Shown one piece after another: positions 1 through 34,446 of a DNA stretch of 34,446 nt. Under the pieces are notes generated by a model. The model worked only from the letters and a program-made list of their open reading frames with translations. It had not been told where the DNA came from and did not search any database. Source of the stretch: Candidatus Thioglobus sp. (GTDB lineage Bacteria > Pseudomonadota > Gammaproteobacteria > PS1 > Pseudothioglobaceae); assembly GCA_029936515.1 (NCBI GenBank), contig JAPYSK010000011.1:1-34446 (forward strand), read 5' to 3'. Each line of letters opens with the position of its first letter. Positions within the stretch are counted from its first letter, which is position 1. Position numbers and translations under genes: made by a program.

Positions 1-15
1 TCGAGTCCTGAAAAT

Positions 16-45
16 AATACATCCGACCAAAAGGTCGGATGTATT
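16..45 (-). terminator. Rho-independent terminator of the divergent BMP binding-protein gene
   Basis: A perfect 13-bp inverted repeat (16-28 paired with 33-45, loop AAAA on the plus strand) lies 19 bases past the stop codon of the minus-strand gene at 65-1096. Read on the minus strand the stem is followed by ATTTT, a short U tract. The stem core is GC-rich (CCGACC/GGTCGG) in an AT-rich background. The U tract is modest, so efficiency is uncertain. Confidence 0.7.
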
Positions 46-64
46 AGGGATAAAATAGTATTAC

Positions 65-1096
65 TTAGATTGGACAGGTATTATCGCTCGTATAGTCATG
101 AACTACTATATCACCAGCAATAATAGCATCTCTTGCAGCTTCAACAGCGGCAATCATCTCAGCAGAAACTAAGTCAGCATTGTACTCATCCATAGCATAA
201 CCAACTCCATTTTCAGCAAGACCTAAAACTCTCATTGCGGGATCCCAAGTGCCATTCATAGCAGCCTCATAACTATCATAAGCAGCATCTCCCACTAATT
301 TATACATGGAAGTAAGCATTGTTCCTGGCTGCATGTAGTTTTGGTTATCATCTACACCAATAGCTAGAACGCCCATATCTGCAGCAGTTTGGTATACACC
401 AATTCCAGTTCCACCAGCAGCGGCATATACTACATCAGCGCCAGCCTCAACTTGACTACGTGTGAGCTCGCCACCTTTAGATGGGTTACCGAAAGCAGCA
501 GGAGTTGAACCAGTCATGTTAGCCAAAACTTTCATAGAACTATCTTGATATGCTACACCTTGCTTATAGCCGCACTCAAAGCGACTAATGAGTGGAATAT
601 CCATACCACCAACAAAGCCTACAGTGCCAGACTCTGAAGCCATTGCAGCCATTATGCCAACTAAGAAAGAACCTTCGTGTTCTTTATAAAGAACCATTTG
701 TACATTTGGTGCCATAACCCAGCCATCAATTAGCGTAAATTTTGTGTCAGGGTATGCCTCAGAAGCAGCAGCAACAGCATTAGACATGCCAAAACCTACT
801 GCAACAATTGGCTCATAGCCACGCTGAGCAAGCTTTTTAAGGCTCTGTTCGACTTGAGCAGCATTAGTTGGCTCTAGTTCAGTAACTGCAATACCAGTAT
901 CATCCATGAATCTTACAACGCCATTAAAAACTGACTCATTGAAAGATTTATCATTCTTTCCTGCAATATCATAAACAACAGCTGGCTTAATGTCAGCTTG
1001 TGCTATTGATGCTGTTAGGACAAAAGCAGTAGCAATTATTGCTAGTCCTGATTTTTTGATCAATCCACTGAAGTGTGGATGTTTCGTGATTTTCAT
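65..1096 (-). CDS. BMP family (PnrA/Med-like) periplasmic substrate-binding protein, probable purine ligand
   Basis: A 343-residue basic membrane protein (BMP) family ABC transporter binding protein, likely to capture a purine nucleoside or base in the periplasm. It has a basic N-terminus and hydrophobic segment ending in ASIAQA before D35, a signal peptidase I site; there is no lipobox cysteine, unlike Gram-positive PnrA lipoproteins. The mature part has the periplasmic binding fold of the family (AVVYDIAGKNDKSFNE near residue 39, then VGFVGGMDIP and DVVYAAAGGTG). The start is supported by AAGGAGAG seven bases upstream. It is transcribed away from the purine operon and has no permease of its own here, so it may feed the importer at 12915-16416. 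A second BMP binding protein at 16490 differs strongly from it in sequence. The ligand is inferred from the neighbours. Confidence 0.85.
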   Translation of the reverse strand: MKITKHPHFSGLIKKSGLAIIATAFVLTASIAQADIKPAVVYDIAGKNDKSFNESVFNGVVRFMDDTGIAVTELEPTNAAQVEQSLKKLAQRGYEPIVAVGFGMSNAVAAASEAYPDTKFTLIDGWVMAPNVQMVLYKEHEGSFLVGIMAAMASESGTVGFVGGMDIPLISRFECGYKQGVAYQDSSMKVLANMTGSTPAAFGNPSKGGELTRSQVEAGADVVYAAAGGTGIGVYQTAADMGVLAIGVDDNQNYMQPGTMLTSMYKLVGDAAYDSYEAAMNGTWDPAMRVLGLAENGVGYAMDEYNADLVSAEMIAAVEAARDAIIAGDIVVHDYTSDNTCPI

Positions 1097-1153
1097 TTTG
1101 TACTCTCCTTAATTAGTAATCTGAAAATTTATAAATAATACAAAACCATCATT

Positions 1154-1234
1154 AAAAAAGATAGTTAAAGGATCTTCTATTTTTTAACTCAAGTTTTGCT
1201 TCTTTAAAGTATATAGAAATTAAATACCCGAGTT
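1154..1234 (-). promoter_or_regulatory. Possible attenuator-like leader of the BMP gene
   Basis: In the 5' leader on the minus strand, AGTTAAA and TTTAACT (plus coordinates 1183-1189 and 1163-1169) can form a 7-bp hairpin that is followed three bases later by six U (1154-1159). The first bases of the predicted transcript, AACTC (1230-1234), can pair instead with GAGTT (1186-1190), which overlaps the hairpin arm. The stems are AT-rich and weak. I do not recognise a known aptamer, including the purine riboswitch core. Confidence 0.2.
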
Positions 1235-1240
1235 GTGAAT

Positions 1241-1269
1241 ATTCTATTCTTGAAGATGTCCTTTGTCAA
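1241..1269 (-). promoter_or_regulatory. Sigma-70 promoter for the BMP gene
   Basis: On the minus strand a perfect -35 TTGACA (plus 1264-1269) is separated by 17 bases from a -10 TAGAAT (plus 1241-1246, 5 of 6 consensus bases). Transcription would start near 1234 and give a leader of about 138 bases before the ATG at 1096. Confidence 0.65.
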
Positions 1270-1313
1270 AAATATTTCCATTTATTTCTTTTAATCATTC
1301 AATAACTCCTTAT

Positions 1314-1358
1314 TCTATTTAGTAAACAAAATAATACGATACTTCCTGACTAAATAGA
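1314..1358. repeat. 10-bp inverted repeat with an overlapping CCTG dyad in the divergent regulatory region
   Basis: TCTATTTAGT (1314-1323) and ACTAAATAGA (1349-1358) form a perfect 10-bp inverted repeat 25 bases apart. The right arm lies within a second dyad, CCTGACTAAATAGACAGG (1345-1362, 7 of 9 positions symmetric). The block sits upstream of the BMP promoter and more than 90 bases upstream of the gntR promoter. It could be a pair of operator half-sites for an unidentified regulator. Confidence 0.35.
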
Positions 1359-1381
1359 CAGGTTACATATTTTTTTTATAC

Positions 1382-1450
1382 TTGTCAACATATTTAATTA
1401 TGAATAATTAATAAGACGTACTAAAGATTGTTTACAATAATTGTTAACAA
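1382..1450. promoter_or_regulatory. Candidate GntR operators, TTGTNNACAA palindromes
   Basis: TTGTTAACAA (1441-1450, perfect palindrome) and TTGTTTACAA (1428-1437) lie in tandem 13 bases apart directly upstream of the -35 box of gntR. A weaker relative, TTGTCAACAT, is at 1382-1391. They are framed by AGACGT (1414-1419) and ACGTCT (1456-1461), an inverted pair. Short palindromes with TTGT/ACAA ends are typical of FadR/FCD-type GntR regulators, so autoregulation and control of the operon is a reasonable inference. Confidence 0.5.
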
Positions 1451-1452
1451 AA

Positions 1453-1481
1453 TTGACGTCTCCTATTAAAACACTTATACT
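1453..1481 (+). promoter_or_regulatory. Sigma-70 promoter of the purine catabolic operon
   Basis: TTGACG (1453-1458) and TATACT (1476-1481), each 5 of 6 consensus bases, are separated by exactly 17 bases. The predicted start near 1488 leaves only about 14 leader bases before the gntR ATG at 1502. The AAGG at 1483-1486 would then lie outside the transcript, so gntR may be translated from a very short leader. Confidence 0.65.
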
Positions 1482-1501
1482 AAAGGTAAAAAATTACAAT
1501 A

Positions 1502-2185
1502 ATGACAACAACATTACACACAAATCCTGATAAAGTAGTCGACCTTGTTCTCGAAGCAATTCTTAAAAAGAGACTTAAGCCTGGTGTCAAACTTTCTGAA
1601 ATTTCTTTGCAAGAAGAGTTTGGCTGTAGTCGTGCGGTTGTTAGGCAGGGTTTTGACAAGCTAGTAGACTCTGGCGTTTTAATTCATAAAAAAAATCAAA
1701 GTGTTCGAGTTGCTTATCCAACTAAAAAAGAAACCAAACAAATTTATGAGGCAAGAAAAGCTATAGAAAATGGCGTCATTATGATTCTTGTTGAAAAACA
1801 TCGAAATAATGAACTAGATCTTTCAATTATTGATTCTTTGGTAATTAAAGAACAGCATCTGCATGAGAATTCAGAGCATGCAAAACTAACCAGGCTATCT
1901 TGTGACTTTCATTTAACTTTAGCTGAACTATGTGACAATAAGTTTCTTGTAGATAGCCTTAAGCCACTTATACCTTTAAGCGCTCTTGCTGCTTCAGTTT
2001 ATGCTGATACTGAGTCAAATTTTTGTTCTTTCTCTGAGCACTATGAACTGATAGAAGCAATCAAGAGTAATGACCTTATTAAAGCCTTTAAGGCAATCAA
2101 TACTCATTTAGATCGTTGTGTTGAGTCACTAAATTTTAATTCAAAAGCTATTAAGAATAATAGCTATAGTCACATATTTAATTAG
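1502..2185 (+). CDS. GntR family transcriptional regulator, FCD (FadR) subfamily
   Basis: A 227-residue regulator, first gene of the purine operon. The N-terminal winged helix-turn-helix spans roughly residues 9-73 (LSEISLQEEFGCSRAVVRQG is the recognition helix region), and the C-terminal all-helical FCD ligand-binding domain spans about 80-212. H137, H180 and H202 fall where FCD domains carry metal ligands. The family binds small carboxylic acids or related metabolites, so a purine breakdown product such as urate, allantoate or ureidoglycolate is a plausible inducer; that is inference from position. Length is typical. It probably acts on the palindromes at 1428-1450. There is no strong ribosome binding site at a normal distance from the ATG. 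The puuE gene starts 8 bases after its stop. Confidence 0.9.
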   Translation: MTTTLHTNPDKVVDLVLEAILKKRLKPGVKLSEISLQEEFGCSRAVVRQGFDKLVDSGVLIHKKNQSVRVAYPTKKETKQIYEARKAIENGVIMILVEKHRNNELDLSIIDSLVIKEQHLHENSEHAKLTRLSCDFHLTLAELCDNKFLVDSLKPLIPLSALAASVYADTESNFCSFSEHYELIEAIKSNDLIKAFKAINTHLDRCVESLNFNSKAIKNNSYSHIFN

Positions 2186-2193
2186 AGATTATT

Positions 2194-3120
2194 ATGGACA
2201 AAAAAATAATCCAAAGTCTTAACAATTACCCTCGTAATATGAGCGGTTATGGAGAAAAATCAATTCACCCTAATTGGCCTAATAAAGCAAGAGTTGCTGT
2301 TCAATTCGTTCTGAATTATGAAGAAGGAGGAGAAAATAGTATTTTGCATGGCGATAAAGCTTCAGAAGCGTTTTTATCAGAGATTGTAGGTGCCAAACCT
2401 TATGAAGGGGTAAGGCATATGAGTATGGAGTCGATATATGAATATGGATCTAGGGCAGGAGTTTGGAGAATATTACGTCTCTTTAAAGAGTTTGATGTAC
2501 CCATTACTATTTTTGCCGTAGCTCTAGCTATAGCTCGTAATCGTGAACTTGCTGATTATTTAGTAGATAAAAATTATGATATTTGTGCACACGGTTTTCG
2601 TTGGATAGACTACCAATATGTGGATGAAAAGACAGAGCGAGAACATATTAAAGATTGCATTTCCGTTTTGACAGAATACTTAGGTAAGAGACCTGTAGGA
2701 TGGTATACCGGGAGAAATAGTCCAAATACTAGAAGATTGGTTATGGAGGAAGGTGGCTTTCTTTATGATAGTGATACCTATGACGATGACCTTCCTTATT
2801 GGGTTGATGAATTAGAATCCAATAATAAACATTTAGTTATTCCTTATACTTTGGATGTTAATGATATGAGGTTCGCGTCTCCACAAGGTTTTAATTCGGG
2901 TGATCAGTTTTTTAATTATTTAAAGGACAGTTTTGATGCACTATATTTGGAAGGAAAGACACACCCAAAAATGATGTCAGTTGGGATGCATGCTAGAATT
3001 CTGGGTCGCCCTGGCAGAATAATGGCGATGAGGAAATTCCTAGAATATGTTAAAACTTTTGATGATGTTTGGTTTTGCACTCGTAGAGAGATAGCTGACC
3101 ATTGGTATGAGAATTTTTAA
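2194..3120 (+). CDS. puuE: Allantoinase PuuE, polysaccharide-deacetylase fold
   Basis: Hydrolyses allantoin to allantoate in the cytoplasm. The 308-residue protein has the NodB/polysaccharide deacetylase fold and the signatures of the PuuE allantoinase family rather than the amidohydrolase AllB: NYEEGGE at 41-47, YEYGSRAGVWR at 82-92, CAHGFRW around H133 and GWYTGRNSPNT near residue 170. Length matches Pseudomonas PuuE closely. There is no signal peptide, which argues against a cell-wall deacetylase. It lies immediately before uraD, the gene for the preceding pathway step; the two are fused in some bacteria but separate here with a 14-base gap. Expression is from the operon promoter at 1453. 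Confidence 0.92.
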   Translation: MDKKIIQSLNNYPRNMSGYGEKSIHPNWPNKARVAVQFVLNYEEGGENSILHGDKASEAFLSEIVGAKPYEGVRHMSMESIYEYGSRAGVWRILRLFKEFDVPITIFAVALAIARNRELADYLVDKNYDICAHGFRWIDYQYVDEKTEREHIKDCISVLTEYLGKRPVGWYTGRNSPNTRRLVMEEGGFLYDSDTYDDDLPYWVDELESNNKHLVIPYTLDVNDMRFASPQGFNSGDQFFNYLKDSFDALYLEGKTHPKMMSVGMHARILGRPGRIMAMRKFLEYVKTFDDVWFCTRREIADHWYENF

Positions 3121-3134
3121 AAGGAAAGAGATTA

Positions 3135-3656
3135 ATGAAATTACCAACAGAGTTGGCTAATCAATCTGCGAAAGAGTTTTTAGAGGTCTTTCAAAACTTA
3201 TATGAGCACTCACCATGGTTTGTTGAGCAGTCTTTAGTTCATGTTGCAGCTGATGACAAATATAACAACTTAGAGAAGTTTCATCAATTGCTGTCTGAAA
3301 TTATGCTCCAAGCAAAATCTGAATTGCAAGATAACTTAATTGTGGCTCATCCAATGTTGGCTGGAAAGAAAGCCCAAAACAATGAGCTTACTGATTTTTC
3401 TACTACTGAGCAAAAATCAGCAGGCTTAAACGACTGCTCTGACAATGAGATTGAGCTTTTTAAAGAGCTTAATAATAAGTATTTTTTTAAATTTAATTTC
3501 CCTTTTATTATGGCGGTTAAGGAAAAAAATAAATCCGAGATATTGGTAAGCTTTAAAAAGCGCCAAGAAAATTCACACCTCCAAGAAAGATTAAATGCAT
3601 TAAATGAAATTAATAAGATTGCCTGGTTACGAATTAAGGAAATCTATGGATTATAA
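3135..3656 (+). CDS. uraD: OHCU decarboxylase
   Basis: Converts 2-oxo-4-hydroxy-4-carboxy-5-ureidoimidazoline to (S)-allantoin. The 173-residue all-helical protein carries the family signatures AHPMLAGK around the catalytic H72, TEQKSAGL (91-98, acidic residue E92), and NNKYFFKFNFPFI ending at residue 125. AAGGA lies 8 bases before the ATG. Its 3' end overlaps alc by 11 bases if alc starts at 3646. The three enzymes after urate oxidation (HIU hydrolase, UraD, PuuE) are all in this operon, so allantoin is made enzymatically in the S form. Confidence 0.93.
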   Translation: MKLPTELANQSAKEFLEVFQNLYEHSPWFVEQSLVHVAADDKYNNLEKFHQLLSEIMLQAKSELQDNLIVAHPMLAGKKAQNNELTDFSTTEQKSAGLNDCSDNEIELFKELNNKYFFKFNFPFIMAVKEKNKSEILVSFKKRQENSHLQERLNALNEINKIAWLRIKEIYGL

Positions 3657-4644
3657 AGATCAAATAAACGTTGCAAGTGTCGAACTTGGAAGCAAGGTGA
3701 TTTATTGTAGTGATGAATTTTTTGCAGACTCAAGTCGCATGTTGCAAGCCAATGAGCCTGTCTGGATTGAAGATAAATATGATGAGAATGGCAAGTGGAT
3801 GGATGGTTGGGAAAGTCGCCGTCGCCGTGATGGTAAGAATGATTTTTGTTTTATAAGGCTTGGCTCAACTTCTATTATTAATAACTTTAATATTGACACA
3901 AGTAACTTTACTGGAAACTTTGCACCTGCAATCTCAATCCAGGGTTGTTACGTACCAGGAGGAACAACCGATGATAGGGTTGTTGATGGATCTGCAGTAT
4001 CTGAATGGTTTGACTTATTAACCCAAGAAAACCTTGAGGGTGACTCTCATAACCTTTTCTCTTGCAAATCAACTCAACCATTAACTCATCTAAAGATAAC
4101 GCTTTATCCAGATGGAGGTATTGCTCGATTCAGAGCCTATGGAAATGCCTGGTCTGATGACACTAAATATCAAATTACTGGTACCAACGTAATTTCTAAA
4201 GCAAGTGGGGCGAGAGCAGTGTTTGCTAATGATGAGCATTTTGGTTGCTTAAGTAATGTTCTCGAAGAACACAATCCATTGAGTATGGCTGATGGCTGGG
4301 AAACAAGGCGTCGACGTAAACCTGGAAATGATTGGGGAATCATAGCACTCTCGAGTCCTGCAAAAGTAAATGAAATTGTCATAGATACAAGTTTTTTTAA
4401 GGGTAACTTTCCAGATACCTTCTCTATTTCATCAACCAATATTTCTGACACTGATGACAATACTTTAATTGAGAAAAGCAATACTTGGGATAAAATAATT
4501 GAAAGAAAAAAACTAGGAATGAATAAAATTCATATTTTTAAAAAAGAAGATTTGCTTCATGAGCAAGAAATTACTCATGTACGAATTGATATATTCCCAG
4601 ATGGTGGAATCGCTCGATTAAAACTTATTGGAGACTTTATATAA
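3646..4644 (+). CDS. alc: Allantoicase
   Basis: Hydrolyses allantoate to ureidoglycolate and urea. An earlier in-frame ATG exists at 3604, but the ATG at 3646 has AAGGA five bases upstream and gives the normal family N-terminus (INVASVELGSKV) and a 332-residue protein of usual length, so I place the start there. The protein is an internal duplication typical of allantoicases: DGWESRRRR at 53-61 matches DGWETRRRR at 216-224, and YPDGGIARFR at 154-163 matches FPDGGIARLK at 317-326. It overlaps uraD by 11 bases and is followed two bases later by allA, so the three are probably translationally linked. Using allantoicase rather than allantoate amidohydrolase means urea, not ammonia, is released. 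Confidence 0.93.
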   Translation: MDYKDQINVASVELGSKVIYCSDEFFADSSRMLQANEPVWIEDKYDENGKWMDGWESRRRRDGKNDFCFIRLGSTSIINNFNIDTSNFTGNFAPAISIQGCYVPGGTTDDRVVDGSAVSEWFDLLTQENLEGDSHNLFSCKSTQPLTHLKITLYPDGGIARFRAYGNAWSDDTKYQITGTNVISKASGARAVFANDEHFGCLSNVLEEHNPLSMADGWETRRRRKPGNDWGIIALSSPAKVNEIVIDTSFFKGNFPDTFSISSTNISDTDDNTLIEKSNTWDKIIERKKLGMNKIHIFKKEDLLHEQEITHVRIDIFPDGGIARLKLIGDFI

Positions 4645-4646
4645 AA

Positions 4647-5168
4647 ATGAATACTATAAAACTTATTCCAGCGAATTTGACAGCGGAAAATTTTAGCCAA
4701 TTTGGTGAAGTATTAAGCATTGAAAATAAAGAATTTGTAACTATCAATGATGGTTATGCCTATAAATATGCAGATTTAGCCAAAATTGATACTCAAGAAG
4801 AGCACGGTGAAACAAGTGTTCATATTTTTGTTGCAAAGAAAAGACTGTTCCCACTTCAAATTTCAATGTTGGAAAAACATCCTTTTTTTAGTCAAACATT
4901 TATTCCTAAAGGTAATTCCCCTTTTCTTGTTGTTGTTTCACCACCATCAGAAGAGCCAGTAATCGAGAACATAAGGGCCTTTATTAGTAACGGAGATCAA
5001 GGGATAAGCTATTCACGAGGAGTATGGCACTTCCCCCTGATTAGTATTAATGATAATTCTCAATTCATAGTTATTGATAGGAAACATAATATTGATACAG
5101 ATACTATAAAACAATGTATTGTTAAGCAAGTTGAAGATATTAATATAACTGTAGAGTTAAGCTTATGA
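4647..5168 (+). CDS. allA: Ureidoglycolate lyase
   Basis: Splits ureidoglycolate into glyoxylate and urea, the last step of the pathway encoded here. The 173-residue cupin-like protein has the family landmarks KLIPANLTAENFSQFGEV at the N-terminus, EKHPFFSQTFIP at 76-87 and GISYSRGVWHFPL at 119-131. It starts two bases after the alc stop and overlaps puuD by ATGA. AllA proteins are normally around 160-175 residues. No gene for glyoxylate use (glyoxylate carboligase, malate synthase) is in the window. Confidence 0.9.
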   Translation: MNTIKLIPANLTAENFSQFGEVLSIENKEFVTINDGYAYKYADLAKIDTQEEHGETSVHIFVAKKRLFPLQISMLEKHPFFSQTFIPKGNSPFLVVVSPPSEEPVIENIRAFISNGDQGISYSRGVWHFPLISINDNSQFIVIDRKHNIDTDTIKQCIVKQVEDINITVELSL

Positions 5169-6334
5169 TGAAAATTTACCTCATAGATTGGTTAAGTATG
5201 TCTTTGAAATTGCTACATGTAATTGCTGGAATTGCTTGGATTGGAGCTTCTTTTTATTTTAATTGGCTCGAAAACAAACTTGATCGATTAAGCAACAGAG
5301 ATGAAATAGCAGGGCACTTATGGGCAGTTCATGGTGGTGGTTTTTATTACCTAGAAAAATACAAGAAATATCCTCAAACATTGCCTGAGCCACTGCATTG
5401 GTTTAAGTGGGAGGCATACGTCACATGGATATCTGGAATATTGCTATTGGGAGTTATCTATTACTTCAATGCTAGTACTTATTTACTTAGCTCTGATAGC
5501 TCGTTATTGCCGTCATATGGTGTAGGCCTGAGTCTTCTTGGACTTTTACTTTTTTGGTTAATTTATGACATTTTATGTAAGTCAAAACTGGTAGAAAAAT
5601 CATCAATTTTTATAGGAATAATTTTTGTAATTATTGCTATAAGCGCCTACTTTTATAGCAATATTTTCAACCCTAGAGCGGTTTATATGCAAATTGGCTC
5701 GATGATTGGAACTGTCATGGTGGCAAATGTATTTTTTGTCATAATTCCTGTACAAAAAAAGCTAGTTGCTGCATGTGTTGAGGGTACTGAAGTAAGTAAA
5801 GAGCTTGGATTAATGGGCTATATTCGTTCTCGCCACAATAACTACTTCACGCTTCCAGTCTTGTTTATGATGATAAGTGGTCATTATCCTACAATTTATA
5901 GTGGAGAATTCGGGTGGGTAGCCTTGATCGCAATCGTTGGAATTTTGGTTATGATTCGACACTACTTTAATTTAAAAGGAGTAGGGCAGTCTAAAAACAC
6001 TTTGATTGGGATAATAATAATCTCAACTATAGTATTGGTCTATGCGCTAGCGCCGAGCCAAAGCAAAGTTCAATATGAAGGTGTAGTAACGATCGCTGAA
6101 GTTAAAACTATTATTGAGACGCATTGTGTTAGCTGTCACTCAGTAAACCCTACTGACGAAATTTTTGTTACAGCTCCTAATGGATTTATGCTTAATACCG
6201 AAGAGCAGATTATTGCTAGTAAGAATCAAATTTATCAGCGCGCAGTAGCAACTAATTCTATGCCTTTGGGTAATAAAACAAATATGACTAGTGATGAAAG
6301 AGAAAAATTAAAAGCCTGGATTGAGGCAGAATAA
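5165..6334 (+). CDS. puuD: Membrane-bound urate oxidase PuuD with C-terminal cytochrome c domain
   Basis: Oxidises urate to 5-hydroxyisourate, with electrons passing to a haem c rather than directly to oxygen. The 389-residue protein has about eight hydrophobic segments (LLHVIAGIAWIGASFYFNW at the N-terminus is characteristic of the PuuD/urate oxidase N-terminal domain) and a C-terminal cytochrome c domain with the haem motif CVSCH at 321-325 and a likely distal ligand M366 in NSMPLGNKT. This respiratory type replaces the soluble cofactor-free uricase, so no hydrogen peroxide would be made. It overlaps allA by four bases and guaD by one (TAATG). A matching terminal oxidase and cytochrome c maturation genes must be elsewhere. 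Confidence 0.93.
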   Translation: MMKIYLIDWLSMSLKLLHVIAGIAWIGASFYFNWLENKLDRLSNRDEIAGHLWAVHGGGFYYLEKYKKYPQTLPEPLHWFKWEAYVTWISGILLLGVIYYFNASTYLLSSDSSLLPSYGVGLSLLGLLLFWLIYDILCKSKLVEKSSIFIGIIFVIIAISAYFYSNIFNPRAVYMQIGSMIGTVMVANVFFVIIPVQKKLVAACVEGTEVSKELGLMGYIRSRHNNYFTLPVLFMMISGHYPTIYSGEFGWVALIAIVGILVMIRHYFNLKGVGQSKNTLIGIIIISTIVLVYALAPSQSKVQYEGVVTIAEVKTIIETHCVSCHSVNPTDEIFVTAPNGFMLNTEEQIIASKNQIYQRAVATNSMPLGNKTNMTSDEREKLKAWIEAE

Positions 6335-7647
6335 TGAGTCAATATAATCTCTTCCGCGCTTCAATTTATCACTGCACTGAAAGTGATAGGGTTATAGAGG
6401 CAATTTATATTCCAGATGGTCTTATGGTTGTTGATAATGATTCTGGACAGATACTAGAAGTTGGTGACTATACTACTACTGCTCCTAAATGGCCTAATTC
6501 TTTATCCTTAAAACACTTTAAAGACAGCCTAATAATGCCAGGATTTATTGATACGCATGTTCATTACCCACAATATAGAGTTATTGCATCATACGGTACT
6601 AGTTTATTGGATTGGCTTAATACCTATACTTTTGTTGAAGAACAGAAGTTTTCTGATTTGGATTATGCAACAACAGTTGCCGAATTATTTCTTGATGAAT
6701 TGATCAAAAATGGTACAACAACAGCAATGACTTTTTGCAGCTCTTATAAGCAATCCGTTGATGTATTTTTTACAGCTGCAGAAAAGAGAAAGCTTCGAAT
6801 GATTGCGGGTAAAGTTATGATGGATAGGAATGCGCCTGAAGGCTTATGTGACAGTGCACAGAGTAGCTATATTGACTCTAAATCCTTAATAGATAAGTGG
6901 CATAATAAGGCCCGCCTGAGTTATGCAGTTACGCCTAGGTTTGCTCCTACATCGACTAATGAGCAGCTTACACAAGCCGCTAAATTATTGAAAGAGTATC
7001 CGAATACAAGCGATACGAAAGGTGTTCTTCTGCAAACACATCTCAATGAGAATGATGAAGAAATAGAGTGGGTTAAGGAGCTCTATCCAGAGTCTAAAAA
7101 TTACTTTGATGTCTACGATAGTCATGACCTTACAGGAATAAACTCAGTGTTTGGTCACTGCATCCATAATACGGATGAAGAGTATAGGGCTATGGCTGAT
7201 TCAGGCTCAAAGGTTGTGCTATGCCCTAGATCTAATCTTTTTTTAGGGAGTGGCTTATTTGCCATAGATAAACTAGAAGATTTTGAAATAGAGATGGCAC
7301 TTGCATCTGACGTTGGTGGTGGAGACAGTTTCTCAATGTTTCAGGTTATGAATGAAGCTTACAAAATATGTAAGCTTAACGATTACAACTTAGACCCCGT
7401 AAAGGCTTTTTATTTAACTACTTTAGCTGCTGCAAAAGTATTAAATATGGACGATAGTATCGGCAACTTCGAAGTCAATAAAGAGGCCGACTTTATTGTC
7501 CTTGATCTGAGCGCTACAGAACTAATAACTGAAAAACTTAAAGTCGCAAAAGACATTAACGACATCTTATTTAGTTTGATGACTTTGGGAGATGATAGAC
7601 TAATCAAAGAGGTATATATTTTAGGTCAGGCAACTTATAAAAAATAA
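6334..7647 (+). CDS. guaD: Guanine deaminase
   Basis: Converts guanine to xanthine and ammonia. The 437-residue amidohydrolase shows the zinc site of the family: PGFIDTHVHYPQ with H75 and H77, H236 in LLQTHLNEN, H275 in FGHCIH, and D326 in ASDVGGG. The segments KVMMDRNAPEGL (160-171) and VTPRFAPT (199-206) are typical of GuaD rather than other amidohydrolases. Length is standard. Its position between puuD and HIU hydrolase places guanine entry into the xanthine-to-urate branch of the same operon. Confidence 0.94.
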   Translation: MSQYNLFRASIYHCTESDRVIEAIYIPDGLMVVDNDSGQILEVGDYTTTAPKWPNSLSLKHFKDSLIMPGFIDTHVHYPQYRVIASYGTSLLDWLNTYTFVEEQKFSDLDYATTVAELFLDELIKNGTTTAMTFCSSYKQSVDVFFTAAEKRKLRMIAGKVMMDRNAPEGLCDSAQSSYIDSKSLIDKWHNKARLSYAVTPRFAPTSTNEQLTQAAKLLKEYPNTSDTKGVLLQTHLNENDEEIEWVKELYPESKNYFDVYDSHDLTGINSVFGHCIHNTDEEYRAMADSGSKVVLCPRSNLFLGSGLFAIDKLEDFEIEMALASDVGGGDSFSMFQVMNEAYKICKLNDYNLDPVKAFYLTTLAAAKVLNMDDSIGNFEVNKEADFIVLDLSATELITEKLKVAKDINDILFSLMTLGDDRLIKEVYILGQATYKK

Positions 7648-7656
7648 GGAAAGAAA

Positions 7657-8001
7657 ATGGGAAAACTTACTACACATATATTAGACACTACTTTGGGCTC
7701 TCCAGCTCAAAATGTAAAGATAAACTTGTACAAAAGAGAAGGCTATAATTCAGTACTAATTAACTCAGCCCAAACTAACTCAGATGGACGATGTGACGAG
7801 CCATTATTGTCTGGGATGGATTTCCATGAAGGTTGCTTTGAACTTGAGTTTGCAGTTGGTGATTACTTTGAATCTAAAAAAATTAATTGTCCCTTCTTGA
7901 AAGACGTGGTTATTCGTTTCTATATTAGCGATGGGAGTGAAAATTACCATGTACCCCTTTTAATATCACCTTATAGCTATTCGACGTATAGGGGTAGTTA
8001 G
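7657..8001 (+). CDS. hiuH: 5-hydroxyisourate hydrolase (transthyretin-like)
   Basis: Hydrolyses 5-hydroxyisourate, the PuuD product, to OHCU, the UraD substrate. At 114 residues it is the normal length and has the diagnostic residues: LTTHILDT at the N-terminus with H7, R45, H98 and the C-terminal tetrapeptide YRGS (111-114) that separates HIU hydrolases from transthyretin. AAGGAAAG precedes the ATG. There is no signal peptide, so it acts in the cytoplasm. The stop codon overlaps the GTG start of xdhA by one base. Confidence 0.95.
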   Translation: MGKLTTHILDTTLGSPAQNVKINLYKREGYNSVLINSAQTNSDGRCDEPLLSGMDFHEGCFELEFAVGDYFESKKINCPFLKDVVIRFYISDGSENYHVPLLISPYSYSTYRGS

Positions 8002-9485
8002 TGCATTTTTTATTGAATCAAAACTCAACTCCAACTACCCTAGGTGAAATAAACCCAAATATGACTGTGCTTGAATGGTTAAGGGCCAGCCAGCTTGTCG
8101 GAACTAAAGAGGGTTGCGCTTCTGGTGATTGCGGTGCTTGTACTGCAGTTGTTGGGGAGCTGACTATAAAAGATAACATCAAGGTGGTTGAGTATAAAAG
8201 TATTAATACTTGTATTGCTCTGGCATTTAGCTTGATTGGTAAACATTTAATTACTGTTGAAGGCCTAAAAGAGGGCGAGGTGTTACATCCAGTTCAAAAA
8301 GCAATGGTTATCGAAAATGGCTCTCAGTGCGGTTTCTGTACTCCAGGGTTTGTAATGTCAATGTTTGCTATGTACCACAATGAAGATACAGTCAGCCTTC
8401 CTAAAATTAATGAAGCATTGTCTGGAAACTTATGTAGATGCACAGGATATAAACCAATAATTGCTGCTGCATTTTCGGTATTTAATGAAGAAAATGAAAA
8501 GCCACTAGACTACTATCAAAAAAATCAAGAAAAAATTATAAAATCGCTAATATCTATAAATGACAATGAAAATATCAGTCTAATATTTAAAGGCGATAAA
8601 AACAATCTAAGTTATGACGCCCCATCTAACGCCGATGAGTTAGCTAATATTTTGATTAATAACGATTCTGCAAAAATAGTTGCAGCTGGCACTGATTTAA
8701 ACCTTGAGATTACCCAATCTTTAAAAGAGTTTTCTCATATTGTTAGTGTTAACGGTGTTAAGGAATTACAGGTAATTAATGACGGAGAATTTGAACTAGA
8801 AATTGGTTCCGCTGTTAGCTATCAGAAGGCAACCTCTAGTCTAGTTAAGTACTGGCCAGACCTAGAGGCTTATTTGCATCGCTTTGCTTCATTACCGATA
8901 AAAAATTGGGCCACTATTGGTGGTAACATTGCAAACGCCTCACCTATAGGCGACATGCCTCCAGTATTGATTGCCTTGGAGGCAAAATTAAAGCTTCGAA
9001 AAGAATCAAAAGTTCGCATTATTGCGTTGGAAGATTTTTTTGTAACCTACAAAAAAACGGTTCTAGAAAAGGGTGAGTTTATTGAAAGCATCATAATTCC
9101 TAAGCCCGACAAAAATGAACATTTAATAGCTCACAAAATATCAAAAAGATTTGAAGATGATATTTCAGGGGTCTGTATGGCTATAAATGTTAGATTAAAT
9201 GATGACCTTCCTAGCTCAGTGAAAATTGCACTTGGAGGGATGTCAGGTATCCCGCAAAGAGCATTGGGTTTAGAGAAAGTAACATTGGATAACTGGAATG
9301 ATGAAAACATAGCTCAATTAGCATATGGAGCCATTAAAAATGAATTCTCACCTTTTGATGATGTTAGAGCTTCCTCTGAATATCGATTAAAAGTTAGCGC
9401 AAACTTAGTAAAAAAATCTATATTAATCTTGAAAGGTGCTGCAGTTGAAAATCTTGCAGAAATTAATCAATCTAATTATTTGTAG
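8001..9485 (+). CDS. xdhA: Xanthine dehydrogenase small subunit, [2Fe-2S] and FAD domains
   Basis: Electron-transfer subunit of xanthine dehydrogenase (hypoxanthine to xanthine to urate). It starts with GTG, preceded by AGGGG. Two [2Fe-2S] domains are complete: C39, C44, C47 and C71 for the plant-ferredoxin-type cluster, and C110, C113, C145 and C147 for the second. An FAD-binding domain of the CO dehydrogenase type follows (AAGTDLNL near 229 and IGGNIANASPIGDMPP near 312). The fused arrangement and 494-residue length match bacterial XdhA. The xdhB coding region follows after a short gap and xdhC after that, so all subunits and the maturation factor are in one transcript. Confidence 0.94.
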   Translation: MHFLLNQNSTPTTLGEINPNMTVLEWLRASQLVGTKEGCASGDCGACTAVVGELTIKDNIKVVEYKSINTCIALAFSLIGKHLITVEGLKEGEVLHPVQKAMVIENGSQCGFCTPGFVMSMFAMYHNEDTVSLPKINEALSGNLCRCTGYKPIIAAAFSVFNEENEKPLDYYQKNQEKIIKSLISINDNENISLIFKGDKNNLSYDAPSNADELANILINNDSAKIVAAGTDLNLEITQSLKEFSHIVSVNGVKELQVINDGEFELEIGSAVSYQKATSSLVKYWPDLEAYLHRFASLPIKNWATIGGNIANASPIGDMPPVLIALEAKLKLRKESKVRIIALEDFFVTYKKTVLEKGEFIESIIIPKPDKNEHLIAHKISKRFEDDISGVCMAINVRLNDDLPSSVKIALGGMSGIPQRALGLEKVTLDNWNDENIAQLAYGAIKNEFSPFDDVRASSEYRLKVSANLVKKSILILKGAAVENLAEINQSNYL

Positions 9486-9522
9486 TGAGGAATAGAGAAT
9501 TATCATTAAAAACAGCAACAAT

Positions 9523-11820
9523 TTGAAGCAATCCAAAGACCCAATAATAGGCCGCTCTATTGCCCATGATAGTGCCCATATGCACGTCCAAGGAAGTGCA
9601 GCCTATATTGATGATATGAGTGTACCAGAAGGAACCCTTCACGTCGCATTTGCTTTGAGTAATGTCGCTCATGGAAAGATAAATGGTATCGATATAAAAA
9701 TCGCTAAAAAGGCTCAAGGTGTCCATAGTGTTTTGCTTGCGAAAGATATTAAACATTTAAATATTGGTCCATTAATTCATGACGAACCTATTTTAGCTAA
9801 AGATGAAGTTGTCTTTTATGGTCAGGCGATCGCAGCAGTTCTCGCAGATAGCCATGAAAATGCTCGAAAAGCAGCTGCATTAATTGAGTTTCAAATAACT
9901 GAACTTGATTCAATAGTTACTGTTGAACAAGCCATGGCTAAAAAAAGCTTTCTTGGTGAGCCTTTGGTGGTTAATACAGGTGATGCCGATAAAGCTATAA
10001 ATAAAGCTAAAAATAAACTAAATGGACGTATTACTATTGGTGGCCAGGAGCACTATTACCTAGAAGGTCAGGTTGCTTTAGCTATGCCAACTGAAGATAA
10101 CGAAATGATTGTTCATTCATCTACTCAAAACCCAACCGAAGTTCAACATCTAGTTGCGCATGTATTAGGTACCTCTCATAATGCAATTGAGGTTGTAACA
10201 AGAAGAATGGGTGGCGGCTTTGGTGGAAAAGAAACTGACTCCTCTCAATTAGCATGTGTTTGTGCTTTATTTGCTCAGCTATGCAGTCTTCCCGTTAAAG
10301 CCAGATTGTCTCGAAGGGATGACATCCTTATGACTGGGAAGCGACATGATTTTGTAGCTGACTACGAAGTGGGCTACAGTGACGACGGCAAAATCCAAGG
10401 AATTAAAATTGACCTCGCTGCAAGATGCGGCTACTCGCTTGATTTATCAAAGGCTATAGTTTCTCGCGCTCTATTTCATGCCGATAATGCATACTACATA
10501 CCTAATGCTACTTTCCGCGGTTTTTTATGCAAAACAAACACAGCTTCAAATACCGCATTTCGTGGTTTTGGTGGTCCACAGGGGATGCTCGCTATTGAAA
10601 ATATTATTGAAGAAATTGCCAGCAATCTTGGGGTAGATGCATTAACGATTAGAAAGATAAACTTTTATCAAAAAAATACAAACAACGTAACCCCTTATGA
10701 CCAAGTTGTCGAGGACAATATTATCAATGAGCTCACTAGCGAGCTTGTTGAGGATAGTAATTATTTAACTCGTCGTGAAAAAGTTGCAAAATTTAATAAA
10801 CAAAATAAATATTTAAAAAAAGGCCTAGCACTGTCCCCAGTGAAATTCGGTATTTCTTTTACAACCCCACTCTTAAATCAGGCAGGCGCACTAGTTAATG
10901 TTTATAAAGATGGAAGTATCTATATAAATCATGGTGGCACAGAGATGGGACAAGGATTATTTATTAAGGTAGCACAAGTTGTAGCTAATGAGTTTGGTGT
11001 AGAAATAGAACGAGTAAAGGTTTCTGCAACTAGCACAGCTAAAGTTCCAAATACTTCGCCAACTGCCGCGTCATCAGGTTCTGATTTGAATGGAATGGCG
11101 GCAAGAGAGGCTTGCTTAAGAATCAAACAAAATATGAGCGAATTTGCTCTTGAACATTTTGATTTAAGTATTGGTGAAATTAAATTTCAAGACTCTTGTG
11201 TTTTATTAGGCAAAAAGAAAATAACATTTGATGACTTCGTATCACTTTCGTATTTGAACCGAGTTGAACTTTTTAGTAATGGTTTCTATAAGACTCCTAA
11301 GATTTATTTTGATGCAAGTAAACAAAAAGGCCGACCTTTTTATTATTACTCCTATGGCGCTTGTGTTAGTGAGGTTTTAGTCGATTGCCTTACCGGCGAA
11401 TACAAGCTACTCGCTGTTGATATTTTGCATGATGTTGGGGCTTCTCTTAATCCGGCAATTGATATGGGTCAGATAGTTGGAGGATACATACAGGGGATGG
11501 GTTGGCTTTGCTCTGAAGAGCTTAAATGGAACGACTCTGGAGTCTTACTAACAACTGGAGCATCGACCTATAAGATACCTGCAATTGGTGATACACCTGA
11601 GCACTTTAAAGTCAAAATTAAGCCAAATATTTCAAATCATGAAAACACGATACATAAATCAAAAGCGGTTGGTGAGCCACCACTTATGCTAGCAATCTCA
11701 ACCTGGCTTGCCATAAAAAATGCTATCTACAATGCAGACAATAGTAATAAAACTGGTCTAAATGCGCCAGCTAGTTTTGAGCAAGTGTTCTTTAATCTTA
11801 ACAATAACTTAGACCAATAA
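9523..11820 (+). CDS. xdhB: Xanthine dehydrogenase large subunit, molybdopterin-binding
   Basis: Catalytic molybdenum cofactor subunit that hydroxylates hypoxanthine and xanthine. Counting from a TTG at 9523, it is 765 residues with GGGFGGKE at 230-237, NTAFRGFGGPQGM, GGTEMGQGL and the catalytic glutamate E718 in AVGEPPLMLA. No ATG or GTG fits the N-terminus: the frame is open back to a stop at 9493-9495, and the only good ribosome binding site (TGAGGA, 9486-9491) is 7 bases before an ATT at 9499. Translation may therefore begin at an AUU (9499) and add eight residues, or at the TTG, which has no ribosome binding site. The conserved domain begins at GRSIAHDSAH either way, so the protein looks functional. 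Confidence 0.92.
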   Translation: MKQSKDPIIGRSIAHDSAHMHVQGSAAYIDDMSVPEGTLHVAFALSNVAHGKINGIDIKIAKKAQGVHSVLLAKDIKHLNIGPLIHDEPILAKDEVVFYGQAIAAVLADSHENARKAAALIEFQITELDSIVTVEQAMAKKSFLGEPLVVNTGDADKAINKAKNKLNGRITIGGQEHYYLEGQVALAMPTEDNEMIVHSSTQNPTEVQHLVAHVLGTSHNAIEVVTRRMGGGFGGKETDSSQLACVCALFAQLCSLPVKARLSRRDDILMTGKRHDFVADYEVGYSDDGKIQGIKIDLAARCGYSLDLSKAIVSRALFHADNAYYIPNATFRGFLCKTNTASNTAFRGFGGPQGMLAIENIIEEIASNLGVDALTIRKINFYQKNTNNVTPYDQVVEDNIINELTSELVEDSNYLTRREKVAKFNKQNKYLKKGLALSPVKFGISFTTPLLNQAGALVNVYKDGSIYINHGGTEMGQGLFIKVAQVVANEFGVEIERVKVSATSTAKVPNTSPTAASSGSDLNGMAAREACLRIKQNMSEFALEHFDLSIGEIKFQDSCVLLGKKKITFDDFVSLSYLNRVELFSNGFYKTPKIYFDASKQKGRPFYYYSYGACVSEVLVDCLTGEYKLLAVDILHDVGASLNPAIDMGQIVGGYIQGMGWLCSEELKWNDSGVLLTTGASTYKIPAIGDTPEHFKVKIKPNISNHENTIHKSKAVGEPPLMLAISTWLAIKNAIYNADNSNKTGLNAPASFEQVFFNLNNNLDQ

Positions 11821-11823
11821 ATT

Positions 11824-12918
11824 ATGAATAGCTGGTTAAAGCCTGTAAGAAATGCTATAGCCTTAAATAACGCTTTCGTTTTGCTAACTGTGATTGAAAC
11901 TAAGGGTTCAACCCCCTGTAGCCGTGGCGATAAGATTGTTTTTGCTGGAGGGAGGTCAATTTTTGGGAGTATTGGCGGAGGTAACTTAGAATTTAAGGCT
12001 TTGGATTTTGCAGAGAACTTATTGAGCGTTAATGTCAATACAATTCATTTGGAAAAGTACCCATTAGGCGCAACACTTGGCCAGTGCTGTGGCGGTTACG
12101 TAAAAGTACTGTTTGAAAGTTTTGTTGAGGCTGATTCAAACTCTAAGAATTTGTTTTCTTGGGTTGATACTACTGCAAGCTTAATAGAAAAGAATCAAGA
12201 TTTTGTCATTGCTACATTGATTAATAAGCATTCTGAAAAGGAGCATAACTACCAAAAGTTTGTTTATTCAAATGATAACAATGTAACGTTTTCAAGTGAA
12301 AGTAAATTGCCTAAAGAAATCCATGACAGTGTCACTGATTTAATGTCATCTTCTGAGAGTCCATCTGTAATTCAATTTAACGATGAATCTGGATTAGTAA
12401 CTGAAGTTTGTCTTGAGAAGGTTGTTTGCAGTGAAATTCAGGACGTGGCAGTTTTTGGTGCAGGCCACATATCAAGAGCACTAATGTCAATAATAACAAA
12501 GCTACCTGTTAATATTTATTGGATTGACGATCGGCCTCTTCAGTTTGAGCAGTATCAGGGTGACACTTCTCAAATAAATATTATATGTGATGACTTCTCT
12601 GGAGGTCTGATAGACTTGCCAGATGATGCCTATTGTTTAGTAATTACCTATAGTCATCAAATAGATTTTGAAATATGTGAAAAGATTATTTCTAAAAATA
12701 AGTTTAGCTATTTGGGGATGATTGGATCAGCAATTAAAGGTAAAAAGTTTAGGGATAGATTTCTACAAAAAGGCTACCCAGAAAAGACAGTTGATAAATT
12801 TACATGCCCCATAGGCGAAAAACAAAAATTCTTAAAATCGCCCACTGCAATTGCTGTTACTATTGCAATGGATTTGATAAATTTTCTTGAACAAAAAAAG
12901 CAAATTGCAACTCTATGA
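11824..12918 (+). CDS. xdhC: XdhC, molybdenum cofactor sulfuration/insertion chaperone for xanthine dehydrogenase
   Basis: Binds and protects the molybdenum cofactor, promotes its sulfuration, and loads it into XdhB. The 364-residue protein has the N-terminal XdhC/CoxI domain (VIETKGSTPCSRGDKIVF, GSIGGGNLE and LGQCCGGYVKV with the conserved cysteines) and a C-terminal Rossmann domain (VAVFGAGHISRAL, then LGMIGSAIKGKKF). It starts three bases after xdhB and overlaps the next gene by ATGA. Cofactor synthesis genes are not in the window. Confidence 0.92.
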   Translation: MNSWLKPVRNAIALNNAFVLLTVIETKGSTPCSRGDKIVFAGGRSIFGSIGGGNLEFKALDFAENLLSVNVNTIHLEKYPLGATLGQCCGGYVKVLFESFVEADSNSKNLFSWVDTTASLIEKNQDFVIATLINKHSEKEHNYQKFVYSNDNNVTFSSESKLPKEIHDSVTDLMSSSESPSVIQFNDESGLVTEVCLEKVVCSEIQDVAVFGAGHISRALMSIITKLPVNIYWIDDRPLQFEQYQGDTSQINIICDDFSGGLIDLPDDAYCLVITYSHQIDFEICEKIISKNKFSYLGMIGSAIKGKKFRDRFLQKGYPEKTVDKFTCPIGEKQKFLKSPTAIAVTIAMDLINFLEQKKQIATL

Positions 12919-14411
12919 ACTATCAACTCCAAATTAATAATATTACTAAGTCATATGGCGATTTAAAGGCTAATGATGATGTATCTCTCAACATAAAGCC
13001 TTCAAGTATTCATGCACTATTGGGAGAGAATGGAGCTGGAAAGTCGACCTTAGTTAAAGTTATCTATGGTTCTTTGTTGCCTGATAGAGGTGAGATGAAA
13101 TGGTTAGGTAAATCTTACAGTCCAAAAAATCCTTTTGATGCTAGAGAACAAGGTATTGCCATGGTATTTCAGCACTTTTCATTATTTGAGTCATTAACGG
13201 TTGAAGAGAATATTGTTCTTGGTCTTGATGGCGTAAGATTGGATGAAAACTTTACCGAGAAAATTATCAAATACTCAAAGCAATATGGGCTTGATATTAA
13301 TCCACACCAGGTGGTGGGTGATTTGTCAGTTGGAGCAAGACAAAGGGTCGAAATTATTCGATGTTTGATGCAAAACCCGAAGCTACTCATAATGGATGAA
13401 CCTACTTCAGTATTAACTCCTCAGGAGGTTTCTGATTTATTTATTACGCTTCGAAAGCTGGCAGATGATGGTTGTTCAATTTTATATATTTCTCATAAAT
13501 TAGAGGAAGTACGTCAAATATGTAGCGAGGCAACTATCTTGAGGGGTGGAAAGTTAGTAGAAAATTGTATACCCCAAGAACATACTCAGCAAGAGCTTGC
13601 AGAAATGATGATTGGTAAAAAATTAATTCAATTAGCAAGAAGTAATATTAACTCTGGTGAAGATATCTTTTCAATAAATAATTTAAGTCGAAAGAGTGAT
13701 GACATGTTTGGAGTTGACCTAAAGAGCATATCTCTATCTGTTATGAAGGGCAGTATTGTCGGAATAGCAGGGGTTGCGGGTAATGGCCAAGATGAATTAA
13801 TGGAGCTTCTTATTGGTGAGATAACCTCACCACCAGGCACTTTAAGTTTTAAAGGTAATGATATTGGAAACCTTAACTCTCACCAAAGAAGGGAGTTGTC
13901 AATGTTCTTCATACCCGAAGAGAGGCTTGGTCATGGCGCAGTACCTGATATGGGATTGAATGAAAATATGCTACTTAGTAGACCTCAGAAAAGTGAAATG
14001 ACAAGTTATGGAGTCATTGATTGGCAGAATGTTGAGACACTTACACAAAAAGTTATTAGTGATTTCGATGTGCAAACTTTTTCTACTAAGATGTTAGCCA
14101 AATCGCTTTCTGGTGGAAATTTACAAAAATTTATGGTTGGTAGGGAGCTTATTCAAAATCCAGAGTTATTAATTGTTGCTCAGCCAACTTGGGGCGTTGA
14201 TGCAGGGTCTGCAAATAATATCCATCAAGCTTTAATTGCTCTGGCTGACCAAGGTTCAGCTATATTAATTATCTCTCAAGATTTGGATGAAATATTAAGT
14301 TTATGTGAACAGATTCATGTTCTCTCAGAGGGTTCTCTTTCTACTGCAGTTGATATGACAAACAAGGGTTTAGAAAAAATTTCTCAGTTAATGGTAGGGA
14401 GTGAAGACTGA
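12915..14411 (+). CDS. BMP-type nucleoside/purine ABC importer, ATP-binding protein with two ATPase domains
   Basis: Energises the purine importer at the inner membrane. The 498-residue RbsA-like protein has two nucleotide-binding domains. The first has Walker A GENGAGKST (37-45), signature LSVGARQRVEI and Walker B LLIMDEPTSVLTPQE. The second has the degenerate P-loop GVAGNGQDEL, signature SLSGGNLQKF, and LLIVAQPTWGVDAGS with Q in place of the catalytic Glu; both deviations are usual for the BMP importer group (YufO/NupO-like). It overlaps xdhC by four bases and is followed directly by both permeases. Transport of purine nucleosides or bases is inferred from its operon partners. Confidence 0.92.
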   Translation: MNYQLQINNITKSYGDLKANDDVSLNIKPSSIHALLGENGAGKSTLVKVIYGSLLPDRGEMKWLGKSYSPKNPFDAREQGIAMVFQHFSLFESLTVEENIVLGLDGVRLDENFTEKIIKYSKQYGLDINPHQVVGDLSVGARQRVEIIRCLMQNPKLLIMDEPTSVLTPQEVSDLFITLRKLADDGCSILYISHKLEEVRQICSEATILRGGKLVENCIPQEHTQQELAEMMIGKKLIQLARSNINSGEDIFSINNLSRKSDDMFGVDLKSISLSVMKGSIVGIAGVAGNGQDELMELLIGEITSPPGTLSFKGNDIGNLNSHQRRELSMFFIPEERLGHGAVPDMGLNENMLLSRPQKSEMTSYGVIDWQNVETLTQKVISDFDVQTFSTKMLAKSLSGGNLQKFMVGRELIQNPELLIVAQPTWGVDAGSANNIHQALIALADQGSAILIISQDLDEILSLCEQIHVLSEGSLSTAVDMTNKGLEKISQLMVGSED

Positions 14412-15478
14412 TGATTAGACTTATACCTCGAGTTGAGAACTCCACTGCAATGATTCTATTGTCACCTTTATTGGCGCTTACTTTGACTGCTATATCTGCC
14501 TACTTGATTTTTGTATCAATATTGGTCGATATTGAGGTATCAAGTGTCTTCTATACTCTATTTGTAGAGCCTTTAACTGATTCATATTATTTATCAGAAT
14601 TATTAGTCAAGGCTGCACCTTTAATGATTATAGCGCTTGGACTTTCGATTGGCTTTAGGGCCGGTGTTTGGAATATTGGTGCAGAAGGTCAATACGTTAT
14701 TGGAGGAATAGCTGGTAGTGCTGTAGGACTCTATTTTTATGATGTTGAGGGTTTTTGGATAATACCATTAATGGCCCTAGCGGGAATTTTAGGTGGTATG
14801 TTTTATGCAGGTATTGCAGCATTTCTTAAAACAAGGTACCAAGTTAATGAAATCTTAGTAACGTTGATGCTTACCTATGTTGCTGTCTTATTCTTAAGTG
14901 CAATGCTCCAAGGGCCACTAAGAAACCCTTCTGGTTTTAATTTCCCAGAAAGTCGACTATTTCATGACAGTGCACTTCTACCTATTATTTGGGAAGGAAC
15001 TCGATTACATATTGGTTTAGTTGTAGCTATTATTCTCTCACTTATTGCTTGGTTTGGAATCAAAAAGCATATATTCGGTATGCAAATTAAAATATCAGGA
15101 AGTGCGCCACGAGCGGCTAAATTTGCTGGATTTAATGACAATAAAACTGTTTGGTACTCACTACTTATTTCAGGGGGTCTTGCGGGGCTTGCTGGATTGT
15201 TTGAGGCTGCAGGACCTGCAGGGCAACTAACTCCTGGATTACCTCAATTTTATGGCTTTACTGCAATCATTGTTGCTTTCTTGGCTAGACTTCACCCAAT
15301 TGGAGTGTTGTTTTCATCGTTATTGATTGCTCTTAGTTATGTTGGTGGAGAAAATGTACAAATTGATTACGATTTACCAAAGTCAATTACTCAAATTTTT
15401 CAAGGCATGTTACTGTTTTATTTTCTTGCATGCGACATTTTAATTAAATATAAAGTTGTACTTTTTAAAACTATTTGA
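14411..15478 (+). CDS. BMP-type ABC importer permease 1
   Basis: Inner-membrane permease of the BMP/branched-chain-permease fold (YufP/NupP-like), 355 residues with about eight to ten hydrophobic segments. The conserved core is visible: APLMIIALGLSIGFRAGVWNIGAEGQYVIGG, then YQVNEILVTLMLTYVA, and SGSAPRAAKFAGF in the cytoplasmic loop that contacts the ATPase. It begins at the last base of the ATPase stop codon (TGATG) and runs into the start region of permease 2, so the importer genes are tightly coupled. Together with permease 2 it forms the channel for the ligand delivered by the BMP binding protein. Confidence 0.9.
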   Translation: MIRLIPRVENSTAMILLSPLLALTLTAISAYLIFVSILVDIEVSSVFYTLFVEPLTDSYYLSELLVKAAPLMIIALGLSIGFRAGVWNIGAEGQYVIGGIAGSAVGLYFYDVEGFWIIPLMALAGILGGMFYAGIAAFLKTRYQVNEILVTLMLTYVAVLFLSAMLQGPLRNPSGFNFPESRLFHDSALLPIIWEGTRLHIGLVVAIILSLIAWFGIKKHIFGMQIKISGSAPRAAKFAGFNDNKTVWYSLLISGGLAGLAGLFEAAGPAGQLTPGLPQFYGFTAIIVAFLARLHPIGVLFSSLLIALSYVGGENVQIDYDLPKSITQIFQGMLLFYFLACDILIKYKVVLFKTI

Positions 15479-15486
15479 TAAACGCT

Positions 15487-16416
15487 ATGAATGAAGGTCT
15501 ATTAATTGACATTATTATTGGAATCAGTATCGCCTCTGTGCCACTTATATTTGCTGCAATAGGTGAACTTTTAGTGGAAAGATCTGGTGTTTTAAATCTT
15601 GGTGTTGAAGGGATGATGATTGTGGGAGCTCTACTGGGGTTTGTTGTTCAATTTCATACAGGAAACCCTTTTTTAGCAGTTTTAGCGGCTCTACTCGGAG
15701 GTATGGCAATTGCCTCTATTTTTGCTTTTTTAACTCAATTTTTGCTGACAAATCAGGTTGCAACTGGTCTCGCATTAACCCTTTTTGGTTTAGGTTTTTC
15801 AGCTTTTGTAGGAAGAGGTTATACAGAAGAGACGATTCAACTCATCACGTCAGTTCATATTCCAATTCTTTCTGACATTCCTTATGTTGGCCCTTTGCTT
15901 TTTTCATACAACCCACTTGTCTATTTAGCATTTTTTATGGTCTACTTGGTTTGGTGGTTTTTATTCAAGACCAAGCAAGGTCTTGTTTTGCGAGCCATAG
16001 GCGATAACCATGACGCTGCCCATGCAATTGGTCATAAAGTTATACGGTATCGCGTAATGGCAATTTTGTTTGGTGGCGCAATGGCTGGAATTGGCGGTGC
16101 ATTTTTGTCGCTTGTTCAGGTTCCAATATGGGGAGAAGACATGACCGCTGGAAGAGGATGGATTGCATTGGGGCTTGTTGTATTTTCCTCATGGCAGCCT
16201 TTTAGGATTATCTTTGGCGCTATTCTATTCGGAGGAATAACCATTCTTCAACTCCATGCTCAGGGCTTTGATATCAGGATAAGTGCGCAATATTTATCCA
16301 TGCTGCCATATTTAGCTACAATCATAATTCTGGTTAGTTTGAGAATGAGATTAAAAAACAAAACAAATCGCACAGTGCCTAATTGTTTGGGTAGAATATT
16401 TCATTCTACAACTTAA
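15487..16416 (+). CDS. BMP-type ABC importer permease 2
   Basis: Second permease of the same importer (YufQ/NupQ-like). Family hallmarks are GELLVERSGVLNLGVEGMMIVGAL near the N-terminus, the cytoplasmic loop AIGDNHDAAHAIGH, and a C-terminus ending VPNCLGRIFH, like the APxALGxxY ending of relatives. I prefer the ATG at 15487 (309 residues); a TTG at 15475 that overlaps the permease 1 stop by TTGA is possible and would add four residues. Neither has a clear ribosome binding site, so translation may depend on coupling to permease 1. A 73-base gap separates it from the binding protein gene. Confidence 0.9.
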   Translation: MNEGLLIDIIIGISIASVPLIFAAIGELLVERSGVLNLGVEGMMIVGALLGFVVQFHTGNPFLAVLAALLGGMAIASIFAFLTQFLLTNQVATGLALTLFGLGFSAFVGRGYTEETIQLITSVHIPILSDIPYVGPLLFSYNPLVYLAFFMVYLVWWFLFKTKQGLVLRAIGDNHDAAHAIGHKVIRYRVMAILFGGAMAGIGGAFLSLVQVPIWGEDMTAGRGWIALGLVVFSSWQPFRIIFGAILFGGITILQLHAQGFDIRISAQYLSMLPYLATIIILVSLRMRLKNKTNRTVPNCLGRIFHSTT

Positions 16417-16489
16417 TTGTTGATTAGAATTTTTTCAAAAGTAAGTAAAAAAAGTTAGAAAAATTGTTTAATAAATAAGGAGAAGAAGT

Positions 16490-17575
16490 ATGAGTAATAT
16501 AAGATTGAGGAGTATTTTAAAGCTTTCGCTTTTAAGTGCAGTCTTAGCGTTTACTAGTAATGTTTTTGCTGACCCTGTAAAAGCGGCTTTTGTCTACATT
16601 GGCCCAACAGGCGACCATGGTTGGACTTATGCACATGACCAAGGTGCAAAATATCTTAAAGCACAAATGGGAGATGACGTAGTTGTAACAACCGTAGAGA
16701 GTGTTGAAGAAAATTCAGACTCTGAGCGGGTTATTACGAGCCTTGCCCGAAAGAATGATATTATTTTTACAACATCATTCGGCTACATGAACCCGACACT
16801 TAAGGTTGCAAAGCGCTATCCTGATGTTAAGTTTGAACATGCAACAGGCTACATGTTGGAAGACAACGTTTCTGTTTATTCTGCAAGATTCTATGAAGGA
16901 AGGCATGTTATTGGTAAGATTGCAGGTCGTATGACAAAGACTAATGTAATTGGATATATTGCGTCTTTTCCAATTCCTGAAGTTATTCGCGGAATCAACG
17001 CTGCCTATCTAGCTGCTAAATCAGTTAATCCTGATATTCAAATAAAAATCATTTGGGTTTACACTTGGTATGATCCAGGTAAGGAAGCTGATGCTGCTAA
17101 TGCGCTAATTGCACAGGGTGCTGATATTATCATGCAACACACTGATTCAACTGCACCAATGACTGTTGCTGAAGAGACAGAGGGCGTCTATGCATTTGGC
17201 CAGGCTTCAGATATGGGAGCATGGGGTCCAACATCTCAGTTGACTTCAATCATTGATAATTGGGGTCCTTACTACTTATCTAGAGTTCAAGCAGTTAAGG
17301 ATGGTACTTGGGCATCATCTGACACGTTTGATGGAATTAGACAAGGAATGGTTAAATTTGCTCCTATGAGCAGTGCGATGCCTCTCGAAGTTAAACAAGA
17401 AGCTTCGAAAGCTATCATTGATGTGATGACTGGTGCTGTTCATCCGTTCACAGGTCCAATCAATAAACAAGACGGTAGCCCATGGTTAGCGGAAGGTGAA
17501 ACACCACCAGCCTACCCTGATCTACTGACAATGGATTTTTATGTAGAAGGAATTGACAGTAAGTATCCTAACTAA
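16490..17575 (+). CDS. BMP family purine-binding periplasmic protein of the operon-encoded importer
   Basis: The 361-residue substrate-binding protein of the ABC importer just upstream. A signal peptide ends at NVFA before D28. The mature protein has the BMP family pattern AAFVYIGPTGDHGWTYAHDQG, then FTTSFGYMNPTLKVAKRYP and YIASFPIPEVIRGINAAY, the subgroup often found with purine genes. A strong ribosome binding site (AAGGAG, six bases plus) precedes the ATG, consistent with the high expression binding proteins need. It is the last gene before the terminator at 17602. It differs clearly from the binding protein at 65-1096, so the two probably have different ligands or affinities. Confidence 0.92.
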   Translation: MSNIRLRSILKLSLLSAVLAFTSNVFADPVKAAFVYIGPTGDHGWTYAHDQGAKYLKAQMGDDVVVTTVESVEENSDSERVITSLARKNDIIFTTSFGYMNPTLKVAKRYPDVKFEHATGYMLEDNVSVYSARFYEGRHVIGKIAGRMTKTNVIGYIASFPIPEVIRGINAAYLAAKSVNPDIQIKIIWVYTWYDPGKEADAANALIAQGADIIMQHTDSTAPMTVAEETEGVYAFGQASDMGAWGPTSQLTSIIDNWGPYYLSRVQAVKDGTWASSDTFDGIRQGMVKFAPMSSAMPLEVKQEASKAIIDVMTGAVHPFTGPINKQDGSPWLAEGETPPAYPDLLTMDFYVEGIDSKYPN

Positions 17576-17601
17576 TAAAAATTCAGTTAAGTATTAATAC
17601 T

Positions 17602-17638
17602 AATCGCACCTTAAGTTCTACTTGGGGTGCGATTTTTT
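17602..17638 (+). terminator. Strong Rho-independent terminator after the purine importer
   Basis: AATCGCACC (17602-17610) pairs with GGTGCGATT (17626-17634), extended inward by two G-U pairs and three Watson-Crick pairs to a stem of about 14 bp with loop TTCTA, followed by six T (17633-17638). It ends the 16-kb operon. A 12-bp palindrome AGTATTAATACT lies just upstream at 17590-17601. The adenine deaminase ATG follows only 20 bases later. Confidence 0.9.
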
Positions 17639-17652
17639 ATAGTTATTTTTAA

Positions 17653-18672
<1,020 letters not shown>

Positions 18673-18740
18673 CAAGGCTTAATTACATACCTTTTTCTGA
18701 ATCACCATTTATTTTTTCGTTCATTTCATTTTGAGATTGA

Positions 18741-18779
18741 TTAATCCAGTAATTGGATTGATATATTACCTTTTTTTCT
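18741..18779 (+). terminator. Weak candidate terminator after adenine deaminase
   Basis: TTAATCCA (18741-18748) pairs with TGGATTGA (18754-18761) with one G-U pair and loop GTAAT. A T-rich run starts at 18771, nine bases past the stem, which is farther than in a typical intrinsic terminator. Confidence 0.3.
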
Positions 18780-18851
18780 TTAATAGTTTCATATAATGGA
18801 ACAAGGTGTTAATAATTGGAAAATATATATATACATATATATCACTTCATG

Positions 18852-18891
18852 TATACTGAACTGTGATTTGGCATATCAATGATATGAAATC
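18852..18891 (+). promoter_or_regulatory. Candidate -10 box and operator dyad of the galactoside operon
   Basis: TATACT (18852-18857) is a good -10 but no convincing -35 sits 16-18 bases before it; an activator may be needed. Just past the expected start point is the dyad CATATCA-A-TGATATG (18872-18886), with outer arms GATTT (18865-18869) and AAATC (18887-18891) offset by two bases. A site there could block transcription when bound, and the IclR protein at 31933 is the obvious candidate. The rest of 18673-18927 is AT-rich, includes an alternating AT tract at 18822-18842, and holds no gene. Confidence 0.4.
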
Positions 18892-18927
18892 AAAGAGGTT
18901 TTTTTTATAATTTAGGAGAAAAAAATA

Positions 18928-20166
18928 ATGAAAAAAATATTTAAGAACCAAATAGCTTTAGCTCTCGCCGGTATATTGGCTGGAACTTCAGCTGTAGCTG
19001 GAACTCTTGTCATCAATGGTGACACGTCAGATCCAGCGCCAAAAGCTGCTTTCCAGGCTGTTATTGATGGATTTGAAGCTGAAAACCCGGACGTTGATGT
19101 TGTTTATAACCTTTTCGATCATGAAGGTTACAAGGCTGCAATTCGTAACTTTTTAAGTGCTGATGCTCCAGATATCGCATTCTGGTATGCAGGAAACAGA
19201 ATGGCTCCATTTGTTGAAGCAGGTTTGTTTGCTCCAATTGATGATGTTTGGGCTGATCAAGGTCTTTATTCATTGATGGCATCTTCTGCACCAGGTATGA
19301 CTATGGATGGCAAGAAGTGGGGTATTCCATTTACATACTACAACTGGGGAGTTTACTACCGTCAAGATATCTTTGAAAACTTAGGTATAACTGTTCCAAC
19401 TAATTGGGATGAGTTTATTGCTGCTGGTGAAACTTTAAAGGCTAATGGTGTTACACCAATTACTATTGGCACTAAGTGGTTATGGACTGCTGGCGGTGTG
19501 TTTGACTACCTAAACCTTCGTACAAATGGCTATGATTTCCATATGGCTCTAACAAGTGGCGAAATTCCATGGACTGACGATAGAGTGCGCGCCACTATGG
19601 CAAACTATCAGCAGTTGATTGATGGTGACTTCTTCTTAGAGAATCATGCTGCTCTTAGCTGGCAGGAAGCTCTAGCTCCAATGGCTAATGGCGAAGCTGC
19701 TATGTATATTATGGGTAACTTTGCTGTAGCTCCATTAAAAGAGTTAGGTTTGGATGATAACTCTCTAGGTTTATTCCAGTTCCCTGAAATTACTCCAGGA
19801 ATCCCTATGGCTGAAGAAGCGCCTACAGATACGATACATCTAACAGCAGGCGCAAAGAATGTTGTTGATGCTAAACGTTTCCTAGCTTATACCGCTCGTC
19901 CTGATGTTCAGACAGCTTGGAATAAGGCGTTAGGTCAGTTACCTACAAATGCTGGTGCAGGTGTAGCTGATGATAAGTTCTTGAATCAAGCATTCAAAAT
20001 GTTAAATGACAATGCACCTGGCGGTGTTGCACAGTTCTATGATCGTGATACTAAAGCAGAAATGGCTTCTATTGGCATGGAAAGCTTTCAAGAGTTCATG
20101 GTTAAGCCTGAGCGTTTAGAGAAAATTCTAGAGCGTCTAGAAAAAGCTCGTCAAAAACTTTATTAA
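18928..20166 (+). CDS. Sugar ABC transporter substrate-binding protein, MalE-like family 1
   Basis: A 412-residue periplasmic binding protein for an oligosaccharide or glycoside. A signal peptide (MKKIFKNQ, hydrophobic core, cut after AVAG near residue 25) is followed by a family 1 sugar-binding fold: DPAPKAAFQAVIDGFEAENP, APDIAFWYAGNRMAPFVEAG, KKWGIPFTYYNWGVYYR, and the C-lobe region NGEAAMYIMGNFAVAPLKE. Many tryptophans and tyrosines suit stacking on sugar rings. AGGAGA precedes the ATG. A terminator hairpin separates it from the permease genes, which should make it the most abundant product of the operon. The genes that follow point to an alpha/beta-galactoside ligand, possibly a galactosylglycerol. 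Confidence 0.93.
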   Translation: MKKIFKNQIALALAGILAGTSAVAGTLVINGDTSDPAPKAAFQAVIDGFEAENPDVDVVYNLFDHEGYKAAIRNFLSADAPDIAFWYAGNRMAPFVEAGLFAPIDDVWADQGLYSLMASSAPGMTMDGKKWGIPFTYYNWGVYYRQDIFENLGITVPTNWDEFIAAGETLKANGVTPITIGTKWLWTAGGVFDYLNLRTNGYDFHMALTSGEIPWTDDRVRATMANYQQLIDGDFFLENHAALSWQEALAPMANGEAAMYIMGNFAVAPLKELGLDDNSLGLFQFPEITPGIPMAEEAPTDTIHLTAGAKNVVDAKRFLAYTARPDVQTAWNKALGQLPTNAGAGVADDKFLNQAFKMLNDNAPGGVAQFYDRDTKAEMASIGMESFQEFMVKPERLEKILERLEKARQKLY

Positions 20167-20184
20167 TCAATAAGGTTTTACTAT

Positions 20185-20223
20185 GTCCCGTGTTCAAGTA
20201 TTCTTGACACGGGACTTTTTTTT
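20185..20223 (+). terminator. Terminator-like hairpin between binding protein and permease genes
   Basis: GTCCCGTG (20185-20192) pairs with CACGGGAC (20208-20215), and after one bulged T the stem continues TCAAG/CTTGA with loop TATT; eight T follow (20216-20223). It is GC-rich against the local background. Partial termination here would lower permease expression relative to the binding protein, a common arrangement in ABC operons; the hairpin could also protect the upstream mRNA from 3' exonucleases. Confidence 0.85.
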
Positions 20224-20246
20224 AATATTTTTAATATTAAATATAT

Positions 20247-21134
20247 ATGTATTCTTACTGGAAAAATAATCAACTAAAGATAGCGCCCTGGATATTTTTA
20301 GCTCCAGGAATCTTAATGTTTTCTTTGTATGTTGTTTTTCCAATTTTCCAGTCTATTAACTTAAGTTTTTATCAGTGGGATGGGTTAGGCACAAAAACAT
20401 ATATTGGTGTTGAAAACTATATTGAACTTTTAGATGATGAGTATTTTCTTGTTTCACTCAAAAATAATATTATTTGGCTTGTTTTATATCTTTTAGCAGT
20501 TCCTGCAGGTCTTTTTGCTGCTTTATTTCTTAATCAAACAGTTAGAGGAATAAGGATTTATAAGTCTATGTTTTTCTTTCCATTCGTTATTTCTCAGGTT
20601 GTAGTAGGATTAGTTTTTAGCTGGTTTTATGCCCCTTCAAACGGATTATTAAATGTTATTTTGGAAGCTTTTGGCTTCAATTCAATCGCTATTCTAGCTG
20701 AAGAGGATTACGTCACATATGGGATTATTGCGGCTGGTTTATGGCCTCAAACTGCTTATTGCATGATTCTTTATTTAACTGGCTTAAACTCTGTAGATCA
20801 AGAACAAATTGAAGCGGGTCGAATTGACAATGCAAGAGGCTGGAGAATGCTGTGGTACGTCATCTTACCTCAACTCAAGCCTGCAACTTTTATTGCTGTT
20901 GTTGTGACAATTATTGGTGCATTAAGATCTTTTGACTTAATTGATATTATGACAGGAGGCGGGCCTTGGGGTTCAAGTAGAGTTCTCGCCTATTACATGT
21001 ATGAAAAAGCATTCTCAGAATACGGATTCCGAATGGGTTATGGTGCTGCCATAGCAGTTGTTCTTCTTATGATCATGATGATTTATATTGCAACTATTCT
21101 TTATAGATTGTATCGTGACGAAAGGGGTGATTAA
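20247..21134 (+). CDS. Sugar ABC transporter permease, MalF-like
   Basis: Inner-membrane permease of the sugar importer, 295 residues with about six membrane segments. The cytoplasmic EAA loop that docks with the ATPase reads EAGRIDNARGWRMLWYVILP (near residues 191-210). The N-terminus IAPWIFLAPGILMFSLYVVFPIFQS is typical of the MalF/UgpA group. The ATG at 20247 lies in an AT-only stretch with no ribosome binding site, directly after the hairpin at 20185. The partner permease starts two bases after its stop. Confidence 0.92.
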   Translation: MYSYWKNNQLKIAPWIFLAPGILMFSLYVVFPIFQSINLSFYQWDGLGTKTYIGVENYIELLDDEYFLVSLKNNIIWLVLYLLAVPAGLFAALFLNQTVRGIRIYKSMFFFPFVISQVVVGLVFSWFYAPSNGLLNVILEAFGFNSIAILAEEDYVTYGIIAAGLWPQTAYCMILYLTGLNSVDQEQIEAGRIDNARGWRMLWYVILPQLKPATFIAVVVTIIGALRSFDLIDIMTGGGPWGSSRVLAYYMYEKAFSEYGFRMGYGAAIAVVLLMIMMIYIATILYRLYRDERGD

Positions 21135-21136
21135 TT

Positions 21137-21985
21137 ATGTTTCCGACTCCAATTGAAAGAACCAAGCCATCCACTCAGCTTCTTTATAAGATAGCACTGC
21201 CAATTTCAATCGTTATTTGGCTTCTTCCGCTCATTGCTGTGGCCTTAACATCAATCCGCTCTGGAGCTGACATTAATTCTGGAAATTACTGGGGAATGCC
21301 AACTTCCATTAACTTTGTCGAAAACTATACCGCTGTTTTTACAGACTCACCACTTGGTTATTATATCTTTAATAGTTTTAAGATAACCATACCAACGGTT
21401 ATCGGTGCTTTAGTTCTATCAAGCTTTACCGGTTTTGCATTAGGTGTTTATCGATTCAAGCTTAACTTGTTTGTATTTTTTATTTTTGTTGCTGGAAACT
21501 TTATTCCTTTTCAAATACTCATGGTTCCAGTCAGAGATCTTTCACTTTCACTTGGACTCTACAACTCTGTTTGGGGGTTAGTGGTTTTTCATATAGCATT
21601 TCAAACCGGCTTTTGTACCTTTTTTATGCGTAATTTTATTCGTGCACTTCCATTTGAGTTGATTGAAGCCGCCAGGGTAGAGGGTGTCTCAGAATTTAAA
21701 ATTTTTTGGTATGTTGTGCTTCCACTCATGCGCCCTGCAATGGCAGCTTTGTCAGTACTTATTTTTACATTTGTATGGAACGATTATTTTTGGGCTATTG
21801 TTTTAACGCAAGGTGCAGAAGCAATGCCTGTAACTGCAGGATTAAACTCACTCAATGGACAATGGGTTTACAACCAACATCTTGTATCAGCTGGATCGAT
21901 AATAGCGGCTCTACCTCCTGTACTTATGTTCTTTCTTATGCAGAAACACTTTATTGCTGGATTAACTCTAGGAGCTGTTAAATAA
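21137..21985 (+). CDS. Sugar ABC transporter permease, MalG-like
   Basis: Partner permease of the galactoside importer, 282 residues with six hydrophobic segments. The EAA loop is EAARVEGVSEFKIFWYVVLP (near 176-195), and the C-terminus QKHFIAGLTLGAVK is the usual MalG/UgpE ending. AGGGGTG precedes the ATG. The stop overlaps the alpha-galactosidase start (TAATG), linking import to intracellular hydrolysis. The ATPase for this transporter is most likely the UgpC/MsmK-type protein encoded on the other strand at 30852-31910, since none lies within this run. Confidence 0.92.
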   Translation: MFPTPIERTKPSTQLLYKIALPISIVIWLLPLIAVALTSIRSGADINSGNYWGMPTSINFVENYTAVFTDSPLGYYIFNSFKITIPTVIGALVLSSFTGFALGVYRFKLNLFVFFIFVAGNFIPFQILMVPVRDLSLSLGLYNSVWGLVVFHIAFQTGFCTFFMRNFIRALPFELIEAARVEGVSEFKIFWYVVLPLMRPAMAALSVLIFTFVWNDYFWAIVLTQGAEAMPVTAGLNSLNGQWVYNQHLVSAGSIIAALPPVLMFFLMQKHFIAGLTLGAVK

Positions 21986-24060
21986 TGAGTCAATGGCGCC
22001 TAGATACTAAGAACCAAACCCTAGTATTGTCATCTGTGAATGACAGACTTCCATCCGTTGTATACTGGGGAGCGAGGCTACCTAATAATGAAAGCCTAGA
22101 TGATTTAAGTGAGGCTACAAAAAAAGATTGGGGCGATAATTTATTAGATAAAATTCCAAATCTTTCGATTTTGCCTGAACAATCAGCTAATTTTTCTGGG
22201 CAACTTGGCTGTAAGATACGCGATACTCATGGCAAGATTCTTTCATCAACATTTGTTTTTTCAAAAGATAAAGCTACTAGTAACTCACTAATTTTAACTT
22301 ATGTCGATAAAAAGTTAGATTTAACCTATACGGCCTCAATAAGTGCATTTGATGATGTTTATGTTCTTAGCGCAAAACTTGATAGTAAAAAGCCAATATT
22401 TATGGAATGGTTTTCTGCTCCTGTTATAGCTGTTTCTCAAAATAGTTGTGAGATGGTTGATTATAGTGGTCAGTGGAGCGGGGAATTTAGAAGCCAAGTT
22501 ACACCCTGGGTTACTGGCATTCATTTAAGAGAATCAAGATCAGGAACAACAAGTCATGCTAATTTTCCAGGTTTGCTGGTTCCAACTGTTTCATGCTCAG
22601 AGAATTCAGGCTCTTGCTATGGTTTTCATTATGGCTGGTCTGGTGGGCATCGAATGCTGGCAGAGCAGCTTCCAGATGGTCGGAGGCAAATTCAATTTGG
22701 TAATACCGAAAATAGTGAACTGACTTCTGGAAATAGCTTTAAGACCGAGAAGCTTTTTATTTGCCACTCTAGAAATGGAGTTGGCGGGGTAGGGCAGTCC
22801 TTTAGAGAGCATGTAGAAAATTCAATTGTTGATTTATCAAAAGATTGCATTAGACCAGTTCATTATAATTGTTGGGAGGCTATCTATTTTGATCATAACC
22901 TTGATCAATTAAAAGAAATAGCAAGCCTTGCTTCTGAGATTGGAGCCGAAAGGTTTGTTCTTGATGATGGTTGGTTTAAGGATCGTAATAGCGCTAAATC
23001 TAGTCTTGGTGACTGGGTTGTTGATAAGAAAAAATACCCACAAGGCTTGCAACCTTTAATTAATCATATTCATTCAGTTGGAATGTCTTTTGGATTATGG
23101 TTTGAGCCAGAGATGGTTAGTCCTGATAGCGACCTTTATCGCCTTCATCCTGAATGGATAATGGGCCACAAAGACCAAACTCTTGGGCGAGATCAATTGG
23201 TTCTTAATATTTCAATAAAAGATGTCGAAGATTACCTTTTTGAGAAAATTTCAGCCTTATTAACTGAGTACCCAATTGAGTACATTAAATGGGATCACAA
23301 CCGTGTTTTGCCTTATCCAGATGCATCTCAAACTCGAAGCCTTTATAGCCTCCTAAAACGAATTAGATTGGCGCATTCTAATATTGAAATTGAGTCATGT
23401 TCATCTGGTGGTGGCCGAATTGATTATGGAATTTTAAAAAATACTCAAAGAGTTTGGCTTTCTGACAGTAACGATGCTTTAGAAAGATTACGCATTCAGC
23501 ATGAAGCATTATTATGGCTGCCTTCATCAGTAACAGGAAGCCATGTTGGTCCAAAAGTTTGTCATACCTCTGGCCGTGAATTATCGCTATCATTCAGAGC
23601 CTGGGTGGCTGCTCAAAGACATATGGGTTTTGAGATGGATCCACGAGAATTATCTTCTTCTGAGAGATCTAAACTCAAGGAAATTACAAGTTGGTGGAAA
23701 GACAATCGTCAATGGATGAAAGATGCTCGTATTTTGCGCTTACCTTGTATTGATAAAAGCATTACTGCTGAAATCCAGGTTAATACATCTACTGATCATT
23801 TTGTTATTTTTGCAGGCCAAAATGCTTCCTCAGAGTATAGCTCACCTGTACCTTTAGTGTTGGCAGGCCTTGATCCAGAGAGCATGTATAATGTTTTTTT
23901 ACGAAACAAAGACGAAATCAGCTCTCTTGGTAAGAGCGTAGATGGTCTTATGCGAAATATCTTAAAACTTAGTGGACATTTTTTAATGAGTCATGGATTG
24001 CAATTACCTAAAGCTTTTCCAGCCAATATGATTGTTATAGAAGGGGATAAGGCGACATGA
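21985..24060 (+). CDS. Alpha-galactosidase, glycoside hydrolase family 36
   Basis: Releases galactose from alpha-galactosides in the cytoplasm; no signal peptide is present, so the substrate must be imported intact. The 691-residue protein has the GH36 landmarks VLDDGWFKDRN with SSLGDWVVDKKKYPQGL (near 325-355), WFEPEMVSPDSDLYRLHPEW (372-391), the nucleophile D437 in IKWDHNR, ESCSSGGGRIDYG (470-482), and the acid/base D494 in VWLSDSNDALER. The N-terminal beta-supersandwich domain is present, so it is full length for the bacterial 700-residue type. Candidate substrates include melibiose, raffinose-type sugars, floridoside and digalactosylglycerol; the nearby beta-galactosidase and glycerol kinase favour the last. 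Confidence 0.93.
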   Translation: MSQWRLDTKNQTLVLSSVNDRLPSVVYWGARLPNNESLDDLSEATKKDWGDNLLDKIPNLSILPEQSANFSGQLGCKIRDTHGKILSSTFVFSKDKATSNSLILTYVDKKLDLTYTASISAFDDVYVLSAKLDSKKPIFMEWFSAPVIAVSQNSCEMVDYSGQWSGEFRSQVTPWVTGIHLRESRSGTTSHANFPGLLVPTVSCSENSGSCYGFHYGWSGGHRMLAEQLPDGRRQIQFGNTENSELTSGNSFKTEKLFICHSRNGVGGVGQSFREHVENSIVDLSKDCIRPVHYNCWEAIYFDHNLDQLKEIASLASEIGAERFVLDDGWFKDRNSAKSSLGDWVVDKKKYPQGLQPLINHIHSVGMSFGLWFEPEMVSPDSDLYRLHPEWIMGHKDQTLGRDQLVLNISIKDVEDYLFEKISALLTEYPIEYIKWDHNRVLPYPDASQTRSLYSLLKRIRLAHSNIEIESCSSGGGRIDYGILKNTQRVWLSDSNDALERLRIQHEALLWLPSSVTGSHVGPKVCHTSGRELSLSFRAWVAAQRHMGFEMDPRELSSSERSKLKEITSWWKDNRQWMKDARILRLPCIDKSITAEIQVNTSTDHFVIFAGQNASSEYSSPVPLVLAGLDPESMYNVFLRNKDEISSLGKSVDGLMRNILKLSGHFLMSHGLQLPKAFPANMIVIEGDKAT

Positions 24061-25772
24061 GTAAATCTAATAAACGCCGCTCCTCTCATTGGTATGGGAA
24101 GTTAGATAAAGATGGCTTTATTCATAGAAGCTGGATGAAAAGCCAAGGCCTTCCAGATCACGTTTTTGATGGCCGTCCTATTATTGGTATATGCAACACT
24201 TGGTCTGAGCTGACACCTTGCAATTCAGGATTAAGAGTCCTAGCAGAAGGCGTGAAACGAGGAGTTTGGGAGGCTGGTGGTCTTCCACTTGAGTTTCCTG
24301 TAATGTCTTTGGGTGAAACCCAAATGAAGCCAACAGCAATGCTTTTTCGTAACCTTTTATCTATGGACGTTGAAGAGAGTATTCGCGCTTATGGAATTGA
24401 TGGTGTTGTGTTGTTAGGGGGTTGTGATAAAACTACTCCAGGACAACTAATGGGTGCTGCAAGTGTTGATCTACCAACTATTGTTGTCTCTTCTGGTCCT
24501 ATGCTAAATGGAAAATATAAAGGACAAGATATAGGCTCAGGTACTGATGTTTGGCGTTTTTCAGAAGATGTAAGAGCTGGAGATATGTCATTACAAGATT
24601 TTATGTCTGCTGAAACTGGCATGAGTCGATCATCTGGAGTTTGTATGACTATGGGTACTGCATCCACTATGGCGAGTTTGGTTGAAGGGATGGGATTGAG
24701 TTTACCAACAAACGCTGCTATTCCAGCTGTTGATGCTAGACGCATGGCATTAGCTCATATGTCAGGAAAACGAATTGTAGAGATGGTTGAAGAAGGTTTA
24801 AATCTCTCAAAAGTCTTAACCAAAGAAAGCTTTGAAAATGCTATTACATTAAATAGTGCGGTTGGTGGCTCAACTAATTCGGTGGTTCACTTACTTGCAT
24901 TGGCAGGTAGAGCCGAAATTGTGCTCACTTTAGAGGACTTTGAAAAAGCTACCGAAATACCTTTACTGGTTAATTGTATGCCTTCAGGTAAGTATTTAAT
25001 GGAGGACTTCTGCTATGCTGGTGGAATCCCTGCAGTATTAGCGCAGATTAAGGATCACCTTAAACCTGCTAATACAATTTTAAATAAAGACATTTCTACT
25101 TATTATGATGGCGCTGAAATATTTAATGAAGATGTTATTCGTCCGATAAATAACCCTCTAAAGCCTGCCGCTGGATTGAGAATTTTGAGAGGAAATTTAG
25201 CGCCAAATGGAGCTATTATTAAGCCTGCAGCTGCTTCTGAACATTTATTAAAGCATGAAGGCTTGGCTTATGTATTTGAAGATATTGAAGATTTGAAAGC
25301 TAATATTGACAGAACTGATTTGCCAGTAACTAAAGATACTATATTGGTTTTAAAGGGTTGCGGTCCAAAGGGTTATCCGGGAATGCCAGAAGTTGGCAAT
25401 ATACCCATACCTAAGATTTTAGTTGAGCAAGGAGTTAGAGATATGGTGCGCATTTCGGATGGGCGCATGTCAGGTACTGCTTTTGGAACGATAGTTCTTC
25501 ATGTTTCACCTGAAGCAAATGTAGGAGGCCCTATATCTATAGTTGAAACTGGCGATCGAATTCGCTTAGATGCAATTAATGGCGTACTCGAATTATTAGT
25601 CCCGGAGACTGAAATAATTAAACGCACCAAAAGTAGACCAAAGTCAAAAGACAATTACACTCGTGGTTATGCAAAACTTTATATTGATCATGTTATGCAG
25701 GCTGACAAAGGTGCAGACTTCGACTTTTTGGTAGGAAAGGACACACGTCTTGTAACTAGGGAGTCGCACTAA
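24057..25772 (+). CDS. IlvD/Edd family sugar-acid dehydratase, probable galactonate dehydratase
   Basis: Predicted to dehydrate D-galactonate to 2-dehydro-3-deoxygalactonate. The 571-residue protein belongs to the IlvD/Edd superfamily and most resembles the L-arabinonate dehydratase group (WYGKLDKDGFIHRSWMK, GICNTWSELTPCN, LLGGCDKTTPGQLMGA, CMTMGTASTMASL). Cysteines C55, C123 and C196 fit the [2Fe-2S] ligands, and their spacing matches that group. Its C-terminal part KGCGPKGYPGMPE and RISDGRMSGTAFG is intact. Members of this group accept D-galactonate and D-fuconate as well as L-arabinonate, and the DgoK-DgoA pair downstream points to galactonate. It therefore stands in for the unrelated enolase-type DgoD. 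It overlaps the alpha-galactosidase gene by ATGA. Confidence 0.88.
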   Translation: MSKSNKRRSSHWYGKLDKDGFIHRSWMKSQGLPDHVFDGRPIIGICNTWSELTPCNSGLRVLAEGVKRGVWEAGGLPLEFPVMSLGETQMKPTAMLFRNLLSMDVEESIRAYGIDGVVLLGGCDKTTPGQLMGAASVDLPTIVVSSGPMLNGKYKGQDIGSGTDVWRFSEDVRAGDMSLQDFMSAETGMSRSSGVCMTMGTASTMASLVEGMGLSLPTNAAIPAVDARRMALAHMSGKRIVEMVEEGLNLSKVLTKESFENAITLNSAVGGSTNSVVHLLALAGRAEIVLTLEDFEKATEIPLLVNCMPSGKYLMEDFCYAGGIPAVLAQIKDHLKPANTILNKDISTYYDGAEIFNEDVIRPINNPLKPAAGLRILRGNLAPNGAIIKPAAASEHLLKHEGLAYVFEDIEDLKANIDRTDLPVTKDTILVLKGCGPKGYPGMPEVGNIPIPKILVEQGVRDMVRISDGRMSGTAFGTIVLHVSPEANVGGPISIVETGDRIRLDAINGVLELLVPETEIIKRTKSRPKSKDNYTRGYAKLYIDHVMQADKGADFDFLVGKDTRLVTRESH

Positions 25773-26542
25773 TGAATGATAATGTAACTTTCCATGACCT
25801 AAAAAATGCCTCAGTTTTTATTACAGGCGGTGGTTCAGGAATTGGCGCTGCAATAACTGAAGGTTTTCTAGCGCAGGGTGCAAAGGTAGCCTTTGTTCAG
25901 AGATCAAGTTGTGAAGATTTTTTAGAAGAAATGTCTTCAAAATACAATCATAAGCCACTATTTATTAAGTGTGATATTGCAGATATTAAAGCTTTAAAAA
26001 AAGCTATTTTGACTGCTAGCAGTGCTCATGGTGGAGTTAATGTACTTATAAATAATGCAGCTAATGATTCTCGGCATAGTCTTGAAGAAATGTCAGAGGA
26101 GCAATGGGACCAAGCAATCAATGTTAATTTGAGGCCTCATTTTTTCACAGCTCAAGCGGTTGCGTCAATTATGAGAGCTCAGGGTGGTGGAAGTATTATC
26201 AACTTTTCATCTGCAGCTTATATGATGGGTAACTCTGGATACCCAGCATATGTAGCATCTAAGGCTGGAATTACAGGTTTGACGAGAAGCCTAGCTCGTG
26301 AACTTGGTCATGATGGTATTAGAGTTAACAGTCTTATTCCAGGTTGGGTTTTGACTGAAAGACAGTTAAAACTTTGGGCTAATGAAACTGATTTAGCAAG
26401 CCATCTAGAAAAACAATGCATTAAGGAACACTTGGTGCCTAAAGATTTAGTAGATTCCACCTTATTTTTAGCTTCGAAGGCATCTCGTATGATGACTGGT
26501 CAAGCTTTAGTAATAGATGGTGGTGTTGTAGTTACAGGATAA
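25772..26542 (+). CDS. SDR family oxidoreductase, probable D-galactose 1-dehydrogenase
   Basis: A 256-residue classical short-chain dehydrogenase. It has the cofactor motif TGGGSGIG (18-25), the NNAA motif (94-97), catalytic S147, Y160 and K164 in YPAYVASK, and PGWV after the active site. Length and pattern resemble SDR-type galactose dehydrogenases of rhizobia. In context it should oxidise D-galactose to galactono-lactone, the first step of the De Ley-Doudoroff route, since the lactonase, dehydratase, kinase and aldolase for the rest are adjacent. L-fucose or L-arabinose dehydrogenase activity is an alternative that sequence alone cannot exclude. It starts at the last base of the dehydratase stop (TAATG). 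Confidence 0.82.
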   Translation: MNDNVTFHDLKNASVFITGGGSGIGAAITEGFLAQGAKVAFVQRSSCEDFLEEMSSKYNHKPLFIKCDIADIKALKKAILTASSAHGGVNVLINNAANDSRHSLEEMSEEQWDQAINVNLRPHFFTAQAVASIMRAQGGGSIINFSSAAYMMGNSGYPAYVASKAGITGLTRSLARELGHDGIRVNSLIPGWVLTERQLKLWANETDLASHLEKQCIKEHLVPKDLVDSTLFLASKASRMMTGQALVIDGGVVVTG

Positions 26543-26550
26543 AGTAAATA

Positions 26551-27462
26551 ATGAATGATATTAAGGCTACATGGATCGCTGCAGATTGGGGTACTTCACA
26601 TATGCGTGCATGGGCAATTGATGAGAGTGGTAAAGTTTTTGCTTATAGTGAATCTATTGAAGGTATGAAAGACCTTCAGCAAAATGAATTTGAGCCAGCA
26701 TTATTACGTCTTATTGAAAAATGGATTGACGATAAAAGAGTTACACCAGTTGTGGCTTGTGGGATGGTTGGTGCTCGACAAGGTTGGGTGGAAACTCCTT
26801 ACCAAAAAACACCATGTGTTCCGATCAATAAAAATCAACTTACAGTAGCAACCACTAAAGATACTAGGATAAAGGTAACCCTAGTGCCTGGAGTTATGCA
26901 ACATGAACCAGCTGATATTATGAGAGGTGAAGAAACTCAAATTGCGGGATTTCTTAAATTTAATCCTGACTTTGATGGAGTAGTTTGCCTCCCAGGTACT
27001 CACGTCAAATGGGTAAAAGTAAGTAAAGGAATGATAAAAAACTTAACTACTTTTATGACGGGTGAGTTGTTTGGTGTAATTTCTTCAAATACTTTATTAA
27101 GTCACTCAATTAAAGGAGATGGATGGCACCAAAAAAGCTTTGAAAAAGGTCTTATAAAAGGATTTGAGTCTCCTAGTTTAATAACTTCAGAGCTTTTTTC
27201 TTTAAGAGCTGAGTCAATACTTAATGGACTTGATAGCGACTCTGCTAGAGCTAGACTTTCTGGCCTTCTTCTTGGAGTGGAGCTTCATGGTGCTCAAAAT
27301 TATTGGACACGAAATAAAGTCACATTAATTGGCTCAGAGATATTAACTAAAAACTACCAAAGTGCTTTAGAGCTCGTTGGTGGGGAATGTAAATTGTTTA
27401 ATATTGAATCTGCAACCTTGGCTGGATTAAGTTCGGTCTATAAGGACTTGCACTCAGACTGA
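26551..27462 (+). CDS. dgoK: 2-dehydro-3-deoxygalactonokinase
   Basis: Phosphorylates 2-dehydro-3-deoxygalactonate at position 6 with ATP. The 303-residue protein has the DgoK N-terminus WIAADWGTSHMRAWAID (phosphate-binding loop of the ASKHA fold) and the family segments CGMVGARQGW, VPGVMQHEPADIMRGEETQI, LPGTHVKWV and TFMTGELF. Length is normal for the family. It is followed five bases later by the aldolase gene; the same dgoK-dgoA order occurs in known galactonate operons. This gene is the best single indicator that the pathway uses galactonate and not arabinonate. Confidence 0.93.
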   Translation: MNDIKATWIAADWGTSHMRAWAIDESGKVFAYSESIEGMKDLQQNEFEPALLRLIEKWIDDKRVTPVVACGMVGARQGWVETPYQKTPCVPINKNQLTVATTKDTRIKVTLVPGVMQHEPADIMRGEETQIAGFLKFNPDFDGVVCLPGTHVKWVKVSKGMIKNLTTFMTGELFGVISSNTLLSHSIKGDGWHQKSFEKGLIKGFESPSLITSELFSLRAESILNGLDSDSARARLSGLLLGVELHGAQNYWTRNKVTLIGSEILTKNYQSALELVGGECKLFNIESATLAGLSSVYKDLHSD

Positions 27463-27467
27463 AGCTG

Positions 27468-28079
27468 ATGAATAGAAAGATAATTGCTATTTTACGAGGC
27501 ATAAAACCTCAAGAGGTTATTGAAGTAGCTCATGTCATTGTTCAAGCCGGAATTACTCAAGTAGAAATTCCACTTAACTCGCCTAATGCATTTGATAGTA
27601 TTAAGCTACTTCGTAATGAATTCAAGCATACAATTCAAATTGGTGCTGGAACAGTATTAAATGTCAAGCAGGTAGGTGTATTGATTGATATTGGGGTAGA
27701 TTTTATAGTTTCACCTAATTTTGATTCTGCAGTTGTTAGTGCGACTAAAGCGGCAGATATATTAAGCTATCCAGGAGTCATTACACCAACAGAATGTTTT
27801 GCCGCATTAGATTGTGGCGCAGATGGTTTAAAATTTTTTCCAGCTTCACTTCTTGGACAAGAAAACTTAATTGCTTTAAGGGCGGTTTTACCAGCCGATA
27901 TTCCGCTATATATGGTAGGTGGAGTTGGTCCTGAAAACTTTGACACTTGGATAAAAGCCGGTGCTCATGGTTTTGGTGTAGGGTCAGGAATTTATAAGGC
28001 TGGTGACAGTTCTGAATTAGTTGCTAAGAAAGCAGAATCAATTGTTTTGTCATATGATCAAGCAAAGAATGATAAATGA
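27468..28079 (+). CDS. dgoA: 2-dehydro-3-deoxy-6-phosphogalactonate aldolase
   Basis: Cleaves KDPGal to pyruvate and glyceraldehyde 3-phosphate. The 203-residue class I aldolase of the KDPG/KDPGal family has the general acid/base E33 in VEIPLNSP, IGAGTVLN at 58-65, and the Schiff-base lysine K122 in GADGLKFFPAS. The IPLNSP form after the glutamate is characteristic of KDPGal aldolases, whereas KDPG aldolases (Eda) usually have TLRTP there. It has no fused DgoD domain. Its end overlaps the lactonase gene by 11 bases. Confidence 0.92.
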   Translation: MNRKIIAILRGIKPQEVIEVAHVIVQAGITQVEIPLNSPNAFDSIKLLRNEFKHTIQIGAGTVLNVKQVGVLIDIGVDFIVSPNFDSAVVSATKAADILSYPGVITPTECFAALDCGADGLKFFPASLLGQENLIALRAVLPADIPLYMVGGVGPENFDTWIKAGAHGFGVGSGIYKAGDSSELVAKKAESIVLSYDQAKNDK

Positions 28080-28932
28080 ATACCTTCCAGCTGAGCCTTG
28101 TGATTTAGGCGAAGGTCCATTATGGCACCCAATAAGACAGTCACTGTTTTGGTTCGATATTAACGCTTTTAAAATTCATAATTGGCACGAGGGAAAATTA
28201 GAAACTTGGGTATTTTCTGAGCCAGTTTCTGCTGCTGGCTGGATTGATGAAGACAACTTAATAGTTGCCAGTGCTTCTGCATTGATCAAGCTTTCATTAT
28301 CTACAGGCAACAAAGATACGTTAGTTAAATTAGAGGGTGATATGCCACAAAACCGCTCAAATGATGGGCGAGCTGACCCCTGGGGTGGCTTTTGGGTTGG
28401 AACTATGGGTTTAAAGGCTGAGCCTAATTCAGGATCTATTTATCGTTTTTATAAGGGTGAATTAAGAAAATTGCATCAAAATATTACTATACCAAATAGT
28501 ATTTGTTTTTCCCCAGATCAAAGCTTTGGGTATTTTGCTGATACAAGGAAAAAGAAAATATGGAAGCAGGAACTTGATGCAGCAACTGGATGGCCTATTG
28601 ATGATCCTGTTGTTTTTGTTGATCTTGAAGCTCAAGACCTACATCCGGATGGATCTGTGTGCGATAGTGAAGGTTATTTATGGAATGCTCAATTTGGTGC
28701 ATCCAGAATAGCTCGATACAATCCTAATGGAATATTAGATCGTACATTAGATTTACCAGTATCACAAATTACTTGCCCAGCTTTTGGTGGAGAGGGTTTT
28801 AATACTATATATACTACAACAGCCTTTGAAGGTCTAAGTAGTGAAGATTTACAAAAGCAGCCACTTGCTGGAAGGTTGTTTTATTTTCAAACAGAGATAG
28901 TCGGTTTAGCCGAATATCAAGTTAAGTTATGA
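28069..28932 (+). CDS. SMP-30/gluconolactonase family lactonase, probable galactonolactonase
   Basis: Predicted to hydrolyse galactono-lactone to galactonate, between the SDR and the dehydratase. I start it at the ATG at 28069 (287 residues) because the conserved N-terminus EPCDLGEGPLWHP begins eight residues later; TTG at 28021 and ATG at 28054 are also in frame but would lie deep in dgoA. Metal ligands of the six-bladed propeller are E15, N143 and D194, with N98-D99 in NRSNDGRADPWGGFWVGTM near the active site. The 11-base overlap with dgoA suggests coupled translation. Related lactonases also act on arabinono- and fucono-lactones. Confidence 0.87.
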   Translation: MINEYLPAEPCDLGEGPLWHPIRQSLFWFDINAFKIHNWHEGKLETWVFSEPVSAAGWIDEDNLIVASASALIKLSLSTGNKDTLVKLEGDMPQNRSNDGRADPWGGFWVGTMGLKAEPNSGSIYRFYKGELRKLHQNITIPNSICFSPDQSFGYFADTRKKKIWKQELDAATGWPIDDPVVFVDLEAQDLHPDGSVCDSEGYLWNAQFGASRIARYNPNGILDRTLDLPVSQITCPAFGGEGFNTIYTTTAFEGLSSEDLQKQPLAGRLFYFQTEIVGLAEYQVKL

Positions 28933-28939
28933 GGGTTTT

Positions 28940-30841
28940 ATGGTACCAAAATTAGGAAGTTGTTATTATCCTGAGCATTGGCCTGAAGAGCAGTGGAAAA
29001 AGGATGCAGAAGAAATGATAGCATCAGGTTTGAGCTGGGTTCGAATTGGTGAGTTTGCATGGAGCCGAATGGAGCCTGAAGAGGATAATCAAAATTTTAA
29101 ATGGCTTGATCGCGCTATTTCAATACTGGGTGATGCCGGCTTAAATGTTGTTATGAGTACTCCAACTGCCGCTCCACCAAGATGGGTTGTAGATAAATGG
29201 CCTGATATGCTTATTGTTGATTCTAATGGACAATCTCGTAAATTTGGCTCAAGACGACACTACTGTTTTTCTCATGAAGGCTATCTACAGGAGTCATTAA
29301 GAATTACAAAGATTCTGGCTGAGCGCTATGGAAAAAACCCTTACATTAAAGCTTGGCAACTAGACAATGAATATGGATGTCATGAAACTACTTTATCCTA
29401 TAGTGTTTCAGCAGCCAAGGCTTTTAGGTCTTGGTTGACTAATAAATATAAATCGATAGATGTTCTCAATGAGTCATGGGCGAATGTATTTTGGTCGATG
29501 GAATATAACAGATTTGATCAAATTGATTTGCCAAATCAGACGGTGTGTGAAGCCAATCCGAGTCATGAATTAGACTTTAGAAGATTTAGCTCTGACCAAG
29601 TTATTAAATTCAATCGTTCTCAGGCAGAAATAATGAGAGCACATACTGAAGCATTACTTATTCATAACTATATGGGTCAAATTACAGATTTTGATCACTA
29701 CGTTGTTGGAGATGACTTAGATATTGCCAGTTGGGATAGTTATCCTTTAGGATTTCTGGAGGATCGTTCCACTCAAGACGAAGACTTTAAACTTAAATTT
29801 ATGCGTTTTGGTGACCCTGATTTTCAAGCCTTCCATCATGACCTTTACAGGACCGTTGGAAAAGGTCGATGGTGGGTAATGGAGCAACAACCTGGCCCAG
29901 TAAATTGGGCTCCTTATAACCCCGAACCAGCTCCAGGAATGGTCAGGCTTTGGTCTTGGGAGGCGATAGCGCATGGAGCTGAAGTTGTAAGTTACTTTCG
30001 TTGGCGTCAAGCACCTTTTGCCCAAGAACAGATGCATGCTGGACTTCAAAGACCTGACGGTTCATCAGCTCCTGGCTTAGCTCAGGCCAGTCAAGTTGCT
30101 AAAGAATTAAAAGAATTAAAAGATATTCAGCAAGTTCAAGCTAAAGTTGCCATAGTTTTTGATTATGAAAGTTGTTGGGCTTGGGAGGTTCAACCTCAAG
30201 GTAAAGATTTTAGCTACTTTGGGCTCATCTATGATTATTATAAATCCTTTCGAAGTCTTGGTTTATCAATAGATATATTGTCACCATATCATAAAAATCT
30301 GGATGACTACAAAATTGTCGTTATGCCGGGATTAATGCATATAGATAAATCGCTTGAATTGGCGATTGAATCTTTTAAAGGAGTTTTAATTGCAGGCCCA
30401 AGAACAGGTTCAAAAACTTTAAATATGCATGTTCCTAAAGAATTACCTCCAATTGTTCCAGGTATTAAGGGAACAGTTGCTAGTGTTGAAACCCTTAGAC
30501 CGAATGCCTCTATATCAATTGAAGAAGGTGGAAATTTTATTTGCTGGATGGAAAATTTGGTTGATTGCGATAATGTGATTGAGCAATGCGATGATGGCCG
30601 ACCCGCTCTTATTGGAAATAAGAATAGGCAATATTTGGCAGGCTGGCCTGATCAAGAAGCGCTAAGGCGAATATTGAGTGATTCGTGTTCTACTCAAAAT
30701 ATTTCTATTACAAGCTTACCAAATAATGTGAGGTTGCGTGATACATTAAAATACCGATTCTGGTTTAACTATAGTGAAACTGAATCAATTGTTGGTGGAG
30801 TTAAGTTGCCACCATCAGGAGTTATTTGGGAGTCAATTTAA
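28940..30841 (+). CDS. Beta-galactosidase, glycoside hydrolase family 42
   Basis: Cleaves terminal beta-galactosyl units in the cytoplasm; there is no signal peptide. The 633-residue protein has the GH42 TIM barrel start LGSCYYPEHWPEEQWKKDA, the acid/base E144 in WQLDNEYGC, and the nucleophile E315 in WWVMEQQPGPVNW, followed by the trimerisation-type domain (VAIVFDYESCWAWE) and a C-terminal beta domain. It is slightly short of the usual 650-690 residues but has all the domains. GH42 enzymes often act on galactosides other than lactose. It is the last plus-strand gene of the operon; only 10 bases separate its stop from that of the convergent ATPase gene. Confidence 0.93.
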   Translation: MVPKLGSCYYPEHWPEEQWKKDAEEMIASGLSWVRIGEFAWSRMEPEEDNQNFKWLDRAISILGDAGLNVVMSTPTAAPPRWVVDKWPDMLIVDSNGQSRKFGSRRHYCFSHEGYLQESLRITKILAERYGKNPYIKAWQLDNEYGCHETTLSYSVSAAKAFRSWLTNKYKSIDVLNESWANVFWSMEYNRFDQIDLPNQTVCEANPSHELDFRRFSSDQVIKFNRSQAEIMRAHTEALLIHNYMGQITDFDHYVVGDDLDIASWDSYPLGFLEDRSTQDEDFKLKFMRFGDPDFQAFHHDLYRTVGKGRWWVMEQQPGPVNWAPYNPEPAPGMVRLWSWEAIAHGAEVVSYFRWRQAPFAQEQMHAGLQRPDGSSAPGLAQASQVAKELKELKDIQQVQAKVAIVFDYESCWAWEVQPQGKDFSYFGLIYDYYKSFRSLGLSIDILSPYHKNLDDYKIVVMPGLMHIDKSLELAIESFKGVLIAGPRTGSKTLNMHVPKELPPIVPGIKGTVASVETLRPNASISIEEGGNFICWMENLVDCDNVIEQCDDGRPALIGNKNRQYLAGWPDQEALRRILSDSCSTQNISITSLPNNVRLRDTLKYRFWFNYSETESIVGGVKLPPSGVIWESI

Positions 30842-30851
30842 GGGGTGATTT

Positions 30852-31910
30852 TTATTTGACTCGAAGTTGCGTTTTAGGGTCAAAAAATAAGGCTTTCGAG
30901 GGAATTACCTCTATTCCCACTTTAGATCCATTTACAGGTAATTTTTCATCTCTAGACTCTACAATAACCCTTTCACCACTGACTGTCTTCAGGTAGACGT
31001 AAGAAATATCTCCAAGCGCCTCAGTGAATTCAACCTCAAGATTGCCAGATTTTGCTAGTTTTAAGTGTTGTGGTCGAAGGCCAACAATCAGTTCATTTCT
31101 AGAGGAGATCATTGCATCCTTTACATCAAGCTTTAAGGCTTCAAGTCCCGATATTGATAATTTTGTATCAGTCACGCTTCCCTTTAAGAGGTTAATAGTT
31201 GGAGAGCCAATAAAGCCTGCTACAAATAGATTTTGAGGGTCATCATAAAGCGATAATGGAGTACCTACCTGTTGAATTAGACCCTCTTTAAGGACAACAA
31301 TTTTATCGGCCAGTGTCATTGCCTCTACCTGATCATGGGTAACATATATTATAGTTGTTCCAAGTTCACGATGCAGGCGTGAAATTTCAACACGCATTTC
31401 AACTCTAAGCTCAGCATCAAGGTTTGATAAAGGCTCATCAAATAGAAATACTTTAGGACCTCTAACAATTGCCCGACCAATTGCAACGCGCTGTCTTTGT
31501 CCGCCTGATAGCGTTTTAGGTTTTCGATCTAAGTAAGATTCAAGATGCAAAATACTAGCTGCTTCATTAACCTTCCGATTTACTTCGTCAGCCGGAACTT
31601 TTGTCATCTTAAGGCCAAAACCCATGTTTTCTCTCACTGTCATGTGAGGGTATAGCGCATAAGACTGAAATACCATGGCGATACCACGATCAGCTGGATG
31701 CAGCGAAGTAACATCTTCACCACCAATATGAATTTCTCCAGTGGTAACTTCCTCAAGTCCAGAAATCATTCGAAGTAGGGTTGATTTACCGCAACCAGAT
31801 GGACCAACAAATACACAAAATTCACCATCTTCTATTTCTAAATCAATACCATGGATAACCTGTAAATCATCATATTTTTTAGTTGTATTGATTATTTTTA
31901 CTGCAGACAT
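30852..31910 (-). CDS. Sugar ABC transporter ATP-binding protein, UgpC/MsmK type
   Basis: ATPase of the CUT1 sugar importer family, probably powering the permeases at 20247-21985. The 352-residue protein has Walker A GPSGCGKST (36-44), Q82 in the Q-loop, signature LSGGQ (134-138), Walker B VFLFDEP (154-160), the H-loop VTHD, and a C-terminal TOBE/MalK-like regulatory domain (LIVGLRPQHLKL). AAGGA lies 10 bases before the ATG. It is cotranscribed with the iclR gene 22 bases upstream and convergent to the sugar operon. This split from its permeases allows it to serve more than one transporter, as UgpC/MsmK proteins can. Confidence 0.92.
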   Translation of the reverse strand: MSAVKIINTTKKYDDLQVIHGIDLEIEDGEFCVFVGPSGCGKSTLLRMISGLEEVTTGEIHIGGEDVTSLHPADRGIAMVFQSYALYPHMTVRENMGFGLKMTKVPADEVNRKVNEAASILHLESYLDRKPKTLSGGQRQRVAIGRAIVRGPKVFLFDEPLSNLDAELRVEMRVEISRLHRELGTTIIYVTHDQVEAMTLADKIVVLKEGLIQQVGTPLSLYDDPQNLFVAGFIGSPTINLLKGSVTDTKLSISGLEALKLDVKDAMISSRNELIVGLRPQHLKLAKSGNLEVEFTEALGDISYVYLKTVSGERVIVESRDEKLPVNGSKVGIEVIPSKALFFDPKTQLRVK

Positions 31911-31932
31911 ATCTTGAATATCCTTTTAATTA

Positions 31933-32721
31933 TTAGTTTTTTTGTTCAGGAAAATTCCAGGCATCAGCCTCTCTTCCAATTAGTTTTGATGTTTCGAGTA
32001 ATTGAGGTTTAAATTCTTCAAGGCTTTCAAGGCTATGAATATCAATTGAACTAGTAATGGATAGACCTCCAATTACACGACCTTTAGAGGAAAGAATAGG
32101 CGAGGAGATACAAATAATTTTGTCTTCATGTTCTTGTCTATCGAAGGATATACCTTGCTTTTTAATTTCAATTAATTCTTTACGGAGTGCTTTTTCTGAA
32201 GTAACCGTATACTCTGTATATTTATGAAAAGCCTGTTTGGTAATGACACGATTTAATGATTTATCATCTAAAAATGCCATCATAGCTTTACCCACTCCAG
32301 TGCAATATGCTGGACCGACTTTACCAGCTTGAGAGAACATTTCAATTGGTGAGCTTGGGTTCCGCTTATCAACATACAAAACTTGACCATTATCTAATTG
32401 AGCTAAATGAACGGTTTCAGCAACTTTTTCAGACAAATCATCAATAAATGGAAGTGCTATCGGAGCTAAAGAGCTTTGAAGCCATGCAGCGTGAGCCATT
32501 CGAACTAGCTTAAGTCCAAGTTGGTAGGTTTGTTCTTCAGCATTGTAGTTGAGCATTCCTTGATTTAATAAGGTTTGCAGCAAACGATAAAGTGTTGCTT
32601 TGGGATATTTACTTGTCTTAAGTAGACTGGAAAACCTTACAGGTATACCAATTTCAGCAACCTCATTGAGAACATCTAGTGCTTTACCTACTGTACCATC
32701 GCCTCGTTTATCTATGCTCAT
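31933..32721 (-). CDS. IclR family transcriptional regulator
   Basis: An IclR-type regulator of about 262 residues: N-terminal winged helix-turn-helix (VGKALDVLNEVAEIGIPVRFSSLL, then PKATLYRLLQTLLNQGML) and a C-terminal GAF-like effector domain (LDNGQVLYVDKR, GKVGPAYCTGVGKAMMAFL, GLSITSS). Two ATG codons are adjacent (minus strand, 32724 and 32721); AGGGA directly abuts the first, so the second, three bases on, is the likelier start. It is divergent from glpK and upstream of the sugar ATPase. IclR proteins often sense small sugars or glycerol-type effectors (GylR of Streptomyces is one), so control of the galactoside and glycerol genes is a fair inference. Confidence 0.9.
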   Translation of the reverse strand: MSIDKRGDGTVGKALDVLNEVAEIGIPVRFSSLLKTSKYPKATLYRLLQTLLNQGMLNYNAEEQTYQLGLKLVRMAHAAWLQSSLAPIALPFIDDLSEKVAETVHLAQLDNGQVLYVDKRNPSSPIEMFSQAGKVGPAYCTGVGKAMMAFLDDKSLNRVITKQAFHKYTEYTVTSEKALRKELIEIKKQGISFDRQEHEDKIICISSPILSSKGRVIGGLSITSSIDIHSLESLEEFKPQLLETSKLIGREADAWNFPEQKN

Positions 32722-32736
32722 CATTCCCTAAATGTA

Positions 32737-32884
32737 ATATTAATTGTATAATAAAAAGGCATGAATTTATTAGATAAATAGCACCATTTTTCACACTAAT
32801 TTTATCAGGTAATGTTATACTATTTTAGGTAAGTTTACAATAGTAAAACCAAGTTCCATTATTTGGTATTTATACAATTAATAT
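32737..32884. repeat. 15-bp motif repeated in inverted orientation between iclR and glpK
   Basis: TTATACAATTAATAT occurs on the plus strand at 32870-32884, 18 bases before the glpK ATG, and on the minus strand at 32737-32751, about 15 bases before the iclR start. All 15 positions match. The symmetric placement over both gene starts suggests a shared regulatory site or paired -10/initiation regions for the divergent genes. Confidence 0.5.
32834..32867 (+). promoter_or_regulatory. Candidate glpK promoter with overlapping dyads
   Basis: TTTACA (32834-32839) and CATTAT (32857-32862) are spaced by 17 bases. The -35 lies in the dyad TTTAC-AATA-GTAAA (32834-32847), and a second dyad ACCAA/TTGGT (32848-32852 and 32863-32867) covers the spacer and -10. 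The promoter match is moderate; the dyads are plausible IclR sites. The remainder of the 180-base intergenic stretch holds no gene. Confidence 0.3.
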
Positions 32885-32902
32885 AAATATAGAGTAAATA
32901 AT

Positions 32903-34402
32903 ATGACAAATCCTAAAAAATATATATTATCTATAGATCAAGGCACCACTTCATCTAGAGGGGTTTTGTTTGACTCAGATTACCAAATTGTAGCAATAGG
33001 ACAAAAAGAATTTACTCAATTTTTTCCAAATTCAGGATGGGTTGAGCATGATCCAGAGGAAATTTGGGTTTCTACTCTTGAGAGTTGTAATAACGCTATT
33101 TCAAAGGCAAAGATAGAGCCCAATCAAATTGTATCGATAGGAATTACTAATCAGCGTGAAACTACAGTTGTTTGGGATAAAGAAACAGGTGAGCCAATTT
33201 ACAATGCAATAGTTTGGCAAGACAGAAGAACGTCTGATAAATGTCAAAATTTACGAGATCATGGCCATGAAAATATTGTAACTAAAAAGACCGGTCTCCT
33301 ACTTGATCCGTATTTTTGTGCCACTAAAATTGCTTGGATTCTTGATAATGTAGAGGGTGCAAGAGAAAAAGCAAGTGCTGATAAACTAGCTTTTGGCACT
33401 ATTGACAGCTTTCTTTTGTGGCGCTTAAGCGATAAAAAAATTCACTCAACTGACGCTACTAATGCATCTAGAACTCTTTTGTACAATATTCATGAAGGTT
33501 GTTGGGATAAAGATTTACTGGAGCTCTTTAATATTCCTAAATCAATGTTGCCATTGGTGTGCGATAGTGCAGCAAACTTTGGCAAAGCTCACGAATCTTT
33601 TTTTGGATCAGAAATACCCATCTCTAGTTTAATTGGCGACCAACCTTCTGCTCTAGTGGGTCAGGCATGCTTTGATCCGGGCATGGTTAAATCTACCTAT
33701 GGAACAGGTTGTTTTGTTTTAATTAATACTGGTGATAAGGCGGTTGAGTCAAAAAATAAATTATTAACTACTATCGCCTTCCAAATTAATAATAAACCTT
33801 GTTATGCACTTGAGGGATCAATATTTATTGCCGGTGCAGCCGTTCAGTGGCTTCGAGATGACCTAAAATTCATAGAATCAGCTGAAGAGTCAGAGAGTCT
33901 TGCTAAGCAAGCTGATCCAAACCAAGAGGTCTATTTAGTGCCTGCATTTGTTGGACTTGGTGCTCCTTATTGGGATCCTGATTGTCGAGGCGCTTTATAT
34001 GGTCTTACAAGAGGTACGGGTCCAGCTGAGATTGCAAAAGCTGCACTAGAGTCTGTGTGCTATCAGACTTCTGATCTTTTGACTGCAATTTCAAAAGATT
34101 TGGGCAAAAATGAATTAACTACTATTAGAGTAGATGGAGGTATGGCCGCTTCAAATTGGACTATGCAGATGCTTTCAGATGTGCTTAATTTGCCAGTTGA
34201 TAGACCGAAAAATCTTGAGACTACTGCTTTGGGCGCGGCTTATTTGGCAGGTATGCAGGTAGGTTTTTATCCACCAATTAAGGAGTTCGCAAAGTCATGG
34301 AAGTCTGAAAATCAATTTAATTCAAAAATGTCAGAAGCTGATAGACAAAAAAAGCTTTCTGGGTGGAAGGATGCGGTAAGCAGAACCCTTACTAATAAGT
34401 AG
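32903..34402 (+). CDS. glpK: Glycerol kinase
   Basis: Phosphorylates glycerol to sn-glycerol 3-phosphate. The 499-residue FGGY kinase has the phosphate loop [11 protein letters not shown] (10-20), R85-E86 in TNQRETT, WQDRRT (105-110), the catalytic base D246 in [11 protein letters not shown], and [13 protein letters not shown] near the C-terminus. Length matches E. coli GlpK. The loop at about 229-237 reads AHESFFGSE and lacks the GGKGGTR segment that binds the allosteric inhibitor fructose 1,6-bisphosphate in E. coli; the histidine phosphorylated in Gram-positive GlpK also appears absent. It is divergent from iclR. Its placement next to galactosidases suggests that glycerol is a product of the imported glycoside. 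No glycerol facilitator or glycerol 3-phosphate dehydrogenase is visible before the window ends. Confidence 0.94.
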
Positions 34403-34446
34403 CCAATTTAATGAAAGTATTTAGTTTTTTTATGATTTCTAAATAA

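Follow-up and report, generated by a model that had tools for sequence, protein, structure and literature searches.

Comparative evidence for a conserved AUU or AUC translation start of xdhB in Pseudothioglobus

Introduction

Where does translation of xdhB begin when its reading frame lacks a conventional start codon at the expected place? The question arises in a 34,446-nucleotide stretch of DNA (the window) from the genus Pseudothioglobus (SUP05/PS1), in which xdhB directly follows xdhA (Table 1). An earlier note on this DNA had claimed that the xdhB frame opens after a stop at 9493 and contains neither ATG nor GTG ahead of the conserved domain, and both points can be read directly from the sequence. 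The frame runs from TAG (9493-9495) through AGA (9496), ATT (9499), ATC (9502) and ATT (9505), with the histidine of the conserved HDSA segment encoded at 9565. The predicted protein, the xanthine dehydrogenase large subunit, scores 1119.1 bits against TIGR02965, passing the cut-off of 849.5, and carries the expected domains Ald_Xan_dh_C, MoCoBD_1 and MoCoBD_2; in the reading of 774 residues, the TIGR02965 match starts at residue 19. To our knowledge, conserved AUU or AUC starts are few, and those known come mostly from model organisms.

Table 1. Features at and around the xdhA-xdhB junction, in positions of the window
Feature	Position	Strand	Remarks
xdhA, xanthine dehydrogenase small subunit	8001..9485	+	TIGR02963; GTG start; stop TAG 9483-9485
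Shine-Dalgarno TGAGGA for xdhB (predicted)	9486..9491	+	duplex -6.2 to -6.4 kcal/mol; Shine-Dalgarno at corresponding place in other genus junctions
TAG in xdhB frame	9493..9495	+	5' bound on start
ATT, candidate start codon	9499..9501	+	7 nt past AGGA
ATC, candidate start codon	9502..9504	+	aligned codon ATT/ATC in 17 of the 18 xdhB-bearing genus species and GTG in the other; ATG in both sister-genus copies
TTG, sole in-frame canonical codon ahead of domain	9523..9525	+	read as internal Leu codon; no Shine-Dalgarno; TTA in L027
xdhB, xanthine dehydrogenase molybdopterin-binding subunit	9499..11820 if started at 9499	+	TIGR02965
Next gene, putative XdhC-like	11824..12918	+	position and reading of sequence; ATG start

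Results

Shine-Dalgarno strength at the junction

The earlier note had proposed TGAGGA as a Shine-Dalgarno (SD) sequence that singles out the ATT at 9499. The SD assignment held, but the predicted duplex fits ATC 9502 about as well (-6.2 kcal/mol, against -6.4 for ATT 9499). The TTG at 9523, which the note had described as lacking an SD, scored +1.2 kcal/mol, in agreement with that description. For scale, 2.8% of the internal in-frame ATT/ATC codons of genus xdhB genes (n = 815) reach -6.4 kcal/mol or better, and 13.1% reach -5. The start in the window may be either candidate codon: the more usual SD spacing belongs to 9499, and the sister-genus ATG aligns with 9502. At the equivalent of 9499, L027 carries ATT, and L010 and L012 carry ATC.

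Comparison across the genus and its relatives

The earlier note had suggested aligning the site with close relatives, and this comparison favors its main proposal, a rare AUU-type start directed by the SD rather than a TTG start. Twenty-nine genus genomes were searched, and xdhB was found in 18. The column aligned with 9502, hereafter the start column, was ATT or ATC (AUY) in 17 of these 18 species and GTG in one (L018); in the sister genus, ATG stood there in both copies. L027, a separately assembled contig that is 99% identical to the window, keeps ATT-ATC-ATT. Counting it, 18 of 19 distinct genus junctions were AUY (ATT in 11, ATC in 7), with the second base of the column invariant across the genus and the first varying once. 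The AUY state also occurs in two single-contig genomes (G006 and G028), and the xdhB frames of relatives are uninterrupted, with at least 772 codons and 77%–83% identity to the window protein. A search of a phage collection for the xdhA-xdhB junction gave no match.

Canonical start codons were largely missing from the AUY junctions. No in-frame ATG, GTG or TTG was present in the stretch scored in 12 of the 18, which represent 11 genus species, so gene callers restricted to these codons will misplace the XdhB start in at least 11 of 18 species. The other six do have in-frame canonical codons, all with SD absent (+2.2 to -2.5 kcal/mol). Those that could in principle serve are the TTG of the window, a GTG in each of L013, L016 and L035, and an ATG in L034; in L010 the whole xdhB frame is open into xdhA, so canonical codons are available in principle. 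At the start column itself, an SD was present in all 18 AUY junctions, with energies of -5.6 to -10.0 kcal/mol, although its spacing is uneven (long in L013, short in L016). In the 17 unfused AUY junctions, the xdhA stop ends 6–21 nt ahead of the column. We also note GTG and TTG codons in L027 that lie 37–43 codons upstream, within xdhA.

Outside the genus, 76 of 79 xdhB rows could be scored, the other three having matches that began too far inside. An in-frame ATG lay within 60 codons upstream in 73 of them and GTG or TTG in three; no scored row lacked both. On the tree, a single switch between canonical and AUY states suffices. However, support for the branch that unites the AUY rows is 63%, and the GTG-bearing L018 falls with the sister genus, so the state may have changed more than once.

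Substitution patterns around the start column were compared in eight row pairs whose tree paths share no branch. Changes at codon positions 1, 2 and 3 numbered 15, 16 and 11 upstream of the column versus 9, 4 and 18 from the column on (Fisher p = 0.008 with eight pairs, 0.021 with seven and 0.044 with five). In the seven codons ahead of the window TTG column, the corresponding changes were 4, 1 and 11. We note that the pre-domain stretch is weakly conserved, save for the start column itself and, at the fifth and sixth codons beyond it, the pair AAA-AAT, so its coding signal rests on few substitutions.

Start codons of other genes in the genus

All 23 infC copies found in the 29 genomes share the arrangement AGGAG-TA-NNN-ATT, with no in-frame ATG, GTG or TTG in the 30 codons examined. 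We rejected pcnB as a second AUU control: among the 11 of 23 rows listed, its start was ATG in 10 and GTG in one. AUY-type starts were rare in a census of 628 gene pairs covering 47% of two genomes, in which the start was canonical in both genomes for 599 pairs, and only three of 582 groups were accepted as conserved, SD-backed AUY cases. A looser census had flagged 102 of 321 pairs, mainly through conservation of the upstream DNA as well, and gave way to stricter scans. The one SD-backed case accepted beyond infC and xdhB is a gamma-butyrobetaine-dioxygenase-like gene, with ATC in nine rows and ATA in one, out of 23. The gene rsmD is perhaps a further, weak candidate, with AUY in 16 of 23 rows and no SD seen; most of the other-genus rows listed have a canonical codon nearby, often a TTG 1–3 codons upstream, and the ATC there can lie partly within the tail of the preceding gene. 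G028 contains an initiator-type tRNA with a CAU anticodon and a GGG/CCC stem, the features that define initiator tRNA.

Discussion

Alternative explanations

The TTG at 9523 is the only in-frame canonical codon ahead of the domain in the window, and an XdhB begun there, with the ATT/ATC codons untranslated, would be complete because residue 19 is the first that TIGR02965 matches. This is nevertheless quite unlikely. Besides its lack of an SD, the codon is TTA in the nearly identical L027, and its column is non-canonical in every genus junction except the window. The substitution pattern upstream of it looks coding, on few events, and a TTG start would leave unexplained the 11 species whose scored stretch is free of canonical codons. 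A sequencing or assembly error, or the decayed start of a dying gene, is hardly credible. The window assembly does consist of 83 contigs, and the earlier note had allowed for a single-base change or assembly error of a former ATG. The same AUY state nevertheless recurs in 17 species, including the two with single-contig genomes, within long uninterrupted frames of similar sequence. Assembly error is refuted for the genus because 17 of 18 species are AUY and L027 independently reads ATT-ATC-ATT.

XdhB could also be made as an XdhA-XdhB fusion through frameshifting or stop readthrough and need no start codon of its own. The two genes share a frame in several rows, and in G017 (L010) they are joined without a stop into 1279 codons. 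In the window, however, xdhA ends at 9485 in a different frame and TAG 9493 follows in the xdhB frame, and because of these two stops a fusion is rejected there. In L006 and its relatives the genes are separated by two or three in-frame stops, and the frame relation differs by species, yet the SD and AUY persist; as a general explanation, fusion is highly improbable. An altered initiation apparatus, for instance an extra initiator tRNA reading AUY, would make AUU and AUC ordinary starts in the genus and would fit their occurrence in infC, xdhB, the dioxygenase-like gene and perhaps rsmD (without an SD). This seems very unlikely given the prevalence of canonical starts in the census, the three cases accepted and the ATG or GTG of the listed pcnB rows. 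Likewise, no odd tRNA was seen among the 30 of 35 tRNA loci scanned in G028.

Proposed mode of initiation and known systems

We consider it likely, with a probability of about 0.8, that translation of xdhB in Pseudothioglobus starts at a conserved AUU or AUC codon, aided by an SD, near the xdhA stop. The comparison behind this reading shows a start column kept as AUY, an SD at each AUY junction, no SD-backed canonical start in those rows, a nearby xdhA stop and an AUU start in infC. From it we infer codon use, coupling to xdhA, low yield and control by IF3. The SD directly behind the end of xdhA would hold the 30S subunit over the AUU or AUC codon, of which only the first two bases would pair with the CAU anticodon of the initiator tRNA. 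Much of the initiation would probably come from ribosomes or subunits fresh from translating xdhA (termination-reinitiation). The expected outcome is low XdhB synthesis that is tied to XdhA and probably sensitive to IF3, as described for the E. coli genes infC and pcnB.

Judged by sequence comparison, xdhB is a new putative member of a small known kind, genes with a conserved AUU, AUC or AUA start (of the infC, pcnB, cvfC1 and ccpN type). Binns and Masters (2002) reportedly found that the AUU start limits pcnB expression in E. coli; xdhB has the AUU start in common with this different gene, whose listed genus copies begin otherwise. The AUU start of E. coli infC, which encodes IF3, is described as subject to negative feedback (Sacerdot et al. 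1996, via PMC2268962). As described there, it resembles xdhB in its AUU, good SD and absence of a canonical start, whereas xdhB may use AUC as well and adjoins an upstream stop codon. Since xdhB encodes an enzyme subunit, direct self-feedback would not be expected, unlike in infC. In Staphylococcus aureus, ribosome profiling is reported to show starts at cvfC1 (AUU), ccpN (AUA) and infC (AUA), with reporters for three sites reaching about 10% of the AUG level in poor medium and, in the case of ccpN, as much as 30% in rich medium (PMC13009471). Those genes, as reported, combine a conserved non-canonical start with a strong SD; xdhB, a different gene in another phylum, has a moderate SD and AUU or AUC. 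Like xdhB, pncA (BBE22) of Borrelia burgdorferi is an enzyme gene; its AUU start was missed by annotation and is said to be backed by genetics, biochemistry and structure, and the abstract of that study does not mention coupling to a neighboring gene (PMC13398362).

The retention of AUY across a marine genus, in a gene whose enzyme serves purine use, suggests that initiation-factor genes are not the only ones in which weak starts can be kept as a setting. In the open-licence literature we found no paper on Pseudothioglobus start codons and, judging by titles and abstract openings, nothing on an AUU or AUC start of xdhB. A tentative extension, on balance improbable, is that AUY initiation defines a small regulon of infC, xdhB, the dioxygenase-like gene (AUC) and possibly rsmD, in which the level of IF3, and perhaps G966 methylation, would set the output of nitrogen-compound catabolism with initiation fidelity. 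The rsmD product methylates G966, a 16S rRNA base close to the P site. Separately, a MORN-repeat gene (G028, 1158972) lacks a canonical start near its beginning in both genomes, and its start in G028 is perhaps CTG.

The xdhB start region

Rereading the sequence bore out the letters and coordinates of the earlier note, which had described xdhB as lacking a normal start and having a Shine-Dalgarno (SD) sequence that points to AUU at 9499. The assembly that contains the window totals 1.44 Mb in 83 contigs, the window being contig 12. The protein is XdhB, the large subunit of xanthine dehydrogenase (TIGR02965, 1119.1 bits against a cut-off of 849.5; three expected Pfam domains present). Judged from their neighbours' sequences, the genes around xdhA (small subunit) and xdhB are read as purine catabolism. 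The TAG in the xdhB frame at 9493-9495 is followed by AGA ATT ATC ATT AAA AAC. Before this frame reaches the conserved HDSA segment (its H at 9565) it holds no ATG or GTG, and TTG at 9523 is its sole canonical codon (ATG, GTG or TTG).

Features at the xdhA-xdhB junction of the window
Feature	Position	Strand	Basis
xdhA stop TAG	9483-9485	+	read directly
TGAGGA (SD)	9486-9491	+	read directly
TAG in xdhB frame	9493-9495	+	read directly

Conservation of the start column

We found xdhB in 18 of the 29 Pseudothioglobus genomes searched and in 20 of 83 genomes family-wide, the two beyond the genus both coming from one sister genus. The 18 genomes and a separately assembled, 99%-identical contig (L027) gave 19 distinct genus junctions, each comprising the end of xdhA and the start of xdhB. 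In their codon alignment, six rows that form one tree group carry a gap of one codon. The aligned position of the putative start (the start column) was ATT in 11 junctions, ATC in seven and GTG in one (L018), and ATG in both copies from the sister genus. In the window this column is ATC at 9502, preceded by ATT at 9499; two consecutive AUY codons (AUU or AUC) also occur in L027, L010 and L012. None of the 76 scorable xdhB rows from outside the genus (79 rows, three skipped) lacked a canonical codon. A single-base change or assembly error, which the earlier note had offered as an alternative, is refuted by the comparison, as AUY stands at the aligned codon in 18 of the 19 genus junctions; on this alignment, the AUY start column is a real, conserved feature and no artefact.

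An XdhB tree of 24 rows, built by a quick method from the domain part only, required five codon-state changes in all, and AUY rows differed just as ATT versus ATC. One change between canonical and AUY was enough among the 21 family rows. The branch uniting all AUY rows had 63% support and L018 grouped with the sister genus (92% support), so a second such change may have occurred.

Evidence for a proposed AUY start

Each of the 18 AUY junctions has an SD fitting its AUY column, with duplex energies of -5.6 to -10.0 kcal/mol. Six of these also have canonical alternatives (TTG in the window; ATG and TTG in L010; ATG in L034; GTG in L013, L016 and L035), with SD energies of +2.2 to -2.5; the only canonical codons of L027 lie 37-43 codons upstream, within xdhA, and the TTG column of the window is TTA there. 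Among 815 internal ATT/ATC codons, 2.8% reach -6.4 and 13.1% reach -5, so single SD values prove little and their weight lies in agreement across rows. An SD-directed AUY start is supported by this comparison; in the window, either 9499 (-6.4) or 9502 (-6.2) may be the start.

Substitutions were counted in eight row pairs whose tree paths share no branch. Over the ten codons preceding the start column, changes at codon positions 1, 2 and 3 numbered 15, 16 and 11; over the twelve codons that begin with the column, they numbered 9, 4 and 18 (Fisher p = 0.008; p = 0.021 with seven pairs and 0.044 with five). The seven codons ahead of the window's TTG column had 4, 1 and 11. The start column was less variable than other columns of the stretch, save an AAA-AAT pair five and six codons beyond it. 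Use of the AUY codon as the start of xdhB is supported by these sequence comparisons.

Possible coupling to xdhA and predicted yield

In the 17 unfused AUY junctions, 6-21 nt separate the xdhA stop from the start column; in L018 the stop ends 1 nt ahead of the GTG. Termination-reinitiation would be plausible at such distances, and short intergenic distances have been tied to coupling and to subunits of complexes (PMC10666635). The CAU anticodon pairs with AUU or AUC at two positions. Weak third-base pairs are excluded by IF3 (PMC10158994), and excess IF3 inhibited non-canonical starts and lowered reinitiation in the reporter of one study (PMC2268962). In Staphylococcus aureus, AUU and AUA starts yielded about 10% as much as AUG in poor medium, and ccpN up to 30% in rich medium (PMC13009471). 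From the two-position pairing, the IF3 studies and these yields, we infer that XdhB synthesis would be low, linked to the translation of xdhA and IF3-sensitive.

In L010 (G017:C6, 10295-12604 and upstream), xdhA and xdhB share a single open frame 1279 codons long; the sister species L012 carries a TAG at the place concerned. Either XdhA and XdhB are naturally fused here or the sequence contains a base error; in the former case, G017 suggests that a joined chain is also tolerated.

Other possible non-canonical starts in the genus

The initiator-type tRNA was ordinary in appearance. We located infC in 23 of 29 genus genomes, and all 23 copies read AGGAG-TA-NNN-ATT, with no in-frame ATG, GTG or TTG in the 30 codons inspected, an arrangement that is the known infC pattern. 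For pcnB, the other AUU gene of Escherichia coli, 11 of 23 genus rows were inspected (ATG in ten, GTG in one).

A census covering approximately matching 800-kb segments (47%) of two single-contig genus genomes gave 628 gene pairs, 599 with a canonical start in both. By eye, the 29 flagged pairs were mostly frames opposite or beside real genes, rRNA-region frames, mismatched paralogues or starts slightly further in; xdhB, infC, a dioxygenase gene, rsmD (TIGR00095) and a MORN-repeat gene were accepted by eye as apparently lacking a canonical start in both genomes. A second screen of 582 groups, for an SD-backed conserved AUH column (AUU, AUC or AUA) also found in a third genome if the gene was present, returned ten lines for eight genes, including xdhB, infC (three columns) and the dioxygenase. 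At G028 1103834 and 838491 the column lay 11-16 codons inside the gene and was read as chance; G028 451331, 1057174 and 457641 had a conserved canonical codon downstream. By these comparisons, xdhB is a new addition to the few genes with a conserved AUU/AUC start; its general interest is modest, and the wider lead it offers can be tested.

The dioxygenase gene scores above the cut-offs of TIGR02409 (gamma-butyrobetaine dioxygenase) and NF049936. Its start reads ATC in nine of 23 orthologous genus rows (L294 at G028:C1:482488, L301, L303, L307, L309, L312, L313, L314 and L316) and ATA in one (L310); the remaining 13 have an ATG further upstream. SDs looked AAGGGG-like by eye, with energies computed for two rows. 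In the nine ATC rows, AUC preceded by an SD seems to be the start codon of this gamma-butyrobetaine-dioxygenase-like gene. RsmD modifies 16S rRNA near the P site. Its gene (L271-L293) has ATT/ATC at one column and no nearby canonical codon in 16 of 23 genus rows, ATG in four and TTG upstream in three. No SD was seen at the ATT/ATC column, and in other genera ATC can fall in the overlap with the upstream gene; an AUY start for rsmD is a weak candidate.

The MORN-repeat gene (L147, G028:C1:1158972-1159581) follows one for an ABC ATPase. Neither its G028 copy nor its G006 copy shows a canonical start codon close to the 5' end; a CTG after AGGA, ahead of a signal-peptide-like stretch, would fit in G028. 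A gene that reads like a membrane pyrophosphatase (L250, G028:C1:811704-813771) has ATG in G028, but G006 has AAG at the corresponding position, preceded by AAAGGAG. A glucokinase-like gene (L142, G028:C1:1057174) lacks an ATG close to its start in G028, where it has an ATT column preceded by a weak SD, and a TTG inside; the G006 copy has an ATG nearby.
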